Origin: Candidatus Gastranaerophilales bacterium
Lineage (GTDB): Bacteria > Cyanobacteriota > Vampirovibrionia > Gastranaerophilales > Gastranaerophilaceae
NCBI GenBank assembly: GCA_944323155.1
Contig: CALURL010000010.1
Location: 1 to 64,000, forward strand
Length of the DNA: 64,000 bases
Reading direction: 5' to 3'
Notes under the pieces: model-generated
Databases searched by the model: none
What the model was told of the DNA's origin: nothing
Seen by the model: the letters and a program-made list of their open reading frames with translations, nothing else
Position numbers and translations under genes: made by a program
Part shown: one piece after another, positions 1 to 64,000 of the stretch
Numbering within the stretch: the first letter of the stretch is position 1
Layout of the letters: every line of letters starts with the position of its first letter

Positions 1-1488
1 AAGTTCACGAAGAGCTAAATCAACAGCGCCTCTTTTGAAGTAAACTTTTGGCGGAACTTTGAACCAAAGCATATTTTCTCTCCTTTCAGCAACTGTTTTG
101 TAGTTCAATAGATTTTCAACACCGATGTTACCTGATACTGCGTTTTTACCCCAGGAACCGCAGCCTAATGACAATGACGGTTCTAATTTGAAGTTATATA
201 AATCGCCAATACCACCTTGTGCTGAAGGTGAGTTAATTAAAACCCTACAAGTAGGCATTTTTTCAGCGTATTTATCAATTCTTTCCTGATGACGTGCATC
301 TGTATAAAGGTCTGCTGTATGGCCTGCACCGCCTTTTGATACAAGTTCATAAGCCATTTCTGCAGCTTCTTCAAAATCTTTTGCTTTATACATTGTCAAA
401 ACAGGTGACAATTTTTCTCTTGAGAATGGATCTTCCCAATCTACAGCAGGTCTTTCTGCAAGCAAAATTTTTGCAGTTTCAGGAACTTCAAAACCTGATA
501 ATTCTGCGATTCTGTGAGCGCTTTGACCTACAATGTCAGGATGAGCTGTACCACGTTTAGGATCGATAAATGGTAAATCAATCATTTTCTTTTCATCAGC
601 CTGGCTTAAAAGATATGCGCCTCTGTAGATGAATTCTTTTTTAACTTCTTCATAAACTTTGTCAACAACAACAACTGATTGTTCTGATGCACAAATCATA
701 CCGTTATCGAATGTTTTTGACATAAGAATTGAAGATACAGCCATTTTAATATCAGCAGTTTCATCAATAACAGCAGCTGCGTTACCAGGGCCTACACCTA
801 AAGCAGGGTTTCCTGAAGAATATGCAGCTTTTACCATTCCAGGGCCGCCTGTTGCCAAAATACAAGCGATTGATTCGTGTTTCATCAACTGATTTGACAA
901 TTCAATTGAAGGAACATCAATCCAGCCGATAATATCTTCTGGAGCGCCAGCTTTTACAGCAGCATCCAAAACAATTTTTGCAGCTTCTATTGTACATTTT
1001 TTAGCTCTTGGGTGTGGTGAGAAAATTATACCATTTCTTGTTTTAAGAGCAATTAATGATTTAAAAATTGCAGTTGATGTCGGGTTTGTTGTAGGAACAA
1101 TACCTGCAATAACGCCTAAAGGTTCTGCAACAATTTTAATTCCGTTAGTTTTGTCTTCTTTAATAATACCGCAAGTCTTTGCATTTTTGTGTTTGTTATA
1201 AATGTATTCTGATGCAAAGTGGTTTTTGATAATTTTATCTTCCAAAACGCCCATACCAGTTTCTTCCACTGCCATTCTAGCAAGAGGAATACGAGCTTTG
1301 TCAGCGGCTGTTGCTGCTGCTTTGAAGATTGCATCTACTTGTTCTTGAGTGAATGTTGAAAAGATTTTTTGAGCTTTTTTTACTCTTTCAATCAACAATT
1401 CCAATTGTTCTGCTGTTTCTACAACATTTGAACTTGTGTTCAAAGCCTTTTCCAAATTTTCAACAGCTTTTTTGTTTTTTGTTGTCAT
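1..1488 (-). CDS. adhE: Bifunctional acetaldehyde-CoA/alcohol dehydrogenase AdhE, 5' part (runs off window)
   Basis: The frame is open from the ATG at 1488 to the left edge, giving 496 residues of the N-terminal part. The visible part is the CoA-acylating aldehyde dehydrogenase domain, which reduces acetyl-CoA to acetaldehyde with NADH. It has the catalytic cysteine in GMICASEQ (about residue 266), the ATGGPGMVKAAYSSG nucleotide-site segment and GVGPGNAAAVID. The last 25 residues include WFKVPPKVYFKRGAVDLAL, which matches the linker into the iron alcohol dehydrogenase half of AdhE, so the gene almost certainly continues beyond base 1. AAGGAG lies just upstream of the ATG. A promoter and a Rex-like operator precede it, which fits redox control of fermentation. 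A stand-alone acetaldehyde dehydrogenase is less likely because the linker is present. Confidence 0.95.
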   Translation of the reverse strand, partial: MTTKNKKAVENLEKALNTSSNVVETAEQLELLIERVKKAQKIFSTFTQEQVDAIFKAAATAADKARIPLARMAVEETGMGVLEDKIIKNHFASEYIYNKHKNAKTCGIIKEDKTNGIKIVAEPLGVIAGIVPTTNPTSTAIFKSLIALKTRNGIIFSPHPRAKKCTIEAAKIVLDAAVKAGAPEDIIGWIDVPSIELSNQLMKHESIACILATGGPGMVKAAYSSGNPALGVGPGNAAAVIDETADIKMAVSSILMSKTFDNGMICASEQSVVVVDKVYEEVKKEFIYRGAYLLSQADEKKMIDLPFIDPKRGTAHPDIVGQSAHRIAELSGFEVPETAKILLAERPAVDWEDPFSREKLSPVLTMYKAKDFEEAAEMAYELVSKGGAGHTADLYTDARHQERIDKYAEKMPTCRVLINSPSAQGGIGDLYNFKLEPSLSLGCGSWGKNAVSGNIGVENLLNYKTVAERRENMLWFKVPPKVYFKRGAVDLALREL

Positions 1489-1544
1489 TTTATCGATTCT
1501 CCTTTATTTAAAGTGAAATTTAAAATATTTTTAACCAGCTAATA

Positions 1545-1562
1545 TTGTGATTTATTTCACAA
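1545..1562 (-). promoter_or_regulatory. Rex-type redox operator in the adhE promoter
   Basis: On the minus strand this reads TTGTGAAATAAATCACAA, a perfect 6-6-6 inverted repeat (TTGTGA, six bases, TCACAA). It closely matches the known operator of the NADH-sensing repressor Rex. It sits directly downstream of the -10 box, covering the expected transcription start of adhE, a classic Rex target. No rex gene is in the window. Confidence 0.8.
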
Positions 1563-1566
1563 TTAC

Positions 1567-1595
1567 ATTATAAATCAAATAGGTTTTGAAAGCAA
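1567..1595 (-). promoter_or_regulatory. sigma-70 promoter of adhE
   Basis: Minus strand: -35 TTGCTT (1595-1590), 17-base spacer, -10 TATAAT (1572-1567). The predicted start falls inside the Rex-like operator, leaving a leader of about 70 bases with a strong ribosome site. Confidence 0.75.
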
Positions 1596-1667
1596 GTGTA
1601 TTATTTACAATCTTTATCTTTTCTTAATCTAATTTATTTAGATGAAAACTTATGCAGAAAACTATTG

Positions 1668-1679
1668 TATTATACATAT
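1668..1679 (+). promoter_or_regulatory. -10 box six bases before the ATG (candidate leaderless start)
   Basis: TATTAT at 1668-1673, preceded by TTG, is followed by six bases and then the ATG at 1680. Transcription would begin at or next to the A of the start codon. No Shine-Dalgarno sequence and no good -35 box are visible. Confidence 0.5.
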
Positions 1680-2384
1680 ATGAATATACTACAAAAAATT
1701 ATTTATTCAATACTTGAGTTACAGGAAAAAAGGCTGAGAGTCAGGCTTGATGAGCATCTAAAAACAAGCGCAACTAACTCTACAAGCAAAACCGTTTTGT
1801 CAAGTAATGTTACAATGACATTAAATACACAGACAGAAAAGAATAAAGAACTCGTAAAAAAAAATGTTGAAGATATAGTAAAAGCCGCAAATCTCGATCC
1901 TGAAAAACTTTTAGCCTATATTCAAAGCAAAGGAACAAAAGTTTGTAAAATTGACAACGCTGATAAAATTCTCGCTCTTATTAACGAAGAAGAAGGATTA
2001 GTCTGCGAACAGAAAGGACTGGAAGCATTATATTTGAACATTATGACAAACTCCGGTTTTTCTCTTAAATCAAAACCTATGTTTGTGATGAGAAACGGAG
2101 AAATTGAGCCATTTTATATGGTACACCAGTTTTACAAATGGTATTCATTAATAAATAACCTTCCAGGGTTTGATTTCAACTCTCAGAAATTATTCAAAAA
2201 GTACCTCTATTTAAAGGATAGTCAAGGTTTAGAGAATTTAAAACTGGATGAAATGCTAGGACTTCAAGAAGCCATTGCAAGAGATCAGGAAGCAACAACT
2301 TACGCACTAGAACTTGCGCGCCAAAAACAAGGCGGTAGAAAAGTTTTAGACAAAATTAAAAACGATGGACAAGCAACTATATAA
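1680..2384 (+). CDS. Conserved-looking hypothetical protein
   Basis: A 234-residue soluble protein that I do not recognise. An upstream in-frame ATG at 1596 would add 28 residues, but the ATG at 1680 lies six bases after a TATTAT box and gives a sensible start (MNILQKIIYSILEL). The N-terminal 70 residues are polar and probably helical. A central block with KIDNADKILALINEEEGL and a hydrophobic aromatic stretch (MVHQFYKWYSLINNLPGFD, about residue 160) looks like a folded core. The C-terminal 40 residues are charged and helical. It has no signal peptide or membrane segment. It is monocistronic, divergent from adhE and followed by its own terminator. Confidence 0.7.
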   Translation: MNILQKIIYSILELQEKRLRVRLDEHLKTSATNSTSKTVLSSNVTMTLNTQTEKNKELVKKNVEDIVKAANLDPEKLLAYIQSKGTKVCKIDNADKILALINEEEGLVCEQKGLEALYLNIMTNSGFSLKSKPMFVMRNGEIEPFYMVHQFYKWYSLINNLPGFDFNSQKLFKKYLYLKDSQGLENLKLDEMLGLQEAIARDQEATTYALELARQKQGGRKVLDKIKNDGQATI

Positions 2385-2389
2385 AAACT

Positions 2390-2426
2390 AAAACCTCCTT
2401 CTTGAAGTACAAAAAGGAGGTTTTAT
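2390..2426 (+). terminator. Rho-independent terminator
   Basis: Stem AAAACCTCCTT / AAGGAGGTTTT with a 12-base loop, followed by TATATTAT. It lies six bases after the stop of the hypothetical gene at 1680-2384. Confidence 0.75.
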
Positions 2427-2552
2427 ATTATAAAAAATACATAGCTCTTATTCTGTGTGGGTATTTAATTATGCAAAATCAATAGGTAAAATGTATATTT
2501 ATATAGTCTTATCAAAATTATTTTAGGGGTAAAAATATTGTCAATATGGTGA

Positions 2553-2843
2553 TTAAGCCATATAAGCAATATGTCTGTCTATAACATTATTGTTATTGTC
2601 GTTTGTTTTTCCTTTTAAAATATCAAATGCTTTAACAGCTTTATTAGCCAGAGCACTTAATATATTATGATTTTGAACCATATCAGCTTTTTTAGTTCTA
2701 TTTAAATCATTTTCAAAGTTAATTTTAGCGTTAGGGTTTTGCAATGAAAGTATTGCAACGCTTGGGGTAATGTTATTTAAATTTCCTTCGCCAAAAGTAA
2801 TAGCTTTTGTATTATTTAATTTTACTGGATTTACTGTAATCAT
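2553..2843 (-). CDS. Small hypothetical protein with N-terminal ITFG motif
   Basis: A 96-residue protein of unknown function. The start at 2843 (MITVNPVKLNN) is chosen because AGGAGG lies nine bases upstream; the in-frame ATG at 2852 directly abuts that site and is too close. About residue 16 it has AITFGEG, resembling short N-terminal [hydrophobic]-[S/T]-F-G segments in three other hypotheticals here (21354-22442, 44638-47064, 56949-57269). The rest is polar, with an asparagine run near the end and no membrane segment. It has a strong promoter and a structured leader. Confidence 0.7.
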   Translation of the reverse strand: MITVNPVKLNNTKAITFGEGNLNNITPSVAILSLQNPNAKINFENDLNRTKKADMVQNHNILSALANKAVKAFDILKGKTNDNNNNVIDRHIAYMA

Positions 2844-2852
2844 TTTTCTCAT

Positions 2853-2895
2853 CCTCCTCTCGTGAGGTTTTCTTATTAAGTGTTTTTTTAACACT
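2853..2895 (-). promoter_or_regulatory. Structured 5' leader; hairpin overlaps the ribosome site
   Basis: On the minus strand the leader holds a six-bp hairpin (AGTGTT/AACACT, 2895-2879) and then CCTC-ACGA-GAGG (2867-2856). The 3' arm of the second overlaps the AGGAGG ribosome site (2858-2853) of the gene starting at 2843. This could limit ribosome access; the effect is inferred. Confidence 0.4.
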
Positions 2896-2910
2896 TCATC
2901 TAACACTTTT

Positions 2911-2939
2911 ACTATAAACTATAAATATTTATTTGTCAA
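2911..2939 (-). promoter_or_regulatory. Near-consensus sigma-70 promoter
   Basis: Minus strand: -35 TTGACA (2939-2934), 17-base spacer, -10 TATAGT (2916-2911). This is the best-matching promoter read in the window. It drives the small ITFG protein at 2553-2843. Confidence 0.8.
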
Positions 2940-3191
2940 CCCTTTTTATTAATAAATATTAATTTCGGCAAAACACCTTAAAAATCAACCTTTTAGCATA
3001 AAGTGATACTTTTACACTTATTCAGAAAATATTAAGATTTTTACTTTTTTTTAAATTATAGACACATGGTCAATAAAACTATTACTCTCTTTTAAAATTA
3101 TACTGTCTAGTCGGGTAATTGTATTAAAAAACAGTTTTCTGTTTAATATAATTAAATCTTTTTCATACTTCCAGCTATTCTTAATTCCAAC

Positions 3192-3217
3192 GGAGCCAAT
3201 CAGGCTCCTTTTTTTTT
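3192..3217 (+). terminator. Orphan Rho-independent terminator
   Basis: GGAGCC-AATCA-GGCTCC followed by nine T. It is oriented on the plus strand, but no plus-strand gene lies between 2390 and it. The opposite strand has no T-run after the stem. Confidence 0.75.
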
Positions 3218-3271
3218 GACATTATACATGCAAAATATGACAATATAAATTCAATTTTATTAATTATAACT

Positions 3272-3296
3272 AAAAACCCATGCTTTGAGCATGGGC
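3272..3296 (-). terminator. Terminator of the kdsC-TPR-lysC operon
   Basis: Minus strand: CCCATGC-TCAAA-GCATGGG followed by TTTTTA. It lies 25 bases downstream of the lysC stop. Confidence 0.8.
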
Positions 3297-3320
3297 TTAA
3301 ATAGTTATTTACGAATAGTT

Positions 3321-4589
3321 TTAGACGTTTGGCAAATCACCTTTTACATCTGCAACTTCATCACTTTCAAGTTCAAAAACTTTGTGCAAAGCTTTTACTG
3401 CACGTTCTGCCTGATCTTTGTCAACCAGACAGCTTATCTTAATTTCACTTGTTGATATCATGCGAATATTTATATTCAAATCCGCCAGGGTTTCAAACAT
3501 AGTAGATGCAATACCGGGTCTGTCAATCATGCCCGCACCTACTATTGAAACTTTTGCGATATTTTCATCCACCTGAATATCACCAGTTGCGCCTATTTCT
3601 GATTTCAACTCTTCTAAAGCAGTTACAGTTTTAGGCAGATCATTTGTATCTATTGTAAATGCAATATCGTTTGTATTAGAAATCTTTCTGGCATAAGACT
3701 GAATAATCATATCTACAGAAATATGTTCTTTTGCGAGTTTACTGAATATTTTAGCGGCAACGCCAGGTTTATCCGGCACATCACAAACAACAATTCTAGT
3801 TTGAGATAAATCTGCAGCAACACCTGCAACAGGCCTATATATTTCCATTTTATCAACTCCTAATATTAAAGTACCTAAATTATCTAATTTAAAGCTGCTA
3901 CGAACCCTAAGAGGAACGTGAAATTGTTTTGCAGTTTCAACACTACGCGGGTGCAAAACATTTGCCCCAGCATGCGCTAATTCAAGCATTTCTTCATAAG
4001 AAATACTTTCCAATCTTGAAGCATTTGGAACAACTCTCGGATCTGTTGTATAAACACCTTCAACATCTGTATATATATCGCATCTTTCAGCATTCAAAGC
4101 AGCAGCAAGAGCGACAGCAGAAGTATCTGAGCCACCGCGGCCTAAAGTTGTAATCTCTCCGTCTTCTGTTACACCCTGAAAACCTGCAACAACAATTATT
4201 TTACCTTCTTTTAAATTTTGTCTGAGTTTATCAGTTTTTATATTAATAATTCGTGCTTTTGAATGAACATTTTCAGTAATTATTCCAACCTGCATAGCAT
4301 TAAAACTAACAGCCTCATAGCCTTGTGCCTGAATTGCCATTGCAAGCAGTGCTATAGAAACACCTTCACCAGTTGACAAAAGCATGTCCATCTCTCGTCC
4401 TGAAGGCATTGGAGAAAGTTCCTTTGCCATTTTTACAAGGTAATCTGTTGTGTGCCCCATTGCAGAAACTACTACGACAACATCATTTCCATTTTCTTTT
4501 TCTTTTATTACAATTTTGGCTACATTTTTTATTTTATCTGTATCAGATACCGAAGTTCCGCCAAATTTTTGTACAATGACTTTTCTCAA
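3321..4589 (-). CDS. lysC: Aspartate kinase
   Basis: This enzyme phosphorylates aspartate in the first step of lysine, threonine and methionine synthesis. The 422 residues carry KFGGTSV at residues 8-14, STGEGVS and [16 protein letters not shown] in the kinase domain, [16 protein letters not shown], and [13 protein letters not shown]. Two ACT domains follow (about 265-410), the usual layout of monofunctional aspartate kinase regulated by end products. The start is TTG at 4589, with GAAGGA seven bases upstream. It begins two bases after the stop of the TPR gene, so the two are translationally linked. No homoserine dehydrogenase domain is fused. Confidence 0.96.
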
Positions 4590-4591
4590 TT

Positions 4592-6100
4592 TTATTCCTT
4601 CTTTTCTATCTGAGAATTCAATATTTCAGACAATTCAACCTTCTTTTCAGGGTGCTCAAACAAGTCTGGATTAATTTCTTCTATTTTTTGAGCTATAGCT
4701 ATGGTTTCTTTAATATTATATTCACAAAGGTTTTCTTTTACAAGTGTGTAATTTACACAAAATAATAAATTCAAAAGTTCTACATTGTCACTGAAAGCTT
4801 TTATCGCTTTTCTGAGTTTTCTTTGGGCTTCTGCGTAATCTGATTTTTTTATTAAGTATTTTGAATAATCGATAAAAGCTTTCAAATATTTAGGATTTTT
4901 CATAATCGCAGTTTCGTAATTATCTTTTACTTTTGTTTCGTTATTTAATTTTTCATAACATTTTGCAAGATAATAATAGTTTAAGGAGTCATCAGTTTCG
5001 TCATCTAAGCCTTGTTTTAACTTATCAATTGCACTTTCGGGGTTTTCTGAGTAATACTCAACAATACCAATAGCAGTTTTTATATATCGATTGTTAAGAT
5101 CATCTTCCTCAAATGAATTAATAATATTCCTGCATTCCTCAACCTGTCCCAGAGAAGCATTACACAGAGCTAAATGGATATTTGCTTCTTTATTGTCATG
5201 TTCAAATTCAAATACTTTATTTAATTTTTCTTTTGCTGCTTCAAAGTAGTCAAATTTTTCCAGAACTTTTGCCCATTCAATATATAAAGTTGCAGCTTTC
5301 AAGTCTCTATTTTCAGCGATTTTTAAGTACTTTTCAGCAGTTTCAAAATCGAATTTTAATGAATACAATTGCGCCAACAACAAATATGCAGGAAGCATAT
5401 TAGGATTATAATCTACTGACTTTAAAGCGTAATGAATAGCGGATTCTATATCACCTTTTATAGATTTCAAATGGGCAAGCTCATATGTATTTGTTTCATT
5501 TGGACATACATTTGCAAGAAAAGTTAACTTTACTTCTGCCTTGTCATAATCAAACAATTTCATATCCATTACAGCATTTAAAAACATTGCGCTAAAATTA
5601 TATCTGTTAATTTTGACAGCAGTGCTAAATTTTTCACGTGCTTCGTCATATTTTTTTTGTTTCATCAAAGCCATGCCCCAGCCGGTGTAAGTATCTGTAT
5701 TACCTGGAACAATTCTGTTTGCATTATCAAAAGATTTTTCGGCATTTTCATACTTGCCAACCGCTATCAACGCAAAGCCAAGCTTTTGCCAGATAATTTT
5801 GTCCTGAGGGTTCCAATCAGCAGATATCTGATAGGCAGCAACGGCTTTATCAAATTTCTTTTCTTTATCATAAATTATTCCCAGATATTTATAAACAAGA
5901 GCATCTTTATTTGGGAATTCCATAGCTTTAATCAATGTTTGTTTGGCTTTTTCGAGTTCACCTTTTTCAATAAGTTTTTTCGCCTTATTAACATGGGCAA
6001 ACGAAGGCAGAGATTGAACAACAGTATCTTCTTTATATTGATCAACAGACAAATTTAAACTTTTAATTTTTTGAATAATAGTTTCTAACCAGCCAAACAA
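4592..6100 (-). CDS. Tetratricopeptide-repeat protein
   Basis: A 502-residue protein made almost wholly of TPR repeats from about residue 35 to 465, with typical spacing in segments such as [20 protein letters not shown] and [17 protein letters not shown]. It has no signal peptide or membrane segment, so it is probably a cytoplasmic scaffold. Its 5' end overlaps the kdsC-like gene by 16 bases and its stop is two bases before lysC, so the three form one operon. The partner and function are not readable from the sequence. The first 30 residues ([15 protein letters not shown]) may form an amphipathic helix. Confidence 0.85.
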
Positions 6101-6585
6101 TCCGCTACCTCCCTGAAAGCACCATAGCCTCCGTCGTTTTCAGTAACCTGTATTCCATCTATATTTTTTATAATTTCAACAGCATGCGGAACGGTTATTT
6201 TATATTTAGCAAACTCAAGACAGTCCCTGTCATTGATATCGTCGCCAATATAAACATATTCATCCTGTGACAAATTGTAACGGGAAACAATATCTTTAAG
6301 AACATTTATCTTAATTCGTATATTCTGATGAACTTCTTCTATATCAAATTTTTTAGCCAGCATTTCAATAGCTTTATTTTTTTCGCCTGAAATAATTCCA
6401 ATCTTGAATCCGCTTTTCTTTAATATCGAAAATCCCATTACATCCTTAAAATTAAGCCTTCTTGATATTTCTCCGCTATCACTGATATAGACGCAATTGT
6501 CAGTCACAACGCCGTCAAAATCAGTTATAACCATTTTAATACTGTCAGGTAATTTAATCTTTCCCATATACAAAACATCCGTCAT
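6085..6585 (-). CDS. KdsC-like HAD phosphatase
   Basis: A 166-residue HAD-superfamily phosphatase of the compact KdsC type, which removes the 8-phosphate from 3-deoxy-manno-octulosonate phosphate during LPS-sugar synthesis. Visible are the nucleophile motif ITDFDGVVTDN (Asp about residue 22), IISGEKN (motif II), the lysine region and VYIGDDINDRDC (motif IV). Length and motif spacing fit KdsC, but relatives dephosphorylate other nonulosonate phosphates, so the substrate is not certain. ATG 6585 lies eight bases after a TATAAT; ATG 6567 (MGKIKL) is an alternative start. It is first in the operon with the TPR protein and lysC. Confidence 0.85.
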   Translation of the reverse strand: MTDVLYMGKIKLPDSIKMVITDFDGVVTDNCVYISDSGEISRRLNFKDVMGFSILKKSGFKIGIISGEKNKAIEMLAKKFDIEEVHQNIRIKINVLKDIVSRYNLSQDEYVYIGDDINDRDCLEFAKYKITVPHAVEIIKNIDGIQVTENDGGYGAFREVADCLAG

Positions 6586-6589
6586 CTGC

Positions 6590-6599
6590 TATAATTATA
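6590..6599. promoter_or_regulatory. Overlapping divergent -10 boxes
   Basis: The palindromic core TATAATTATA gives TATAAT on the plus strand (6590-6595, toward the histidine kinase at 6643) and on the minus strand (6599-6594, toward the kdsC-like gene). On the minus strand only eight bases separate the box from the ATG at 6585, so that transcript would have almost no leader. Confidence 0.5.
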
Positions 6600-6642
6600 C
6601 CATAAAGTGAATTAGAAAAAGAATAGGATTACAAAAAATTAC

Positions 6643-7911
6643 ATGCTCTGGTATATTTTAAATTTCAGTATTATTATAGTTTTCATAGTACTTTTCTTAA
6701 TTACAAGAAGAACGAACAAACGATGGTCTAAAATAAATGACTACCTTGGACAGGTAACAAACACAGTAAATTCTGTCCGCTACGGGAATTTGTCTACAAA
6801 AATCGACGAGCTTAATCACCCCACATACCAGAATGTTACGGAAAGTATTAACCGAATGGTTGAAACTCTTAATGATAGAGAGAAAATGATTATTGAATAT
6901 CAGGGCGAACTTATGCGCCAGAATAAACTTCTGGAATCAGTAATTAATTCACTGTCAGATGGGATTTTAATAGTTAACGATAAGTATAATATACTCCGTG
7001 CAACACCTAAAATTACTGACTGGTTTGGGACTAAAGGCAAAGATATTATCGGACAGAATATTTTTGAATTTATTCAAATAGGAGAAAACACAAATATTGA
7101 AAGGCTTAAAAATGCTGATATATTTATTAAGCATACGCCGACAAACAATTTTATAATGAGTACAAAAAAATTATCACTCGAGGAAAAGAAACGCTATGTT
7201 CTTCTAATTACAGATGTAACAAATGAGCGGGAAATAGAAACTCTGAAAGAAGATTTTGTTGCAACACTGACGCATGATTTGAAAGTTCCAATCGTTGCAG
7301 AATCAAATATTATAAACTTCCTTCTTGAAGGCAAGTTCGGAGATATAAATGATAAACAAGAATTTGCCCTAAAAAGTATGAAAAACTCCAATCAGGAACT
7401 TGTTGAACTTGTTCAAATTCTGCTTGAAACATACAAAATTAAAGAAACAGGTATTAAACTATTAAAAGAAAATATCCTTCTAAATGGATTTTTAACGGAT
7501 ATTATTAACGAAACTCAGCCAATTGCGACAAATTCCGGTATTACTATATACTTTGAACCAACACGTGATATCAAAGTGACAGCAGATAGAATTCAACTTC
7601 AAAGGGTTATTAAAAATCTAATATCAAACGCAATTTCACACAGCAATACAAAAGACAGAATTGATATCACAACAGGTGAAGAACCGGGATTTATAACAAT
7701 TTCTGTAATAGATTACGGTCAGGGAATTCCTGCTGATGAGATAAAACTTATCTTTAATAAATACTACTCAGCGGCAAAAAAATTCCGTAAAATTGGAACA
7801 GGACTCGGCCTTTACCTTTCACAGCAAATCGTAAAATCCCATGGCGGTGAAATTCTTGTGACAAGTGAAGAAAATGTCAGAACTGAATTTCGTGTTAAAT
7901 TACCGCTTTAA
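6643..7911 (+). CDS. Membrane-anchored PAS sensor histidine kinase (orphan)
   Basis: A 422-residue two-component sensor. One N-terminal membrane segment (residues 2-21) precedes a HAMP-like linker, a PAS domain (about 95-190, SLSDGILIVNDKYNILRATP), a HisKA domain with phospho-acceptor His in LTHDLKVP (about residue 211) and a HATPase domain with N-box NLISNAISHS, G1 DYGQGIP and G2 GTGLGLYLS. There is no large periplasmic loop, so sensing is probably intracellular or in the membrane. No response regulator gene lies in the window. It is divergent from the kdsC operon, and comF starts 20 bases downstream. Confidence 0.9.
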   Translation: MLWYILNFSIIIVFIVLFLITRRTNKRWSKINDYLGQVTNTVNSVRYGNLSTKIDELNHPTYQNVTESINRMVETLNDREKMIIEYQGELMRQNKLLESVINSLSDGILIVNDKYNILRATPKITDWFGTKGKDIIGQNIFEFIQIGENTNIERLKNADIFIKHTPTNNFIMSTKKLSLEEKKRYVLLITDVTNEREIETLKEDFVATLTHDLKVPIVAESNIINFLLEGKFGDINDKQEFALKSMKNSNQELVELVQILLETYKIKETGIKLLKENILLNGFLTDIINETQPIATNSGITIYFEPTRDIKVTADRIQLQRVIKNLISNAISHSNTKDRIDITTGEEPGFITISVIDYGQGIPADEIKLIFNKYYSAAKKFRKIGTGLGLYLSQQIVKSHGGEILVTSEENVRTEFRVKLPL

Positions 7912-7919
7912 TTTTGTTG

Positions 7920-7931
7920 TATAATTTTCTT
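7920..7931 (+). promoter_or_regulatory. -10 box six bases before comF ATG
   Basis: TATAAT at 7920-7925, preceded by TTG, then TTTCTT, then the ATG at 7932. The gene could be transcribed without a leader from inside the end of the kinase gene region. No Shine-Dalgarno sequence is present. Confidence 0.55.
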
Positions 7932-8579
7932 ATGTTTTACAAACTGGCAAGCCTTTTAGATTGGATATACAAGAAAAAATGTTATTTTTGCAGAAGTTCT
8001 AAAGAGTCTGTAAAAATGTGCTCAAAATGTTACGAAACTTTAGAACACTTACCTGTAAAAGTTAACCGCATAATTGACGGGAAAAAAGTTTATTGTGCCG
8101 GAATATACGAAAAAAATTTACAAAAACTTATAAGAGGATTAAAATATCATAAGCAGCGCGACTTAGCATTTTACTTAGCAAAATTCATGTTTGAATACTG
8201 GCAGAAAATAACGCAGGAAACAGGTTTTGAAGTCATTCCTGTTCCAATATTCAAAACCAGGGAAAAGAAACGAAAATATAATCACATGACACTTGTTGCA
8301 GAAGAATTCAGTAAACTTTCAGGCAATACCGTTAATTGTGAATTAATAACAAGAATTAAAGATACAAAACCACAGTACAAACTTTCCAAAAAAGAACGCG
8401 CACAAAATCTTTTAAACGCTTTTAAAGCAGATAAATCAAAACTTATTACAGGCAAAATTCTTTTGATAGATGATATTTGCACAACCGGCTCAACTTTTGA
8501 AGAGATGATTAAAGAGCTGAACAAAGCCGGAATTACCGACATAACATGCCTTGCAGCTACAACCCCTTTTGAGGATTAA
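7932..8579 (+). CDS. ComF-family phosphoribosyltransferase
   Basis: A 215-residue ComF/ComFC protein. It has an N-terminal zinc-ribbon-like region (CYFCRS, CSKC, about residues 17-34) and a type I phosphoribosyltransferase fold with VIPVPIFKTREKKRKYN and the PRPP loop ILLIDDICTTGST (about 175). In naturally competent bacteria the family is linked to DNA uptake, but it is widespread and its reaction is not settled. Type IV pilus genes lie close by (10.7-13.2 kb), which would fit competence, but this is inference. An upstream TTG (7914) is in frame, but the ATG at 7932 fits the TATAAT six bases upstream. Confidence 0.88.
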   Translation: MFYKLASLLDWIYKKKCYFCRSSKESVKMCSKCYETLEHLPVKVNRIIDGKKVYCAGIYEKNLQKLIRGLKYHKQRDLAFYLAKFMFEYWQKITQETGFEVIPVPIFKTREKKRKYNHMTLVAEEFSKLSGNTVNCELITRIKDTKPQYKLSKKERAQNLLNAFKADKSKLITGKILLIDDICTTGSTFEEMIKELNKAGITDITCLAATTPFED

Positions 8580-8580
8580 A

Positions 8581-8907
8581 ATGATACTTAGAGAATTTTC
8601 AAAATACCTTCAAGAACACAATGACGATATTATTCAAAACAAAATAACTACAACGAAACTTCTTTGTGAATGGATAAAACTTGTTATAAATAAAAATCCT
8701 AAAAATCATGTAGATAAAATAGTTCATAAAGAAATTATGCTTGCGGAAAACAAGGCCGGAGACTTTTTTATTGTCGGAAAGTCAGAAAGCGGAAGAGTGC
8801 TTGTTAATGCTTTATACAATTTTGCCCTGAGCTATGAACATTATCTCATGAGCAAATGGCTTATAGACAAAAAACCAGACGACTTTGACACTAACAAAGA
8901 GCCATAA
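8581..8907 (+). CDS. Small hypothetical protein
   Basis: A 108-residue soluble protein that starts one base after the comF stop, with GAGG seven bases before its ATG, so it is very likely co-translated with comF. It is rich in lysine and acidic residues, with a helical N-terminus (EFSKYLQEHNDDI) and a compact central part (MLAENKAGDFFIVGKSESG) that may form beta strands. No signal peptide or membrane segment is seen. I do not recognise the family. Confidence 0.7.
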   Translation: MILREFSKYLQEHNDDIIQNKITTTKLLCEWIKLVINKNPKNHVDKIVHKEIMLAENKAGDFFIVGKSESGRVLVNALYNFALSYEHYLMSKWLIDKKPDDFDTNKEP

Positions 8908-8920
8908 AGGCTCTTTTGTT
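8893..8920. terminator. Shared convergent terminator hairpin
   Basis: AACAAAGAGCC-ATAAA-GGCTCTTTTGTT overlaps the stop of the small plus-strand gene and the stop of the pilin-like minus-strand gene. It has T-rich flanks both ways and could end both transcripts. Confidence 0.6.
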
Positions 8921-9695
8921 AATCCGGCTTATCTCCAACATTATATTTCCCGTAAACAAGCTCATCTTTCCCTGACAAAATATTTTTAAGACTTGCAGAA
9001 CCTGTCTTATCCCAGGTAATAGTGTTAATAGATGATGGCTCTATATAAATAGAATAGGCATCTCGTCCAAACTGGTTTGGCCCTTTTACTCCGTTAACAT
9101 CAAAATTTATGATTGCACAGTTTGTTCTGACAACTTCAATTGGTATTTTATTACCGTCCGCATCAAGCTTATAATCACCATTTTCATCAGCCGCGTATCC
9201 AGGCTCAACTCGATGACAGCTAGAATATTGATTTACTCGTATTATTGAGCCATCAATAAGTATAATCATAGGAAAGCCCATACCATAAGCGACATTTGCA
9301 CCCGTACCGTTTGTATAAGCCTCCGTGTATTTAATCTTATAATCTTTTATACAGCCTTTATCTTTTGCAGAAGTACATACTGTCGCACTATTAAAATATT
9401 TTGAGAAATTTTCTGAAACTTCAACAGATGTCTTTGTTACATCAAATAAGGCCGTGTTATCGCCTATAGAACCTAAATCCTGCTGTGCCATTAAAACTGC
9501 ATTAGTTATTGTTGAATAAGTTTTCTTAGTTTGTGCAATAAGCTGCTTATCCTGAAATTTTGTTATTAAAGAAGGTAATGTCATTGCAGCAACAATACCA
9601 ATTATACCGAGTGTAATTAAAACCTCAGCTAATGTAAAAGCTTCATAAAGTTCGAAAAAGGAGACTATGCAGCGTTTGCCCCCCCCCGTAAACAC
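8919..9695 (-). CDS. Type IV pilin-like protein; good start is out of frame across a C9 tract
   Basis: A class III signal segment EAFTLAEVLITLGIIGIVAA marks a type IV pilin or pseudopilin with Ala instead of the usual Gly before the cleaved Phe and Glu at +5. A globular domain of about 220 residues follows, with paired cysteines. The frame as read starts at a GTG (9695) with no ribosome site. An ATG at 9714 with AAGGAG upstream lies in another frame and would stop after 23 codons. Deleting one base from the nine-base G:C run between them joins this ATG to the pilin frame. The gene is therefore switched off, phase-variable, or affected by a homopolymer sequencing error. Confidence 0.8.
   Translation of the reverse strand: MFTGGGKRCIVSFFELYEAFTLAEVLITLGIIGIVAAMTLPSLITKFQDKQLIAQTKKTYSTITNAVLMAQQDLGSIGDNTALFDVTKTSVEVSENFSKYFNSATVCTSAKDKGCIKDYKIKYTEAYTNGTGANVAYGMGFPMIILIDGSIIRVNQYSSCHRVEPGYAADENGDYKLDADGNKIPIEVVRTNCAIINFDVNGVKGPNQFGRDAYSIYIEPSSINTITWDKTGSASLKNILSGKDELVYGKYNVGDKPD
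9679..9687. repeat. Nine-base C:G homopolymer in the pilin start region
   Basis: Nine consecutive C (G on the coding strand) in an AT-rich chromosome. The tract lies between the ATG at 9714 and the pilin reading frame. With 8 or 11 bases the frame would be intact; with 9 it is broken. Confidence 0.9.
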
Positions 9696-9869
9696 TTCTT
9701 AATAAGTTTTTCATACTTTTCTCTCCTTTTTTATTATTATAATTTCATTATAAAAAATTTTTAATGAGTTTGCAAGTGGTATATAAAAAACTATAGCCAT
9801 GGTGGTCAATTTATATTTATTTTTTTATTCATAAAATAATTATGACAATAAATTACGGGAGCAAAAATT

Positions 9870-10724
9870 ATGAAGAGCAGTATTTACCAATCCACAGTTT
9901 GCGAGCTTAAAGAATTTAACAATTTGTTCATTGAAATGACCGAAAAAAATTGCAATCAGCATTGCAAACATTGCTATATTGATTTTCCACTAAGCAAAAA
10001 CATTAAAGACTTTATTCCAATAGATCTTGTAAAACAGGCGCTATCTGACACTAAAGCAGAAAATATTCAATGCGTTTATCTAACAGGTGCAGAACCCATG
10101 ACTCATCCAGATTTTAACAATATACTAAGACTCTGCTTAAAAAGAAGCAACGTTTGCATATGCACAAACGGAACTTTTATTAACGAAAAAAAGGCAAGAT
10201 TTTTAAAACGAGTTGAAGATGAAAGTAATTATGAAATAATTTTTAAGTTAAGTATAGACCATTATAATGAGGTAAAAAGTGATGATTTACGCGGCCGCGG
10301 CTCATACAGACAAGTTTTACATGCAATCAAAAGTCTTATAAAATATGATTTTAATCCAATTCTATGTATTACAAATTATTACAAAGAAGATAAACAAGTT
10401 CTTTTAAATGAGTTTAAACAAGTCTGCTACAAATTAGGATTTGAAGCAGAAGACAATAACTTTGTAATCAACGAATACCATGACAAAAATAATGTATCAG
10501 ATGAATTTCCGACAGATTGGGAAAGCCTTGACTGCGAATACGGGCGTATACTAACCACAAAAGGGGTTTATACATGTCCTTTTCTTGCAAATGACCATAG
10601 AGGGCGCTGCGGATCTGATTTCAAAGATTTTTCAAGAAAAAATGTTCTCGAAACAAGCTTTTGCTCAACATGCTTGAAAAATCGAGAACAATTATTCGGA
10701 ATAAATTACAAATTATTTGAATAA
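9870..10724 (+). CDS. Radical SAM protein with C-terminal cysteine cluster
   Basis: A 284-residue radical SAM enzyme with the 4Fe-4S motif CNQHCKHC (C-x3-C-x2-C, about residues 27-34), LTGAEPM as the GGE-like SAM-binding element and CICTNGT. The C-terminal part has five spaced cysteines (CPF, RCGSDF, FCSTC, with DCEYG before them) that resemble a SPASM or twitch-type auxiliary cluster. Such proteins often modify peptides or act as maturases, but no precursor peptide gene is seen nearby and the substrate is unknown. GGGAG precedes the ATG by eight bases. It stands alone between a pilin-like gene and the pilO/pilMN operon, convergent with the latter. Confidence 0.85.
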   Translation: MKSSIYQSTVCELKEFNNLFIEMTEKNCNQHCKHCYIDFPLSKNIKDFIPIDLVKQALSDTKAENIQCVYLTGAEPMTHPDFNNILRLCLKRSNVCICTNGTFINEKKARFLKRVEDESNYEIIFKLSIDHYNEVKSDDLRGRGSYRQVLHAIKSLIKYDFNPILCITNYYKEDKQVLLNEFKQVCYKLGFEAEDNNFVINEYHDKNNVSDEFPTDWESLDCEYGRILTTKGVYTCPFLANDHRGRCGSDFKDFSRKNVLETSFCSTCLKNREQLFGINYKLFE

Positions 10725-10739
10725 GCCAATCAAATCAGC

Positions 10740-11456
10740 TTACTGAGGAAGTTCAGGGGAAACTCCGCCTTCAGTGCTAGCAGGAGCTTCCGGGGCTGTT
10801 TGAGGAGCGTTTGGATCAGCATTTTCTGCAGGTGCCGGTGCAGGTTGTTCTGCCGGTTTTGCCTGTGCAGGATCCTTTTGTGCATACAATTTAATTTGTA
10901 AATTTATCAACAATATTCGTTTATTCTTGTCATATGGTACAATTTCTATTTTTGAAATATCAAGAAAATGTTCATGCTTATACAGTTCTCTCAGGAAGTT
11001 TTCAAGATTTGAATAGTTTGCCACCATTTCTATATTTAATCTGCAGGCACTATATCTATCTCCGACATTTTTGACGAAATTATCATCTTGAGGATCATAA
11101 TCGTATTTTACAGAACGTGTTTTAATCTTGTTATCTCTTAGAAGTTGTAAAATTTCACCAAATTCATCAGACATAACAGCTTCAGTATCCAAACTCATTT
11201 CTATTGGTTTAAAAAAGGCCTTTAAAACATTAGCTTCTTCTTCCTTCTTTTTCTCAGCGTCAGCCTTCAAACCTGCAAGTTTTCTTTCACTATCAGCCAG
11301 TGATTCTGTTTGTGTTTTATATTGCTCTTGAATATTTAAAATATTTTGAACAACAGGAACTATCTTTGAAACAAGAAAGGCAAAAACAATAACCGTCAAA
11401 ACAAGAATAGCTATTGCAATTTGAAATTTTTTGAAATATATACTATATTTTTCCAC
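10740..11456 (-). CDS. pilO: PilO-like type IV pilus assembly protein
   Basis: A 238-residue inner-membrane protein with one N-terminal membrane segment (about 12-32), a coiled coil (about 33-75) and a ferredoxin-like domain (about 85-190), as in PilO. In type IV pilus systems PilO pairs with PilN to link the cytoplasmic PilM ring to the outer-membrane secretin. The last 40 residues are low-complexity Pro/Ala/Glu (KPAEQPAPAPAEN), longer than usual. It lies 15 bases after the fused pilM-pilN gene in the same operon. PilP and the secretin PilQ are not in the window. Confidence 0.75.
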   Translation of the reverse strand: MEKYSIYFKKFQIAIAILVLTVIVFAFLVSKIVPVVQNILNIQEQYKTQTESLADSERKLAGLKADAEKKKEEEANVLKAFFKPIEMSLDTEAVMSDEFGEILQLLRDNKIKTRSVKYDYDPQDDNFVKNVGDRYSACRLNIEMVANYSNLENFLRELYKHEHFLDISKIEIVPYDKNKRILLINLQIKLYAQKDPAQAKPAEQPAPAPAENADPNAPQTAPEAPASTEGGVSPELPQ

Positions 11457-11471
11457 AGTTATTCTCCTTAC

Positions 11472-13178
11472 TTATTTCCCAAAATTCAATAGAGGTTTAC
11501 CATTCAATAAACCGCCTTTTTTCTCTTCTTCTTTATTTTGTTCCTCAGCTGCTTTTTGGTTAGGATCAGCAGGTGGAGGAGGATTCAATTCAGATTCTGT
11601 CATATTGGTAATTTCAAATTCATAATTTACCGGTCTATTTGGATCAACTTCTACAGCCTCATCAACAGAATCTGTTTTCATCTGCAATTTGTGAAGTCTT
11701 AATTTTGTATCTATTAAAGAATCTTTCATGTTTCTGAAGAAGCGGTAAACATCTTCAACATTTTCAGCCTCACCTTTAATATCAATTTTACCATCCTCTT
11801 TGGTATCAAAATATGTTATCCATAGACTTTTCGGAACAGATTCACCTAGTGCAGAATATGACATAAGCTTAATTCTGTTATTTCCAAGAACCTTTTTAAT
11901 TTCAGCATTAATATCAAAATCATTAAGTTTATTTTGCTCTTCTTGCAAACGTTTAATCTCATTTTGGACATTTTGAACTCTTGTAGTAACTTCATCCAAT
12001 TGAGTTTGTTTTTGTTTTTCAACCATTGGTAAAGCTATATGAGCGACAAATGTCGGGATAAGAATAACTATTGCAATTAAAGCAGAGATATTTCTTGCAG
12101 CAATAGGTGTTAATTCAATTTCTTTATCACCGATTTTAACAGCGACAGGTTCATTGCCGGCATCAGCAGCTACATCTCCGGCTGCTCCTGATGTAGCAAA
12201 ATTAAACTTCATTGGAATTCCACCAGCGTTGCCAGTTGCAACACCGATAGCTTCCATAGAAATTTTATGAGCAGTATCCTCTAATATTTCAAGACTCACA
12301 GGAACAAAATCCTGTTTCTTGTACATATTATTTTCCCAATACAGAACCATGCCATCAACTTGTAGACGACCTGCAAGAATTTCAGCACTTACCATATCGG
12401 TTTCAGATACTATATAAAGTGCATTCGCAGGATAACTCATTAAAGTTATCTGAGCAGAGGCATTAATTGCATTATAAACTTCATCACCTTCCAAAGATCT
12501 GATTGGAACAGGTTCTTCATAAAAATCTATAATATTTTTACCGGACATTGAAAGAATTGAATAGCCGCTCTGATTGACAATCATCAAATTCCATGTGTAA
12601 TTGTCTTTCATCTGTTCTGCTGCTCTGCCAGAAAAAGCAAGAGCTTTTAGAATAGAAGTCAAAGACATTTCAACTCCGACAAGAGTAGCACCAATTTCTG
12701 AAAGTGCTGTTCTTATACTGTCAACTGCTTGTTTTTGTATTGCTGAATAAAATAATTTTCTGCTATCACCAGATTGGTTAATTGCGGAATCACACCAGCT
12801 GACAATCGGTTCATATCGTTTAAATACATACGACTGTTCAACTTCTGATGTTAAAGCTTCAGTAATAGCCTCATCTGCTAAAAGCAATGGTAAATCTTTG
12901 CTGCCAAACAATACCATTGGCATGTTTAATACTACATTACTTTTAGGGTTAATTTTTAATTCTGCAAATAATTCTGACACGCCGTTTTTAAAAGCTTCGT
13001 AGTCAGTTATTTCTCTTAAACCTTCGTTATATTCCAAAGGTCTAAATGCATAATTCTTAACAGATTTAGTAGACATATCCAGTTGAATAAGCTCTAAACC
13101 TATACCAGGTGTAACTGATAAATATACAGTTTCTTTACTTCCCAAACCTAATTGTGATAAAATTTCGTTAATATCCAT
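11472..13178 (-). CDS. Fused PilM-PilN type IV pilus protein
   Basis: A 568-residue protein that appears to join two usually separate proteins. Residues 1 to about 340 form a PilM-like, actin-fold cytoplasmic domain: VYLSVTPGIGLELIQLD at the start, a QKQAVDSIRTALSEIGATLVG segment like the PilM core, then MIVNQSGYSILSMSG. One membrane segment (about 365-388) precedes a coiled coil and a PilN-type domain with WITYFDTKEDGKIDIKGEAE. The C-terminus is Pro/Gln/Glu/Lys rich. PilO follows, in the standard order M-N-O. ATG 13178 is preferred; a TTG at 13184 is in frame. The PilM half is divergent and its nucleotide site is not clearly readable. Confidence 0.75.
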   Translation of the reverse strand: MDINEILSQLGLGSKETVYLSVTPGIGLELIQLDMSTKSVKNYAFRPLEYNEGLREITDYEAFKNGVSELFAELKINPKSNVVLNMPMVLFGSKDLPLLLADEAITEALTSEVEQSYVFKRYEPIVSWCDSAINQSGDSRKLFYSAIQKQAVDSIRTALSEIGATLVGVEMSLTSILKALAFSGRAAEQMKDNYTWNLMIVNQSGYSILSMSGKNIIDFYEEPVPIRSLEGDEVYNAINASAQITLMSYPANALYIVSETDMVSAEILAGRLQVDGMVLYWENNMYKKQDFVPVSLEILEDTAHKISMEAIGVATGNAGGIPMKFNFATSGAAGDVAADAGNEPVAVKIGDKEIELTPIAARNISALIAIVILIPTFVAHIALPMVEKQKQTQLDEVTTRVQNVQNEIKRLQEEQNKLNDFDINAEIKKVLGNNRIKLMSYSALGESVPKSLWITYFDTKEDGKIDIKGEAENVEDVYRFFRNMKDSLIDTKLRLHKLQMKTDSVDEAVEVDPNRPVNYEFEITNMTESELNPPPPADPNQKAAEEQNKEEEKKGGLLNGKPLLNFGK

Positions 13179-13223
13179 ACTCAATTAATTTCTTTTTGTT
13201 CATTATTTACTATCAATGTTTTT

Positions 13224-13253
13224 ATTATACAATATATTTTAGAACAATTGCAA
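13224..13253 (-). promoter_or_regulatory. Promoter of the pilMN-pilO operon
   Basis: Minus strand: -35 TTGCAA (13253-13248), 18-base spacer, -10 TATAAT (13229-13224), about 46 bases before the pilMN start. The -35 element is itself palindromic and might also serve nadA, but no good nadA -10 is visible. Confidence 0.6.
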
Positions 13254-13295
13254 ATTTAACATAAATTTACACTAAATGTAGGAGACTTTACCCGG

Positions 13296-14222
13296 ATGAA
13301 AGAGCTGATTGAAAAAATTAATAAGTTAAAAAAAAGGAAAAAAGCGGTAATTCTAGCGCACTGCTACCAAAATGTTGAGATTGATGAAGTTGCAGACTTT
13401 GTTGGGGATTCATTGTACCTCAGCCAGATGGCAGAAAAAACTGATGCTGAAATTATTGTATTTGCAGGTGTTTATTTTATGGCACAGACTGCAAAAATTC
13501 TTAATCCAGGTAAAAAAGTTATCCTTCCGAATTTGAAAGCCGGATGCGATATGGCTGATATGATAAATCTGGCACAATTAAGGGAGTTTAAACAAAAATA
13601 TCCGAATATTCCTACAGTTTGTTACATAAATTCAACTGCAGAAGTAAAAGCAGAATGTGATATATGCTGCACAAGTTCAAACGCGGTGAAAATAGTAAAG
13701 AGCTTAAATGCTCCAAAAGTTTTATTTCTTCCTGATAAAAATCTTGGAAGATGGGTTGAAACTCAGCTTCAAAACGTAGAAGTTATTACATATAACGGAT
13801 ATTGCCCAATTCATAATGATTTAAGCGCCGAAGAAATTAAAGAAACAAAAAACAAATATCCTAATGCAATAGTACTTGCGCATCCGGAATGTCAGGAAAA
13901 ATTCCTTGAGGAAGCTGATTTTGTCGGCAGCACAACTGGAATTATGAATTATGTTAAAAATCGTAATGAAAAAGAATTTATTATTGCAACAGAAAAAGGG
14001 GTTACAGATAGGTTAAAAAGAGATTATCCAGGAAAACAATTCTACAGTGTTTATGACAAACCTGCGATATGTAAAAGCATGAAATTAATCAGCCTTATGG
14101 ACATATACAATGCACTAAACACTGAAACACCGGAAATCACTGTTGATGAAAAAATTTCAAAAGAAGCTTTCAAATGCATAAATAGAATGCTTGAAGTTTC
14201 TGCAAACGGAGCCGCAAAATAA
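13296..14222 (+). CDS. nadA: Quinolinate synthase
   Basis: A 308-residue NadA, the 4Fe-4S enzyme that condenses iminoaspartate with dihydroxyacetone phosphate to quinolinate in NAD synthesis. Visible are ILAHCYQ near the N-terminus, FVGDSLYLS, the cluster cysteines in CCTSSNAV, NGYCPIHN and HPECQEKF, and GSTTGIM. The length fits the family. The stop overlaps the rlmB start (TAATG), so the two are co-translated. AGGAG lies upstream of the ATG with a long spacing of about 12 bases. nadB and nadC are not in the window. Confidence 0.95.
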   Translation: MKELIEKINKLKKRKKAVILAHCYQNVEIDEVADFVGDSLYLSQMAEKTDAEIIVFAGVYFMAQTAKILNPGKKVILPNLKAGCDMADMINLAQLREFKQKYPNIPTVCYINSTAEVKAECDICCTSSNAVKIVKSLNAPKVLFLPDKNLGRWVETQLQNVEVITYNGYCPIHNDLSAEEIKETKNKYPNAIVLAHPECQEKFLEEADFVGSTTGIMNYVKNRNEKEFIIATEKGVTDRLKRDYPGKQFYSVYDKPAICKSMKLISLMDIYNALNTETPEITVDEKISKEAFKCINRMLEVSANGAAK

Positions 14223-14965
14223 TGAATGACGTAATCTTTGGGAAAAATTCAGTACTGGAAGCACTTATTGCAGGGAATCGAGAAATTAATAAAATTTTAA
14301 TTTCTAAAAATATTCATTCTGACAATAAACTAAACAAAATTAAAGATTTAGCAAAAGAAAAAGGAATAATTTTTCAATTTGTAGGTAAAGAAAAATTTCA
14401 GCCATACGAAGAATTTAACCATCAAGGAATTATCGCCCAGATTTCTCCTATTGAATACAAGGATCTTGATGAATTTTTGGAAGAGAAAAAGGAAGGATAT
14501 TCTTCTCTTGTGATTCTTGACGGAATTGAAGATTCACATAATCTCGGAGCAATAATCAGAACCTGTGTTTGTGCTGGAGTTTCAGGAATTGTAATTCCTT
14601 CAAGAAGAAATGTTCAAGTTAATGCAACTGTTGAAAAAACCAGCGCCGGAGCTATAAATCATATTCCAATAATAAAAGTAAATAGTCTGGTTAACGCAGT
14701 TCAAAAATTAAAAAATAGCGACTGGTGGGTAGTTGCAGCAGACGCAAATGCAAAAGATAATTATTATGATGTTAATTATACAGATATGAATTTTGCAATA
14801 ATCATGGGCGCAGAACATGCAGGAGTTTCAAAGTCTTTATTAAAACTGTCCGACTTTGTGGTTAAAATACCAATGCTTAAAGATTTCAATTCTTTAAATG
14901 TTTCAAACGCTCTAAGTGCAATTATTTTCGAAACTGTGAGACAAAAACTTACAAATAAAAAATAA
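14222..14965 (+). CDS. rlmB: 23S rRNA/tRNA 2'-O-ribose methyltransferase, RlmB/TrmH family
   Basis: A 247-residue SPOUT methyltransferase. The N-terminal substrate-binding domain (IFGKNSVLEAL) and the C-terminal knotted domain carry the three family motifs: ILDGIEDSHNLGAIIRTC (I), IMGAEHAGVS (II) and IPMLKDFNSLNVSNALS (III). This arrangement matches RlmB, which methylates G2251 of 23S rRNA, although related TrmH enzymes act on tRNA and the exact target is inferred. It is coupled to nadA by a one-base overlap. Confidence 0.9.
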   Translation: MNDVIFGKNSVLEALIAGNREINKILISKNIHSDNKLNKIKDLAKEKGIIFQFVGKEKFQPYEEFNHQGIIAQISPIEYKDLDEFLEEKKEGYSSLVILDGIEDSHNLGAIIRTCVCAGVSGIVIPSRRNVQVNATVEKTSAGAINHIPIIKVNSLVNAVQKLKNSDWWVVAADANAKDNYYDVNYTDMNFAIIMGAEHAGVSKSLLKLSDFVVKIPMLKDFNSLNVSNALSAIIFETVRQKLTNKK

Positions 14966-14984
14966 ATCTAATACAAATATTTGA

Positions 14985-15012
14985 TTGCAAAATTCTTTAG
15001 AAAAAGTATTAT
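14985..15012 (+). promoter_or_regulatory. Promoter of the sigma factor gene
   Basis: -35 TTGCAA (14985-14990), 16-base spacer, -10 TATTAT (15007-15012). The start would fall about 15 bases before the ATG at 15035. This supports the ATG over the upstream in-frame TTG at 14981, which overlaps the promoter. Confidence 0.65.
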
Positions 15013-15034
15013 AAAAAAGAGAGAGTTTTTAAAT

Positions 15035-16039
15035 ATGAAAAAAGAATTAGAAAAATACGGTCTTTTAACAGAAGAAATTTCAGATGAAAATGTTGATTTT
15101 CATTCAATAGAGCTTCCTGAGGAAGATGACGATGACGTTCTGGAATCGGTTGAGGATCCAAAAGTTCAGGAAAGTTTGTCTACAGTAAATTCTGATGACA
15201 GTGTGAGAATTTATTTGCAGCAAATAGGAAAAATTCCTCTACTTTCAGCAGAGCAGGAACTTGAACTTGCAAAAAAAATATACGAAGAGCATGACGATTT
15301 TTCAAAAAATCTTCTTGTAAATGCGAATTTGCGTCTTGTTGTAAGTATTGCAAAAAAATATATCGGCCGCGGATTATCATTTCTTGATTTAATTCAGGAA
15401 GGCAATATGGGATTGATGAAAGCCGCCGGAAGATTTGATTATACAAAAGGCTACAAATTCTCAACCTATGCAACATGGTGGATTCAGCAGTCAATTTCAC
15501 GCGCTATTGCTGACAAGGCAAGAATTATCAGACTTCCAATACATATGATTGAATCTCTCGGGAAAATCAGACGTGCAACTATTGATTTGACAACAGAACT
15601 CGGTCATTCGCCGACAAAACAAGAAATTGCATATCGTTTGGGTGTACCTGTCAATAAATTAACCCAGATTATAAAATCTGCACAGTCTACAATAAGCATG
15701 GAAACTCCTGCAAGCTCTTCTGAAGACTCTTCAAAAATTGCAGACTTCATTGTTGATGAATCAACTATTGCTCCAGACAGCAGAGTTTCTCAGGAAAATT
15801 TGTTTGAAGATATTAGAAAAATGCTAAATCAGCTTAGCCCGAAAGAACGTGATGTTCTAATTTTACGTTATGGTCTTGATAATAACGGTGCAAAGAAAAC
15901 TCTTGATGAAATTGGTTCACAATACGGAGTTTCAAGAGAGCGCATAAGACAGATAGAAAATCGAGCAATTGCAAAACTCAAAAAACTTTGCCGCAACAAA
16001 AAGCTATCAGTTGGTTTAAAGAATTATTTTGGAGAATAA
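15035..16039 (+). CDS. sigA: Primary sigma factor (sigma-70, SigA/RpoD)
   Basis: A 334-residue group 1 sigma factor. Region 1.2 ([20 protein letters not shown]), region 2 ([26 protein letters not shown], then [14 protein letters not shown] for -10 recognition), region 3 and region 4 ([16 protein letters not shown], helix-turn-helix [17 protein letters not shown]) are all intact. An acidic N-terminal stretch of about 45 residues stands in for region 1.1. The length fits cyanobacterial-type primary sigma factors. It is monocistronic with its own promoter and terminator. Its housekeeping role is supported by the full region set; group 2 is not excluded. Confidence 0.92.
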
Positions 16040-16069
16040 AAAGGAGATTATAAAAAATCTCCTTTTTTC
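16040..16069 (+). terminator. Rho-independent terminator of sigA
   Basis: AAGGAGATT-ATAAAA-AATCTCCTT followed by TTTT, immediately after the sigA stop. The A-run on the other side could also make it work for the minus strand. Confidence 0.8.
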
Positions 16070-16072
16070 TAG

Positions 16073-16300
16073 TTAATAAGTCATTTCCCAGTTGTCGTTC
16101 AGTATTTTACCGAAACAACCGTGCCAACGTTTACCTGTAGTATCCATACATCCTTCTTCAAAGTTCGTTTCTCGTGTTTCTTTTGATAAAGGAGCAACAG
16201 ATGTATTCCAAATATCATCTTCCGGTTTTCCAGTATCATTTACAACAGTCAAATCATCAATAACACCATTATCCAAATATAAATAAAGACTAAAAAACAT
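16073..16300 (-). pseudogene. Possible C-terminal remnant of a pilin-like protein
   Basis: A 75-codon frame whose only ATG sits in the 3' tail of the rpsA terminator, with no promoter or ribosome site. The last 25 residues (CMDTTGKRW, then GCFGKILNDNWEMTY) resemble the end of the pilin-like protein at 57984-58679 (CNKDQGGQW, then CGALIMMDGWEIS): same cysteine, GxxW and D-x-W-E spacing. No AFTLAE-type N-terminus is found upstream. It is most simply a decayed fragment, but a chance frame or a genuine tiny gene cannot be excluded. Confidence 0.4.
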
Positions 16301-16324
16301 CCCTGCGGATTATGCAGGGACGTT
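16291..16324 (-). terminator. Rho-independent terminator of ispH-rpsA
   Basis: Minus strand: GTCCCTGC-ATAATCC-GCAGGGAT followed by GTTTTTT. It lies 17 bases after the rpsA stop. Confidence 0.8.
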
Positions 16325-16340
16325 TTTTATTTTTATATTT

Positions 16341-17417
16341 CTATTCAGCGTCTTTGTTAATGTCTTTTATGCTCAACGCAATTCTGTGTTCTTGAGGTGT
16401 GAATTTTTTAATCAAAACTTCTACACTGTCGCCAACTTTGAATTTGTTGAACGGATTAACATTTTCTTCAGCCATTTCTGATACTGGTAATAATGCTTCT
16501 ACTCCCGGGAATATGTTAATAAAAGCTCCAAAGCCTGTTACTTTATTAACTGTTCCTGTAATTACCTGACCTTCTTCAAACTGGCCTTCGATTTGCTGCC
16601 ATGGATCTTCACCCATTCTCTTTAATGACAATGAAATTCTCTTTAACTCATTATCTATTTTAATAATTTTAACTTCAATAGTTTCACCTAAAGAAATTAC
16701 GTCTGAAGGGTGTTTAATTCTTGACCATGAAATTTCTGAAATCGGAAGCAAACCGTCAATTCCATTGATGTCTACGAATGCTCCAAAATCAGCAATTCTA
16801 ACAACTTCACCTTTTACAATCTGGTCTTCGTGTAATTCTGATAAAATGTTATCTACAACCTGATCGCGTTGTTCTGCTACTGCTAATCTTTGAGATAAGA
16901 TTAATTTGTTTTTCTTTGGATCAGCTTCTAATACTTTAACTTCAACTTTTGTATCAATTAAGCCTTCAAAAGGAGTTCCTGTTCTCAATTGAGAAGAAGG
17001 AATGAAACCTTTCAAATCAGCTACATCAACTAATACACCGCCTTTTACGATAGAAACAACTTTTGCAAGAATTGTATCGCCTTGAACTTTTGCATCATTA
17101 AGTTGTGCCCATGCTTGAGCAAATGCAAGTCTTTTCAATGATAATACCATACCATCTTCATCGTTTTCTTCTTTCAATACATAGAATTCTCTAACATCGC
17201 CAACTTCAAGATTTTCTGAACCTTCTGATGCTGAAACTTCTTTGTTTGGCAAGAAAGCTTCTGTTTTAGCGCCTTTTACGCTTACTAAGTAGCCTTCATT
17301 TTCTTTTCTGATAACTGTACCTTCTACGATATCAGCTACTGAATGTGATTTTGAGAAAGATTCTTCTAATAATCTTTCAAATTCATCTAAATTTGTTTTT
17401 TCTAATGTCGCTGTCAT
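16341..17417 (-). CDS. rpsA: 30S ribosomal protein S1
   Basis: A 358-residue S1 protein with four OB-fold S1 domains (about residues 28-100, 115-180, 200-268 and 285-352). Each has the typical form, for example VKGEVVRIADFGAFVDINGIDGLLPISEIS and ITGTVNKVTGFGAFINIFPGVEALLPVSE. It recruits mRNA to the ribosome. Four domains match the shorter S1 of Gram-positive and cyanobacterial lineages rather than the six-domain E. coli form. AAAGGA precedes the ATG. The gap to ispH is four bases, so the two form an operon. Confidence 0.93.
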   Translation of the reverse strand: MTATLEKTNLDEFERLLEESFSKSHSVADIVEGTVIRKENEGYLVSVKGAKTEAFLPNKEVSASEGSENLEVGDVREFYVLKEENDEDGMVLSLKRLAFAQAWAQLNDAKVQGDTILAKVVSIVKGGVLVDVADLKGFIPSSQLRTGTPFEGLIDTKVEVKVLEADPKKNKLILSQRLAVAEQRDQVVDNILSELHEDQIVKGEVVRIADFGAFVDINGIDGLLPISEISWSRIKHPSDVISLGETIEVKIIKIDNELKRISLSLKRMGEDPWQQIEGQFEEGQVITGTVNKVTGFGAFINIFPGVEALLPVSEMAEENVNPFNKFKVGDSVEVLIKKFTPQEHRIALSIKDINKDAE

Positions 17418-17421
17418 TTTG

Positions 17422-18291
17422 TTATATGTCCTTTCTTAGTTTATTAATTACATTTTCTATAATATCTTGCGGTGTTGAAGCACCTGCTGTTACTGAAATT
17501 TTTTCAGAAGTATCAATTAAATCTTTATAATTCTCCAACTCTTCATCATTTTCAATATGAATAGTATTTGTTATATCTTTTAGAATTTCTGCAAGGTGCG
17601 TTGTATTGGCACTTTTTTTAGAACCAACAACAACAACCAAATCGCTATCCTGAGCAAATTCTTTTGCTTCTTTCTGACGCATTGCAGTACTTGCACAAAT
17701 TGTATTTGCAATGTGTAATTCTTTACAAATACCTGTTAAATATTCTACTATTGAATTAAGTGTTGCTAGTCTCTGTGTTGTTTGAACGACAATTCCGACA
17801 CGTTTATGAGCTTTAATCTGTTCCTTATATTCATCCAACTGCTCAGGGCTTGCTGCTACAACAACTTTATCTGTGTATAATTTTGCATTTGCCTTAATTG
17901 CAATCACTTCCGGGTGTTCTTCTTTACCGACAATTACGACAAAATAGTCATCTTTTGCAAGTTCTATTGCTTTTTGCTGAACTTTTTTTACATCGGGACA
18001 GGTCAAATCAACAGGGGTAAATCCCGCTTGTTTAATTCTTTCAAAAACTTCAGGACTTTCGCCATGGCTTCTTATTATGCAAATTCCTTCACCATGTTCT
18101 GGAATGTCTTTTAAAGTTTGAACACCCAGTTTTTCTAAATCCTGAATAACATGAGCATTATGAATAAGTTCCCCTAATACAAAGACATTTTTATCAGGAT
18201 TTTCTGATTTTATTTTTTTTGCAGTTTCAACGGCTCTTTTTACTCCGTAACAAAAACCTGCATATTTAGCTAGTTTTATCTCTTTCGGCAA
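17422..18291 (-). CDS. ispH: 4-hydroxy-3-methylbut-2-enyl diphosphate reductase
   Basis: A 289-residue IspH, the iron-sulfur enzyme that makes IPP and DMAPP in the last step of the MEP isoprenoid pathway. The three cluster cysteines are seen in AGFCYGVKRAV (about 13), DLTCPDVKKVQ (about 96) and NTICAST (about 197). IRSHGESP and VGSKKSANTTHLAEI are also present. The start is TTG at 18291, with AGAAGA upstream. rpsA follows four bases later; ispH and rpsA are adjacent or fused in several other bacteria, so this is a conserved pairing. Confidence 0.95.
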   Translation of the reverse strand: MPKEIKLAKYAGFCYGVKRAVETAKKIKSENPDKNVFVLGELIHNAHVIQDLEKLGVQTLKDIPEHGEGICIIRSHGESPEVFERIKQAGFTPVDLTCPDVKKVQQKAIELAKDDYFVVIVGKEEHPEVIAIKANAKLYTDKVVVAASPEQLDEYKEQIKAHKRVGIVVQTTQRLATLNSIVEYLTGICKELHIANTICASTAMRQKEAKEFAQDSDLVVVVGSKKSANTTHLAEILKDITNTIHIENDEELENYKDLIDTSEKISVTAGASTPQDIIENVINKLRKDI

Positions 18292-18375
18292 TTAAAATTG
18301 TCTTCTTTCTATAAGAACTCGCGATTTCGTAAAATCACTGTAAGAATATTTAAATATAAACAGAAAAAAAAATCA

Positions 18376-18415
18376 ATAAAAAAGTCCATCCCAATATTAA
18401 GACAGACTTTTTTAT
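18376..18415 (-). terminator. Possible terminator of the 940-residue hypothetical gene
   Basis: A perfect 11-bp stem ATAAAAAAGTC / GACTTTTTTAT with an 18-base loop, downstream of the stop at 18442. The stem is AT-rich and the loop long, so strength is uncertain. Confidence 0.45.
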
Positions 18416-18441
18416 TTTCTTCAACCTACAAATTTCATACC

Positions 18442-21264
18442 TTAAACAAGGAAATTACCTTGTTTATCTTTTTTATAAATTTCTTTAGTATCAAAACCAT
18501 AAGGATTTGTTACTGGAGATTTGTTTGAGCTTTTAGAAACGTTATCATAATCGATTTCATACTTTTCTGCAATATTTTTAAAGCCGATATCAGCAACGGC
18601 AAGGAAACTTACAACATTGTAAATTTGTGCATTAACATCATTCGGCAGTCCCATTGCAAGCAGACTGTCTGCTCTATCTTTATCTTTAATGATTGCATTA
18701 AAAAGATTTGAATTTGTTCTTGCAATCATTGTGTAAATTGTTTTCTTTTGAGCACCGTCCGGAATTGATGCGAGTAATTTAATTTTCTTGTCAAGCGGTA
18801 ATTGTTTAAAATAATTTGCGAAATATTCACGTTTTTGCTGCGGAGAAAGAGAGTCATATTCTTCTCGAGACAATTGATAGCCACCGGAAATTTTTTCCTG
18901 TAAAGAGGCTGTGCCAGAAGCCTGATCTGCGGAAAATTCTTCTGAAAACATCAAATTCTGGTTATTATTAATTGCTTCTTCAACTGCGATAGAATGAACA
19001 GTTTCTCTAATTTCCGGCATTGCGCAATCAGGAGAAGCTTTGATACTATCTACAGCGGCTTCAATAGCTTTTTCATTACCAGAGTTATAGACAGAATGTA
19101 AAGCATCTGATTGTACACTAGGATCAAGTTTGTTTATATTACCTGCAGCGTATTCTTGAACTTCTGAATATTTTGATTTCATAATCTCATTATGCATATC
19201 AAGCTGGTTAGACTTGTCGCAATATTGAATTTGATCAGCTAATGCTTTTGAATATTTAACTGCCTCATCGCCTGTAAACAAATCGTTTATTCTGTTATGT
19301 AATAATTCAAAGCCTTCGGTCTGGTCATCTTTTCCTAATTTAGAAACTATATTCTTTTCAGATGCATAAGCTGTAACCTCTTTATTATCAGATGTTGCAG
19401 AGTCTAAAATGTCTTTACGGTTAACTTCATGATATTTTTCAAGTATATCCAAAGCGTTTTCTCTTGTTTTATTAGTAACATTTTCACTTCCCATTAAAGT
19501 TTTCATTGCTTCTTTTTGAATTTCTGAATTTTGTATTGTTGCGTTAATGTCAACATACTTATTATGCAACTTTTCATCTTTAATTAGAGTAGCAATATCT
19601 GAAGTATCAGCTTTTCTTGCATCCAGTTCAGGTTTTGCAGCATTTTCATCCCTTGACAAAATATCACTAATATCATGCAAATCAGAATTAGCTTTCTTAA
19701 TTTTTTCTGGATCTTTAGATGTTACATCTGTTTTCAAGCCATTATTATACAAATCAGCCTGTTTACTGCTTAATTCATCATAGTTTACAGTTGCCTTATC
19801 ACCATATATATCACGATTACCTAATTGTTCATCATGAGGATATTTTTTTGCATAATAACTGTGCAAACGAACACCTGCAACACCATCATAGAACTCCATG
19901 AAAGCTCTTCTATACTCTTGAGCATCCTCAGGTGACATGTTTTCAGATTTAATCTTATCTTCAATATACTTTATTGCACCGCCGGTTTCTGACATAACTC
20001 CTTTTATGTGAGTTGTATTTGACTGAAAATCTTTTATGTCATTGTAAACTGATTTTTCAAAATCGGTCTGCGGCTTTGGAAATTTTTTTGAACGAAGTCT
20101 ATTTGCTTCTTCTGAATTTAAATATTTACCGAGATCGTTCTTTAAACCTTCTTCATAAGAAGAAAGATTATCTTTTGCGCTAAGCTCATCATATTGAGCC
20201 TGCATACTTTCTAAATTTCTTGCCTTTGCTCTGTCAAGAATATCTACACCACTCTTTAAACTTAATGTATCATTCAATGACTTATATAACTTTGCCTCTT
20301 CAGCAGAAAGTCTAATTCCCTGAGAAATTTTATGCTTCAGCGACTTATAGAGCATTTCATCTTCTGTCAAGTTATTACGTTTCAAATATTCTCTTGCATC
20401 AGATGAACAATAGTTCTCATTTCCGCTTAATTTTTTTACTTCAGAAGTAATTGCATCCCAGTATTTTTTATATGACTTATCACTGTCATTTAAAATTTTA
20501 TCACCATATAAAGCTTCCTGTTCATTAAGATACTCATCAATCATATCCATACGACTGTATTCATTTTCATGAATAAATTCTATGTATGATTTACCGGCCA
20601 TATTGGAAGCTTGAATTCCACGCATAACAGCATCAGCTCCGGAATTTAATGCTTTTTCATCAGCATTTTCCAGAATTAACTTTTTTAAATCGCTTAATTT
20701 TTCATTATTGTCAATACCTGTTTTAACTTTATTTACAAATTCTTGTTGCTGTTCTGAAGTTAAAGAATCCCATTCTTCAAGAGAATGAGGTTCTGATTTA
20801 ACATTACCGTCATGATCTTTAGCCCCATAAACATATACATTTTTGGCAAATTCTTCAAAACAAGCTTCTATCTTTTCACTAACAGGTAATTTGTTATATT
20901 CAACTTTATTGAATTCACCACCACCAACCTGAGTTGATAATGTTGAAGCAGCAGTTTCATTTTCTGCAGTTTCTGCAGCTTTTTGAGCCTGCAGCGCTTG
21001 TTGTTTTTCTAGTTTTATTGCTTTTACAATTTCCAGCTGAGAATCAAGCTTGGTCGTCATAAACTCAGGATATTTAGCTAAAATTGAAGTCAATTCATCT
21101 TGAGTTATACCAAGTTTATTTAATAATGACGAATTCTTATTACCTAAAGGAATAAAATCAACAGAATTATCCGCCTTCTTTGCTAAAGAACTCAAAGAAG
21201 TAGAATTAAGTTGTTGTAGCTCTTGTAGTTTTTGTATATCATTATTATCAGTACGGATAGCCAT
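18442..21264 (-). CDS. Large hypothetical, mostly helical protein
   Basis: A 940-residue protein that I do not recognise. It is polar and highly charged, with no signal peptide or membrane segment, so probably cytoplasmic. Residues 1-120 are low complexity (Gln/Ala/Glu). The middle part is predicted helical with many short acidic loops. Residues about 690-790 contain repeat-like units (EVQEYAAGNINKLDPSVQSD, then VYNSGNEKAIEAAVDSIKAS) that look like HEAT or armadillo-type helical pairs. The C-terminal part has LSPQQKREYFANYFKQLPLD. Neighbours are other lineage-specific proteins, so it may be a structural or scaffold protein; this is only inference. The ATG at 21264 has a weak GAGA ribosome site. 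Confidence 0.75.
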   Translation of the reverse strand: MAIRTDNNDIQKLQELQQLNSTSLSSLAKKADNSVDFIPLGNKNSSLLNKLGITQDELTSILAKYPEFMTTKLDSQLEIVKAIKLEKQQALQAQKAAETAENETAASTLSTQVGGGEFNKVEYNKLPVSEKIEACFEEFAKNVYVYGAKDHDGNVKSEPHSLEEWDSLTSEQQQEFVNKVKTGIDNNEKLSDLKKLILENADEKALNSGADAVMRGIQASNMAGKSYIEFIHENEYSRMDMIDEYLNEQEALYGDKILNDSDKSYKKYWDAITSEVKKLSGNENYCSSDAREYLKRNNLTEDEMLYKSLKHKISQGIRLSAEEAKLYKSLNDTLSLKSGVDILDRAKARNLESMQAQYDELSAKDNLSSYEEGLKNDLGKYLNSEEANRLRSKKFPKPQTDFEKSVYNDIKDFQSNTTHIKGVMSETGGAIKYIEDKIKSENMSPEDAQEYRRAFMEFYDGVAGVRLHSYYAKKYPHDEQLGNRDIYGDKATVNYDELSSKQADLYNNGLKTDVTSKDPEKIKKANSDLHDISDILSRDENAAKPELDARKADTSDIATLIKDEKLHNKYVDINATIQNSEIQKEAMKTLMGSENVTNKTRENALDILEKYHEVNRKDILDSATSDNKEVTAYASEKNIVSKLGKDDQTEGFELLHNRINDLFTGDEAVKYSKALADQIQYCDKSNQLDMHNEIMKSKYSEVQEYAAGNINKLDPSVQSDALHSVYNSGNEKAIEAAVDSIKASPDCAMPEIRETVHSIAVEEAINNNQNLMFSEEFSADQASGTASLQEKISGGYQLSREEYDSLSPQQKREYFANYFKQLPLDKKIKLLASIPDGAQKKTIYTMIARTNSNLFNAIIKDKDRADSLLAMGLPNDVNAQIYNVVSFLAVADIGFKNIAEKYEIDYDNVSKSSNKSPVTNPYGFDTKEIYKKDKQGNFLV

Positions 21265-21353
21265 TATTATTCTCGCATTGTCTCACTATACATGTAAAAA
21301 CATGCCCACATTGGCTATTTCAACATGAAAACAAAATGTTACATTTGTTTACA

Positions 21354-22442
21354 TTATTCGTCAACACTAATTTCTTGTACTTGATCTAAATAACCATTAT
21401 CTCTATATGAAGCATATTTTATAGGTGTCTGCTCATATAATTCTATATCTTTTGCAGCATTTTTGCAAGCCTCATTTCTAACAACAGCAATCATCATTTC
21501 TGTCAGGCTATCATCAAGCAAATTATAGACTTTATTCCCTGCGACAAGGGTAACAGCCCCATAACGAATATTTATATTTTCAATTGGTCCGTTTTCGATA
21601 ATACCGTTATTTATGCTTACAGAATATAGTCTTAATTCTGGAAATCCTTTTTTCTGAACTGTAACTACTTCTGCATCATCCATATTATCATCTTGAGAAT
21701 AATATCTTATTGTATAAATTCCGTTATTACCTTCATAATCCTGCTCACCGGCTAATTTACCAAAATTACCTTCTGAAACAGCGTCTTTTAACCTGTTACC
21801 GCATGTGCCATTTTGCAGACCAAAAACCGTATGATACAATTTAACATTATTAGTACGTTTTTCTATATCACTTTTGTTTTTAGGAGAGTTCAAACTATTA
21901 TCAATACAATTTATTGCTTCTTGTAAATAATACAAATTATGTTCATCCATGCCACCTAATCTATGTTCAACACTAATTTGTTTCAAATTGTATTTATGAG
22001 CAGGAACTCCATCATCAGAATATAAAGTATAATTATTATTTACAACTTTTGAAACAGGCAAACCATCACTAATTTTTTCCCCGCCTATAATAATTTTGTC
22101 AAAATTTGAACTTCCATCTTTTGTATTAACAAATAAAATATCATAAGGTATATTTATTTTAGCATGTTGCCAAAACCGTCTTTGATCAACGATTCTACCA
22201 TTATTATTTTGTTCAACCAGTTCAATTCTATGTGTATCTTCAACATCAGAAAGCCTGTTGTTACCTGCCGCAGAACTCATCGGACTCATTGCCAGAACAG
22301 TAGCTGCCAAAGGAATAGCAAGCTTATGTGATACAGGATTATCTATATGGATATGATTAGGTTTATTATTTTTCTTCTTAGCACTAAAATTAACACTGTA
22401 ATTTGTTCCGAATGATACTAACGACACAGGTCTTACTGACAT
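21354..22442 (-). CDS. Hypothetical protein with N-terminal VSFG motif and one hydrophobic segment
   Basis: A 362-residue protein of unknown function. The first 25 residues (RPVSLVSFGTNYSVNFSAKK) carry an S-F-G motif like that of other hypotheticals in the window. A hydrophobic stretch at about 40-60 (LAIPLAATVLAMSPMSSAAG) could be an internal signal or membrane segment, which would export the remaining 300 residues. That part is rich in beta-forming residues with two cysteines (about 178 and 213). TAGGAG precedes the ATG. It lies 89 bases upstream of the 940-residue gene, in the same direction, and may share regulation. Confidence 0.7.
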   Translation of the reverse strand: MSVRPVSLVSFGTNYSVNFSAKKKNNKPNHIHIDNPVSHKLAIPLAATVLAMSPMSSAAGNNRLSDVEDTHRIELVEQNNNGRIVDQRRFWQHAKINIPYDILFVNTKDGSSNFDKIIIGGEKISDGLPVSKVVNNNYTLYSDDGVPAHKYNLKQISVEHRLGGMDEHNLYYLQEAINCIDNSLNSPKNKSDIEKRTNNVKLYHTVFGLQNGTCGNRLKDAVSEGNFGKLAGEQDYEGNNGIYTIRYYSQDDNMDDAEVVTVQKKGFPELRLYSVSINNGIIENGPIENINIRYGAVTLVAGNKVYNLLDDSLTEMMIAVVRNEACKNAAKDIELYEQTPIKYASYRDNGYLDQVQEISVDE

Positions 22443-22484
22443 TTTTAGTTTCTCCTACTAGCTTTTATTCTTATTCCACTACTA

Positions 22485-22512
22485 TTTATATGCATGTAAA
22501 AAACAGGCACAA
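22485..22512 (-). promoter_or_regulatory. Promoter of the VSFG hypothetical gene
   Basis: Minus strand: -35 TTGTGC (22512-22507), 16-base spacer, -10 TATAAA (22490-22485). The spacer contains TGTTTTTTACATG, nearly repeated before the genes at 21264 and 24653. Confidence 0.45.
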
Positions 22513-22714
22513 AATTTTTTGCTACCTTATTTTTTCATTAATCCCATCAATTATTGATTATATCAGGTTTTAAACCTTTTTGTAAAATAGTATATACGAT
22601 ATTAATATTTCGTTACAATCTAACAAAAATCTTCTCCTTAAACCGGCAAAATCTATTGTATTTAATATTTTTTTGTTGTAATTTAATCATGTATAAAAAT
22701 ATTCAAATTATGAA

Positions 22715-22735
22715 AGTCCGGTAAACTCCGGTAAA
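22715..22735 (+). repeat. Tandem TCCGGTAAA repeats in the fbaA leader
   Basis: Two copies of TCCGGTAAA at a 10-base period (22717-22725 and 22727-22735) between the likely fbaA -10 box and its ribosome site. They could bind a regulator or be incidental. Confidence 0.5.
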
Positions 22736-22758
22736 AGGATAAAAGAAGGAGAACTCAA

Positions 22759-23718
22759 ATGAGTGAAAGAAAATTAGTTGGAACAGGCGAAATGTTCAAA
22801 AAAGCTCTCGCTGGCGGTTATGCTATCGGTGCTTACAATGTTAACAACATGGAAATTCTTCAGGGTATTGCAGAAGCTGCTGAAGAAACTCAATCACCTA
22901 TTATTCTTCAGGTTTCTGCTGGCGCAAGAAAATACGCTAACCAAACTTACTTGCTTAAATTAGTAGAAGCTGCTTTGGCTACAACTACTGTACCTATCGC
23001 TTTACACCTTGATCACGGTGCTGATTTTGAAATTTGTAAAGCTTGTATTGACGGCGGTTTCTCTTCTGTTATGATTGACGGTTCAAGATTCCCGCTTGAA
23101 GAAAATATTAAATTAACTAAACAAGTTGTTGATTATGCTCACCCACGCGGAGTTTCAGTAGAAGCTGAACTTGGTAAACTTGCAGGCGTTGAAGACGATG
23201 TTAAAGTTCACGCTAAAGATTCTACATACACAGACCCGCAAGAAGCTGCTAGATTTGTTAAAGAAACTGGCTGTGATTCTTTGGCTGTTGCTATCGGAAC
23301 TTCTCACGGTGCTTACAAATTCAAAGGCGAAGCTAAATTAGACTTTGAAAGATTAGCTGAAATTAAAAAAGCTGTTAACGAAGCTGTAGGATATGATTAT
23401 CCGCTTGTTCTTCACGGATCTTCATCTGTTCCTGCTGAATTCGTTGCTAAATGTAATAAATTCGGCGGTAACTTGCCTGATGCACAAGGTGTTCCTGAAG
23501 ATATGTTGAATTACGCTTCTAAACATGGTGTTGCTAAAATTAACATCGATACAGACTTGAGATTAGCAATGACTTCAACAATCAGAGAATTCTTTGTTGA
23601 ACATCCTGAAAAATTCGACCCAAGAGAATATATGGGACCTGGCAGAACTGCTGTTAAAGAAATGGTTATGCACAAAATGCGCGACGTTCTTGGTACTGCA
23701 GGACACGCTAAAGACTAA
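22759..23718 (+). CDS. fbaA: Class II fructose-bisphosphate aldolase
   Basis: A 319-residue zinc-dependent aldolase that splits fructose 1,6-bisphosphate in glycolysis and forms it in gluconeogenesis. Zinc ligands and active-site segments are visible: HLDHGADFE (residues 82-90), SVMIDGSRFPLEENI, VSVEAELGKLAG, SLAVAIGTSHGAYKF, LVLHGSSSVPAE and the KINIDTDLRLA phosphate loop. AAGGAG stands before the ATG. The codons look optimised (frequent GCT, GGC, AAA), as expected for a highly expressed gene. It is monocistronic with a strong terminator. Confidence 0.97.
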   Translation: MSERKLVGTGEMFKKALAGGYAIGAYNVNNMEILQGIAEAAEETQSPIILQVSAGARKYANQTYLLKLVEAALATTTVPIALHLDHGADFEICKACIDGGFSSVMIDGSRFPLEENIKLTKQVVDYAHPRGVSVEAELGKLAGVEDDVKVHAKDSTYTDPQEAARFVKETGCDSLAVAIGTSHGAYKFKGEAKLDFERLAEIKKAVNEAVGYDYPLVLHGSSSVPAEFVAKCNKFGGNLPDAQGVPEDMLNYASKHGVAKINIDTDLRLAMTSTIREFFVEHPEKFDPREYMGPGRTAVKEMVMHKMRDVLGTAGHAKD

Positions 23719-23743
23719 GTTTTATTCTATGTATAAAACAAGG

Positions 23744-23772
23744 AAAAGAGCCTTTTTTAAAGGCTCTTTTTT
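23744..23772 (+). terminator. Rho-independent terminator of fbaA
   Basis: AAAAGAGCCTTT-TTT-AAAGGCTCTTTT with a trailing T-run, 26 bases after the stop. Confidence 0.85.
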
Positions 23773-23792
23773 ATTGATATCATTACGAGAAA

Positions 23793-24653
23793 TTAAGCTG
23801 CATTTGATCTTCTCGGATTATTACCTTTTGAAATTATCAAATTTTCTAACCGGCTTTTTTCAGACTCAGTGTACATACTATATCCGGCAAGTCCTGCTAT
23901 TACCGCTGTTGTTGCAGTCAAAATCTTACCGCCGCGGCTTTTGAATAATTTTGGAAACTTCCATTTTGTCTTAGAAACATTTTTCGCGGCTTCTGCTGTA
24001 ACCTGACGTGACTGTATAGGATTATCAGCAAGCATTTTTTCGTATTCTCTGGCGCTTGAACTTGGGAAAACACTGGAATTCATTGGATTTTTCCTTAAAG
24101 CCTCTCCATAAGTTTTTCCATCTGCACCAGGGAATATACCTGAATTATTTGAAGATAACGATTGCACATTTAATATAGTCTTCTTATGCTCCAGTAAACT
24201 ATTATATTCCGACTGCAAACTATTTAATTTTGTTTTGATAGTCTCTAAAACTTCATCAGCTTGTTTAAGTTTTTCCGGCGACAATTTCCCGCTTTGTTTT
24301 GCATAATTCAAAAGACTTTGCTTTTCCTGCATCTGTTCAATAAGTGTTTTCAAAGAATTTTGTCTGCTTTCCAAGGATGAAAGATAATTTTTATCGCAAT
24401 ACTTCAAAGCATCTTCCATATTCGAAAACATTCTCGCGGGCTCATTCGGAAACTTAACCGTAACAGAACCATTCTCATTTAGCTTGGAATCTATTATATC
24501 ACGATACAATTCTTTCTTACTGCCGTTTAATGAATTACCAATATCTATATTACTACTCCCGCTAATATTAGGAGCAGCCGGATTAGATGGCCAACCGATA
24601 GAAACAATATTTCGATAGTAATCTACAGGATTTGCCCCTGAAACTGAACTCAT
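23793..24653 (-). CDS. Hypothetical coiled-coil protein with C-terminal membrane segment
   Basis: A 286-residue unknown protein. Residues about 90-165 form a coiled coil (NSLKTLIEQMQEKQSLLNYA, then KLKQADEVLETIKTKLNSLQ). A hydrophobic stretch at about 243-262 (KILTATTAVIAGLAGYSMYT) could be a tail anchor, followed by a short basic end. The N-terminus is Gly/Ser/Asn rich. AAAGGGG precedes the ATG at 24653. It is monocistronic between fbaA and ftsZ, with its own upstream promoter-like element. A role at the membrane is possible, but nothing ties it to a pathway. Confidence 0.7.
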   Translation of the reverse strand: MSSVSGANPVDYYRNIVSIGWPSNPAAPNISGSSNIDIGNSLNGSKKELYRDIIDSKLNENGSVTVKFPNEPARMFSNMEDALKYCDKNYLSSLESRQNSLKTLIEQMQEKQSLLNYAKQSGKLSPEKLKQADEVLETIKTKLNSLQSEYNSLLEHKKTILNVQSLSSNNSGIFPGADGKTYGEALRKNPMNSSVFPSSSAREYEKMLADNPIQSRQVTAEAAKNVSKTKWKFPKLFKSRGGKILTATTAVIAGLAGYSMYTESEKSRLENLIISKGNNPRRSNAA

Positions 24654-24778
24654 AAATCATTTTCCCCTTTCTTTTTTTAGAATTTTAAATAATAAAATTC
24701 TTTATATCCCCTATATAAATATAAAAACATTTTGTGAGAAAAAATTGCCCTTTCTCTAGTTTAACTTCTGAACCGATT

Positions 24779-24817
24779 AAAAAAGAAGGAACAAAATAAT
24801 TTGTTCCTTCTTCTCTT
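24779..24817 (-). terminator. Rho-independent terminator of ftsZ
   Basis: A 13-bp stem AAGAAGGAACAAA / TTTGTTCCTTCTT (24783-24795 with 24800-24812) around a four-base loop. On the minus strand it is followed by TTTTAAT, and on the plus strand by CTCTTTTT, so it may work both ways. Confidence 0.75.
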
Positions 24818-24858
24818 TTTATACTACCAGTATTCTTGGTCTATGTTATTTTGCAATA

Positions 24859-26037
24859 TTATTTTTTCAAGAAATCAGGTATTTCTATATTTGTGAAATT
24901 TGATGAAATTTCAGGCATTGAATTTCTTCTTACAGGATTTGGCTGAGTATTATTGTTATTAAAAGTACCTGCAAAGAAATCAGAAGCACTCAATTGTTTC
25001 ACTTCTTTCTTTTCTTCTTCCTGCATTTTATTTTTCAATTCAAAACCTGTTGCAATAACAGTAACTTGAATTTCGCCTTGAATATTTTCATTAACAGCAG
25101 TACCGATAATAACAGTTGCATCATCAGTAACAGCATCGTGAATAATATTTGCGGCATCAGAAATTTCATGAAGAGTCATATCCGGACCGCCGGTAATATT
25201 AACGATAACACCTGTTGCACCATTGATTGAAGATTCAAGCAATTGAGAGTTAATAGCGATTTCAGCAGCTTTAACAGCTCTGCCTTCACCTTGACCGCGG
25301 CCGATACCCATAAGGGCTGAACCTGATGCCTGCATAACACATTTAACATCTGCAAAGTCAACGTTAATAAGTCCTGGAACTGTAATGATATCTGAAATAC
25401 CCTGAACACCTCTTAACAGAACTTCATCTACAATAATAAATGATTCTGTTAGAGAAACTTGTCTATCAACAACTTGAAGTAATTTATCATTAGGAACAAC
25501 AATTACTGCGTCAACAGCTTCTCTCAATTTTTCCAAACCTTGATTAGCTTGATTTTGACGTTTTTTACCTTCCCAGGAGAAAGGTTTTGTAACAACTGCA
25601 ATTGTAAGAATACCTAATTCTTTAGCAATTTTTGCAACAACAGGAGCAGCACCGGTACCTGTTCCACCGCCCATACCAGCAGTAATAAATACCATATCAG
25701 CGCCGTCTAATGCTTCTGTTATTTCTTGTTGAGCTTCTTCAGCAGCTTTTTCTCCAACTGAAGGATCACCGCCAGCACCAAGACCTGCTGTTGATTTTGA
25801 TCCTAATTGAATTTTATTTTTAGTTTGTCCATATTCTAAAACTTGTAAATCTGTATTCATTAACCAGAATTCAACACCAGATAAACCTGCTTTTATCATA
25901 CGGTTAACAGCGTTACCGCCGCCGCCGCCGACACCTACGACTTTAATTTTTGTTGGATTTATTGGAGACCTTTGAGCCTGGTTGTTGTTTGTTGATTCAT
26001 CTTTTTTCGCAAAGATATCTGATACGAAATTTTCCAC
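24859..26037 (-). CDS. ftsZ: Cell division protein FtsZ
   Basis: A 392-residue tubulin-like GTPase that forms the division ring. Visible are [16 protein letters not shown], the tubulin signature [13 protein letters not shown], the T7 loop [11 protein letters not shown], and a C-terminal peptide EIPDFLKK at the very end that would bind SepF or other tethers. A Gln/Asn-rich linker joins core and tail. The start is GTG at 26037 with AGAGG upstream. It has its own promoter. sepF and yggS lie just beyond nadK, giving a division gene neighbourhood. Confidence 0.97.
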
Positions 26038-26126
26038 TATTTTTACCTCTTTATATGTATTATTACTTTATTTTCGAGCCATTGATATTCATTAACAAAA
26101 ATGAATACAGTTAATAATATACTAAC

Positions 26127-26155
26127 ATACTATTTTAAATAGACAAAAAGTACAA
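26127..26155 (-). promoter_or_regulatory. Promoter of ftsZ
   Basis: Minus strand: -35 TTGTAC (26155-26150), 17-base spacer, -10 TAGTAT (26132-26127), about 90 bases before the GTG start. Confidence 0.6.
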
Positions 26156-26212
26156 TAATTTATGATAAATTATGAACAAAATTTAATATTAGTGTTATAT
26201 TTACCACAAATA

Positions 26213-27013
26213 CTAAATATTAGCAGGAGAAGTACCCCAATGAAGCTTATTACGGAGAATTGAATAAAATTCAGCATCTTTTAATAAAGCTAACTTTGCA
26301 CTATAGTTGGATTTCTTTATTTCTATTTCACTTTTAAATTCATGGAATTCCTGCCCGTCACTTGAGACCATATATTTTGTATTCGCATCTTTAGCGCATA
26401 CTGTAATTTTTTCGTTGTCTGGCACAACAAGAGGACGTGCTGTTAGAGTATGAGGGCATATAGGTACAATTACGAATGCCTTCAATGACGGAGTAAGCAC
26501 AGGGCCGCCCGCTGAAAGTCCGTATGCAGTTGAGCCTGTTGGAGTTGCGATAATAATACCGTCTGCAAGATAATCACACACAAATTTGTCATTTATCTTC
26601 AGTGAAAAACGAGAAGTTCTGCCTGTATAAGTACCTTTTACAACAAAATCGTTCAACGCAAGATAATTGTTGCATTCAAGCATAATTCTGTCTTCTGTTA
26701 CAAAATCGCCGGAGAGTATTTTTTTCACAGAATTTTCTATGTTCTCCTTTGACGATTGAGACAAAAAACCAAGACGTCCAAGGTTTATTCCAAAAATAGG
26801 AGTATTGAATTTTGCATAAAAACGTCCTGCTTTCAGAATTGTTCCGTCGCCGCCGATTACAAAAACAAAATCAAAACCTTCATACAAATAGTCAATATCC
26901 AAAATCACCGGTTTTATTTCATTTTTCAACAGAATTTCTTCCAGAGAATCTTTAACCTCAACAGAATGAGGGATTTCATGATTATAGCATATTGCGAAAT
27001 TTTTTAGTTTCAT
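26213..27013 (-). CDS. nadK: NAD kinase
   Basis: A 266-residue NAD kinase making NADP from NAD and ATP or polyphosphate. It shows FVIGGDGTILKAGR (GGDG motif), GINLGRLGFLS, ALNDFVVKG (the NE/D motif, with Asp), TPTGSTAYGLSAGGP and the C-terminal SSDGQEF. These cover the family core. It stands between sepF, which has its own terminator, and ftsZ, and starts at ATG 27013 without an obvious strong ribosome site. Confidence 0.95.
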   Translation of the reverse strand: MKLKNFAICYNHEIPHSVEVKDSLEEILLKNEIKPVILDIDYLYEGFDFVFVIGGDGTILKAGRFYAKFNTPIFGINLGRLGFLSQSSKENIENSVKKILSGDFVTEDRIMLECNNYLALNDFVVKGTYTGRTSRFSLKINDKFVCDYLADGIIIATPTGSTAYGLSAGGPVLTPSLKAFVIVPICPHTLTARPLVVPDNEKITVCAKDANTKYMVSSDGQEFHEFKSEIEIKKSNYSAKLALLKDAEFYSILRNKLHWGTSPANI

Positions 27014-27053
27014 AACGGGTTTAATATATCACGATTTAGAATTTTAGGCAAAC

Positions 27054-27080
27054 AAAAAGAGGTAATTACTTACCTCTTTA
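27054..27080 (-). terminator. Rho-independent terminator of yggS-sepF
   Basis: Minus strand: AAAGAGGTAA-GTAA-TTACCTCTTT followed by TTGTTT. It separates sepF from nadK. Confidence 0.75.
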
Positions 27081-27135
27081 TCAAATTAAACTATTCTCTC
27101 TTCTCTTCCCTATGTTTGATTTAAACGGACAGACC

Positions 27136-27636
27136 TTATTGTAAAGGACCTCTCCATAAAGAATCATTAAATTTATTTTGATTTACGTTCATGTCAACAG
27201 ATAAAGTAACATTTGACGGAGTAAATACGAATACTAAATCACCGACTTTTTGAGGTTTGCCATCAAGTGCATGAGCAGCACCGCAAACAAAATCAATTGT
27301 TCTTTGAGATTGTTCTTTATCTAATAGATGAAGATTTAAAACGATGGTCTTTCTGTTTCTCAAATTTTGAACAATAGTTGCAGCATCTTCAAAAGAACGC
27401 GGTTCCATAACCATTACTTCATAACCTTTGAAATTAGGATGGTTAACAACTTTTAATTCATTTGTTCTATCAATTTTTGGTTGATAATTGTATTGTGGTT
27501 CAAGAGCAAGGTTGTCTTGTACAGGATAATCTTCTTCAACTTCCTGAGCCATTTCATCGAAAATTGTTTCTCTAGGTTCAAAACCTTTTACTAAAAAATC
27601 TACAACTGATTTAATCTTATCTGTTACTGCTGCCAC
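27136..27636 (-). CDS. sepF: Cell division protein SepF
   Basis: A 166-residue SepF, which tethers FtsZ to the membrane. The N-terminal amphipathic helix (AAVTDKIKSVVDFLVKGF) is followed by an acidic linker and the SepF core (VMEPRSFEDAATIVQNLRNRKTIVLNL, then DFVCGAAHALDGKPQKVGDLVFVFTP). The start is GTG at 27636 with GGAGG upstream. It follows yggS by 24 bases, the same order as ylmE-ylmF in Firmicutes and in cyanobacteria. FtsA is not in the window, which fits reliance on SepF. Confidence 0.95.
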   Translation of the reverse strand: MAAVTDKIKSVVDFLVKGFEPRETIFDEMAQEVEEDYPVQDNLALEPQYNYQPKIDRTNELKVVNHPNFKGYEVMVMEPRSFEDAATIVQNLRNRKTIVLNLHLLDKEQSQRTIDFVCGAAHALDGKPQKVGDLVFVFTPSNVTLSVDMNVNQNKFNDSLWRGPLQ

Positions 27637-27660
27637 CGTTTTTCCTCCGTTTATCTTACA

Positions 27661-28323
27661 TTATTTAAATAATTTTCTACCTACTCTTAACATTGTAGCC
27701 CCGCATCGGGCTGCGATTTTGTAATCCTGACTCATACCCATTGATATCTCTTTTAGTTCACAGTTAAATTGTTTTTCAAGAGCGTCGCGTGTAGAAACAA
27801 CATCACTAAAAAGCTTGTATAACTCATCATCATCTGCTCCTAACGGCGCCATATTCATCAAACCGACAATTTTCAGATTTGGAAGCTTATTTATTGGCTC
27901 GAAGTTTTGAAAAATTTCGTCTTTGGAAAATCCGAATTTTTGTTCTTCATTAGCATTGTTAAGTTGAAGAAAAACATTTTGAATTTTCCCGACTTTTTCA
28001 GCTTCCTCTGAAATAATTTCTGCCAGTTTCAGTGAATCTAAGGAATGAATATAATCAAAATATTCTATAGTCTTTTTAACTTTGTTAGTCTGCAAATGAC
28101 CTATAAAATGAAATTTCGAATTATCTCTAATTTCATCCGGAAGATCCTGAATTTTCTTTATGGCTTCAATCACTCTTGATTCTCCAAAGTTGCGCAAACC
28201 GGCATTGTATGCTGCGATTATTGCATCCTTGTCAAAATATTTAGTAACTGCGATTATATTTGGTGTATAAGGTGCGATATCTTCCTGTATTTGTAATAGA
28301 TTTTTCCTAATATTGTCTTGCAT
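27661..28323 (-). CDS. yggS: Pyridoxal-phosphate homeostasis protein, YggS family
   Basis: A 220-residue PLP-binding protein with no catalytic activity known. The PLP lysine lies in AVTKYFD (about residue 27); other family segments are NFGESRVIEAIKKI, FHFIGHLQTNKVK, LMNMAP, LKEISMGMSQDYKIAARCGATMLRVG. It regulates free PLP and amino acid pools. First gene of the yggS-sepF operon. Confidence 0.94.
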   Translation of the reverse strand: MQDNIRKNLLQIQEDIAPYTPNIIAVTKYFDKDAIIAAYNAGLRNFGESRVIEAIKKIQDLPDEIRDNSKFHFIGHLQTNKVKKTIEYFDYIHSLDSLKLAEIISEEAEKVGKIQNVFLQLNNANEEQKFGFSKDEIFQNFEPINKLPNLKIVGLMNMAPLGADDDELYKLFSDVVSTRDALEKQFNCELKEISMGMSQDYKIAARCGATMLRVGRKLFK

Positions 28324-28659
28324 AAATCATCTTACCCCTACAAGAAATTTGCTCATTGTTGAGCACATATTTAATTTTACTCTATCCTTTTGAAGCGGAC
28401 AACTATTTTATTTTTAGCCTCTCACCCCCTAAGTTGTTTCCCCTGAAAACCATGATGATTACATGTTTTCAGACCTATTTAATATTTCTTAAATTTTGGT
28501 TACATTTGTTAATGTTGGGACTTTTGGGGCATGCCTTTTGATATTTTGGGCATGCTCTGGATTGATATTATTAGAATAAACTATTAATTTTGAAATTTTA
28601 TCCGCTATTTATATGAGATTTTTAATTATAATTAAAGTAATAAAGGAGAGACGATTTTT
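28324..28659. other. Gene-free interval with repeats and a hairpin
   Basis: No convincing gene on either strand. It contains a stem CTGAAAACCATG / CATGTTTTCAG (28443-28472, one bulged base, no T-tail) and two near-copies of TTTTGGGGCATGC (28522-28534 and 28544-28555, the second one G shorter). The promoter and strong AAGGAG of the dehydrogenase gene lie at its right end. Confidence 0.5.
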
Positions 28660-29604
28660 ATGAATATTGTGTTACTTGAATCACTCGGAATTGATAAAGA
28701 TATTTTAGAAAGTTATTCAAAGAAACTAAAAGCTGCAGGACATACCTTTTCAGCGTATGAGAGAACTTTAGATACTGAAATTCTAAAAATAGAAGTAAAG
28801 GACGCTGATATTATAATACTTGCAAATATGCCGCTAAGTGGAGAAATTATAAAAGCTGCAAAAAATTTAAAATTTATTGATATAGCCTTCACTGGCACAG
28901 ACCATGTTGATGTAAAAACAGCCAAAGAACTTGGAATTGCAATAAGTAATGCCTCAGGATATTCAAACACATCTGTTGCAGAGTTAACAATCTGCCTTAT
29001 GTTAACATTATTAAGAAATGTCACGCAAGTGGATAAAAGAACTAGAGAAGGTAAAACAAAAGACGGTTTTGTCGGAAATGAATTACGCGGGAAAACTGTT
29101 GGTATCATCGGCACAGGCGCAATAGGCTCTGAAGTAGCGAAATTATGTAATGCATTTGGGTGTAAAATTGTGGCATACAACGGTTTTTCACACAAACAGG
29201 ACACTGATTTAATAAAATATATGCCGCTTAAACAGATGCTTGAAAAATCTGATATTGTAACACTTCACTGTCCGTTAACAGAACAGTCACGAAACTTGAT
29301 TAATAAAGAAACAATTTCATATATGAAACCAACTGCAATTTTAATAAATGCAGCAAGAGGGGCGGTTGTAAATTCAAATGACCTTGCAGAAGCTCTAAAT
29401 TCTGGGGGAATCGCAGGTGCAGGAATCGATGTTTTTGAAACAGAACCTCCGCTTGATATAAATCATCCGCTTTTACATTCAAAAAACACAATTGTAACTC
29501 CTCATGTTGCTTTTGCGACAAAAGAGTCAATGATTAAACGCGCTCAAATAGTCTTTGATAACATAGACATGTGGCTCAAAGGAGAACAGATTAACAAAAT
29601 TTAA
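28660..29604 (+). CDS. D-isomer-specific 2-hydroxyacid dehydrogenase
   Basis: A 314-residue NAD-dependent 2-hydroxyacid dehydrogenase. It shows the Rossmann motif VGIIGTGAIGSEVAKLC, CPLTEQSRNLIN, the substrate-binding arginine in INAARGAVV, the glutamate in GAGIDVFETEPPL and the catalytic histidine in IVTPHVAFAT. The substrate (glycerate, hydroxypyruvate, phosphoglycerate or lactate) cannot be read; the absence of an ACT or other regulatory domain argues against a long-form SerA. AAAGGAGAG is seen before the ATG. It is convergent with ybaK. Confidence 0.88.
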   Translation: MNIVLLESLGIDKDILESYSKKLKAAGHTFSAYERTLDTEILKIEVKDADIIILANMPLSGEIIKAAKNLKFIDIAFTGTDHVDVKTAKELGIAISNASGYSNTSVAELTICLMLTLLRNVTQVDKRTREGKTKDGFVGNELRGKTVGIIGTGAIGSEVAKLCNAFGCKIVAYNGFSHKQDTDLIKYMPLKQMLEKSDIVTLHCPLTEQSRNLINKETISYMKPTAILINAARGAVVNSNDLAEALNSGGIAGAGIDVFETEPPLDINHPLLHSKNTIVTPHVAFATKESMIKRAQIVFDNIDMWLKGEQINKI

Positions 29605-29608
29605 CAGA

Positions 29609-30082
29609 TTACGAACAAATATCTGCAAGCGAAAAATTAATAACTTTTTTCAAATCATCAAGACTGACCTGAACTTGATAACCGATTTTTCCTGCACTAA
29701 AGATTATATCAGCGAAATTTTGAGCGGAATTATCAATCACAGTAACAAAAGGCTTTTTCATCCCGATAGGAGAACACCCGCCATGAATATAGCCTGTGAC
29801 AGGAAGCAGTTCTTTGGATTTTATCATTTCTATTGATTTTTCAGCAACTGAACTTGCAGCCTTTTTTAGGTCTAATTCTTTTTCTACAGGGATTACAAAA
29901 ACATAATAATGCTTTGATTTTCCAATCGTAACAAGCGTTTTAAACACCTGTTCTGGATTTTGGTTAAGCACTGCCGCAACATCAACACCGCTAATTGCGT
30001 CCGTATCAGCATAACAATAATGCTTATAATTAATCTTAGCCTTATCCAAAATACGCATTACATTTGTTTTATGTTCTGACAT
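29609..30082 (-). CDS. ybaK: Cys-tRNA(Pro)/Cys-tRNA(Cys) deacylase YbaK
   Basis: A 157-residue YbaK/EbsC-family editing enzyme that hydrolyses mischarged Cys-tRNA(Pro). Seen are VFKTLVTIG (the conserved lysine in FKTL), YYVFVIPVEKELDLKKAA, TGYIHGGCSPIGMKK (the GxxxGGxSPxG motif) and FSAGKIGYQVQVSLDDL. Its length fits YbaK. It follows the methyltransferase gene by five bases and is probably in one operon with it. Confidence 0.93.
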   Translation of the reverse strand: MSEHKTNVMRILDKAKINYKHYCYADTDAISGVDVAAVLNQNPEQVFKTLVTIGKSKHYYVFVIPVEKELDLKKAASSVAEKSIEMIKSKELLPVTGYIHGGCSPIGMKKPFVTVIDNSAQNFADIIFSAGKIGYQVQVSLDDLKKVINFSLADICS

Positions 30083-30087
30083 ACAAA

Positions 30088-30966
30088 CTAAGCCTTTTGA
30101 AAAACCATTACATATTCATGCTTAAAGATATAAAAACCGCCTGCAAGCGCTCTATAACGCCACAAGTTAGCAGTTTTACCTTTTGCACGTTCGTTTCCTT
30201 GAATATCTTTTACTATAATACCTTTCAATTTAAAGCCAAGACTCATCATTCTTGCCATACATTCAAAACCGAGCGGCTGAACTTCGGAATTTTTATAGCT
30301 GTCGCCGATAATCAAAGCTGCAAAACGGCCTTTTTCAAGCATATCATAACCGTTTTTAGCCACCTTAGCAAACAGATTGTAGAATTCTTCTGTTGATGCA
30401 CAATTTGATAAATCTTCTTTTTTATCGGAAAATTTGATAATATCGTCATAAGGCGGATGAAGAACTAAAAATTGAGCCTTTTCTTCTCCCATAATATCAA
30501 GTCTTGCCTGAATTTTATCTCTTACAATTTCTGATGCTGAATCGGCACAAATTATATTCACTTCTGTTACAAGCTCTTTTGGTGTAAATTTTTCAGAGAC
30601 TTTTTCTGCTAAATCTTCCTTTAATTCAACACCAATACAGCGTCTACCCATATTCAAAGCTTCTATCCCTGACGTTCCTGAGCCAAAAAATAAATCAAGC
30701 ACAACATCACCTTTTTTTGTATATCTTTCATACAACTGCTGGGCGATTTGGGGGATATAATTCCCGTGGTATTCGTTAGAATGCCCGTTTTCTTTTAAAC
30801 GGTGAGGGAATTCCCACAAGGTATCAGTCTTAATATGACCGTAATCCTTCCAGGCGTTAAGGTTTATGTCATTGTACTTAGTGGTTTTTACCGTACTTTT
30901 TTTTACAATTTGCAAATCCGCTTTTTTAGACGGTTTTAATTTAGTATTAACTCTCGCTCTTGCCAA
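30088..30966 (-). CDS. Orphan DNA methyltransferase (N4-cytosine/N6-adenine type)
   Basis: A 292-residue amino-methyltransferase. The SAM-binding part comes first: NYIPQIAQQLYERYTKKGD, VVLDLFFGSGTSGIEAL (motif I), IGVEL. The catalytic motif IV follows as LHPPYDDI, an HPPY form of (S/T/D/N)PP(Y/W). Motif I before motif IV is the opposite of the common beta-class order. The basic N-terminal 30 residues (KLKPSKKADLQIVKKS) may bind DNA. No restriction gene is adjacent, so this looks like a solitary or regulatory methyltransferase; an RNA or other substrate is not excluded. The start is TTG at 30966 with AAGGGAGAGAAGG upstream. Confidence 0.78.
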   Translation of the reverse strand: MARARVNTKLKPSKKADLQIVKKSTVKTTKYNDINLNAWKDYGHIKTDTLWEFPHRLKENGHSNEYHGNYIPQIAQQLYERYTKKGDVVLDLFFGSGTSGIEALNMGRRCIGVELKEDLAEKVSEKFTPKELVTEVNIICADSASEIVRDKIQARLDIMGEEKAQFLVLHPPYDDIIKFSDKKEDLSNCASTEEFYNLFAKVAKNGYDMLEKGRFAALIIGDSYKNSEVQPLGFECMARMMSLGFKLKGIIVKDIQGNERAKGKTANLWRYRALAGGFYIFKHEYVMVFQKA

Positions 30967-31160
30967 GTCCTTCTCTCCCTTAATTTGTGTAATATTTCAG
31001 GTTTTATGCTTATTTTTTATGTTCACAACGCGCTGAAATACCACTTGTACACACATCTTATAGAAATGTTTCAGATTTGTAATCAAACATTTAGATGAAT
31101 TTGTTTTTGATGTAGATTGATATTGAGTATGATATTTTTCATACTTGAGGGGAGAAATTA

Positions 31161-32966
31161 ATGCCTAGAATTCACCAGTTATCAAAACATCTTATAAATC
31201 AGATTGCAGCGGGCGAGGTTATTGAACGCCCTGCATCAGTTGTAAAAGAACTTGTAGAAAACTCTATTGACGCAGGTGCGACAAAAATAAGCGTTGAAAT
31301 TGCAAATGAATGCCGCGACATTCGTGTTGCAGATAACGGCTGCGGAATTCATCCGGATGATATTATGCTTGCGTTTTCAAAACACGCTACAAGCAAAATT
31401 TCCTCCGATAAAGATTTGTTTGATATTAATACACTGGGATTTAGAGGAGAGGCTCTGGCAAGTATTATTTCTATCTCAAAAGTTACCTGTATTACAAGAA
31501 CTAAAGAGTTTGAAACCGGTACAAAAGTAAAATGCGAAAACAGCAAAGTCAAACAGGTTGAAACAGGCTGCGCTGTCGGAACAATTATGGAAATTAAAGA
31601 TTTGTTCTACAATATTCCGGCTCGTCTTAAGTTTTTGAAAAATCAGAACACTGAATTTTCTTATATTCAGGAGTTAATTCAGTCGCTTGCAATTGCTCAT
31701 CCTGAAATTTCTTTTGAATTGAAAAAGAACGGAAAATCAACATTAAAAACAACAGGTCAGAATATCTTGCTGCAAACGATTAAGGAAGTTTATTCTGCAG
31801 AGGTAGTACAAAACCTCAAAGAAGTTTTGAAGACAGACCAGATAGAAGGTTTCAAAATCAGCGGCTATGTCAGCACACCGAATTATACGCGTTCCAGCAA
31901 AAAAAGTTATCATACTTACATAAATTCACGAACTGTAAAATGTCCGGTATTCCAAAAAGCAATTGACACCGCATATAAGAATTTAATCGCAAATGGGAAA
32001 TATCCTTTTGTTGTTCTAAACCTTGAGATTCCTAATGAAGATGTAGATGTAAATGTTCACCCGACAAAAAAAGAGGTTAGATACAAAAATCCTAACCAGA
32101 TATTTAATTTTATCTACACATCAATTCATGCTGGTCTTGCAAATTATGTTGAAAAACAGCCGGAATTGGTTATGAATGCGCCTGTCAAAGAACCTGAACC
32201 GCTGCCGGAGTTTTCACAGAATGTTCTGTCGTTTCCAAAACAACAAACACAGGAAACATTTATCAATAAAAACGAAGATACGATATATGTTTCAGATTCT
32301 GCTATGGAAAATTTTCAGGATTTTCAACTGTTGGCATCAAAATCCCAAAATGCTCCTCAGCCTCCAGCTCAAAATCAGTTTTTCAAACCTGAAGAACAAA
32401 ATCCTCCTGAGCCGGAAGAAAATATTATCGGACAATATAAAAATACATATATTTTAATTGAAAAAGATGACGGATTAGAAATTGTTGACCAGCATATTGC
32501 AGAAGAAAGATATATTTATGAAAAACTAAAATCAGAAAAAAATATCATCTCACAGCTTCTTTTTGTCTCAGATGTTCTGACCGTCAGCGCAACTGAGGCA
32601 GAACTTATCAAAGAAAATCTTGATAAGTTTGAAAAATTCGGTTACGGTATAGAATTTTTGAAAGACAATGAACTTATATTCAGAAAAGTTCCCCAAATGA
32701 TTGCCAAAGTTGATCCAAAAGAAATTCTAGCAGACATTCTTGAAAATATAGAAGGTGATATAGACGGTTTGGAAGAAAAAATTCTTATTACAACTTCCTG
32801 CAAAGCTTCCGTAAAAGCAGGCCAAAAGCTTAACCCGTGGCAAATGCAAGAAATTATCAAAAAATGGCGTACAACCAAAATGCCTTACACCTGCCCGCAC
32901 GGACGCCCTATCACTAAGACTATTCCACACAAACAAATAGCAAGCTTTTTCCAGAGAAATGCTTAA
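31161..32966 (+). CDS. mutL: DNA mismatch repair protein MutL
   Basis: A 601-residue MutL. The GHKL ATPase domain has ELVENSIDAGAT, VADNGCGI and GFRGEALASI; the transducer domain follows (VNVHPTKKEVRY). After a Pro/Gln-rich linker (about 325-430), the C-terminal domain carries DQHIAEERYIYE, which matches the metal-binding endonuclease motif DQHAxxExxxxE with Ile for Ala, plus SCKASVKAGQ and CPHGRP. It is therefore probably an endonuclease-active MutL, as in bacteria without MutH. mutS is not in the window. GGGGAG precedes the ATG. Confidence 0.96.
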   Translation: MPRIHQLSKHLINQIAAGEVIERPASVVKELVENSIDAGATKISVEIANECRDIRVADNGCGIHPDDIMLAFSKHATSKISSDKDLFDINTLGFRGEALASIISISKVTCITRTKEFETGTKVKCENSKVKQVETGCAVGTIMEIKDLFYNIPARLKFLKNQNTEFSYIQELIQSLAIAHPEISFELKKNGKSTLKTTGQNILLQTIKEVYSAEVVQNLKEVLKTDQIEGFKISGYVSTPNYTRSSKKSYHTYINSRTVKCPVFQKAIDTAYKNLIANGKYPFVVLNLEIPNEDVDVNVHPTKKEVRYKNPNQIFNFIYTSIHAGLANYVEKQPELVMNAPVKEPEPLPEFSQNVLSFPKQQTQETFINKNEDTIYVSDSAMENFQDFQLLASKSQNAPQPPAQNQFFKPEEQNPPEPEENIIGQYKNTYILIEKDDGLEIVDQHIAEERYIYEKLKSEKNIISQLLFVSDVLTVSATEAELIKENLDKFEKFGYGIEFLKDNELIFRKVPQMIAKVDPKEILADILENIEGDIDGLEEKILITTSCKASVKAGQKLNPWQMQEIIKKWRTTKMPYTCPHGRPITKTIPHKQIASFFQRNA

Positions 32967-33117
32967 ACTCAGGGTTAATAATCAAAAAATTTTTCGTAAA
33001 TCATAATTAATGCAGCACAAAACTTGCCTTGGCTCTGTTTGTTTTATATGTGTATAAGAGTGATGTAAGCCAGGTTTTCACAAAAAACAAGTTCATCTAC
33101 ATTTTTTAAGAGGTCAA

Positions 33118-34167
33118 TTATTTAATATTTGCGGAAAGACAATTTTTCTCATACTGCAATCTTCCGGTCAGTTGGTTTATTCTTGCCATAACCTCTTTAA
33201 ACATAGGAATTGGCAGACTCTGTTTTCCGTCAGAAAGCGCTTTTTCAGGGTCATGATGAACTTCTATCATAATACCGTCTGCACCCACGATTAATCCTGC
33301 TTTTGCCATTGGCTCTATCAAATATCTCTGTCCTGTTCCATGGCTCGGGTCAACAATTATTGGTAAATGAGAGTATTTTTTTATTACAGGAATTGATGCA
33401 ATATCCATTACGTTACGGGTAAATGCGTTATCAAAACTTCTTATTCCGCGTTCGCACAAAATTACATTTGGATTTCCGTTATACATAATATGTTCTGCCG
33501 CAAGCAAAAATTCCCTGATTGTACTTGCAAGTCCGCGTTTTAAAATAACAGGTTTATTACATTTACCGACAGCTTTTAAGAGTTTAAAGTTTTGAACGTT
33601 CCTTGCACCGATTTGTAAAACATCAATATAATCACACATCATATCAAGATCAGCAGCATCCATAACCTCGCTTACTGTAAGCAAACCTGTTTCTTCAGAC
33701 GCTCTTTTCATGAATTTTAACGCTTTTTCACCATATCCGTCAAAGTCATAAGGAGAAGTTCTAGGCTTAAAAGCACCACCGCGCAAGAATTCACATCCCA
33801 TTTCTTTTGCAGCAAGAGCAACTTTTAACAATCCTTCGTAATCATCTTCAACAGAACACGGTCCAACCATTGCAACAGGTTTATTATTGCCGCCGATTTT
33901 TACTCCGTTAGAAAATTCTATAACAGTATCCTCAGACTTTCTGTCACGTGAAGCAAGCCTAAAAGGTTCTCGGATTACCTTAACTTCCTTTACGCCGTCT
34001 AAGGCTGAAACACGTCCCGGAGTTACAGAAGTTTTATCTCCTATTGCATCAATTACGGTATGAACTTTACCCTGATTTAACCTTATATCAAATCCGTTAT
34101 CTTTTAGTAAATCTATTACTTTTTGAATCTGAACTTTAGTTGCACCGCGCTCCATTATTATTATCAT
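33118..34167 (-). CDS. aroF: 3-deoxy-7-phosphoheptulonate synthase (DAHP synthase, type I-beta)
   Basis: A 349-residue enzyme that joins phosphoenolpyruvate and erythrose 4-phosphate at the start of the shikimate pathway. An N-terminal ferredoxin-like regulatory domain (about 1-75) precedes the TIM barrel with MVGPCSVEDDYEGLL, FLRGGAFKPRTSPYDFDGYG, LQIGARNVQNFKLLK, VILKRG, LCERGIRSF, PIIVDPSHGTGQR and GADGIMIEVHHDPE. This matches the Thermotoga-type enzyme, usually inhibited by Tyr or Phe through the extra domain. GGAG lies upstream of the ATG. Confidence 0.95.
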   Translation of the reverse strand: MIIIMERGATKVQIQKVIDLLKDNGFDIRLNQGKVHTVIDAIGDKTSVTPGRVSALDGVKEVKVIREPFRLASRDRKSEDTVIEFSNGVKIGGNNKPVAMVGPCSVEDDYEGLLKVALAAKEMGCEFLRGGAFKPRTSPYDFDGYGEKALKFMKRASEETGLLTVSEVMDAADLDMMCDYIDVLQIGARNVQNFKLLKAVGKCNKPVILKRGLASTIREFLLAAEHIMYNGNPNVILCERGIRSFDNAFTRNVMDIASIPVIKKYSHLPIIVDPSHGTGQRYLIEPMAKAGLIVGADGIMIEVHHDPEKALSDGKQSLPIPMFKEVMARINQLTGRLQYEKNCLSANIK

Positions 34168-34232
34168 GACTTTTCTCCGAAACTTATTTCCCTTGCGAAA
34201 ATAAGTGTAACACGAACAATATTTACGAACAA

Positions 34233-34835
34233 TTAAAGGCAGGTTTTCTTTAACTTATTTAATAAATTTTGTGCGGGGAAATAACCAGGAAGAATTGTAG
34301 TGCAGTCCTCTAATGCTTTTATTGCTCCCCCGATGTTATCAGAATCAAGACAGGTTAATGCAATTAAAAAATGCAATTCCGGATCGTGAAAAAAATAATC
34401 CTTTGCACGATGCAAGAAAAATAATGCCTGCTCTTTCAAATCATTATTCCAGAAAACTCTGCCAATAAATTTATGAACTTCTGGATTTATTGTAAACATA
34501 TAGTCAGCATATCTAACAATTTTTTCAACATAATCTCCCTTATACCAGTTTATTAAAATATCCAAATCTATTTCTAAGAAATTTCTTATCTCAAAATATG
34601 ATGGGACATCTTCCACATCTCCCTTTATGAAAGAAAGCATAACCAGCGCCCAATGCGCTCTGATATCTTGTTCTTTAATCCTACGAAATAATATTTCTGC
34701 TTCTTGAAGATTATCTTCATAAATATACATATATGCTTCTTCAAGTTTACAGCCATTTCTTGTAAAAAACTGTTGACAGCCATCTATATCAGCTGTCAAC
34801 AGTTTATTTTTTGCATCTTTATAATCTGAAATCAT
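34233..34835 (-). CDS. Small TPR-like protein
   Basis: A 200-residue soluble protein with weak TPR-type helical pairs: EAYMYIYEDNLQEAEILFRR, HKFIGRVFWNNDLKEQALFFLHRAKDYF and HFLIALTCLDSDNIGGAIKALEDC. There is no signal peptide. It begins one base after the stop of the exported TPR gene upstream, so it is co-translated with it. Function unknown. Confidence 0.75.
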   Translation of the reverse strand: MISDYKDAKNKLLTADIDGCQQFFTRNGCKLEEAYMYIYEDNLQEAEILFRRIKEQDIRAHWALVMLSFIKGDVEDVPSYFEIRNFLEIDLDILINWYKGDYVEKIVRYADYMFTINPEVHKFIGRVFWNNDLKEQALFFLHRAKDYFFHDPELHFLIALTCLDSDNIGGAIKALEDCTTILPGYFPAQNLLNKLKKTCL

Positions 34836-34836
34836 A

Positions 34837-35856
34837 TTAATATCTGTTATTATCGTTATTTAATCCAAAATCTGGCATCATAGAATTCATTATCATTGCC
34901 TGCATAACCCGCGGATCAATATTTTTACCGCTTTGTGACTGAGCCATCATAAATGGAATCATATTCATCATATTGTTATTGTTGTTATTACTGTTGCCAA
35001 GCAAAAGATTCATTTCAGCCATTTGCGGATTCTGGGCAAACATTTGTGCTGTCATATCGCCTGAGGGCTGAACATTAACAGTTACACCGGCATCTTTAAG
35101 TGTCTTAATAGCATTTAAGATATCTTCATCACTTGGAGAAGCTGATGCTATTTTATCATTTGCACCGGCATCAGATTTATTTTTATCATCGAATTTTTTA
35201 ATTTTTTGAATATCTTCTTTGTTTAAATCTTCTTTTTTATTAATTGTCTGCTGAATATTTTTCAGTTCTTTTTTCTTCATTTCCAAATTTAATTCAGGAG
35301 ATAAACCGTTTCCGTATGGAGCATTAATAAATTCATCCAATGCAGCTTCTTCTTTGGAAACTTCTTCATCCTTTTCATCAGTTTCAGGCGGCGGCGGAGG
35401 CGCACAAGCAGGACCGCCGGTTAAGCAATCACGTCCCTTTGTTGCGTAATCCACAAGAAATTTATTTGAACCTAAAGAAATTACTTTTTCATAGGCGCTT
35501 ACAGCATCAGAACTTGCGCCTACATTAGCATATGCCATTGCTAAATAGTAATATGCAAGTGCATTAGAAGGATCTTTTTCAGTTAAGGAGTATAATTCTT
35601 GAATACAACCTATATAATTTCCTTTTTTATATTTTGCAATAGCACTTTTTACATTTGCATTTGGATAAAATTTTTCATTCTTTTCTAATTTGATTGACTG
35701 AAGAGCTTTTTGTTCATTTTTTGCCTGTTCAAGCTGATAGCGCTGAGATGTAGACAAATCGTCAGGATTAATTTCTTCCAAATTGTTTGGTGCTGCATAC
35801 ACTGCAGTAGATAACGAAAGTAGCGTTGTTAATGCTAATAAAATCTTTTTATTCAT
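34837..35856 (-). CDS. Exported TPR protein with Asn/Met-rich tail
   Basis: A 339-residue protein starting at MNKKILLALTTLLSLSTAVYA, a clear Sec signal peptide with a likely cut at YAA. Starts farther upstream (35868, 35907) would bury it. Two or three TPR units follow (YKKGNYIGCIQELYSLTEKD, then YYYLAMAYANVGASSDAVSA, about 60-130). Then come a cysteine-and-proline segment (CLTGGPACAPPPPPETDEKD), a charged linker and a low-complexity C-terminus rich in Asn, Met and Gln (about 270-339). It is probably periplasmic; its partner is unknown. The small TPR gene follows immediately. Confidence 0.78.
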   Translation of the reverse strand: MNKKILLALTTLLSLSTAVYAAPNNLEEINPDDLSTSQRYQLEQAKNEQKALQSIKLEKNEKFYPNANVKSAIAKYKKGNYIGCIQELYSLTEKDPSNALAYYYLAMAYANVGASSDAVSAYEKVISLGSNKFLVDYATKGRDCLTGGPACAPPPPPETDEKDEEVSKEEAALDEFINAPYGNGLSPELNLEMKKKELKNIQQTINKKEDLNKEDIQKIKKFDDKNKSDAGANDKIASASPSDEDILNAIKTLKDAGVTVNVQPSGDMTAQMFAQNPQMAEMNLLLGNSNNNNNNMMNMIPFMMAQSQSGKNIDPRVMQAMIMNSMMPDFGLNNDNNRY

Positions 35857-35978
35857 AATTTTAGTCATCCTTCTTATCATTTTTAATGATAAAATTATAT
35901 AAATCAAGCTATAGATTTATTATATAACATTTTTGCAAATAGTCATAGTGTAAATATATGAAATTTAATATTAATATC

Positions 35979-36569
35979 TTAATAATGTCTTAAACTAAAC
36001 TCACATCCGCAATAATTTTGTCTATATAAATTCAATTCTTTTGAAATTCTATTTGTTTTCAAAAAGCCGTCTTTCTTCTTAAAATCAATATCCAGATATT
36101 TCAAGCCGAATTCATCTGCAATATTCTGTCCTATAGCAGAAAGTTTAGCAAAATTTTTATGCGGACTTATTACAATTGATGTTGTGAATTCTGTAATACC
36201 GGAATTTTTAGCGAATTCAGCAGTTTTTCGTAATCTTAATTCAAAACACTTATCGCATCTTACCCCCTTTTCCGGCTCATTTTCTAAACCTTGTGCTGCT
36301 GTATAAAATTCCTGCGGATTATATTCTGCCTCTACAAGCCCTGTATCTAAGTGTTTACATAGAATTTTTTCAGCAACAAGCCTGATATTATACTCTTCCT
36401 GCGGATAAATATTCGGATTATAAAAATACACAACAACCTGATATCCCATATCTTTTAATAAAGTTATGGGATATCCTGAACATATTGCACAACACGCGTG
36501 CAAAACTATTTTTTTAGTATTACTATCTTTCTGTTGCACCTTTTTCAATAAGCCATTTTTTGTATTCAC
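35979..36569 (-). CDS. queH: Epoxyqueuosine reductase QueH
   Basis: A 196-residue QueH (formerly DUF208), the iron-sulfur enzyme that finishes queuosine synthesis in tRNA. The metal and active-site cysteines are visible in LHACCAICSG (about 24-30), VRCDKCFELRL (about 103-106) and NYCGCEF (about 190). FTTSIVISPHKN is another family segment. The ATG at 36569 makes it overlap the upstream VKOR gene by 47 bases; a GTG at 36539 would shorten the overlap to 17 bases. Other queuosine genes are not in the window. Confidence 0.93.
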   Translation of the reverse strand: MNTKNGLLKKVQQKDSNTKKIVLHACCAICSGYPITLLKDMGYQVVVYFYNPNIYPQEEYNIRLVAEKILCKHLDTGLVEAEYNPQEFYTAAQGLENEPEKGVRCDKCFELRLRKTAEFAKNSGITEFTTSIVISPHKNFAKLSAIGQNIADEFGLKYLDIDFKKKDGFLKTNRISKELNLYRQNYCGCEFSLRHY

Positions 36570-37725
36570 TGTATTTGCTTATACCTATTTGTTTTTTGCC
36601 TGCAATTTCAACAGCAGGAGTTCCGTTAAAACCTTTAGCATTAGCTTCTTTAATTTCAGCATTCAATTTTTTTGAAATTTCAATACTGTTGGCATCTTCT
36701 TGAAGTTTATCAATATCCAAATCCAGTTTTTCTGCGATTTTTAGAACTTCTTCTTCTGTTCTAGGCTGTTTATCAAACAGTGCAGTATTCATATCCCAGA
36801 ATTTACCCTGTTTTTCAGCAGCAAGAGCATATCTTGCTTCCATACATGAGCCTACGTGGAATGGCTGTGTCAAATAAACATTACATTCCATATCAAGCGG
36901 CAAATTCTTATGGACAATCTGAACGCCTTTTAATTCTTTAGCGAGTTTATGTATCATAATATTATGCGGTCTGCATATCGGACATTGATAATCAGAATAT
37001 ACATACATTACAACTTTTGGATTTTCATCTCCGAGAATGTTTCCTGAAACTTTATACTTATTGTGTTTAGCTTTTATAAATTCACCGAATTCAAGAGAAT
37101 TTTTTACCTGCGGCGCTAATATATAACTGGTATTTGTATAAACAAACCCTGCTATAGCTGCAAGCATTACTACTGAAAATGCTATTAAATATTTTCTCAC
37201 TTTTATCGCATCAAAAAAGTCTACAAAACTCTGTTTTACGGAATGTATAAATGCACCGTTTTTGAAATCAGTTGCAACAAGACCGATACATAAGTCAAGA
37301 ACATATGTTACAGCACAAAGCACGCATAATTTCTTTATTTCAAACAAACTTATGCACAACAAAATCATTGAAATTGTAAAGGCAATTAATCCGAGTGAGG
37401 CAATGTAATCAAGAGGATTTTTAAATACCTCCAAAAACTTCAAAAGTCTAAATTTCTTAAGTTTATCAACAAATAACATAAGAAAAATAAATGAATATAA
37501 AAATATTCCCCACAAAGCAAGCGGAATTCCAAAAAATTGAGATTCAGTAGTCTTTGCAACACCGTCACAGTCAATAAATTCATTTATTGAACAAAAACTC
37601 GGCAGTGCATAAGGATTAAAATTCGCCTGATAATAAATTATACCAAGCTTTATGGTCGTAATCAACCCGATTAAGGCAAGAACCGCTACAGCGACTTTTT
37701 TCTTGAAAATATTAGACTTATCCAT
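36523..37725 (-). CDS. VKOR-thioredoxin fusion (disulfide-bond formation)
   Basis: A 400-residue membrane protein. The VKOR part has four or five membrane segments, the loop cysteines in FCSINEFIDCDGV and the active-site pair CVLC (about 139-142). After another membrane segment (about 180-198) comes a periplasmic thioredoxin/DsbA-like domain with YSDYQCPICRPHN (CPIC) and the cis-proline GTPAVEI. It oxidises exported proteins and passes electrons to quinone. This fusion is typical of cyanobacteria and relatives, which supports the lineage call. GGGAG lies eight bases before the ATG at 37725. Confidence 0.93.
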   Translation of the reverse strand: MDKSNIFKKKVAVAVLALIGLITTIKLGIIYYQANFNPYALPSFCSINEFIDCDGVAKTTESQFFGIPLALWGIFLYSFIFLMLFVDKLKKFRLLKFLEVFKNPLDYIASLGLIAFTISMILLCISLFEIKKLCVLCAVTYVLDLCIGLVATDFKNGAFIHSVKQSFVDFFDAIKVRKYLIAFSVVMLAAIAGFVYTNTSYILAPQVKNSLEFGEFIKAKHNKYKVSGNILGDENPKVVMYVYSDYQCPICRPHNIMIHKLAKELKGVQIVHKNLPLDMECNVYLTQPFHVGSCMEARYALAAEKQGKFWDMNTALFDKQPRTEEEVLKIAEKLDLDIDKLQEDANSIEISKKLNAEIKEANAKGFNGTPAVEIAGKKQIGISKYSEYKKWLIEKGATER

Positions 37726-37893
37726 TCTATTCTCTCCCATTTTTAAATCTATTTTACAATTTTAATAATCATAAATCAATAGCATAAAGTATATCTCAAA
37801 TCATACTTTCGTATTACAAATTTACGACCGTCTTGTATTAAATAGTAATCTATGTTATAATTATAGAGGTATTATTATGTTTGAGAGGTCGAT

Positions 37894-38646
37894 TTGAAAA
37901 AAAATTTATTTGATTTGTTCTTAGAAAAAATCTTTAATGTTCCTTTATGGATAAAACAGGTTATTTATCTTAAACTTGCAAAAGAAATGCGGGATTTTGA
38001 ATGTGAAGAGTTTTTGAGAAACAATGAAGATGAAGTTTTCTCAACATTTGTTCCTACCCTGACTTTCAAGGGCAAAACAGAATTAATGGAGAGAAAATGC
38101 GGACTTGATGCTAATATTTATAACTTCCTGCAAGGATGTGCAAATAATTACAGCATGCTTGAAATTTCCATTAATACATTCCTTTCTATGGAAGAAGTTG
38201 CAAAATATTATGAATTATGCCTTGAACAAAACTTTATAAAAGTTCCTGAATCTAAAGAAATTCATGCAATGGCAGGATTTATTGCAGGTAAATTCAGAAC
38301 AGGAGAATATTTTAAGCAAAAAGGAGCAATTACAGTCGACCAGCTTCAACAATCAATACTTGCAAACAGAGACGCTCAAGAATCCGGTAATCCGAAAAAA
38401 TTCGGTGAAATTATGGTTGGATTGGGTTTTGTTACAGAAGCGGATTTGAAAGCAATATTGGTTTTGAAAGAAGAAGCTAAAAAACGTTTTATTTTAGATG
38501 CAACCACAGTTCCAAAACCGGAGGCTGCTTTCTCTAACGAAAAAGAAGAATTGGAAAAAGAAATTTCTAACCTTAAAGACGAAAATTTAAAACTTAAACG
38601 AAAATTGCTTCAATTGCTTGAACTGGTAAAAAGAAATGGACAATAG
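37894..38646 (+). CDS. Protein with GspE/MshE N-terminal-like domain and coiled coil
   Basis: A 250-residue soluble protein starting at TTG 37894 with GAGAGG upstream. Residues about 130-190 read FKQKGAITVDQLQQSILANR, then KKFGEIMVGLGFVTEADLKA, which fits the doubled helical motif of type II secretion/pilus ATPase N-terminal (MshEN-like) domains. Some of these bind cyclic di-GMP. The first 120 residues are helical and unrecognised, and the last 40 form a leucine-rich coiled coil. No ATPase domain is attached. It overlaps the asparaginase start by 11 bases. A role in pilus or signal control is inference. Confidence 0.7.
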   Translation: MKKNLFDLFLEKIFNVPLWIKQVIYLKLAKEMRDFECEEFLRNNEDEVFSTFVPTLTFKGKTELMERKCGLDANIYNFLQGCANNYSMLEISINTFLSMEEVAKYYELCLEQNFIKVPESKEIHAMAGFIAGKFRTGEYFKQKGAITVDQLQQSILANRDAQESGNPKKFGEIMVGLGFVTEADLKAILVLKEEAKKRFILDATTVPKPEAAFSNEKEELEKEISNLKDENLKLKRKLLQLLELVKRNGQ

Positions 38647-39595
38647 TAATACAACCCCTAAATTGTTAGTAGAATACGTAAGAGACGGACTGGTTGAACA
38701 AAGCCACTATGGTTTTGTTGTACTGGCTGATAAAACAAGAGCTTTTGATTTCACAGGAGATTCTAAAGACTATCCGTTTTATCTGCGTTCCTGCGCAAAA
38801 CCTTTACAAGCTACGCTTATTATAGACTACGGCGTTGATACATTTTTTGATTTCAATGAAGAAGAAATTGCACTATGCTGTGCTTCACATGCCGGTGAAG
38901 TTATTCATGTTCAGACTGCTGTTAATCTTTTAAAGAAAATCGGTTTGGATGAAAGTTATTTGAAATGCGGTTTGCATAAGCCTATTTCTAAAAAAGAGCA
39001 AGAAAAATTACTTCTTGAGGGGAAAACTGAAAATGTTTTCCAGAACAATTGTGTCGGGAAACACATCATGATGCTTGCTATATGCCAAGTAAAAAATTGG
39101 GATTTAACAACTTATGACAAACCTGAACATCCTTTGCAAAAGGCTATAAAAGAACAAATTTACAAACTTTGTCATATTACAAAAAATTATCCAGTAACAA
39201 CAGACGGCTGCGGTGTTCCTATACATTCTATGCCGTTAAAAAATATGCTTCACGGGTATTTAAACGTATTTTGCAATGATAAATATGCAAAAATTACAAA
39301 TGCTTTCAAAAATCATCCATACATCATTGGCGGAGAAAATAGATTAGACACATTAGTTATGGAAAGTTCCAAAGACCTTGCTGCTAAAGTTGGAGCAGGA
39401 GGTTTATGTATTGTTGTTAATACAAAAGAAGAAGAAGCTTTTGTTGTAAAAATCTGCGACAGTGATATGAAAGCAAGAGAACTGGTCGTTGTTGATACTC
39501 TCAGAAATCTTCACTGGGCAGATATTAAGGTTGAACGCGATATAAAAACACTTCACGGACAAATTGTCGGGGAAATGATTACTTTACTCGATTAA
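38636..39595 (+). CDS. L-asparaginase, Rhizobium-type (asparaginase II family)
   Basis: A 319-residue protein of the family typified by Rhizobium etli asparaginase, unrelated to the E. coli enzymes. Visible are YLRSCAKPLQA, CCASHAGE, NNCVGKHIMMLA and TTDGCGVPIHSMPL, which hold the conserved Ser, Cys and Lys residues. There is no signal peptide, so it is cytoplasmic and would release ammonia from asparagine. It overlaps the preceding gene by 11 bases and overlaps the convergent amidase gene by 12 bases at its end. Confidence 0.85.
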   Translation: MDNSNTTPKLLVEYVRDGLVEQSHYGFVVLADKTRAFDFTGDSKDYPFYLRSCAKPLQATLIIDYGVDTFFDFNEEEIALCCASHAGEVIHVQTAVNLLKKIGLDESYLKCGLHKPISKKEQEKLLLEGKTENVFQNNCVGKHIMMLAICQVKNWDLTTYDKPEHPLQKAIKEQIYKLCHITKNYPVTTDGCGVPIHSMPLKNMLHGYLNVFCNDKYAKITNAFKNHPYIIGGENRLDTLVMESSKDLAAKVGAGGLCIVVNTKEEEAFVVKICDSDMKARELVVVDTLRNLHWADIKVERDIKTLHGQIVGEMITLLD

Positions 39596-41941
39596 TTTTA
39601 TTTTACCGTCAAACCACTCATCTGTGAGTTCATTGTATTCGGCTTTTATATTCTTGTAAGCTTTTTTGATTGTTTCATCTTCTTTTGCTTCTTGTTTCAA
39701 GAAATAAAGTCCGCGTTTATAAACGTTATTTGCGGATTTCAAAACTTCATCAGGAATATCGCCGTCATAAATTTTGCATGCGTGCGACATTTCAAATAAC
39801 CTGCGTTTATTTAGTCCGCTTAAATGTCTGCGGACAGTTTTGCCCTGTTTATTTTTAACCAGTGAATAATCCACATCCAATTTAGAAATTGCAGAAGCAT
39901 AGTCGCCTTTTCTGAGAGCTTCTATAAGTCCTTCTCGTGTCTTGAACATGCCTTCACCTCTGTTGAAAACAAAATCCATAACAGCATCTTTAAGCGGCTG
40001 CGGCATATTTTCATATTCAGAGTCGCCTAACATATCTTTTACATTTTGAACTCTTACATACATATCTTTTGCAAGAAGCTGATATATTTCTTCTTCAGAA
40101 ATAGTTTCACCCTCCGGATATTTTGCACGTTCTCCGGCTTTTATAACATGTCCGACACCGACCGTAAGATTTCCGTTTTTATCACGATATGGTTCTTCAT
40201 GAACTTCTTCCATCTGTGTCAAAGCTTCAAGATATTCTTCGCTCAAGCCGGTGACCTTTTCTACGTCATGAAGGTCTTCTACAGAAGAAATATCCGGCAT
40301 CTGCTCCTGGTTAAAATATCTTACTATGCCATTTGTAACATTTTTTGCAAATTCTGTCCTGAATGTTTCAGAATCAATATTTGCAAGATCCTTTGGATTT
40401 GATTGATAACCTGTTTCAATAAGCACAGAAGGCATTGATGACGCTGCACGCAAAACCCCCAAATTTCGAATATCAGCAGCAGATTTACAATCTTTTTTAC
40501 TAATCCAGTCATGCCTTTCTATATTGTTTTCAAGAATATTGGCGAGTCTTTTACTTGACTGGTTTCCGTTTTTGAAAATAATTGTCTGCCCGCGTTTATC
40601 TCTATTTGAAACAGCCGAATCACAGTGAATACTCAAAAATAAATCAGCATCACTGTATTTTTCTTTAGCCTTCATAATATTTGCCGCAGAACCGCTCATA
40701 AATATTACTTTTGCGCCTTTTGAAGTTAATTCCGGAATGATTTTATCTGTAAAATTTTTATTTTTATACCACTCTTCGATAATTTTGCCGTTCGAGTCTT
40801 CTGCATAAGTCCCGGGATCAAAAAGCCCATTTTTAGGGTTATATCCGCCATGTCCGGCGTTTACGATAATTGTTTTACCACTTAATTTCCCATCATCAGT
40901 CGGGTTATAAATCTGAACATCAGCAGTTATTTTTCCATTTTTGTCAGTAGCAGGAAGTGGTCTTTTTACAGGCCTGTTGTTCTCTTCAGCTACTGCATTC
41001 GCCTGTCTTTGAAGTTCGCCTGCTTTGACCTGTTTTCCATTTGCTAAGGTTACAATCTTATTTGGATTTCCTGATAACGATTGAGGATTTTTGTATTCTT
41101 TTATCATTGAATTAATTATCTTATCCATCTCTTTTGTGGAAACAAATCCCCAGGAATCAAATTCATCATTGAGGATATTTTGAAATTCCTCACGTCTTTC
41201 GGGTGTTGCAATTTGAGAGCCGACTTTTTCAGCAAGCATATCATACAATTTCATAACAGTATTTTTTCTGGTAGACTGCCTGCTTGCGACTTCCGAACAT
41301 ATTGTATTAATCAATGATTCATCCGGATATTTTTTATCATATTCTTCAATAACACCAATTACATTATTTTTATTAATTTTTGCAAAAGCATTGTCAAATT
41401 TTTCACGGCCGACAGCTCCAAAATATTCGTCTGCAGCATCCATTAAGCTTTCTGCAATTTCCGAAGAATTTGAAATTTTTTGTGTAGAAGGAGTTTGTTT
41501 TGGTGTTGTTTTAATTTCTTTTTTTACTGATACTGGTTTATTTTCTGGTTTTACTTCGGTTTCAGCGTCTTTTGCATAAGGGCGCTTAGGCACATTAACA
41601 GGAGTACCTTTTCTAATCCTTGATATATCCTTTATTTGCGGATTCATCTTTTTTAATTCCTCAATAGACATATTGTACTTACGTGCTATTGCCGCAAAAG
41701 TAGTTTCAACCTTGTCTGTCGGAACCTTCAAGTATTGTCCTGCTTTTAGTGCCGCTGTACCTGAAAGCTTTACATACTTTCTGAATTCTGCTTCTGAGGG
41801 GAAATTAAACTTCTTGCTTAACCCGTATATGGTCTCGCCTTTTTTCACCTCATAACCCTGAAATATATCTTTTTTCTCTTTTTTATCCTCAGAAACCGCG
41901 TTTGATGATATAATGTTTTTGCTGTTTACACCGGAAATCAT
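39584..41941 (-). CDS. LysM / N-acetylmuramoyl-alanine amidase / GH24 lysozyme fusion
   Basis: A 785-residue cell-wall hydrolase. Two LysM-like repeats (YEVKKGETIYGLSKKFNFP at about 30, and FAAIARKYNMSIEELKKMNP at about 84) bind peptidoglycan. After a linker and a helical region, an amidase_3 domain shows VNAGHGGYNPKNGLFDPG, the Glu in IIEEWYKN, SIHCDS and LIETGYQSN (about 355-545). A GH24 lysozyme domain follows with EEPYRDKNGNLTVGVGH and VMDFVFNRGEG (about 575-720). No signal peptide or membrane segment is seen at the N-terminus, so export is unexplained. It is not in a phage context. GGAG precedes the ATG. Confidence 0.88.
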   Translation of the reverse strand: MISGVNSKNIISSNAVSEDKKEKKDIFQGYEVKKGETIYGLSKKFNFPSEAEFRKYVKLSGTAALKAGQYLKVPTDKVETTFAAIARKYNMSIEELKKMNPQIKDISRIRKGTPVNVPKRPYAKDAETEVKPENKPVSVKKEIKTTPKQTPSTQKISNSSEIAESLMDAADEYFGAVGREKFDNAFAKINKNNVIGVIEEYDKKYPDESLINTICSEVASRQSTRKNTVMKLYDMLAEKVGSQIATPERREEFQNILNDEFDSWGFVSTKEMDKIINSMIKEYKNPQSLSGNPNKIVTLANGKQVKAGELQRQANAVAEENNRPVKRPLPATDKNGKITADVQIYNPTDDGKLSGKTIIVNAGHGGYNPKNGLFDPGTYAEDSNGKIIEEWYKNKNFTDKIIPELTSKGAKVIFMSGSAANIMKAKEKYSDADLFLSIHCDSAVSNRDKRGQTIIFKNGNQSSKRLANILENNIERHDWISKKDCKSAADIRNLGVLRAASSMPSVLIETGYQSNPKDLANIDSETFRTEFAKNVTNGIVRYFNQEQMPDISSVEDLHDVEKVTGLSEEYLEALTQMEEVHEEPYRDKNGNLTVGVGHVIKAGERAKYPEGETISEEEIYQLLAKDMYVRVQNVKDMLGDSEYENMPQPLKDAVMDFVFNRGEGMFKTREGLIEALRKGDYASAISKLDVDYSLVKNKQGKTVRRHLSGLNKRRLFEMSHACKIYDGDIPDEVLKSANNVYKRGLYFLKQEAKEDETIKKAYKNIKAEYNELTDEWFDGKIKLIE

Positions 41942-41971
41942 AAAAAATTTTCTCCATAAGCTTCACACAAA

Positions 41972-42017
41972 TAAAAATAACGGCATTTTTTTTACTATCT
42001 TTAAAAATACCGTTATT
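41972..42017 (-). terminator. Probable terminator of mlaD-upp
   Basis: Stem AATAACGG / CCGTTATT extended by T/A pairs, on the minus strand followed by TTTTTATTT. It lies 26 bases after the upp stop. Confidence 0.6.
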
Positions 42018-42042
42018 AATATTTACAACTGTTTACAAAAAG

Positions 42043-42696
42043 TTAAAGAGTATTAAAAATTCTATCTCCGGCATCTCCCATTCCAGGGACAATGTAACCT
42101 TTTTCGTTTAAGCAATCATCCACTGCAGCGGTTATAATTTCTATATCAGGATAATGCTTTTGAATATTTTCAATTCCTTGAGGAGCCGCGATTATACAAA
42201 CAACCTTTATATTATCAACAGGAATTCCCTTATCAGCATATAGTTTAATAGCTTCAAGCAGAGAATTACCGGTTGCAAGCATAGGATCTGTGATATAAAC
42301 ATAAAATTTTTCAGGATTTGGTGCATCCATAGGCACTTTATTATAATACCAGACAGGTTTGAGAGTTTTTTCATCCCTGTACATTCCAATATGTCTGATT
42401 GTAGCCTGAGGAAGAATATCAATTGCTTCATCAGTAAATATCAAGCCCGCGCGCAATATTGGGGAAATTATAAGATTTATATCAGGATCAATAGTTTTTG
42501 TTGTAAATGTTGTTAACGGGGTTGTAATTTCTGTATCTACAAGCGGAAGATTTTTACATGCTTCATATAAAAGACAGCGGGTAATTTTCCGTGTTGCAAT
42601 TCTGACTCCCTGACTATCTGTATTCTTATCACGCATTGTACATAAGTTTAAAAGAACCACCGGATTTGAAATTATTCGAACATTATCTTTATTCAT
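42043..42696 (-). CDS. upp: Uracil phosphoribosyltransferase
   Basis: A 217-residue UPRT that salvages uracil to UMP with PRPP. Visible are SPILRAGLIFTDEAIDILP, the dimer-lid region HIGMYRDEKTLKPVWYYNK, the PRPP loop YITDPMLATGNSLLEAI and the uracil-binding end GYIVPGMGDAGDRIF. Length fits. GGGGAG precedes the ATG, and the gap to the upstream mlaD-like gene is three bases, so the two are in one operon. Confidence 0.96.
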   Translation of the reverse strand: MNKDNVRIISNPVVLLNLCTMRDKNTDSQGVRIATRKITRCLLYEACKNLPLVDTEITTPLTTFTTKTIDPDINLIISPILRAGLIFTDEAIDILPQATIRHIGMYRDEKTLKPVWYYNKVPMDAPNPEKFYVYITDPMLATGNSLLEAIKLYADKGIPVDNIKVVCIIAAPQGIENIQKHYPDIEIITAAVDDCLNEKGYIVPGMGDAGDRIFNTL

Positions 42697-42699
42697 TTT

Positions 42700-43329
42700 T
42701 TACTCCCCTTTATTTCCGTTCATTTTTCTCAGAAATTCTTTTCTTCTAACACCTGCATCATCAATCCAATTATCTAACATATTAACATTATTTTCAATAT
42801 CCTGCGTATCAAGAGCAGAATTTGAATGTTTTGTAACCTCTTCGGCTTCTTTTGCAAAAAACGACATTTTACTGGTTATTGAACCGATTTTGTCAAACAT
42901 GTCATTGAGCAGCCCTAAAGAATCATGGAGTCTTTTAGGTTCCTGCACAACTATTAATTTTTTTGATGCGAGACTTCTATCAGTTGGAGGATACAATTCC
43001 AGAGATTTTGAACCTCCCATACCGTTAAACTCAACTGTTGCAATTGTGCCCTTTGGAACTTGAAAATCTTTATCAGTAATAAATTTCACATAAACATCGT
43101 TAGATACTATTCTAACCTTATCAACATAACCAATTTGAACCCCCATAAACTTTACAGGTGAACCAACAATTAATCCGTCAACATCAGGCAGAAATATCTG
43201 ATATACATTAAGCTCTTTTGCCTTATTGTATCTGTATATCCTAACCCCTGCAACTGTGACGCATAAAATTAAAAACCAAATGGCAACTTCTATCCAAATA
43301 TATATATGAATATTACCAACTTTCTTCAT
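42700..43329 (-). CDS. MlaD/MCE-family lipid transport protein
   Basis: A 209-residue protein with an N-terminal membrane anchor (about 9-28) and one MCE domain (about 38-115): LPDVDGLIVGSPVKFMGVQIGYVDKV is the family hallmark. A helical C-terminal tail of about 80 residues follows. In other bacteria MlaD hexamers carry phospholipid between inner and outer membranes with the MlaE permease and MlaF ATPase, neither of which is in the window. An MlaA-type protein is encoded at 54763. The ATG lies seven bases after a TATAAT, so the leader is very short. Confidence 0.85.
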   Translation of the reverse strand: MKKVGNIHIYIWIEVAIWFLILCVTVAGVRIYRYNKAKELNVYQIFLPDVDGLIVGSPVKFMGVQIGYVDKVRIVSNDVYVKFITDKDFQVPKGTIATVEFNGMGGSKSLELYPPTDRSLASKKLIVVQEPKRLHDSLGLLNDMFDKIGSITSKMSFFAKEAEEVTKHSNSALDTQDIENNVNMLDNWIDDAGVRRKEFLRKMNGNKGE

Positions 43330-43342
43330 GCCAATTATTATA
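43330..43342 (-). promoter_or_regulatory. -10 box seven bases before the mlaD-like ATG
   Basis: Minus strand TATAAT (43342-43337), then AATTGGC, then ATG at 43329. No ribosome site fits in the short leader. The -35 region is weak. Confidence 0.5.
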
Positions 43343-43367
43343 CTGCAAACACATGAGTTTAGACTAC

Positions 43368-43396
43368 TTGCGAAAAAATTTTTTGTATTATATTAT
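43368..43396 (+). promoter_or_regulatory. Promoter of the rpoZ-like gene
   Basis: -35 TTGCGA (43368-43373), 17-base spacer, -10 TATTAT (43391-43396), with a short leader and GAGG before the ATG at 43429. Confidence 0.65.
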
Positions 43397-43428
43397 AAAT
43401 TGTAATACTAGAAATGTGAGGTTTGAAA

Positions 43429-43668
43429 ATGGATCAAATAATAAGAGTTGCATGGGATTTGAATGAAAACACTGACAACAGATACCAATTAGTTTATGAA
43501 ATAGCAGAACTTGCAAAAAAATTAGTTGATGAAAATCAGGCTAAAAAAGCTCGTGATGAATTTAATTTTGAAGAAAACTTTGATACAACTTATAAAAAAG
43601 AAAATCCTGTAGAACACGCTATTATGGTTAAAGCAGCAGAAGCTGATGATGATAGATTAGTCGGTTAA
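43429..43668 (+). CDS. rpoZ: Likely RNA polymerase omega subunit
   Basis: A 79-residue acidic protein. DNRYQLVYEIAELAKKLVDE matches the core helix of omega (NRFxLVxxAxxRAxxL), and NPVEHAIMVKAAE fits the later KPxxxALxEIAxG segment. The size also fits. Omega helps assemble RNA polymerase around beta-prime. The match is by eye and the protein is divergent, so the call is moderate. The ATG at 43429 is preferred over an in-frame TTG at 43423 because of GAGG spacing. Own promoter and terminator. Confidence 0.6.
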   Translation: MDQIIRVAWDLNENTDNRYQLVYEIAELAKKLVDENQAKKARDEFNFEENFDTTYKKENPVEHAIMVKAAEADDDRLVG

Positions 43669-43696
43669 GTTAAGGATTTATAAAATAAAACAATTA

Positions 43697-43726
43697 AAAA
43701 AAGTTAGAGATTACTCTAACTTTTTT
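43697..43726 (+). terminator. Rho-independent terminator of the rpoZ-like gene
   Basis: A 13-bp stem AAAAAAGTTAGAG / CTCTAACTTTTTT with loop ATTA. Confidence 0.85.
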
Positions 43727-43746
43727 GTCGCCAAACAGGGGTTAAT

Positions 43747-44547
43747 ATGAGAGAAACAATAGAATTTATTAAAGAAAAGCTTAATGGTTTTGCGCCAGAA
43801 ATTGGAATTATTTTAGGTTCAGGCCTTGGAGAACTTGCAGACGAATACTGCAATATTGCAATTCCATACTTTGAAATTCCGGGATTTATTAAATCAAATG
43901 TAAAAGGTCATAAAGGCCGGCTTGTTTTTGCGGAGATTAATGGCAAAAAAATTGTTATGATGCAAGGACGCAATCATTTTTACGAAGGGCATTCAATGCA
44001 GGAAATAACTTACCCTGTAAAAGTATTGAAAGCACTCGGCATAAAAACATTAATCCTTACTAATGCCGCTGGTGCAGTTAATGAGGAATTTAAGCCGTCG
44101 GATTTGATGCTTATAACAGATCATATAAATAACATGGGTTCAAATCCGCTTATTGGCCCTAATGATGATAATCTTGGCGAAAGATTTCCTGATATGACAG
44201 AAATCTACGACAAATCTTTGATTAATCTCGCTGAAAAATGCGCCAAAAATCTAGGTATTGATGTTCAAAAAGGTGTTTACTGGGCTAATTCAGGCCCAAG
44301 TTACGAAACACCGGCAGAAATTAGAATGATTAGAATGCTCGGCGGTGACGCTGTTGGAATGTCTACAGTTCCTGAAGCTATTATTGCAAATTACTGCGGG
44401 ATGAATGTTCTCGGCATTAGCTGTATATCAAATGCCGCAAGTTCAATCTCCGGTGATAAATTATCACATGAAGAAGTTATAGATACAACAAATAAAGCTA
44501 AAATCAAATTTAAATCATTGATTTTATCAGTAATATCAGCGTTATAG
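43747..44547 (+). CDS. punA: Purine nucleoside phosphorylase
   Basis: A 266-residue trimeric-type PNP that splits inosine and guanosine with phosphate. Visible are IILGSGLGELAD, the phosphate-site GRNHFYEGHSMQEITYPV, LILTNAAGAVN, the base-site SGPSYETPAEIRMIRMLGGDAVGMSTVPEAI segment and SCISNAAS. The length fits. GGGG lies just upstream of the ATG. It begins 20 bases after the rpoZ-like terminator, so some of its leader comes from that interval. Confidence 0.94.
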   Translation: MRETIEFIKEKLNGFAPEIGIILGSGLGELADEYCNIAIPYFEIPGFIKSNVKGHKGRLVFAEINGKKIVMMQGRNHFYEGHSMQEITYPVKVLKALGIKTLILTNAAGAVNEEFKPSDLMLITDHINNMGSNPLIGPNDDNLGERFPDMTEIYDKSLINLAEKCAKNLGIDVQKGVYWANSGPSYETPAEIRMIRMLGGDAVGMSTVPEAIIANYCGMNVLGISCISNAASSISGDKLSHEEVIDTTNKAKIKFKSLILSVISAL

Positions 44548-44637
44548 CAAATTTGTAAATTTACGTAAATTTTGTATGTACATGCTCTTGTCAAAATTTT
44601 AAATTCGATACAAAATATCTTTTGGGAAGGACAAAGT

Positions 44638-47064
44638 ATGTTAGTAGGAAAATTTGACCAGACACAGACGATAATATACCGAAAGAAAAAATACGGTGAG
44701 TTATCCTCTTTTCATGAGCCGCTTAGTCCTTCAAAATACATGTCACCAAAATTTAATAGTTTAGATTTCGAGAGACCTTTAAAAAATAATTCAGAGAATT
44801 TATCTTTTAAAGGTCTTTCTTTTGGCGCAGACAAAGATAAAAATCTTCAACACCCTCAACAAAAGAAAAAACGTAATGTCAGCCCGACATTAATAATGCT
44901 TGCGACAATTGCTGCTGCAGGAGTTGGTTTAAGACTTGCACCTGCATATAAAAAAGCAGGAGAATATAGCATTGCGGAATTTGAACAATTTACCGACAAA
45001 TACCTCGGCCCTATGGGTAAACAACTTTTTGAAAACCTTAAAAGCTCAAAATCCAACAGTGTAAAACATCTTGTAAAAATCAGCGGAGATAAAGTTACAC
45101 TCTACAAAAAAACAATTCCTCAGCTTATCTGGGATGGTATGATTTATCCATTTAAAATTCTACCGGGAGATATTCTAAACGGTACAGTGGGATTACTTGG
45201 AAAAATTAAACCGCTCAAAAACTGGTCTGAAAAAACACTTCAAAAACCATTATTCAAAAATATCAGACAGCGTTCAAAAATGGATGCAAAAGTAAATGCC
45301 CTCAGAGGACTTGTAGAAACTCAACAAAAACTCTCATCAAAACTTTCAAAAGGCGAAATTACAGAAGAACAACTTAAAAATATAATCTTCCAAAATAAAA
45401 TGAAAATGTTTGATTCCTCAAAAGGGAATTATGATACAAAACATGAAAGAACACTTGTGAGATTAGTTTCCGGTCTGCCGCCTGCAATATTCCTAGCAAA
45501 TGACGCTTATAACCTTTCAAGGATTTTAGACGACAACCCGAAAAATGCAGAAAAAGAAAAACAAACAAGGTTCCGTCAAGAAGCCGCAAGAGTTGGACTT
45601 AACGCATATATTACTCTTGTTACAATGGGAGCTTTGCAAAAATATATCAACAATTCTAAATTCGGAAACTTCCTGCTAACAGCGGCAACAACATTGTTTG
45701 CAGAATCAACCTCAAGACTTATTAACGGAAAATATATTACAAGAATGACGCCTGAACAGGCAAGACGTGATAACGCAATACATAATGCGCCTGAAGCACG
45801 TATTAAAGCAATAGATAAACCGGCTTTTAAAGGAAATACAGAAACAACTAACAAAGATGAACAACAAAAGCCATTACTCTCTTTTGATACCTTAATGAAA
45901 GCATCTGCAGCAATTATCGCAGGCGGATATGCAATTAAAGGAGCAAGAAAACTTTCTCCGCAGCTTGATAATGCAATGAAAAACTTCTTCAAAACAGTTT
46001 CTAATAAATATAATACATTAACTGAAATTGAAAATTACGCAATGCCAAAAGAAGAGTTTGATAAAATTATCGCGGCATTAAAGAAAAACGGCAATACTCA
46101 ACTCGTAGAAGACTACGAAAAACTCGCCGCAAAATATTCAAGCGTAAACAAAGACGGTAAAACCGTAATAAATCTTGGACCCAAAGTAAAGAAATGCAAA
46201 CCGTTCGTAGAATTTGCCGTAGCACCGTTTAAATTTGCGTGGAATGCTGTAACACTGCCTTACAATCTTGTAAACAAACTTGTTAAAGTAATAAGCCCTA
46301 AGAAAGCTACGGCAAAAACTGCAGCTGATAAGGCAAAAGAAATAGATAAAAATACTCTTAAAGCATTTGCAAAAAGTATTGAAAGTATCGGAAAAGAAGT
46401 TAAGAAAACAAACTTCAACGATGAAACATCCGTAAAAAAATTCAATTCATTTATCAATGATAACTTCTTAAAAGGCTTCAATGTTGATACAATGTCAAAT
46501 GTTTCTAACTGTGACCTTTCAAACCTTGCAAAAATCGCAGGAAACGCCGCAACTTTATGGTTCTTGATGGCTGATAACTACAATATGGTTATGCTAAAAT
46601 CAAACGGTAACGATGTTGAAGGCGCTAAAACGAAATTCAAAGAAAGATTTGTTCAGGAAGTTTCAAGGCTGTTCTATCAAACATTGCTAATTGACCTGTT
46701 TAATAGTACATTCAGTACACAATACCACAAATCATTCTTTGGAGTAACCTGGATTACTCTGACAAATACAACAATGGGTGAATGGTTAACAAGAAAATCT
46801 GTAGGTGTACCTGTTGGAACTCACTCTAGAAAAGACTTAATCGAAATGGAAAATAAACAAAATAATGCAACAGGTTTCAAAAAAGCATATTTCAACTTTA
46901 TGAAACGCCTGACAGGCAAACGTTCCGTTCAAAGTTACAACGTAACAAAAGAACATATTAAAAACTTACAGCCAGATTTCAAAAGCCCTGTAAACTTTGC
47001 ATCAACACCGGTGAACTTCACACAAAATTCTCAAATTTTAAATGAAATAATTAAAGAGAACTAA
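44638..47064 (+). CDS. Large hypothetical, partly membrane-associated protein
   Basis: An 808-residue protein of unknown function. The ATG at 44638 is chosen for the GGGAAGGAC ribosome site; an in-frame ATG at 44572 has none. Near residues 55-65 it has NLSFKGLSFGAD, resembling the F-G motifs of other hypotheticals here. A hydrophobic helix at about 83-101 (TLIMLATIAAAGVGLRLAPA) and further hydrophobic stretches at about 315-365, 420-440 and 640-700 suggest several membrane or buried helices between long Lys-rich helical regions. It is monocistronic and convergent with plsY. No known domain was recognised. Confidence 0.75.
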   Translation: MLVGKFDQTQTIIYRKKKYGELSSFHEPLSPSKYMSPKFNSLDFERPLKNNSENLSFKGLSFGADKDKNLQHPQQKKKRNVSPTLIMLATIAAAGVGLRLAPAYKKAGEYSIAEFEQFTDKYLGPMGKQLFENLKSSKSNSVKHLVKISGDKVTLYKKTIPQLIWDGMIYPFKILPGDILNGTVGLLGKIKPLKNWSEKTLQKPLFKNIRQRSKMDAKVNALRGLVETQQKLSSKLSKGEITEEQLKNIIFQNKMKMFDSSKGNYDTKHERTLVRLVSGLPPAIFLANDAYNLSRILDDNPKNAEKEKQTRFRQEAARVGLNAYITLVTMGALQKYINNSKFGNFLLTAATTLFAESTSRLINGKYITRMTPEQARRDNAIHNAPEARIKAIDKPAFKGNTETTNKDEQQKPLLSFDTLMKASAAIIAGGYAIKGARKLSPQLDNAMKNFFKTVSNKYNTLTEIENYAMPKEEFDKIIAALKKNGNTQLVEDYEKLAAKYSSVNKDGKTVINLGPKVKKCKPFVEFAVAPFKFAWNAVTLPYNLVNKLVKVISPKKATAKTAADKAKEIDKNTLKAFAKSIESIGKEVKKTNFNDETSVKKFNSFINDNFLKGFNVDTMSNVSNCDLSNLAKIAGNAATLWFLMADNYNMVMLKSNGNDVEGAKTKFKERFVQEVSRLFYQTLLIDLFNSTFSTQYHKSFFGVTWITLTNTTMGEWLTRKSVGVPVGTHSRKDLIEMENKQNNATGFKKAYFNFMKRLTGKRSVQSYNVTKEHIKNLQPDFKSPVNFASTPVNFTQNSQILNEIIKEN

Positions 47065-47078
47065 TCTGTATAAATTAT

Positions 47079-47684
47079 TTATCTAACTTTATTTTCTTCA
47101 CCTTTAATAAGTCTTGCAATATTTGAGCGATGTAAATAAATAATATAAATTGCTCCGAGAGCACAATAACCGATATAAGCAACAGGCTGATGGAATGCGT
47201 ACATTAAAAATGGAGAAATCGCAAGCGCAATAATTGAGCCAAGAGAAACATATCTAGAAACAAAAGTAATAATAGCCCATATAGTTGCGATTATTAAACC
47301 AACCATCCAGTTAAGAGCAAGAATAGTTCCAACCCCTGAGGCTACAGATTTTCCGCCTGTAAATTTTAAGAAAATTGATTTGCTGTGTCCTAAGATTACA
47401 GCCACAGCCGCAAGAACCGGCAGCAGGCCGATTCCTGTAAATGTTGTTGCAAAAATTTTAGCAAGCACAACAGGCAAAGCACCTTTAAAAGCGTCTAATA
47501 GCAAAGTTATAAAAAACCATTTTTTCCCCATAACCCTTTTAACATTTGTGGCTCCGGTTGAGCCTGAACCTATAGTTCTAATATCCTGGCCGGTAAATGA
47601 TTTTACGATAATATATCCTGTCGGAATTGAACCAATTAAATAAGCACTTACTACTACCGCTGCTAATTCTAAAAATTTTTCCAT
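47079..47684 (-). CDS. plsY: Glycerol-3-phosphate acyltransferase PlsY
   Basis: A 201-residue membrane enzyme that moves the acyl group from acyl phosphate to glycerol 3-phosphate, the first step of phospholipid synthesis. Three PlsY motifs are visible: IGSIPTGYII, GSGSTGATNVKRVMGKK, and LGHSKSIFLKFTGGKSVASGVG. Five membrane segments are evident. AAGGA lies upstream of the ATG. It is monocistronic. Confidence 0.95.
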   Translation of the reverse strand: MEKFLELAAVVVSAYLIGSIPTGYIIVKSFTGQDIRTIGSGSTGATNVKRVMGKKWFFITLLLDAFKGALPVVLAKIFATTFTGIGLLPVLAAVAVILGHSKSIFLKFTGGKSVASGVGTILALNWMVGLIIATIWAIITFVSRYVSLGSIIALAISPFLMYAFHQPVAYIGYCALGAIYIIYLHRSNIARLIKGEENKVR

Positions 47685-47793
47685 ATCAATATTCCTTAAA
47701 AAATGAACATACTCTACTAAAACTCGTTTAATTATTATAACATTCTCAAATAAGATTGCAATAACATAAAATAATAGTTATAATCGGATTAGA

Positions 47794-48606
47794 ATGCTAA
47801 AAAAGTTATTAATAATACTAATATGTGCACAACTTATCATAACTCCTGTATTTGCCGCAAATACAGGATACTCTGAATATGATTTCAGTGATGAAGCACA
47901 ACAACGCTTTGAACAAAATAACATTATTCCAGTTCAGCAAAATACAAATTTTACAAAACAAAGACATCACAAAATAAATTCTGAAAAAGACGAAAGAAGC
48001 AATTATTTCCCTGCAGAAGAACAATTCTTTACACCGGCAAATCAGAAGCCTCTTCAAGGTTCTGTCGTAACTGTGCCACAGGGTCAAAGTTTCACGGTTA
48101 GATTTGATTCCGGAATAAATTCCGGCAGTATGGATACAAATGACCGCATAACAGCTCTTCTTGCAGATGATTGGTATTACAACGGAATATTAATCGCACC
48201 TAAAGGCAGCCTTGTATATGGAACAGCAACTTACGCCAAATCAGCAGGACTTGCATACGGCAGTGCAGAAATCGAAATTACATTTAACCAAATCTTACCG
48301 ACAAATGGAAATATGATTAATTTTGTATCCGAGCCGATTAAGCTTGAAGCCAAAAGTGAACGTGCAAAAAATATGAGCCGTGATATTCTTGTTGGCACTG
48401 CAATAAGTTTGCTTGCAGGTGCAGCATTTACTGCAATCGGCGGAGGCGATGATTGGGGAAGAAATCTCGCTGTATACGGCGGAATCGGTGCTTTAGGCGG
48501 AGGAATTCGGGGCCTGATGCAAAGAGGCAACGATATTGATATTCCAAACGGCGCTGATATGCAGATAATTCTCACTCAACCGCTAAATATTTCTCCATAT
48601 AATTGA
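47794..48606 (+). CDS. Exported hypothetical protein, VirB10/TrbI-like C-terminal part
   Basis: A 270-residue protein with a signal peptide (KKLLIILICAQLIITPVFAA). After a Gln/Asn-rich linker comes a beta-rich domain: QGQSFTVRFDSGINSG, DDWYYNGILIAPKGSLVYGTATYAK, AEIEITFNQILP, then two Gly/Ala-rich hydrophobic helices (DILVGTAISLLAGAAFTAIG and LAVYGGIGALGGGIRG) and IPNGADMQIILTQPL. The pattern resembles the outer-membrane-complex part of VirB10/TrbI (a pore-forming helix plus an IPKG-type strand), but it is short and no type IV secretion genes are nearby. TATAAT lies nine bases upstream of the ATG. First gene of the envelope locus. Confidence 0.7.
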   Translation: MLKKLLIILICAQLIITPVFAANTGYSEYDFSDEAQQRFEQNNIIPVQQNTNFTKQRHHKINSEKDERSNYFPAEEQFFTPANQKPLQGSVVTVPQGQSFTVRFDSGINSGSMDTNDRITALLADDWYYNGILIAPKGSLVYGTATYAKSAGLAYGSAEIEITFNQILPTNGNMINFVSEPIKLEAKSERAKNMSRDILVGTAISLLAGAAFTAIGGGDDWGRNLAVYGGIGALGGGIRGLMQRGNDIDIPNGADMQIILTQPLNISPYN

Positions 48607-48654
48607 TTTAACATAAAATATATGGTATATTTTTAACTAAAGAAAAGGTAATGT

Positions 48655-49329
48655 ATGAAATTGAATAAACGTTTTATAACAATAGGTCTGATATTATTAA
48701 TTTTTTCGGTTGTCGGAAAATTCTTGTGGATGGGGATAAGCAATATAAAAATTGATGACTTTCACCCTGCAGCAGTAATCTTTATGATTGATGCTTCCGC
48801 ATCAAATCAAAAAAATATTGAAGAACAGAAAAAAACTTTACGACAAGTATGTAACCTGCTGGATCCGGAAGATCAAATAAAAATTTTAAGGGTCTCTGAA
48901 GATTCCTATCTGATATATGAAGGCGGACCAATGAATGGTTCGGGGATTACAAAAGCAATGAATGCTTTTACTAAATATGATAAAAATGATTATGGAACAG
49001 CATACGGCGCAGGCTTAAAAAAAGCCATGGGACATGCTTTGGCAATGAAAAAAAATGGATATACTCCGGCTGTTGTCGTAATCGGCGATCTTGAAAATGA
49101 AGGAGCCATTGAAAAACAAATTAACTGGGATACTTTGGCTGCAAATGTTTCCAGTGTAAAAAAATACGCTCCAGATTTAGCAATGATGTTTTTAGGTGCA
49201 CATCCTGAAAAACTTGACCAAGTTAAAGAAACTTTAAGTCCGGTACTGGGCGAGAAAAAACTTATTATCTCTCCGCAACAAACAGAAGATAAAGCTATAA
49301 GAAGATTTTTACATGCTTTAGGCAGATAA
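48655..49329 (+). CDS. Membrane-anchored von Willebrand factor A-type protein
   Basis: A 224-residue protein with one N-terminal membrane segment (about 7-27) and a vWA domain facing out. The metal-ion site is complete by eye: IFMIDASASN (D-x-S-x-S), the Thr region GTAYGAGLKKAMGHAL and VVVIGDLENEG (Asp). vWA domains bind protein ligands through Mg2+. AAAAGG precedes the ATG. It lies between the VirB10-like and FHA-like genes on the same strand, with spacers of about 48 bases, suggesting a shared function. Confidence 0.8.
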   Translation: MKLNKRFITIGLILLIFSVVGKFLWMGISNIKIDDFHPAAVIFMIDASASNQKNIEEQKKTLRQVCNLLDPEDQIKILRVSEDSYLIYEGGPMNGSGITKAMNAFTKYDKNDYGTAYGAGLKKAMGHALAMKKNGYTPAVVVIGDLENEGAIEKQINWDTLAANVSSVKKYAPDLAMMFLGAHPEKLDQVKETLSPVLGEKKLIISPQQTEDKAIRRFLHALGR

Positions 49330-49376
49330 AATACAAATATTTCACTTACGAAACAATAAAATAAGAGGAAGGTTTT

Positions 49377-50996
49377 ATGACAATAATAGTTGCAACATCT
49401 ACACAAGAAAAAGTATTTCAAAATAAAGATGTTATAAATGTAGGAACAAATCCTGGATGTGATATTGTTCTTAAACTTGAATATGACGTACTTTTAACAA
49501 TACAATATGACCTTTCAGAAGGCAAATGTGTTATTATGAATACTTTTCACAGTGATAGAGTTCTATTTAAAGGAAAACCTATCAAGAAAGTAGAAGTCGG
49601 CAGTGTTTGTAAACTTATGCTTGCAGGCACAGATGAATTTGTAAGTGTAAAAATTATTGCAGACGCACCTGTTCAACATCAAGCAAAAACAGTTAGCTCC
49701 ATAAGTCAGGAAGATTTTACAGAAGAAGATCTTAAAGGGCTATACGGAAAAGATGTTAATACTGTTACTAAAGTAAAAATCGAAAAACAAAAAGAAGACC
49801 TGGAAGTTGAACGTGTTGCAATTATTAAACAGGTTGCATTTACAATTAATGATCTAAAATCAAAAATTTCAACTAACAATAAAACAAGCATTTTTCTTCA
49901 TATAGCAATGTTTTTAAGTGCAGTAATATGCGCTTTTGGGGTATCAAATTACCTTATGGGATTGACTATTCAAGAATCTGCGAATTATTTACACCTTCCT
50001 ACAAATATTAAAGTTTGGATAATATATTCTATAATAATTTATGGAATTTGTTTACTGTTAAAACAAGGTGTTTACTTATATTTGCAGAGCAATGTTCAAA
50101 AAGAGATGTCAAAAAGTTCAAAACTTGCACAAAGCTTTATGTTGATTTTCTCTTTAATATTTGTGCTTGGAATTTATGTTGTAAACCTTGTTTATTATAT
50201 GAATTTGAATGATTTTATGACATTTGCAATATTTATATCATTCTTCTTTTCCGGTATAATGTCAGTGCTTGCAATAAGCTGCGGTTATTTCAAGTGTAAT
50301 GGTTCTGAATGGGCTGCTTCATTAAACAAATATGAATACAGAGAAGACTTTGAAAATGTCATAAAATCTTATAGACAATGGATAGAAAGATATATCAACA
50401 GCCTAAGTAATACAAAAATTCAATATATTAAAGATAGAATGTTTAATTTACAGTTGAAATCAATTGGTGAAATAATAATCGGGATTTTGACGGCACCGTT
50501 TTTGGCTTATGGTGTATCAAACACCCTTGCAATGTGTTTTCCTGAGGCAGCAGGATGGGTTAGAATTTCAGGTTTGAGAATAAGCCCTGTATTCTTAACA
50601 CTTGCAACATTCTTAATCATTTTTGCATTTTTCTCATTTGTAAATGCATTTCTATGCACAAAAAAAATTCAAGGCTCACAAGTTATAAAACAGGATGGTT
50701 TCAGTGATTACCAGCACCATGGGGTTACAATCTACGGACTCGAAGGTGTAAGAAAATTAAATTCTGAAAAAAATCGCTCGCTTGCAATTGCCTGTGCAAT
50801 CATATTTATTGAATTTGCAATGAACATTTCATATTTTATGACCGAAATCGGCGGGGATTTGCAAGGTATGTTTTTAAGTTTGGTAGCAGCACTTGTACCA
50901 ACAGCATTATTGATTGCAGAAACTTTAATGCTTAGCCAAACAAAATTTGATATTTATGCCTGTGATGAACTTTTGTCAAAGGTTGATAAAGATTAA
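49377..50996 (+). CDS. FHA-like domain fused to a multi-spanning membrane region
   Basis: A 539-residue protein. The first 100 residues look like a degenerate FHA domain: INVGTNPGCDIVL, then NTFHSDRVLFKGKPIKKVEVGSVCKLML, with the phosphopeptide-binding Arg and Ser not clearly retained. A charged coiled region (about 110-165) leads to about eight membrane segments (about 170-195, 210-235, 250-275, 282-310, 365-390, 400-425, 460-480, 485-510). FHA domains bind phosphothreonine, but the lost residues make this uncertain. AGAGGAAGG lies upstream of the ATG. No transporter family was recognised. Confidence 0.7.
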   Translation: MTIIVATSTQEKVFQNKDVINVGTNPGCDIVLKLEYDVLLTIQYDLSEGKCVIMNTFHSDRVLFKGKPIKKVEVGSVCKLMLAGTDEFVSVKIIADAPVQHQAKTVSSISQEDFTEEDLKGLYGKDVNTVTKVKIEKQKEDLEVERVAIIKQVAFTINDLKSKISTNNKTSIFLHIAMFLSAVICAFGVSNYLMGLTIQESANYLHLPTNIKVWIIYSIIIYGICLLLKQGVYLYLQSNVQKEMSKSSKLAQSFMLIFSLIFVLGIYVVNLVYYMNLNDFMTFAIFISFFFSGIMSVLAISCGYFKCNGSEWAASLNKYEYREDFENVIKSYRQWIERYINSLSNTKIQYIKDRMFNLQLKSIGEIIIGILTAPFLAYGVSNTLAMCFPEAAGWVRISGLRISPVFLTLATFLIIFAFFSFVNAFLCTKKIQGSQVIKQDGFSDYQHHGVTIYGLEGVRKLNSEKNRSLAIACAIIFIEFAMNISYFMTEIGGDLQGMFLSLVAALVPTALLIAETLMLSQTKFDIYACDELLSKVDKD

Positions 50997-51019
50997 CCGG
51001 CAAACCGGGTTATATAATT

Positions 51020-51895
51020 ATGACAGCTTTAAAAATTATCACAATAATTTTATTTATCTTATTAACAATCGTGACAGTTAAAATGCATCCAGAAATGCAC
51101 CAGCCGATGTTAATTGAACCTGCAAATTTTAAAGTTGTTCGTGAAAGTGATTACCTTATGAATAGAGAAACCATGCCTGTTGCTAAAACAACAGCAACAA
51201 AAGATATTAAGGTAAACACAAGAGCACCTGAACCTAAAACAGAAACAAAATATGTTCAAACATATTCTACACCTGAATATGAACAAGAAAAAACTGTTTA
51301 TATGCCGCAACCACAGAAAAAAGAAACAACAAAGACTGTTAATACAGCCTCCAACAATGATGCAGATATTGAAATGCTTCAAAAACTCATAGACAATCAG
51401 GCAAGAAAACTTGAACAGGTACAAACTCCTTCTCAAGAAGAAGAAATTGTTCTTGCACAGCCTCAGCCCAAACCTCAACAGGTACAAAAACCTGTTCAAA
51501 GCCAGAATAGAAATCCATATATGACAGAGGAAGAAGAAATTATTGCCTGGAACAAGTGGAGAAGTGATATTCAAAACCAAATTATGATGGATTCAAATAT
51601 TGACTATGCTCCGCTTGGAACAATATTCCTATTTTCGTGTGTTGTTGATAAATACGGAAATGTTTCTAACATAAAAACATGGACGTCAAATCCTAATTAT
51701 ACATCAGTTGCAAAAGAAAATGTAAAACCTGCAATTGCAAACTTGCAAGGTAAACCAATATTAAAATTTCCACGAGGTACTCAAAGGACATCAACTGTCT
51801 TTACAGGCGCATTCTTGATTGGAGTAGAAGACAGATACTCAACTCCAAATGATTATGCAGATTTTGAAAAGGTAATGAGATATGTTCAACACTAA
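51020..51895 (+). CDS. TonB-like membrane-anchored protein
   Basis: A 291-residue protein with an N-terminal anchor (about 4-20), a long Gln/Pro/Lys/Glu-rich periplasmic spacer (about 40-175) and a C-terminal domain (about 180-280) reading GTIFLFSCVVDKYGNVSNIKTWTSNPN, which fits the TonB/TolA C-terminal fold. TonB-type proteins transmit energy or contact between membranes. The spacing to the FHA-like gene is 23 bases. No ExbB or ExbD was recognised. Its N-terminal segment (MHPEMHQPMLIE) is echoed in the tiny gene that follows. Confidence 0.72.
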   Translation: MTALKIITIILFILLTIVTVKMHPEMHQPMLIEPANFKVVRESDYLMNRETMPVAKTTATKDIKVNTRAPEPKTETKYVQTYSTPEYEQEKTVYMPQPQKKETTKTVNTASNNDADIEMLQKLIDNQARKLEQVQTPSQEEEIVLAQPQPKPQQVQKPVQSQNRNPYMTEEEEIIAWNKWRSDIQNQIMMDSNIDYAPLGTIFLFSCVVDKYGNVSNIKTWTSNPNYTSVAKENVKPAIANLQGKPILKFPRGTQRTSTVFTGAFLIGVEDRYSTPNDYADFEKVMRYVQH

Positions 51896-52031
51896 AGTTA
51901 TTTCTATTTCACTTATTACAGTAATACTTTTTATTATCGCAACTTTTACGGTAATCAGCTTTAAACCGCAAATGCACAAAACTTTTATGCTGGAAAAAAT
52001 TATTATAAAAAAAGAGGTTCCTAAAAAATGA
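51882..52031 (+). CDS. Tiny single-pass membrane protein
   Basis: A 49-residue frame (MFNTKVISISLITVILF at the start, KKEVPKK at the end) that overlaps the TonB-like gene by 14 bases and the next gene by four bases (ATGA). It has one membrane helix followed by KPQMHKTFMLEKI, similar to the start of the 51020 protein (anchor, then HPEMHQPMLIEP). Overlaps at both ends and this similarity support a real gene. It may be a shortened copy of the TonB-like N-terminus. Confidence 0.65.
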   Translation: MFNTKVISISLITVILFIIATFTVISFKPQMHKTFMLEKIIIKKEVPKK

Positions 52032-52231
52032 AAATAGCTATTTTCTGGATTTTTTGGCTCTTAATACTTGTAATACTGGAAATTCCTCTAATACAAAGAT
52101 TTATACGCTACTACAAAGAAATTGACCTATCACGACAAGTCGCTGTAATTATACTTATGATTGTTACTGCACTTATAATATTAGGAATTGCAAATTTAAC
52201 TTTGTTATTAATGAAATTTGTGGTAAGATAA
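52028..52231 (+). CDS. Small two-pass membrane protein
   Basis: A 67-residue hydrophobic protein with two membrane helices (about 4-22 and 38-62) separated by a basic, polar loop (RFIRYYKEIDLSRQ). GAGG lies ten bases before the ATG. It is translationally coupled to the tiny gene before it (ATGA overlap) and followed after seven bases by the zinc-ribbon TonB-like gene. Unknown function; the arrangement suggests a subunit of a membrane complex. Confidence 0.72.
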   Translation: MKIAIFWIFWLLILVILEIPLIQRFIRYYKEIDLSRQVAVIILMIVTALIILGIANLTLLLMKFVVR

Positions 52232-52238
52232 AATTGTT

Positions 52239-53198
52239 ATGTATAGATGCAAAGAATGTAATGCAACATATAAAGAAAAAGTAGAATATTGTGAGTGTGG
52301 AAATAATACTTTTGAATATATAGAAGACAAACCACAACATACAGTTCACAAACAACAAACAAAAATTACGCCTGCAGATAAACTAAAAAAGAAAAGTGAT
52401 ATTGTTTCGTTTTCTTTTCTTGCAATATGTATAATTCTATCTATCCTAATATGGGTATTTGCAGGTAATACAACTAAGCCTACAAAAAAACAAAAGACAT
52501 CTATTCCCAAACAACAAAAAGTTATAAACAAAAATATACCTAATATAAATCAAATTTGGGATGATACACCTATGTATCAACCTCAGTATAATATTCAACA
52601 AAATGGGCAGCAGCCGGAAGTTATAAACAGGGATAATCCAATTCCTTTAACGTCAACGCCTGCTGACTATCTTCGGCGTATAAGAGAGTCTGAAAAAATA
52701 ATACAAAAACCAAAGCAACAAATTTATTATCCGCCAAAACAAAATCAGCAGGTAATTAATAAAAACTCTGCGACGAAAGAAAACGTTCAACAACCTAATA
52801 AACAGAAGCCTCAAACTTCTGAGCCAAAGCCAATTCAAACAATTGTAGAAACACCTAAACCTGCTCCAAAACCAAAACTTCCTGCATATGATCCTAATGA
52901 TCCGGAACTTTTGAATTACAAAAGTGCTTTAAGAAATGCACTATTTTCGCGCCTTGCAGTTGGAAGCATACGAGGCAGCGGGACTTGTATTATAGAGTTT
53001 TCAATAAACAAACAAACAGGAAAACTTGAAAATAGAAGATTTGTAGAACAGTCTAATAACAAAGGCCTTAATGATTCAATTTATTATATGCTTATGAGTG
53101 TGCCAAAATTTAATACTCCGCCAGATTGTTACAACGGTGAAAAACTCCGGATGAAATTTTATTTCAATAACGGCTATTACGAAATAAGCTATATTTAA
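52239..53198 (+). CDS. Zinc-ribbon, membrane-anchored TonB-like protein
   Basis: A 319-residue protein. Cytoplasmic residues 1-22 have a zinc-ribbon pattern (YRCKECNATYKEKVEYCECG, four or five Cys). One membrane segment (about 56-75) is followed by a long Gln/Pro/Asn/Lys spacer (about 80-210) and a TonB/TolA-type C-terminal domain (about 220-319) with GSGTCIIEFSINKQTGKLENRRFVEQSN and SVPKFNTPPDCYNGEKLRMKFYF. The Cys ribbon before the anchor is unusual for TonB proteins. Last plus-strand gene of the locus, with a seven-base gap from the two-pass protein. Confidence 0.72.
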   Translation: MYRCKECNATYKEKVEYCECGNNTFEYIEDKPQHTVHKQQTKITPADKLKKKSDIVSFSFLAICIILSILIWVFAGNTTKPTKKQKTSIPKQQKVINKNIPNINQIWDDTPMYQPQYNIQQNGQQPEVINRDNPIPLTSTPADYLRRIRESEKIIQKPKQQIYYPPKQNQQVINKNSATKENVQQPNKQKPQTSEPKPIQTIVETPKPAPKPKLPAYDPNDPELLNYKSALRNALFSRLAVGSIRGSGTCIIEFSINKQTGKLENRRFVEQSNNKGLNDSIYYMLMSVPKFNTPPDCYNGEKLRMKFYFNNGYYEISYI

Positions 53199-53206
53199 CT
53201 ATAATT

Positions 53207-53950
53207 CTATTTTACTGAAAAATTAAAGTTCAAAATAATAACCAGCTCTTCATTAAAGAAATTTTGCGGGAACGGATTAAAAGGCGCGGATGCTTTTATA
53301 GCCTGTCCTACATTGTCATCGAATTCTTTTATTTTAGACGATTCAGTAATTCTGCATCTTTTTACATGTCCGTCTTTATTCAATGTGAGAGCAACCTGAA
53401 CAGGAACAGATTTTTTATCTTTCAAAAGTGCAGCAACATGTCTTTTATCAGGAGATTTCCAATTTTTTTGCACCTTTTCTCTCACTGATTTTACATAAGG
53501 CTCATAATTTACATATTTACCTTCGCTATCAAATATAAAAACTTCAGACTTTGATTCATAAACCTGCACAGCTAAAAATTTACCTGATGGGTATTCATAA
53601 ATAATACGGCAATTTGGAAGTTCTGAACGTCTATATGAAATAAATTTTAATTCATTGTCGCTTTTACTAAAAATCAATTCAGCAGAACCATTCTTTACAT
53701 AATAATAATTTGGATTTTGCGTATCATCAGGTTTTACTGTTGTAAAATCATGATAAAATTTCGGATACTTATCTGTCTTAATTTTAGGTTTAATTTTATT
53801 ATATATAATTTCAACAGACTTATTAACTTCTTCATACTTACTCGTATCTTTTTCAGTCAACATCTGCGGCGTCAACTTTATAGAAGAAGCTCCATAACAG
53901 TTATTTGACAACATTAAAATCAGTGAAAACAATAAAATTAACTTTTTCAT
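53207..53950 (-). CDS. Exported protein with TonB C-terminal-like domain
   Basis: A 247-residue protein. The ATG at 53950 (MKKLILLFSLILMLSNNCYG) gives a clear signal peptide and has GGAG upstream; the longer frame from 54010 would hide it. The middle part is beta-rich, and the C-terminal 85 residues (WKSPDKRHVAALLKDKKSVP, LTLNKDGHVKRCRITESSKI, ASAPFNPFPQNFFNEELVIIL) match the TonB C-terminal pattern. It has no anchor or long spacer, so it is a free periplasmic or lipid-facing domain. It converges on the TonB-like operon, only eight bases away. Confidence 0.72.
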   Translation of the reverse strand: MKKLILLFSLILMLSNNCYGASSIKLTPQMLTEKDTSKYEEVNKSVEIIYNKIKPKIKTDKYPKFYHDFTTVKPDDTQNPNYYYVKNGSAELIFSKSDNELKFISYRRSELPNCRIIYEYPSGKFLAVQVYESKSEVFIFDSEGKYVNYEPYVKSVREKVQKNWKSPDKRHVAALLKDKKSVPVQVALTLNKDGHVKRCRITESSKIKEFDDNVGQAIKASAPFNPFPQNFFNEELVIILNFNFSVK

Positions 53951-54142
53951 AAAGCCTACTCCATATATATTGGATATTATATCATAAACATTCCAAAAAT
54001 CAAATTTCAAGCCTATTTTGGGATTTTAAAGAGAATTTGAATTGTTAAAAATTAGTTAATTCTGGCAATTTTATTGCAAAACAGAGTAATAATATAATTG
54101 TTGAGAGTAGGTAATAAAGAAAGATGAAAGGAGAACAAAATT

Positions 54143-54598
54143 ATGAAATTCTTAATTAAAAAAACACCAGATAATTTTATCAAATCAGTAAATGATGAAA
54201 TCAGTTCAATTTTGAACAGAAATTTTGACAGCCTTTTCCCTGAATACATTTTTACAGACGAAATGGATAAATATGCTATGCCTGTAGAAATCAAGGAAAA
54301 AGATAAAGAATATCATGTAAAAGCCGAACTTCCTGGCGTAAAGAAAGAAGATTTAGATATAGATATTGATAAAAACCATATTACAATTAATGCTATGAAA
54401 CATGAAGAAAAAGAAGAAGATACAAAAGCCTTCAGAAAATCCGAATTTAAATATGGTGAATTTTCAAGAACTGTATACTTCCCTGAAGAAATCGATGTTG
54501 AAAAGACAAAAGCTAAATTGGAACATGGTATTTTAGCTATTGATGCGCCAAAAGTTTGTGCAGAAAAAGCCGACAGAAAAAAATTACAAGTTGATTAA
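54143..54598 (+). CDS. Small heat-shock protein, Hsp20 family
   Basis: A 151-residue alpha-crystallin chaperone. The domain (about 50-145) has EYHVKAELPGVKKEDLDIDID, the SRTVYFPEEID strand and the LEHGILAIDAPK C-terminal motif. The N-terminal arm of 45 residues is typical. It holds unfolding proteins during stress. AAAGGAG precedes the ATG. Upstream, TATAAT at about 54091 marks a likely promoter; no CIRCE inverted repeat is seen. It is monocistronic. Confidence 0.93.
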   Translation: MKFLIKKTPDNFIKSVNDEISSILNRNFDSLFPEYIFTDEMDKYAMPVEIKEKDKEYHVKAELPGVKKEDLDIDIDKNHITINAMKHEEKEEDTKAFRKSEFKYGEFSRTVYFPEEIDVEKTKAKLEHGILAIDAPKVCAEKADRKKLQVD

Positions 54599-54632
54599 TT
54601 CTCACCCCCGAGAACTTTTCATGCTCCTTTTG

Positions 54633-54666
54633 AAAATCCCGTATCAAATGATACGGGATTTTTTTA
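54633..54666 (+). terminator. Rho-independent terminator of hsp20
   Basis: AATCCCGTATC-AAAT-GATACGGGATT followed by TTTTT. Confidence 0.88.
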
Positions 54667-54762
54667 TATTCTTTAATCTTAACTGAGTGTGCAATGAAAA
54701 ATATAGAATATATTTTGAAAATAAATTTGATAATCAGCAGGTGCAGAAGAGTTTACTGAATA

Positions 54763-56931
54763 ATGAATTATAATAAAATTAAAATTTTAATTACACTAAT
54801 AATATTACTTTGCATAAATCAACTATGTTTTGCAGCAGAAGATATAAGACCCTTTTATAAATTTCCTGATTATGCATATATGTATGTTGGCAATGATAAA
54901 TTTGAAAAATTTAATAGAAAAATGTTTAGCTTCAATTCAGGGTTAAACAAATATGCCATCCGTCCAATCCATACAGTTTGGGCATCAATTCTTCCCAAAT
55001 ATGGAATTGAAAGAATTCAGTGTGCAACTGATAACATTGAATATCCTATAAGATTGGTTAGTACTCTTATCCAACGAGATTTTAAAGCAAGTAAATCTGA
55101 GACTTTACGATTTCTAACAAATACAACCATTGGGCTTGGCGGCTTATATGATCCAGCAAAAAGTCTTTTGAAAATAGAACCTGTTTCTGAAAATATGGAT
55201 CAGGCTCTTGCGAGCTGCAAAATAAAATCCGGGCCATATCTTATGGTACCTGTTATAACATCAACCAGCCCGCGCGGCATTGCAGGAAAAATTCTTGATA
55301 CTGCACTCAATCCGTCTTCATATATTGCAACACCTGTTCTTGCTGCTATTAAGGCCGGAATATTTGTTAACAAAACTTCTTCAATTCAACCGCTTGCCAA
55401 AATGATTGAATCCACTTATGCCGACCCTTATGATATCGCAAAACAACTCTATGGAATTGATTTATACATTAAATGTTCAAATCTTGATAGAAAAAAAATT
55501 ATAAACAAACACTTTGATAATGCAGAAACTGTGAAAAACGAAGAAATTAAATTTGCAGAAAATGAAGTTAAAACAATAGAAGAAGTTCAAGAAACAGATG
55601 ACAATTCTAATCTGGCAAAAAATAATGATGATGAAAGTAAGTTTTTATCAGTTAATGATATTCTCCAAGGCGGAACTAATATTGATCATGTAATAATGAA
55701 AAGCTATGATTTAACAAATTCAAAACTTATGGCAGATAAGCTTCTTTTTGATTATAATCCGCAGTGTCCTGTTGTAGATGCAATGCGGACTGCTCTTTTT
55801 GAATTACCTGGAATAAATGATTCAATATGGACAGAAATATCTATATGGAACAGATGTTTTGCAAAAAAAATTAAAACATCATCAGTAAATTTATTTCCGC
55901 AAAAACCGGACTACAAATTTCGATATATTCTCCAAAAAGACAAAAATTCCCCGCTGGCAATAATTTTCCCATCAATAGGAGAAAGTGCTTCATCGCATCA
56001 TTCAATAGTGCTTGCTAAATTATTTTATGACTACGGATATTCAGTAATTATGCTTGGAAGTCATTTTCAATGGGAATTTGTAAACAGCATGCCGGACGAT
56101 TACTATCCGGGAATACCGTCAAAAGATGTTGAACATGTCAGAAACCTTACTGCTAAAATCATAAATTCACTCCAAGACAAATACAGTCGCAAGTTTAAAG
56201 AAAAAGTCGTTATAGGAACATCTTTCGGTGCAATGATGACACTTTATCTTGCGGACAAAGAATATAAAGAAAATACTTTAAATATTACAAAATTTATTTC
56301 AATAAATCCGCCAATCAAACTTTTATATGCCATGAAACAAATCGATAAAAATAACGAAGAATGGAACAAAAATCCTGATGGATTAAAAGAAAAAGTGGGA
56401 ATTACGGCAGCCAAAGTCCTTCAATTATATAATTCAAAAGATGCACTATTATCTGCACAATCAATCACCCTGCCATTTAGCGACGAAGAAGGTAAACTTA
56501 TTACAGGTTTTCTACTGCATCAAAAACTATCCGATTTAATATTTACGATAGAAAAGAAAAATAATAATATTGATTACAAAGAATTATATACCCAAATTCA
56601 CAACATGAACTATGAAGATTACGCGGAAAAATATCTTCTTAATGATAAATTTCAAACATTATCAGAATTAGAAGAAGCTACAAGTTTATTATCACTTGAC
56701 GATTATCTGCTTAATGGTAAAAATTACAAAATCTACCATACTCTTGACGATTACCTTGTGAATGAAAATCTTCTAAAACAATTAAAACAATGCTGCGGGA
56801 AAAAGGCAGTTTTATTTGATCACGGCTCACACCTCGGGCACATGTATAGACAAGAGTTTCTAGATGAACTCAAAAAAGATATTGATATAAATCCTCTAAA
56901 ACTTGCTGATCAATTAGCAGTTTCTGAATAA
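54763..56931 (+). CDS. MlaA-type outer-membrane lipid protein fused to an alpha/beta-hydrolase
   Basis: A 722-residue exported protein. A signal peptide (ITLIILLCINQLCFA) lacks a lipobox. Residues about 35-245 are MlaA/VacJ-like: FEKFNRKMFSFNSGLNKYAIRP, TLIQRDFKASKSETLRFLTNTTIGLGGLYDPA, SGPYLMVPVITSTSPRG. MlaA removes phospholipid from the outer leaflet of the outer membrane. After an acidic linker (about 250-300), residues about 370-710 form an alpha/beta-hydrolase: LAIIFPSIGESASSHH, nucleophile elbow VIGTSFGAM (Ser about 487), and a C-terminal DHGSHLGHMY (His about 687-693). The joining suggests an enzyme acting on lipid or ester substrate at the outer membrane. Monocistronic. Confidence 0.8.
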   Translation: MNYNKIKILITLIILLCINQLCFAAEDIRPFYKFPDYAYMYVGNDKFEKFNRKMFSFNSGLNKYAIRPIHTVWASILPKYGIERIQCATDNIEYPIRLVSTLIQRDFKASKSETLRFLTNTTIGLGGLYDPAKSLLKIEPVSENMDQALASCKIKSGPYLMVPVITSTSPRGIAGKILDTALNPSSYIATPVLAAIKAGIFVNKTSSIQPLAKMIESTYADPYDIAKQLYGIDLYIKCSNLDRKKIINKHFDNAETVKNEEIKFAENEVKTIEEVQETDDNSNLAKNNDDESKFLSVNDILQGGTNIDHVIMKSYDLTNSKLMADKLLFDYNPQCPVVDAMRTALFELPGINDSIWTEISIWNRCFAKKIKTSSVNLFPQKPDYKFRYILQKDKNSPLAIIFPSIGESASSHHSIVLAKLFYDYGYSVIMLGSHFQWEFVNSMPDDYYPGIPSKDVEHVRNLTAKIINSLQDKYSRKFKEKVVIGTSFGAMMTLYLADKEYKENTLNITKFISINPPIKLLYAMKQIDKNNEEWNKNPDGLKEKVGITAAKVLQLYNSKDALLSAQSITLPFSDEEGKLITGFLLHQKLSDLIFTIEKKNNNIDYKELYTQIHNMNYEDYAEKYLLNDKFQTLSELEEATSLLSLDDYLLNGKNYKIYHTLDDYLVNENLLKQLKQCCGKKAVLFDHGSHLGHMYRQEFLDELKKDIDINPLKLADQLAVSE

Positions 56932-56948
56932 ATTTTACAATTATAAGT

Positions 56949-57269
56949 TTATGCATTAAGCAGAAGTTTTTTTGCTTTTTTTAAACTCATTTCTTTCGGC
57001 TTTTTAGCGAAATACGTTTCTATGTTATTGCGCAGTTCTGCAAATGGAACTTTTTTAGTTAATTCTAATAATTCATCACAATCATTTTCACTAAATATAT
57101 ATAACTCATATTTATTATCTGGCTTTTTAACCTTTATAGAAAGAATATCATCAGTGCGTTCATTCAAAAGACTCTTGAAGGCTTTCAATTTATGATTAGC
57201 ATCTTTAATCTTTATAAACCTTCCAAATGTAACATTTTGGTTATTATTGCGGCTGATTGCTAAATTCAT
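56949..57269 (-). CDS. Small hypothetical protein with N-terminal VTFG motif
   Basis: A 106-residue basic protein. The ATG at 57269 has GGAGG ten bases upstream; an in-frame start at 57311 has none. It opens with LAISRNNNQNVTFGRFIKIK, so an F-G motif sits at about residues 14-16, as in the 96-residue protein at 2553. The body has two charged helices and strands (DILSIKVKKPDNKYELYIFS) and a Lys-rich tail (KPKEMSLKKAKKLLL). No signal peptide. Function unknown. Confidence 0.7.
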   Translation of the reverse strand: MNLAISRNNNQNVTFGRFIKIKDANHKLKAFKSLLNERTDDILSIKVKKPDNKYELYIFSENDCDELLELTKKVPFAELRNNIETYFAKKPKEMSLKKAKKLLLNA

Positions 57270-57504
57270 CGTATTATTTCCTCCAGTTATGCTACAATTT
57301 AGAAAAAACAAACAAAAATTTTTTTGCTATTTTACAAGAGATAAATAAAATCAATAATGATACAGTATTAAAGAAGCCATATGTACCAGTTTGATTATTT
57401 TAGGTAAATTGTTTTTGTCGGTTGTGCATACTACCCAACAACACTAAATATTAGCTGTTGGGAATTGTGTGATGTGGCGTTCTTAAACTGGACATTAAAA
57501 TATA

Positions 57505-57533
57505 TAAAAACAGGTTTGATTATTTCAAACCTG
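57505..57533 (-). terminator. Terminator of the tRNA-Gln gene
   Basis: Minus strand: CAGGTTTGA-AATAA-TCAAACCTG followed by TTTTTATAT, eight bases after the tRNA 3' end. Confidence 0.85.
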
Positions 57534-57540
57534 CTTTGAA

Positions 57541-57615
57541 TGGCTGGGGCGGAAGGATTCGAACCTCCGAATGCCTGGACCAAAACCAGGTGCCTTACCA
57601 CTTGGCGACGCCCCA
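57541..57615 (-). tRNA. tRNA-Gln (anticodon TTG)
   Basis: A complete 75-base cloverleaf on the minus strand. The acceptor stem TGGGGCG pairs with CGCCCCA, the discriminator is G and CCA is encoded. The anticodon arm CCTGG-TTTTGGT-CCAGG gives anticodon TTG, reading CAA and CAG. The T arm CGGAGG-TTCGAAT-CCTTCCG is standard. It is a single gene with its own promoter and terminator. Confidence 0.97.
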
Positions 57616-57633
57616 TTATCGGCTACGTTTTTT

Positions 57634-57661
57634 ATTGTATTCGCTAAATCTTGATTGTCAA
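57634..57661 (-). promoter_or_regulatory. Promoter of tRNA-Gln
   Basis: Minus strand: -35 TTGACA (57661-57656), 16-base spacer, -10 TACAAT (57639-57634), about 18 bases before the tRNA 5' end. Confidence 0.75.
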
Positions 57662-57668
57662 TATTTTT

Positions 57669-57890
57669 TTAACTTTCTATTTCCTTGAAAAAATCATTTA
57701 TATCAACTCGTAGTATCTTAGAAAGCTTATAAATAACAAGAGCACTGGGAATTATTACACCACGCTCAAGCTTACCTACATAATTTATACTCATATCAAG
57801 AAGTTCTGCGAGGTTATCCTGAGTATAATGGCGTCGTAACCTTTCAGCCCTGATATTAGCTCCTAATATATAACCGAAATCTTTATTCAT
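57669..57890 (-). CDS. XRE-family helix-turn-helix regulator
   Basis: A 73-residue protein that is nearly all HTH_3 domain: GANIRAERLRRHYTQDNLAELLDMSINYVGKLERG, then KLSKILRVDINDFF. It is a small DNA-binding repressor or activator of the Cro/C1 type. The ATG at 57890 follows a TAAAAT by seven bases; an in-frame start at 57920 is possible. It is divergent from the pilin-like gene (93 bases between the two starts) and could control it; that link is inference. Confidence 0.88.
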   Translation of the reverse strand: MNKDFGYILGANIRAERLRRHYTQDNLAELLDMSINYVGKLERGVIIPSALVIYKLSKILRVDINDFFKEIES

Positions 57891-57983
57891 AATTATAATT
57901 TTAAATAATTTAGTTGGCACATAAAAGAGATTTTTATAAACAAAATATTTACAATAGTAATTATTTATGTTATTATTATAATT

Positions 57984-58679
57984 ATGACGAATATCTTTAT
58001 GTATAAAGAAAAAGCTTTTACTTTGGCAGAAATTTTAATTACTTTAGGCATAATTGGAATTGTTGCAGCACTTATACTTCCGACAGTAATCGCTAATTAT
58101 CAAAAGAAAAAAGCTGCTACACAATTAAAAAAATCATATACAAGGCTTGCCGAAGCTATAAGATTATCTGAACTGCAGAATGGAGATAAAGAATACTGGA
58201 TCTACGCATTAAATGGGGAAAACTTTTTTAACACTTATCTTTCCAAATTCATGACTATTAAAAAGGTTACCATAAAAGATTCTAATTTAACTTACTATCT
58301 GATAAACGGAAATCCTTGCACTGAAAACTATTGTACAAAACTTTCTTATATTGGAGTTTTGGCTGATGGTTCATCTGTTATAGTATCGGATACCAATTAT
58401 ATTAGCAACGGAAAATTTGTTGCGATAGATATAAATGGATTAAAAGGACCAAATACTTGCGGCAAAGATTACTTTCCTTTTGCAATACATTATAAATACG
58501 GATTAATTCCTTTTGGATATAAAGATTTTGGATATGGCTATCAACAATTTGGCGATTTCGACAGAAATATTATAACTGGAAATAATATCCATGCTTGCAA
58601 TAAGGATCAGGGCGGCCAATGGTGTGGAGCATTAATTATGATGGATGGCTGGGAAATCAGCAGGGATTACCCATGGTAA
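57984..58679 (+). CDS. Type IV pilin-like protein
   Basis: A 231-residue pilin or pseudopilin with MYKEKAFTLAEILITLGIIG near the start: a short basic leader, Ala at -1 instead of Gly, Phe +1 and Glu +5, then a hydrophobic helix. The globular part contains four to six cysteines (CTENYCTK, HACNKDQGGQWCG), which could form disulfides, in keeping with the VKOR gene. The C-terminus ends WEISRDYPW. Start at 57984 or the in-frame ATG at 57999 are both possible; the first lies seven bases after TATTAT. It overlaps the convergent nif3 gene by 13 bases. Confidence 0.85.
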   Translation: MTNIFMYKEKAFTLAEILITLGIIGIVAALILPTVIANYQKKKAATQLKKSYTRLAEAIRLSELQNGDKEYWIYALNGENFFNTYLSKFMTIKKVTIKDSNLTYYLINGNPCTENYCTKLSYIGVLADGSSVIVSDTNYISNGKFVAIDINGLKGPNTCGKDYFPFAIHYKYGLIPFGYKDFGYGYQQFGDFDRNIITGNNIHACNKDQGGQWCGALIMMDGWEISRDYPW

Positions 58680-59383
58680 ATAAATGGGGATTTTTCATCT
58701 GCGACTTCAAAATAAATTTTTGGTAATAATTTTTTGAAAACATCAAGAATTAAAATTTCACTTTCAAAATGCCCGATATCAAAAACTACTATAGGACTTT
58801 CTAATGCGGTATGAAATTTCATATCACCTGTAACGTAAGCATCAGCACTTTTTAAATATGCATCATTTATAAATTCAGAACCGCTTCCGGCACAGAACGC
58901 TATTTTTTTAATTGTTTTCACCCCATTATTATTTACATATCGCAAATTCGGTGATATAAAATGCAGCAATTTTATAAAATCATTTATATTTAAAGTTTTT
59001 TCAAGATTTACATATCTTACAAATTCATCGGCCTCTGTTTCAAATATTGAAGGAATAGCTTCCTGATATTCACTCAAGCCAAGTTTTTCAATCAAAGTGT
59101 CTGTTGTACCGCCTATTGCTTTATCAAGATTTGTATGTGCACAAAGAATATTTATATCTTTATACTTTAAAGGCACAAAAAACAGCGGATGGTGCGAAAG
59201 AATTAAATCACAGCCGGATTTTTCTGCCTGTTCTACAATATCATCAGTCACAGTCAGACAAAGCATAACTTTCTCAACAGATTTTTTTGAGTTATCAACA
59301 ATCCAGCCTGAGCAATCCCATTTTTCTGCAGTATTGTATGGCGCAAAATCGTTAATTTGCTTGTACACGTCTTGTTTGAGCAT
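58667..59383 (-). CDS. Nif3-like dinuclear metal-centre protein (YqfO family)
   Basis: A 238-residue Nif3/YqfO protein. Metal-binding residues are visible in DLILSHHPLFFVPLK (HH), ILCAHTNLDKA (H, D), and late in FDIGHFESEI (H and E). It lacks the optional inserted PII-like domain. Its reaction is unsettled; it is often called GTP cyclohydrolase I type 2 homologue. It starts inside the end of coaBC (32-base overlap), so the two are co-expressed. Confidence 0.88.
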   Translation of the reverse strand: MLKQDVYKQINDFAPYNTAEKWDCSGWIVDNSKKSVEKVMLCLTVTDDIVEQAEKSGCDLILSHHPLFFVPLKYKDINILCAHTNLDKAIGGTTDTLIEKLGLSEYQEAIPSIFETEADEFVRYVNLEKTLNINDFIKLLHFISPNLRYVNNNGVKTIKKIAFCAGSGSEFINDAYLKSADAYVTGDMKFHTALESPIVVFDIGHFESEILILDVFKKLLPKIYFEVADEKSPFIYHG

Positions 59384-60569
59384 TAAGTTCCTCGATAATT
59401 CTTGTTGCTAAAAGTGATTTTTCCTGGCGGCTGATTTTTGTTACATCAAGATCTTTATTTATTATGTAAACCTCATTGTAATCACTTGAAAACCCGATAT
59501 CTTTTCTTGAAATATCATTAGCAATCAAAAAATCACAACCTTTTCTTTTAATTTTGTCTTTTGCATTTTCAATTAGATTTTCACTTTCCGCGCAAAAACC
59601 AACAACTGTCTGATGTTTTTTTCTTGATGAAATTTCTTTCAAGATATCAGGATTTTTGACCAATTTTAACGTAATTTCATCATCAGAAGTTTTCTTAATC
59701 TTTTGTTTTGAAATATCTTTAACCCTATAATCAGCAACTGCTGCAGCCATAAAAATATAATCAGTATCTACAAATTCATTTTCTACAACTTTCAACATAT
59801 CAATTGCAGATTTTACCTTTATAACTCTATATGGGCAATCAAAATCTTTTGTAGTAATAAGCACAACCTGTGCGCCGGAATTATAGCAGGCATTTGCAAG
59901 TGCAAGCCCCATTTTCCCTGAAGAATAATTCGAAATATATCTTACGGGATCAATATCCTCAATTGTACCTCCGGCAGTTACAATTACTTTTTTACCTGAC
60001 AAAAATTTTTCTTGTACATCACTTGTTAATTTTAAAACTTCTACAGTTTTGTCAAAAATTTTGTCTAAAGCCGCAAGACGCCCTTTACCTTCTGTCCCGC
60101 AGGCAAGAAATCCGCTTTCCGGCTCAACGATGTAATAATCAGGATTTTTATGAAGTTTATTTATATTTTCTTTAATAAATACATTATTAAGCATATTTGT
60201 ATTCATTGCAGGGGCAAAGATTACCGGCTTTGAAAAAGCAGCAGCAACTGATGTTAAAAGATTATCACAAATTCCATTCGTGATTTTTGAAATAGTATTT
60301 GCCGTTGCAGGACAAATCACCATAATATCAGCTTCATCAGCGTAAGAGATATGTTCCGGCTTAAAATCTTTAACATCGAATTCTTCTATGCCAACCTCGT
60401 TCTGGCTAAGGTTTTGTAAAGTAAGCTTTGTCACAAAATTCAACGCATTAGGCGTACAAATAACTCTTACATTAGCATTAGCGCGTTTGTACATTCTGAT
60501 TAATTCGCAGGTTTTATAAGCCGCAATTCCACCTGTTATACAAACCAAAATATTTTTTCCGCTAAGCAT
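59352..60569 (-). CDS. coaBC: Bifunctional CoaBC, coenzyme A biosynthesis
   Basis: A 405-residue fusion of phosphopantothenoylcysteine decarboxylase (CoaC) and phosphopantothenate-cysteine ligase (CoaB). The CoaC half has ITGGIAAYKTCELIR, the FMN-binding FAPAMNTNML region and ESGFLACGTEGKGRL (active-site Cys). The CoaB half starts near residue 190 with VIVTAGGTIEDIDPVRYISNYSSGKMG and has AAAVADYR and VGFCAESENL. The start overlaps the gmk stop (TAATG). Confidence 0.96.
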   Translation of the reverse strand: MLSGKNILVCITGGIAAYKTCELIRMYKRANANVRVICTPNALNFVTKLTLQNLSQNEVGIEEFDVKDFKPEHISYADEADIMVICPATANTISKITNGICDNLLTSVAAAFSKPVIFAPAMNTNMLNNVFIKENINKLHKNPDYYIVEPESGFLACGTEGKGRLAALDKIFDKTVEVLKLTSDVQEKFLSGKKVIVTAGGTIEDIDPVRYISNYSSGKMGLALANACYNSGAQVVLITTKDFDCPYRVIKVKSAIDMLKVVENEFVDTDYIFMAAAVADYRVKDISKQKIKKTSDDEITLKLVKNPDILKEISSRKKHQTVVGFCAESENLIENAKDKIKRKGCDFLIANDISRKDIGFSSDYNEVYIINKDLDVTKISRQEKSLLATRIIEELNAQTRRVQAN

Positions 60570-61126
60570 TATGCCAATTCTCCTTTAATTATATCTTCAA
60601 GGTTTTGAATTGCTCTGTCTACATCATCGTTAATAACTTTATAGTCAAAATTTTCGGCTCTTTCAAGTTCCTTTTTCACAGCCTCGAGGCGTTTCTGAAT
60701 AGTTTCTTCATCCTCGGTGTGTCGTCCGCGCAAACGCTTTTCTAGAATTTCAAATGACGGCGGTGCAATAAATATCAAAACAGCTTCAGGCATTTTTTGT
60801 TTAACCTGAATTGCACCTTGAGTGTCAATTTCAAGAATTAAATTTTTACCTTCTTCAAGACATTGATGAATATATTTTTGCTTTGTGCCGTAATAATTAC
60901 CTGCAAACTCTGCCCATTCAAGGAATTTGTTATTTTCTATACAATCTTTAAACTCATCTTTCGAGAGAAAAAAATAGTTAACGCCGTCAACTTCTCCCGG
61001 ACGCATTTTTCTTGTTGTGCAAGAAATTGACAAAGTAAATTGCGGATTTCTTTTTAAAAAGCCGCCTATAACTGTACCTTTTCCGACGCCTGATGAGCCT
61101 GATATTACAAATAATTTTTTGTTCAT
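60569..61126 (-). CDS. gmk: Guanylate kinase
   Basis: A 185-residue kinase making GDP from GMP. The P-loop GSSGVGKGTVIG (about 10-21), SCTTRKMRPGEVDGVNYFF for GMP binding, and ILEIDTQGAIQVKQKMP are clear. The ATG at 61126 is chosen over the in-frame TTG at 61141, because a TATAAT box sits between them and the kinase gene begins at 61141. Only six bases separate that box from the ATG, so the mRNA is probably leaderless. coaBC is coupled downstream. Confidence 0.96.
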   Translation of the reverse strand: MNKKLFVISGSSGVGKGTVIGGFLKRNPQFTLSISCTTRKMRPGEVDGVNYFFLSKDEFKDCIENNKFLEWAEFAGNYYGTKQKYIHQCLEEGKNLILEIDTQGAIQVKQKMPEAVLIFIAPPSFEILEKRLRGRHTEDEETIQKRLEAVKKELERAENFDYKVINDDVDRAIQNLEDIIKGELA

Positions 61127-61140
61127 ATTATAATTATACA
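61127..61140. promoter_or_regulatory. 14-bp divergent promoter between gmk and a histidine kinase
   Basis: The whole spacer is ATTATAATTATACA. On the plus strand TATAAT (61129-61134) lies six bases before the ATG at 61141; on the minus strand TATAAT (61138-61133) lies six bases before the ATG at 61126. Both -35 regions would lie inside the opposite gene. There is no room for a ribosome site on either side. Confidence 0.65.
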
Positions 61141-62307
61141 ATGAACAATATTAATAATATTAAACCAGTTTATAAATTTTTAAAAAAGTTACACACATTA
61201 AAGACATATAAAGATTTAAGCAAAGAAGTTATTGTAGAACTTTTGAATATAACTGATGCTCTTGCCTGCTGGATTTGTTTGGTAAATCCTGCGACAAGTA
61301 AAACAGAATTAAAAAAGTTCCACTACGCACCCTCATATGAAAAAAATTTAAGTTTAAAAGAGGAAGTTGAAAATATTCATGTTATAAGTTCAGAACTTCT
61401 CACAAGCAACTTTGAAGCTGAAGATGCTCTGGATTATTTTTATTCTACATCGAAAAATGACAGAATTATTGAACCTATAATTTACAGAGAAAATCTTCTT
61501 GGTTATATAGCTTTGATTGGGAGAAAAGATAGCTTTCATGATGAATTTAAGGACATTGTAGGTATAATTATTGAAAATATAAATTCCCGTCTTGAAATCA
61601 TATCACTTTACGAAGATAAAGCAAGATCTATGAAAGAGCGGGTGGAATTTCTGGCAAGTATTTCACATGAATTCAAAACGCCTCTAAATTCGATTATTGG
61701 CTTTTCAGATATACTCAAAAGTAAATCTCTTGAAAATGAAAATTACAAATACATAGATAACATTTCAAAAAGTTCAAGATTTTTATTGAGTTTAATTCAG
61801 GACACTCTTGATTTATCAAGAGCAGAATCTGCACCTATGGAGTTAAGATATCAAAAATTCCGCCCAAAAGAAATTATCACTGATATTATTTGGAGTTTTG
61901 AGGAAATTAGATTGGAAAAGAATCTTGAATTTAATTATACATTATCTGACGTTGAAATTTCGGCGGATTTAAAACGTTTTCAACAGCTAATTTATAATCT
62001 GATTTCAAATGCAATAAAATTCAGCCATACAGGCGGGATTATAACTATAGTAACTTACATAAACGAACATAAAGAATTTGTTTTTGAAATAAAAGATAAT
62101 GGTGACGGCATAAGCAAAAAAGACAGTGGGGTAATATTCAACTTCTTTTCACAGGTAAACAGAAATCAGCTTAAACGCCAGCAGGGTTCGGGTGTCGGAC
62201 TTGCGATTTGCAAAACTATTGCAAAGGCTCACGGAGGTGATATTAAGTTCAAATCAAGACTGCACCATGGAAGCACATTCTGGTTTACAATTCCGCAAAA
62301 AGTATAA
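61141..62307 (+). CDS. Soluble GAF-like sensor histidine kinase (orphan)
   Basis: A 388-residue kinase with no membrane segment. Residues about 15-160 look like a GAF-type sensor domain (LNITDALACWICLVNPATS, then RENLLGYIALIGR). HisKA follows with the phospho-acceptor His in ASISHEFKTPLNSIIGFS (about 180), then HATPase with N-box YNLISNAIKFSH, G1 IKDNGDGIS and G2 QGSGVGLAICK. No response regulator is nearby. The longer frame from 61093 runs into gmk; the ATG at 61141 fits the TATAAT six bases upstream. Confidence 0.9.
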   Translation: MNNINNIKPVYKFLKKLHTLKTYKDLSKEVIVELLNITDALACWICLVNPATSKTELKKFHYAPSYEKNLSLKEEVENIHVISSELLTSNFEAEDALDYFYSTSKNDRIIEPIIYRENLLGYIALIGRKDSFHDEFKDIVGIIIENINSRLEIISLYEDKARSMKERVEFLASISHEFKTPLNSIIGFSDILKSKSLENENYKYIDNISKSSRFLLSLIQDTLDLSRAESAPMELRYQKFRPKEIITDIIWSFEEIRLEKNLEFNYTLSDVEISADLKRFQQLIYNLISNAIKFSHTGGIITIVTYINEHKEFVFEIKDNGDGISKKDSGVIFNFFSQVNRNQLKRQQGSGVGLAICKTIAKAHGGDIKFKSRLHHGSTFWFTIPQKV

Positions 62308-62341
62308 AAAAGCCACTTATAAATTATAAGAGGCTTTTATT
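62308..62341. terminator. Convergent terminator
   Basis: AAAAGCC-A-CTTATA-AAT-TATAAG-A-GGCTTTT, one A-A mismatch in the stem, with T-rich tails both ways. It ends the histidine kinase and probably the transporter transcripts. Confidence 0.7.
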
Positions 62342-62362
62342 TCTTCTTCAATCTCATAAATA

Positions 62363-63748
62363 TTACTTTTGTTTTGCTTTTCTTTCATCCAGCATAATTA
62401 CCGTACATATAGCTAAACACACAACAGCAGAGAATACCCAGAACACAATAGCTCCGTTCCAGCCGAATTTGTCAACCATAAAACCTGTTCCGGTTGATGA
62501 AAGGACAGCCCCGATGTAGCCGAATGTTCCCGTAAAGCCGGTTGCTGCTGATGCGACTTTTTTAGAACTTGATTCAACTGCGCACAAACCTCCTATCATC
62601 ATCTGAGGACCATATGTGAATGCACCCAAAAGCCCGATTAAAATAAAATCTATATTGCTTATTGTATTAAATTTCAACAACAACAGACAAACAACAACAC
62701 CTGCAAGATAAATTAAATTAACAGGCGCTCTCTGACCTTTAAAGATTTTATCAGAAATCAATCCGGCACAAATAGTACCAGCAATCCCGACTAGCGGTAA
62801 TGAACTCAACTTCATAGCCGCAAGTTCTAAAGAATTGTGTTTTGCCTCGCTTAAATATTTAATCATCCAGTCTTCTGCGCCAAACCTGATAATATATACA
62901 AAAATATAAGCTATAGCCAAAAGCCAAATTGTTTTGTTATACAAAATATTTTGTTTAAAAATTTCCACATAAGACCTGTTATCTTCTTCTGAATTATCTT
63001 TCTTTGCAGAAGGTTCATTGTTGTAGGTTTCGATATCCGGAAGTCCTAAAGACTGCGGTCTGTCACGTAATCTGTCAAATAACCATATTGCAACAAGAAT
63101 TGCAAGAGTTCCAGGTACAAAGAAAGCCATTTTCCAGCCCCAATGAGCAACTAAAAAACCTGAAACTATAACGCTTAAAAACGTTCCAACCTGATGAGAA
63201 CAAGACCATAAAGACCATTTTGTTCCCCTCTCAGAATTAGAATACCAGTATGTTAAACTTTTAGCAACAGCCGGAAAACCTGCTGATTGAAACCATCCGC
63301 TTGCGCCCCAGAAAAACACAAACAACCAGAGTAAAATTGTATTTGTCGGTAATCCAAAGAATGAAACTTCTCCAGGAGTTATAAATACCGCGGACAAGCC
63401 AAAACACAAGTTTGCGATTGCTGTCATAATCAAAGCCGTAGGTAAAAACTTTCTGACATCTGATCCGTCTGCTAAAACTCCGTTTACAAATTTTCCAATC
63501 CCATATGTAAGGTACAAAGAACTTCCCAGCAAACCGAGTTCGGTATTTGTATAACCGTATTCCTGACTAAGACCTGGTAATGCAACAGCAATATTTTTCT
63601 TACAAAGATAAAATACTGTATAGCCTATAAAACAAGCATAAAATATTCTCAATCTCCAGTGAGAATACATAGCTTTAACCTGCTCTTTATCCTGAATTGT
63701 CTCTTTTACAGGCGGTTCTTTAAAAAATTGAGCTAATTTATTTAACAT
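62363..63748 (-). CDS. MFS organophosphate:phosphate antiporter family transporter
   Basis: A 461-residue protein with about 12 membrane helices of the GlpT/UhpT/UhpC group: HWRLRIFYACFIGYTVFYLCKK, TNTELGLLGSSLYLTYGIGKFVNGVLAD, FWGASGWFQSAGFPAVAKSLTYW and SNSERGTKWSLWSCSHQVG. These carry the family Arg and Lys positions in helix 1 and later. It probably swaps a sugar phosphate or glycerol 3-phosphate for phosphate; the substrate cannot be read. It begins five bases after the upstream partial gene, so they are in one operon, which may define the substrate. Confidence 0.88.
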   Translation of the reverse strand: MLNKLAQFFKEPPVKETIQDKEQVKAMYSHWRLRIFYACFIGYTVFYLCKKNIAVALPGLSQEYGYTNTELGLLGSSLYLTYGIGKFVNGVLADGSDVRKFLPTALIMTAIANLCFGLSAVFITPGEVSFFGLPTNTILLWLFVFFWGASGWFQSAGFPAVAKSLTYWYSNSERGTKWSLWSCSHQVGTFLSVIVSGFLVAHWGWKMAFFVPGTLAILVAIWLFDRLRDRPQSLGLPDIETYNNEPSAKKDNSEEDNRSYVEIFKQNILYNKTIWLLAIAYIFVYIIRFGAEDWMIKYLSEAKHNSLELAAMKLSSLPLVGIAGTICAGLISDKIFKGQRAPVNLIYLAGVVVCLLLLKFNTISNIDFILIGLLGAFTYGPQMMIGGLCAVESSSKKVASAATGFTGTFGYIGAVLSSTGTGFMVDKFGWNGAIVFWVFSAVVCLAICTVIMLDERKAKQK

Positions 63749-63753
63749 AATTT

Positions 63754-63999
63754 CTACTTTCCTGCTTTTATAATCTGTATATTACGTGTCTCTGTAATTT
63801 CTTGACGTGCATCTTTAATAAGTTCTCTTTTTTCTTCATCAAGTCTGCACCCGCCAACAAGTCTGTCTACAAAACCTGTATTTAATTTAACTGCTTTATC
63901 AAATGCACCAACTTCTTCTAAAACATCTTTAATCTGGTGCAAATCATATCCGAAAGTTTGTTTTGAATTATAAACAAGAGTTTCGCCAGTCTGCGATGT
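63754..63999 (-). CDS. 3' end of an unrecognised gene (partial)
   Basis: The last 81 codons of a gene that enters from the right edge. The visible piece (GETLVYNSKQTFGYDLHQIK at its start, FVDRLVGGCRLDEEKRELIK in the middle, NIQIIKAGK at the end) is soluble and charged. A TTG-started 62-residue frame inside it is not a separate gene because the frame is open through to the edge. It is five bases upstream of the organophosphate antiporter gene and is likely a partner enzyme, but I cannot name it. Confidence 0.7.
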   Translation of the reverse strand, partial: TSQTGETLVYNSKQTFGYDLHQIKDVLEEVGAFDKAVKLNTGFVDRLVGGCRLDEEKRELIKDARQEITETRNIQIIKAGK

Positions 64000-64000
64000 A

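Follow-up and report, generated by a model that had tools for sequence, protein, structure and literature searches.

The window, by which we mean the whole stretch of 64,000 nucleotides analysed here, is part of a draft genome of 1.79 Mb in 34 contigs (G000) from an uncultured member of the Gastranaerophilales, and has a GC content of 33%. On its minus strand lies a gene for a pilin-like protein in which a run of nine guanines separates a well-made start from the frame of the protein. The features of this locus, its upstream neighbours and a second pilin-like gene are as follows.

8919..9638, minus strand: mature pilin-like protein of 239 aa, first residues FTLAEVLITLGIIG, with its stop at 8921-8919
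9639..9678, minus strand: spacer of 40 nt from the tract to the prepilin motif, open in the pilin frame
9643..9645, minus strand: TGA that ends the ATG frame at tract length 9
9655..9664, minus strand: TCTCCTTTTT, complement of the Shine-Dalgarno region, paired with it in a predicted RNA fold
9679..9687, minus strand: C9 (G9 on the coding strand), putative switch, the sole C/G run of at least six in the window
9688..9714, minus strand: leader frame of 27 nt, MKNLLRSVY (sibling leaders are 24-34 nt)
9712..9714, minus strand: ATG of the leader, in a Shine-Dalgarno, ATG, leader and tract layout common to 69 genes of the genome
9723..9728, minus strand: Shine-Dalgarno sequence AAGGAG
9747..9775, minus strand: putative sigma-70-like promoter TTGCAA-17-TATAAT upstream of the ATG, a consensus match only
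10740-11456, minus strand: GspM/PilO-like gene, upstream neighbour (GspM 5.8e-05, under the family cut-off)
11472-13184, minus strand: PilN-domain gene, upstream neighbour of the pilin (PilN 1.7e-07)
57984..58679, plus strand: second pilin-like gene of the window, with an ordinary short leader and no tract, which serves as an internal comparison

A C/G run of this kind has a Markov expectation of 0.012 per window; A/T runs in the window also reach a maximum of nine. The frame that opens at ATG 9714 reads MKNLLRSVYGGGQTLHSLLFRTL and ends after 23 codons at TGA 9645-9643, and the pilin-like frame, FTLAEVLITLGIIGIVAAMT, runs from 9638 to its stop. The distance from ATG to motif is 76 nt, which is one base too many or two too few, so that tract lengths of 8 or 11 are in frame. 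These observations agree with what the sequence-only reading, an earlier note made from the letters of the window, had described: a C9 tract between a good ATG and a pilin frame, an early stop with nine bases, and a frame restored by the removal of one base. Its claim that the gene is off here likewise fits the assembled tract length of nine. In the mechanical list of open reading frames the pilin frame starts at GTG 9695, which lacks a Shine-Dalgarno sequence.

The predicted RNA fold in which TCTCCTTTTT pairs with the Shine-Dalgarno region is no better than the folds of shuffled sequences. A sequence 3' of the tract, TCTCCTTTT (window 9655-9664), complements the Shine-Dalgarno region and occurs in approximately one third of sibling spacers; a complement of at least 7 bp is present in 22/62 sibling genes compared with 2/62 in the control. 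It could mask the ribosome site, or could merely reflect common ancestry.

The protein has the two features that place a sequence among the type IV pilins and pseudopilins, namely a cleavage motif of the form [G/A]-F-T-L-x-E and a hydrophobic N-terminal helix. It scores 16.8 bits against the prepilin N-terminal family TIGR02532 (cut-off 16.3) and 18.6 against Pfam N_methyl, which is under the cut-off of 21.2, and it weakly matches the type IV pilins 8pfb and 8tj2. A structure model of medium quality (pLDDT 76) has an N-terminal helix of 53 residues (3-55) followed by a beta-rich head; a fold search of this model against the PDB returned no significant match. Judged by their domain matches, the PilN-domain and GspM/PilO-like genes (10740..13184) are probable pilus-assembly neighbours of the pilin. 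Alanine or glycine at position -1 of the motif is the expected prepilin peptidase site, and this residue is Ala in 37 and Gly in 32 of the tract-led pilin genes of the genome (Ala/Gly in 69/69). Because the leader would be removed by prepilin peptidase, the length of tract and spacer should have no effect on the mature protein. By analogy with type IV pilin biology, the glycines coded by the tract should be lost along with the leader, which would free both lengths from structural constraint.

The window gene has many siblings. G000 contains 93 tracts of at least eight G, where approximately 2 are expected, and the window pilin used as a query finds 90 matches. In total, 69 tracts, including that of the window gene, lie between a Shine-Dalgarno and ATG leader and a pilin-like frame (p ~1e-94), in the order Shine-Dalgarno sequence, start codon, open leader, tract, open spacer and FTLAEVL. 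Starts were chosen by Shine-Dalgarno score together with the requirement of an open leader, and all tract lengths are the consensus of draft assemblies. The tract length is 10 in 57 genes, 11 in nine, 12 in two and 9 in the window gene alone, which matches neither the modal OFF length of the genome (10) nor the ON length (11, or 8). Leader plus spacer equals 1 mod 3 in 67/69 genes, giving in-frame lengths of 8 and 11, and nine genes are in frame and 60 out of frame. The common in-frame class spans several combinations of leader and spacer phase, although both vary mod 3, and it is also that of the seven genes that carry poly-C rather than poly-G. The context C-G10-CA is common to the tracts of G000, with G or C on the coding strand and in non-pilin genes too (C before the tract in 72/90, C after it in 83/90). 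The flank consensus is specific to each genome, for example C..C in G224, C..TAAC in G009 and A..CGTTAGG in G005.

The spacers indicate from where translation must reach the pilin. Across the genus, 57/58 genes with a spacer of at least 60 nt have the pilin frame open through the spacer, compared with 0/116 for the two remaining frames; the median of such spacers in G000 is 112 nt. Since the spacers are open solely in the pilin frame, translation enters from the tract. Start codons were counted in 58 OFF genes of G000 taken with an earlier start rule, before the open-leader requirement: between the upstream stop and the motif, 36 have no ATG, GTG or TTG in the pilin frame, and 16 have a start codon 3' of the tract, none of them with a Shine-Dalgarno sequence. 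As a general account, an internal start after the tract was rejected, given that none of the post-tract starts in these 58 genes has a good Shine-Dalgarno sequence. A stop codon follows within 2-6 codons 3' of the tract in most OFF genes. In a few loci (L036, L037, L072, L101, L107 and, in the congener G001, L121) the long spacers between tract and pilin resemble promoters (TTGnnA..TATAAT); that of L121 has TTGTCA-17-TATAAT and an in-frame ATG just 5' of the motif. These sequence matches hint at a second, tract-independent start in the six loci.

The same layout is found in relatives. As a query, the neighbouring gene nadA matches Candidatus Gastranaerophilales MAGs with a maximum identity of 79%. 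At the syntenic site of G001 (L121) there is a pilin of 237 aa, approximately 33% identical to the window pilin and preceded by a Shine-Dalgarno sequence, ATG, 24 nt and G10, one base short; a relative thus keeps a G:C run at this place, as the switching first proposed from the letters would have it. In a second congener (G002, L122) the flanking genes adjoin and no pilin motif was found between them; the locus is hence a gain or a loss. Across the family, 315/383 species have tracts of at least nine G, with a maximum of 176 per genome, and the tract-led pilin layout recurs in at least 8 species, across genera. The pilins in frame number 9/69 in G000, 4/26 in G001, 0/9 in G002, 0/2 in G005, 1/8 in G009, 1/7 in G011, 0/8 in G141 and 0/6 in G224, and a sample of 80 species taken by nadA gave nine tract-led pilins, 0/9 in frame. 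Summed, 15/144 are in frame, compared with one third expected at random (p 1.5e-10), where the 144 combine the eight genomes, some with small samples, and the nine nadA-sample genes, some of which are possibly repeats of listed genomes. The modal tract length is 8 in G009, 10 in G000, G001, G002 and G224, 11 in G005 and G141, and 13 in G011; at modes of 8-10 the gene is one base short, and at modes of 11-13 one base long. Tract-rich genomes contain 46-157 pilin-like genes, compared with 2-3 in tract-free genomes (genera g22 and g52).

One genome, G016, has 89 tracts, yet 0/13 of the loci examined are tract-led pilins. Many of its G10 tracts lie in another repeated sequence (AC/GC-G10-TAAACCGCTCA...; loci L279, L282, L285 and L294), and L282 and L285 have pilins with ordinary starts 600-700 nt downstream of the tract. 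Loss of mismatch repair was considered as a possible cause of the tracts; mutS was found in all 13 genomes checked. The mutS matches of the tract-free genomes G146 and G193 (g22) and G134 and G089 (g52) score 472-568 bits, under the curated cut-off of 641.7, and those of tract-rich genomes are well above it.

Tract length also differs between close copies within a genome. L095 (G11, in frame) and L098 (G10, out of frame) have flanks identical at 76/76 positions, neighbouring copies in L041 carry G10 and G12, and in G001 8/9 pairs whose flanks match at 90% or more of positions have tracts of unequal length. These differences bear on the main rival to phase variation, programmed frameshifting, by which ribosomes, or RNA polymerase, would slip on an unchanging G run to give a set fraction of pilin. 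We regard it as unlikely. It would account for the modal gene being one base short in G000, G001, G002, G009 and G224, a deficit that a -1 shift at G GGG GGG would make good, but in G005, G011 and G141 the modal gene has one base too many, so that no single shift direction fits. A phase common to different leader and spacer classes and the stop close behind the tract in most OFF genes also suit it, whereas near-identical copies differ in tract length, some genes need no shift at all, and the same G10 is in frame in non-pilin genes. The stricter form, a universal programmed -1 ribosomal frameshift cassette, is rejected by the opposite offsets and the length changes between near-identical copies.

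The non-pilin genes offer a comparison at the same length: tracts of 10 are in frame in 5/6 of them compared with 1/57 pilins (Fisher p 5e-6), with an ascertainment slightly unlike that of the pilins in that non-pilin tract genes were recognised by a frame open across the tract. The five in frame encode an NTP-transferase/APH-like protein, a membrane protein, a radical SAM protein, a Mur ligase and a capsule-synthesis-family protein; the sixth gene, L099, encodes a calpain-like secreted protein and has a C10 that puts it out of frame, as in the pilins (frame read by hand). A GT2 gene (C14) and a GT8 gene (G11) are also among the non-pilin tract genes, whose loci, the Mur ligase apart, are L063, L067, L069, L087, L091, L109 and L099. 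Glycosyltransferase, capsule synthesis and NTP-transferase genes are classical contingency functions, and the genes at these seven loci are candidates for further phase-variable genes. In the Mur ligase, G10CA replaces approximately four codons of the tract-free orthologue (L336, G000 C9:39849, compared with L337 of G001) with no change in length between the two forms, which is not obviously a product of simple run expansion. Insertion of a G10 element was rejected on this one orthologue compared, given that codons are replaced without an indel.

The sequence-only reading had named homopolymer error as the main rival explanation, with the real tracts in frame and the assembled ones miscalled. 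For the tract class this is rejected, because if G11 were systematically miscalled as G10, the non-pilin genes that are intact at this length would be broken; moreover, the runs of 8 in G009 are still out of frame, and the sign of the offset is opposite in different genomes. All genomes are draft assemblies and the window tract is known as an assembled length only, so the concern stands for that single tract, but as an account of the whole pattern sequencing or assembly error is very improbable.

Out-of-frame pilin genes are not decaying but under purifying selection. Between pairs of OFF genes the median dN/dS is 0.26 (109 pairs), and L007 (OFF, G10) and L083 (in frame, G11), which are 85% identical, have a dN/dS of 0.11. 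That the frame-broken pilins are dead genes, as the few with truncated bodies might suggest, is the least credible reading, given this dN/dS, the full-length body kept in most OFF genes and the spacers that have remained open in the frame of the pilin.

The explanation that we consider likely is a pilin repertoire that is OFF by default and varies in phase by slipped-strand errors, with the switches in the leader before the cleavage site. Each of approximately 70 pilin-like genes would carry a poly-G or poly-C run in its prepilin leader, ahead of the cleavage site, and slippage of the strands during replication would lengthen or shorten it by one or two bases. A single residue class mod 3 (11 or 8 in G000) would join the Shine-Dalgarno sequence and ATG to the pilin frame, and at the modal length of 10, or at 9 in the window gene, translation would end a few codons past the run. 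Each gene would be ON in a minority of cells and OFF in the rest, reversibly so within a population, whose cells would differ in the set of surface filaments that they display; from the pilins of these filaments prepilin peptidase would have removed the whole leader, tract included. The sequence-only reading had proposed slipped-strand switching for this one protein; the 69 sibling genes and the differences in tract length favour the mechanism, as a genome-wide system rather than a single switched gene. Four hallmarks of SSR contingency loci are present: runs far beyond chance in or before coding regions, a run length that governs read-through, targets that are predicted surface or surface-modifying proteins (pilin-like proteins, GT2, GT8, the capsule-synthesis family and an NTP transferase), and runs that change much faster than their flanks between near-identical copies within genomes.

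The distribution of lengths is narrower than simple drift predicts, with a tight peak at 10 (57/69) and one out-of-frame phase per genome. Speculatively, and from few genomes, the ON length may lie on the side favoured by slippage bias, that is, expansion in short runs and contraction in long ones. It is possible, but doubtful, that run length is governed beyond drift, with the whole repertoire of a genome phase-locked at a mode one base off frame. A repertoire-wide mechanism, either a genome-specific slippage bias or slippage of the ribosome or RNA polymerase on all copies, would then set a common low ON probability, a new kind of one-of-many display.

Frame-switching poly-G in surface genes is classical. 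As in the poly-G/poly-C loci of Neisseria, Campylobacter and Helicobacter, a run of 8-13 G/C lies early in the coding region, its length mod 3 sets ON or OFF, and the targets are surface proteins and glycosyltransferases. In N. meningitidis, 115 genes have confirmed SSR variation (PMC5084427). Unlike in these three genera, most switches here are on one paralogous family of approximately 70 pilin-like genes, the tracts lie in a leader predicted to be removed before assembly, there is one common in-frame length class, to which the modal length does not belong, and the host is an uncultured gut relative of cyanobacteria (Melainabacteria). The opa genes of Neisseria are similar in being a scattered family of surface proteins, each with its own frame-switching repeat in the leader-coding region, where the opa repeat is the pentamer CTCTT. 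The differences are mononucleotide G/C runs instead of pentamers, and approximately 70 pilin-like proteins instead of an outer-membrane repertoire of ~11 genes (PMC3745409). Diversity of type IV pilin at the cell surface is also generated by recombination, as in pilE/pilS of Neisseria and the inversion of Moraxella bovis (PMC11868660). Those systems rely on gene conversion or inversion at a single expression site, whereas here every copy is equipped with start signals and a run of its own. Our search of the open-access literature gave no account of phase variation for Gastranaerophilales or Melainabacteria, for which papers mention pilA and type IV pili in passing only (PMC5877343), and a very large bet-hedging pilin repertoire in Gastranaerophilales appears to be undescribed.

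If the proposed switching is true, few frame-switched repertoires of surface proteins that we know of would be larger than that of these abundant uncultured gut bacteria, which would be similar in number to the 115 variable genes of the meningococcus yet devoted to a single family of filaments. Switching would also explain genomes apparently full of frameshifted pilins, which are prone to pseudogene calls or wrong starts in annotation. Questions of bet-hedging, of evasion of phages or the immune system and of one-of-many expression would become testable from existing metagenomic reads, and the sharp genome-specific modal length and the common phase are new observations for the theory of microsatellite evolution to explain.
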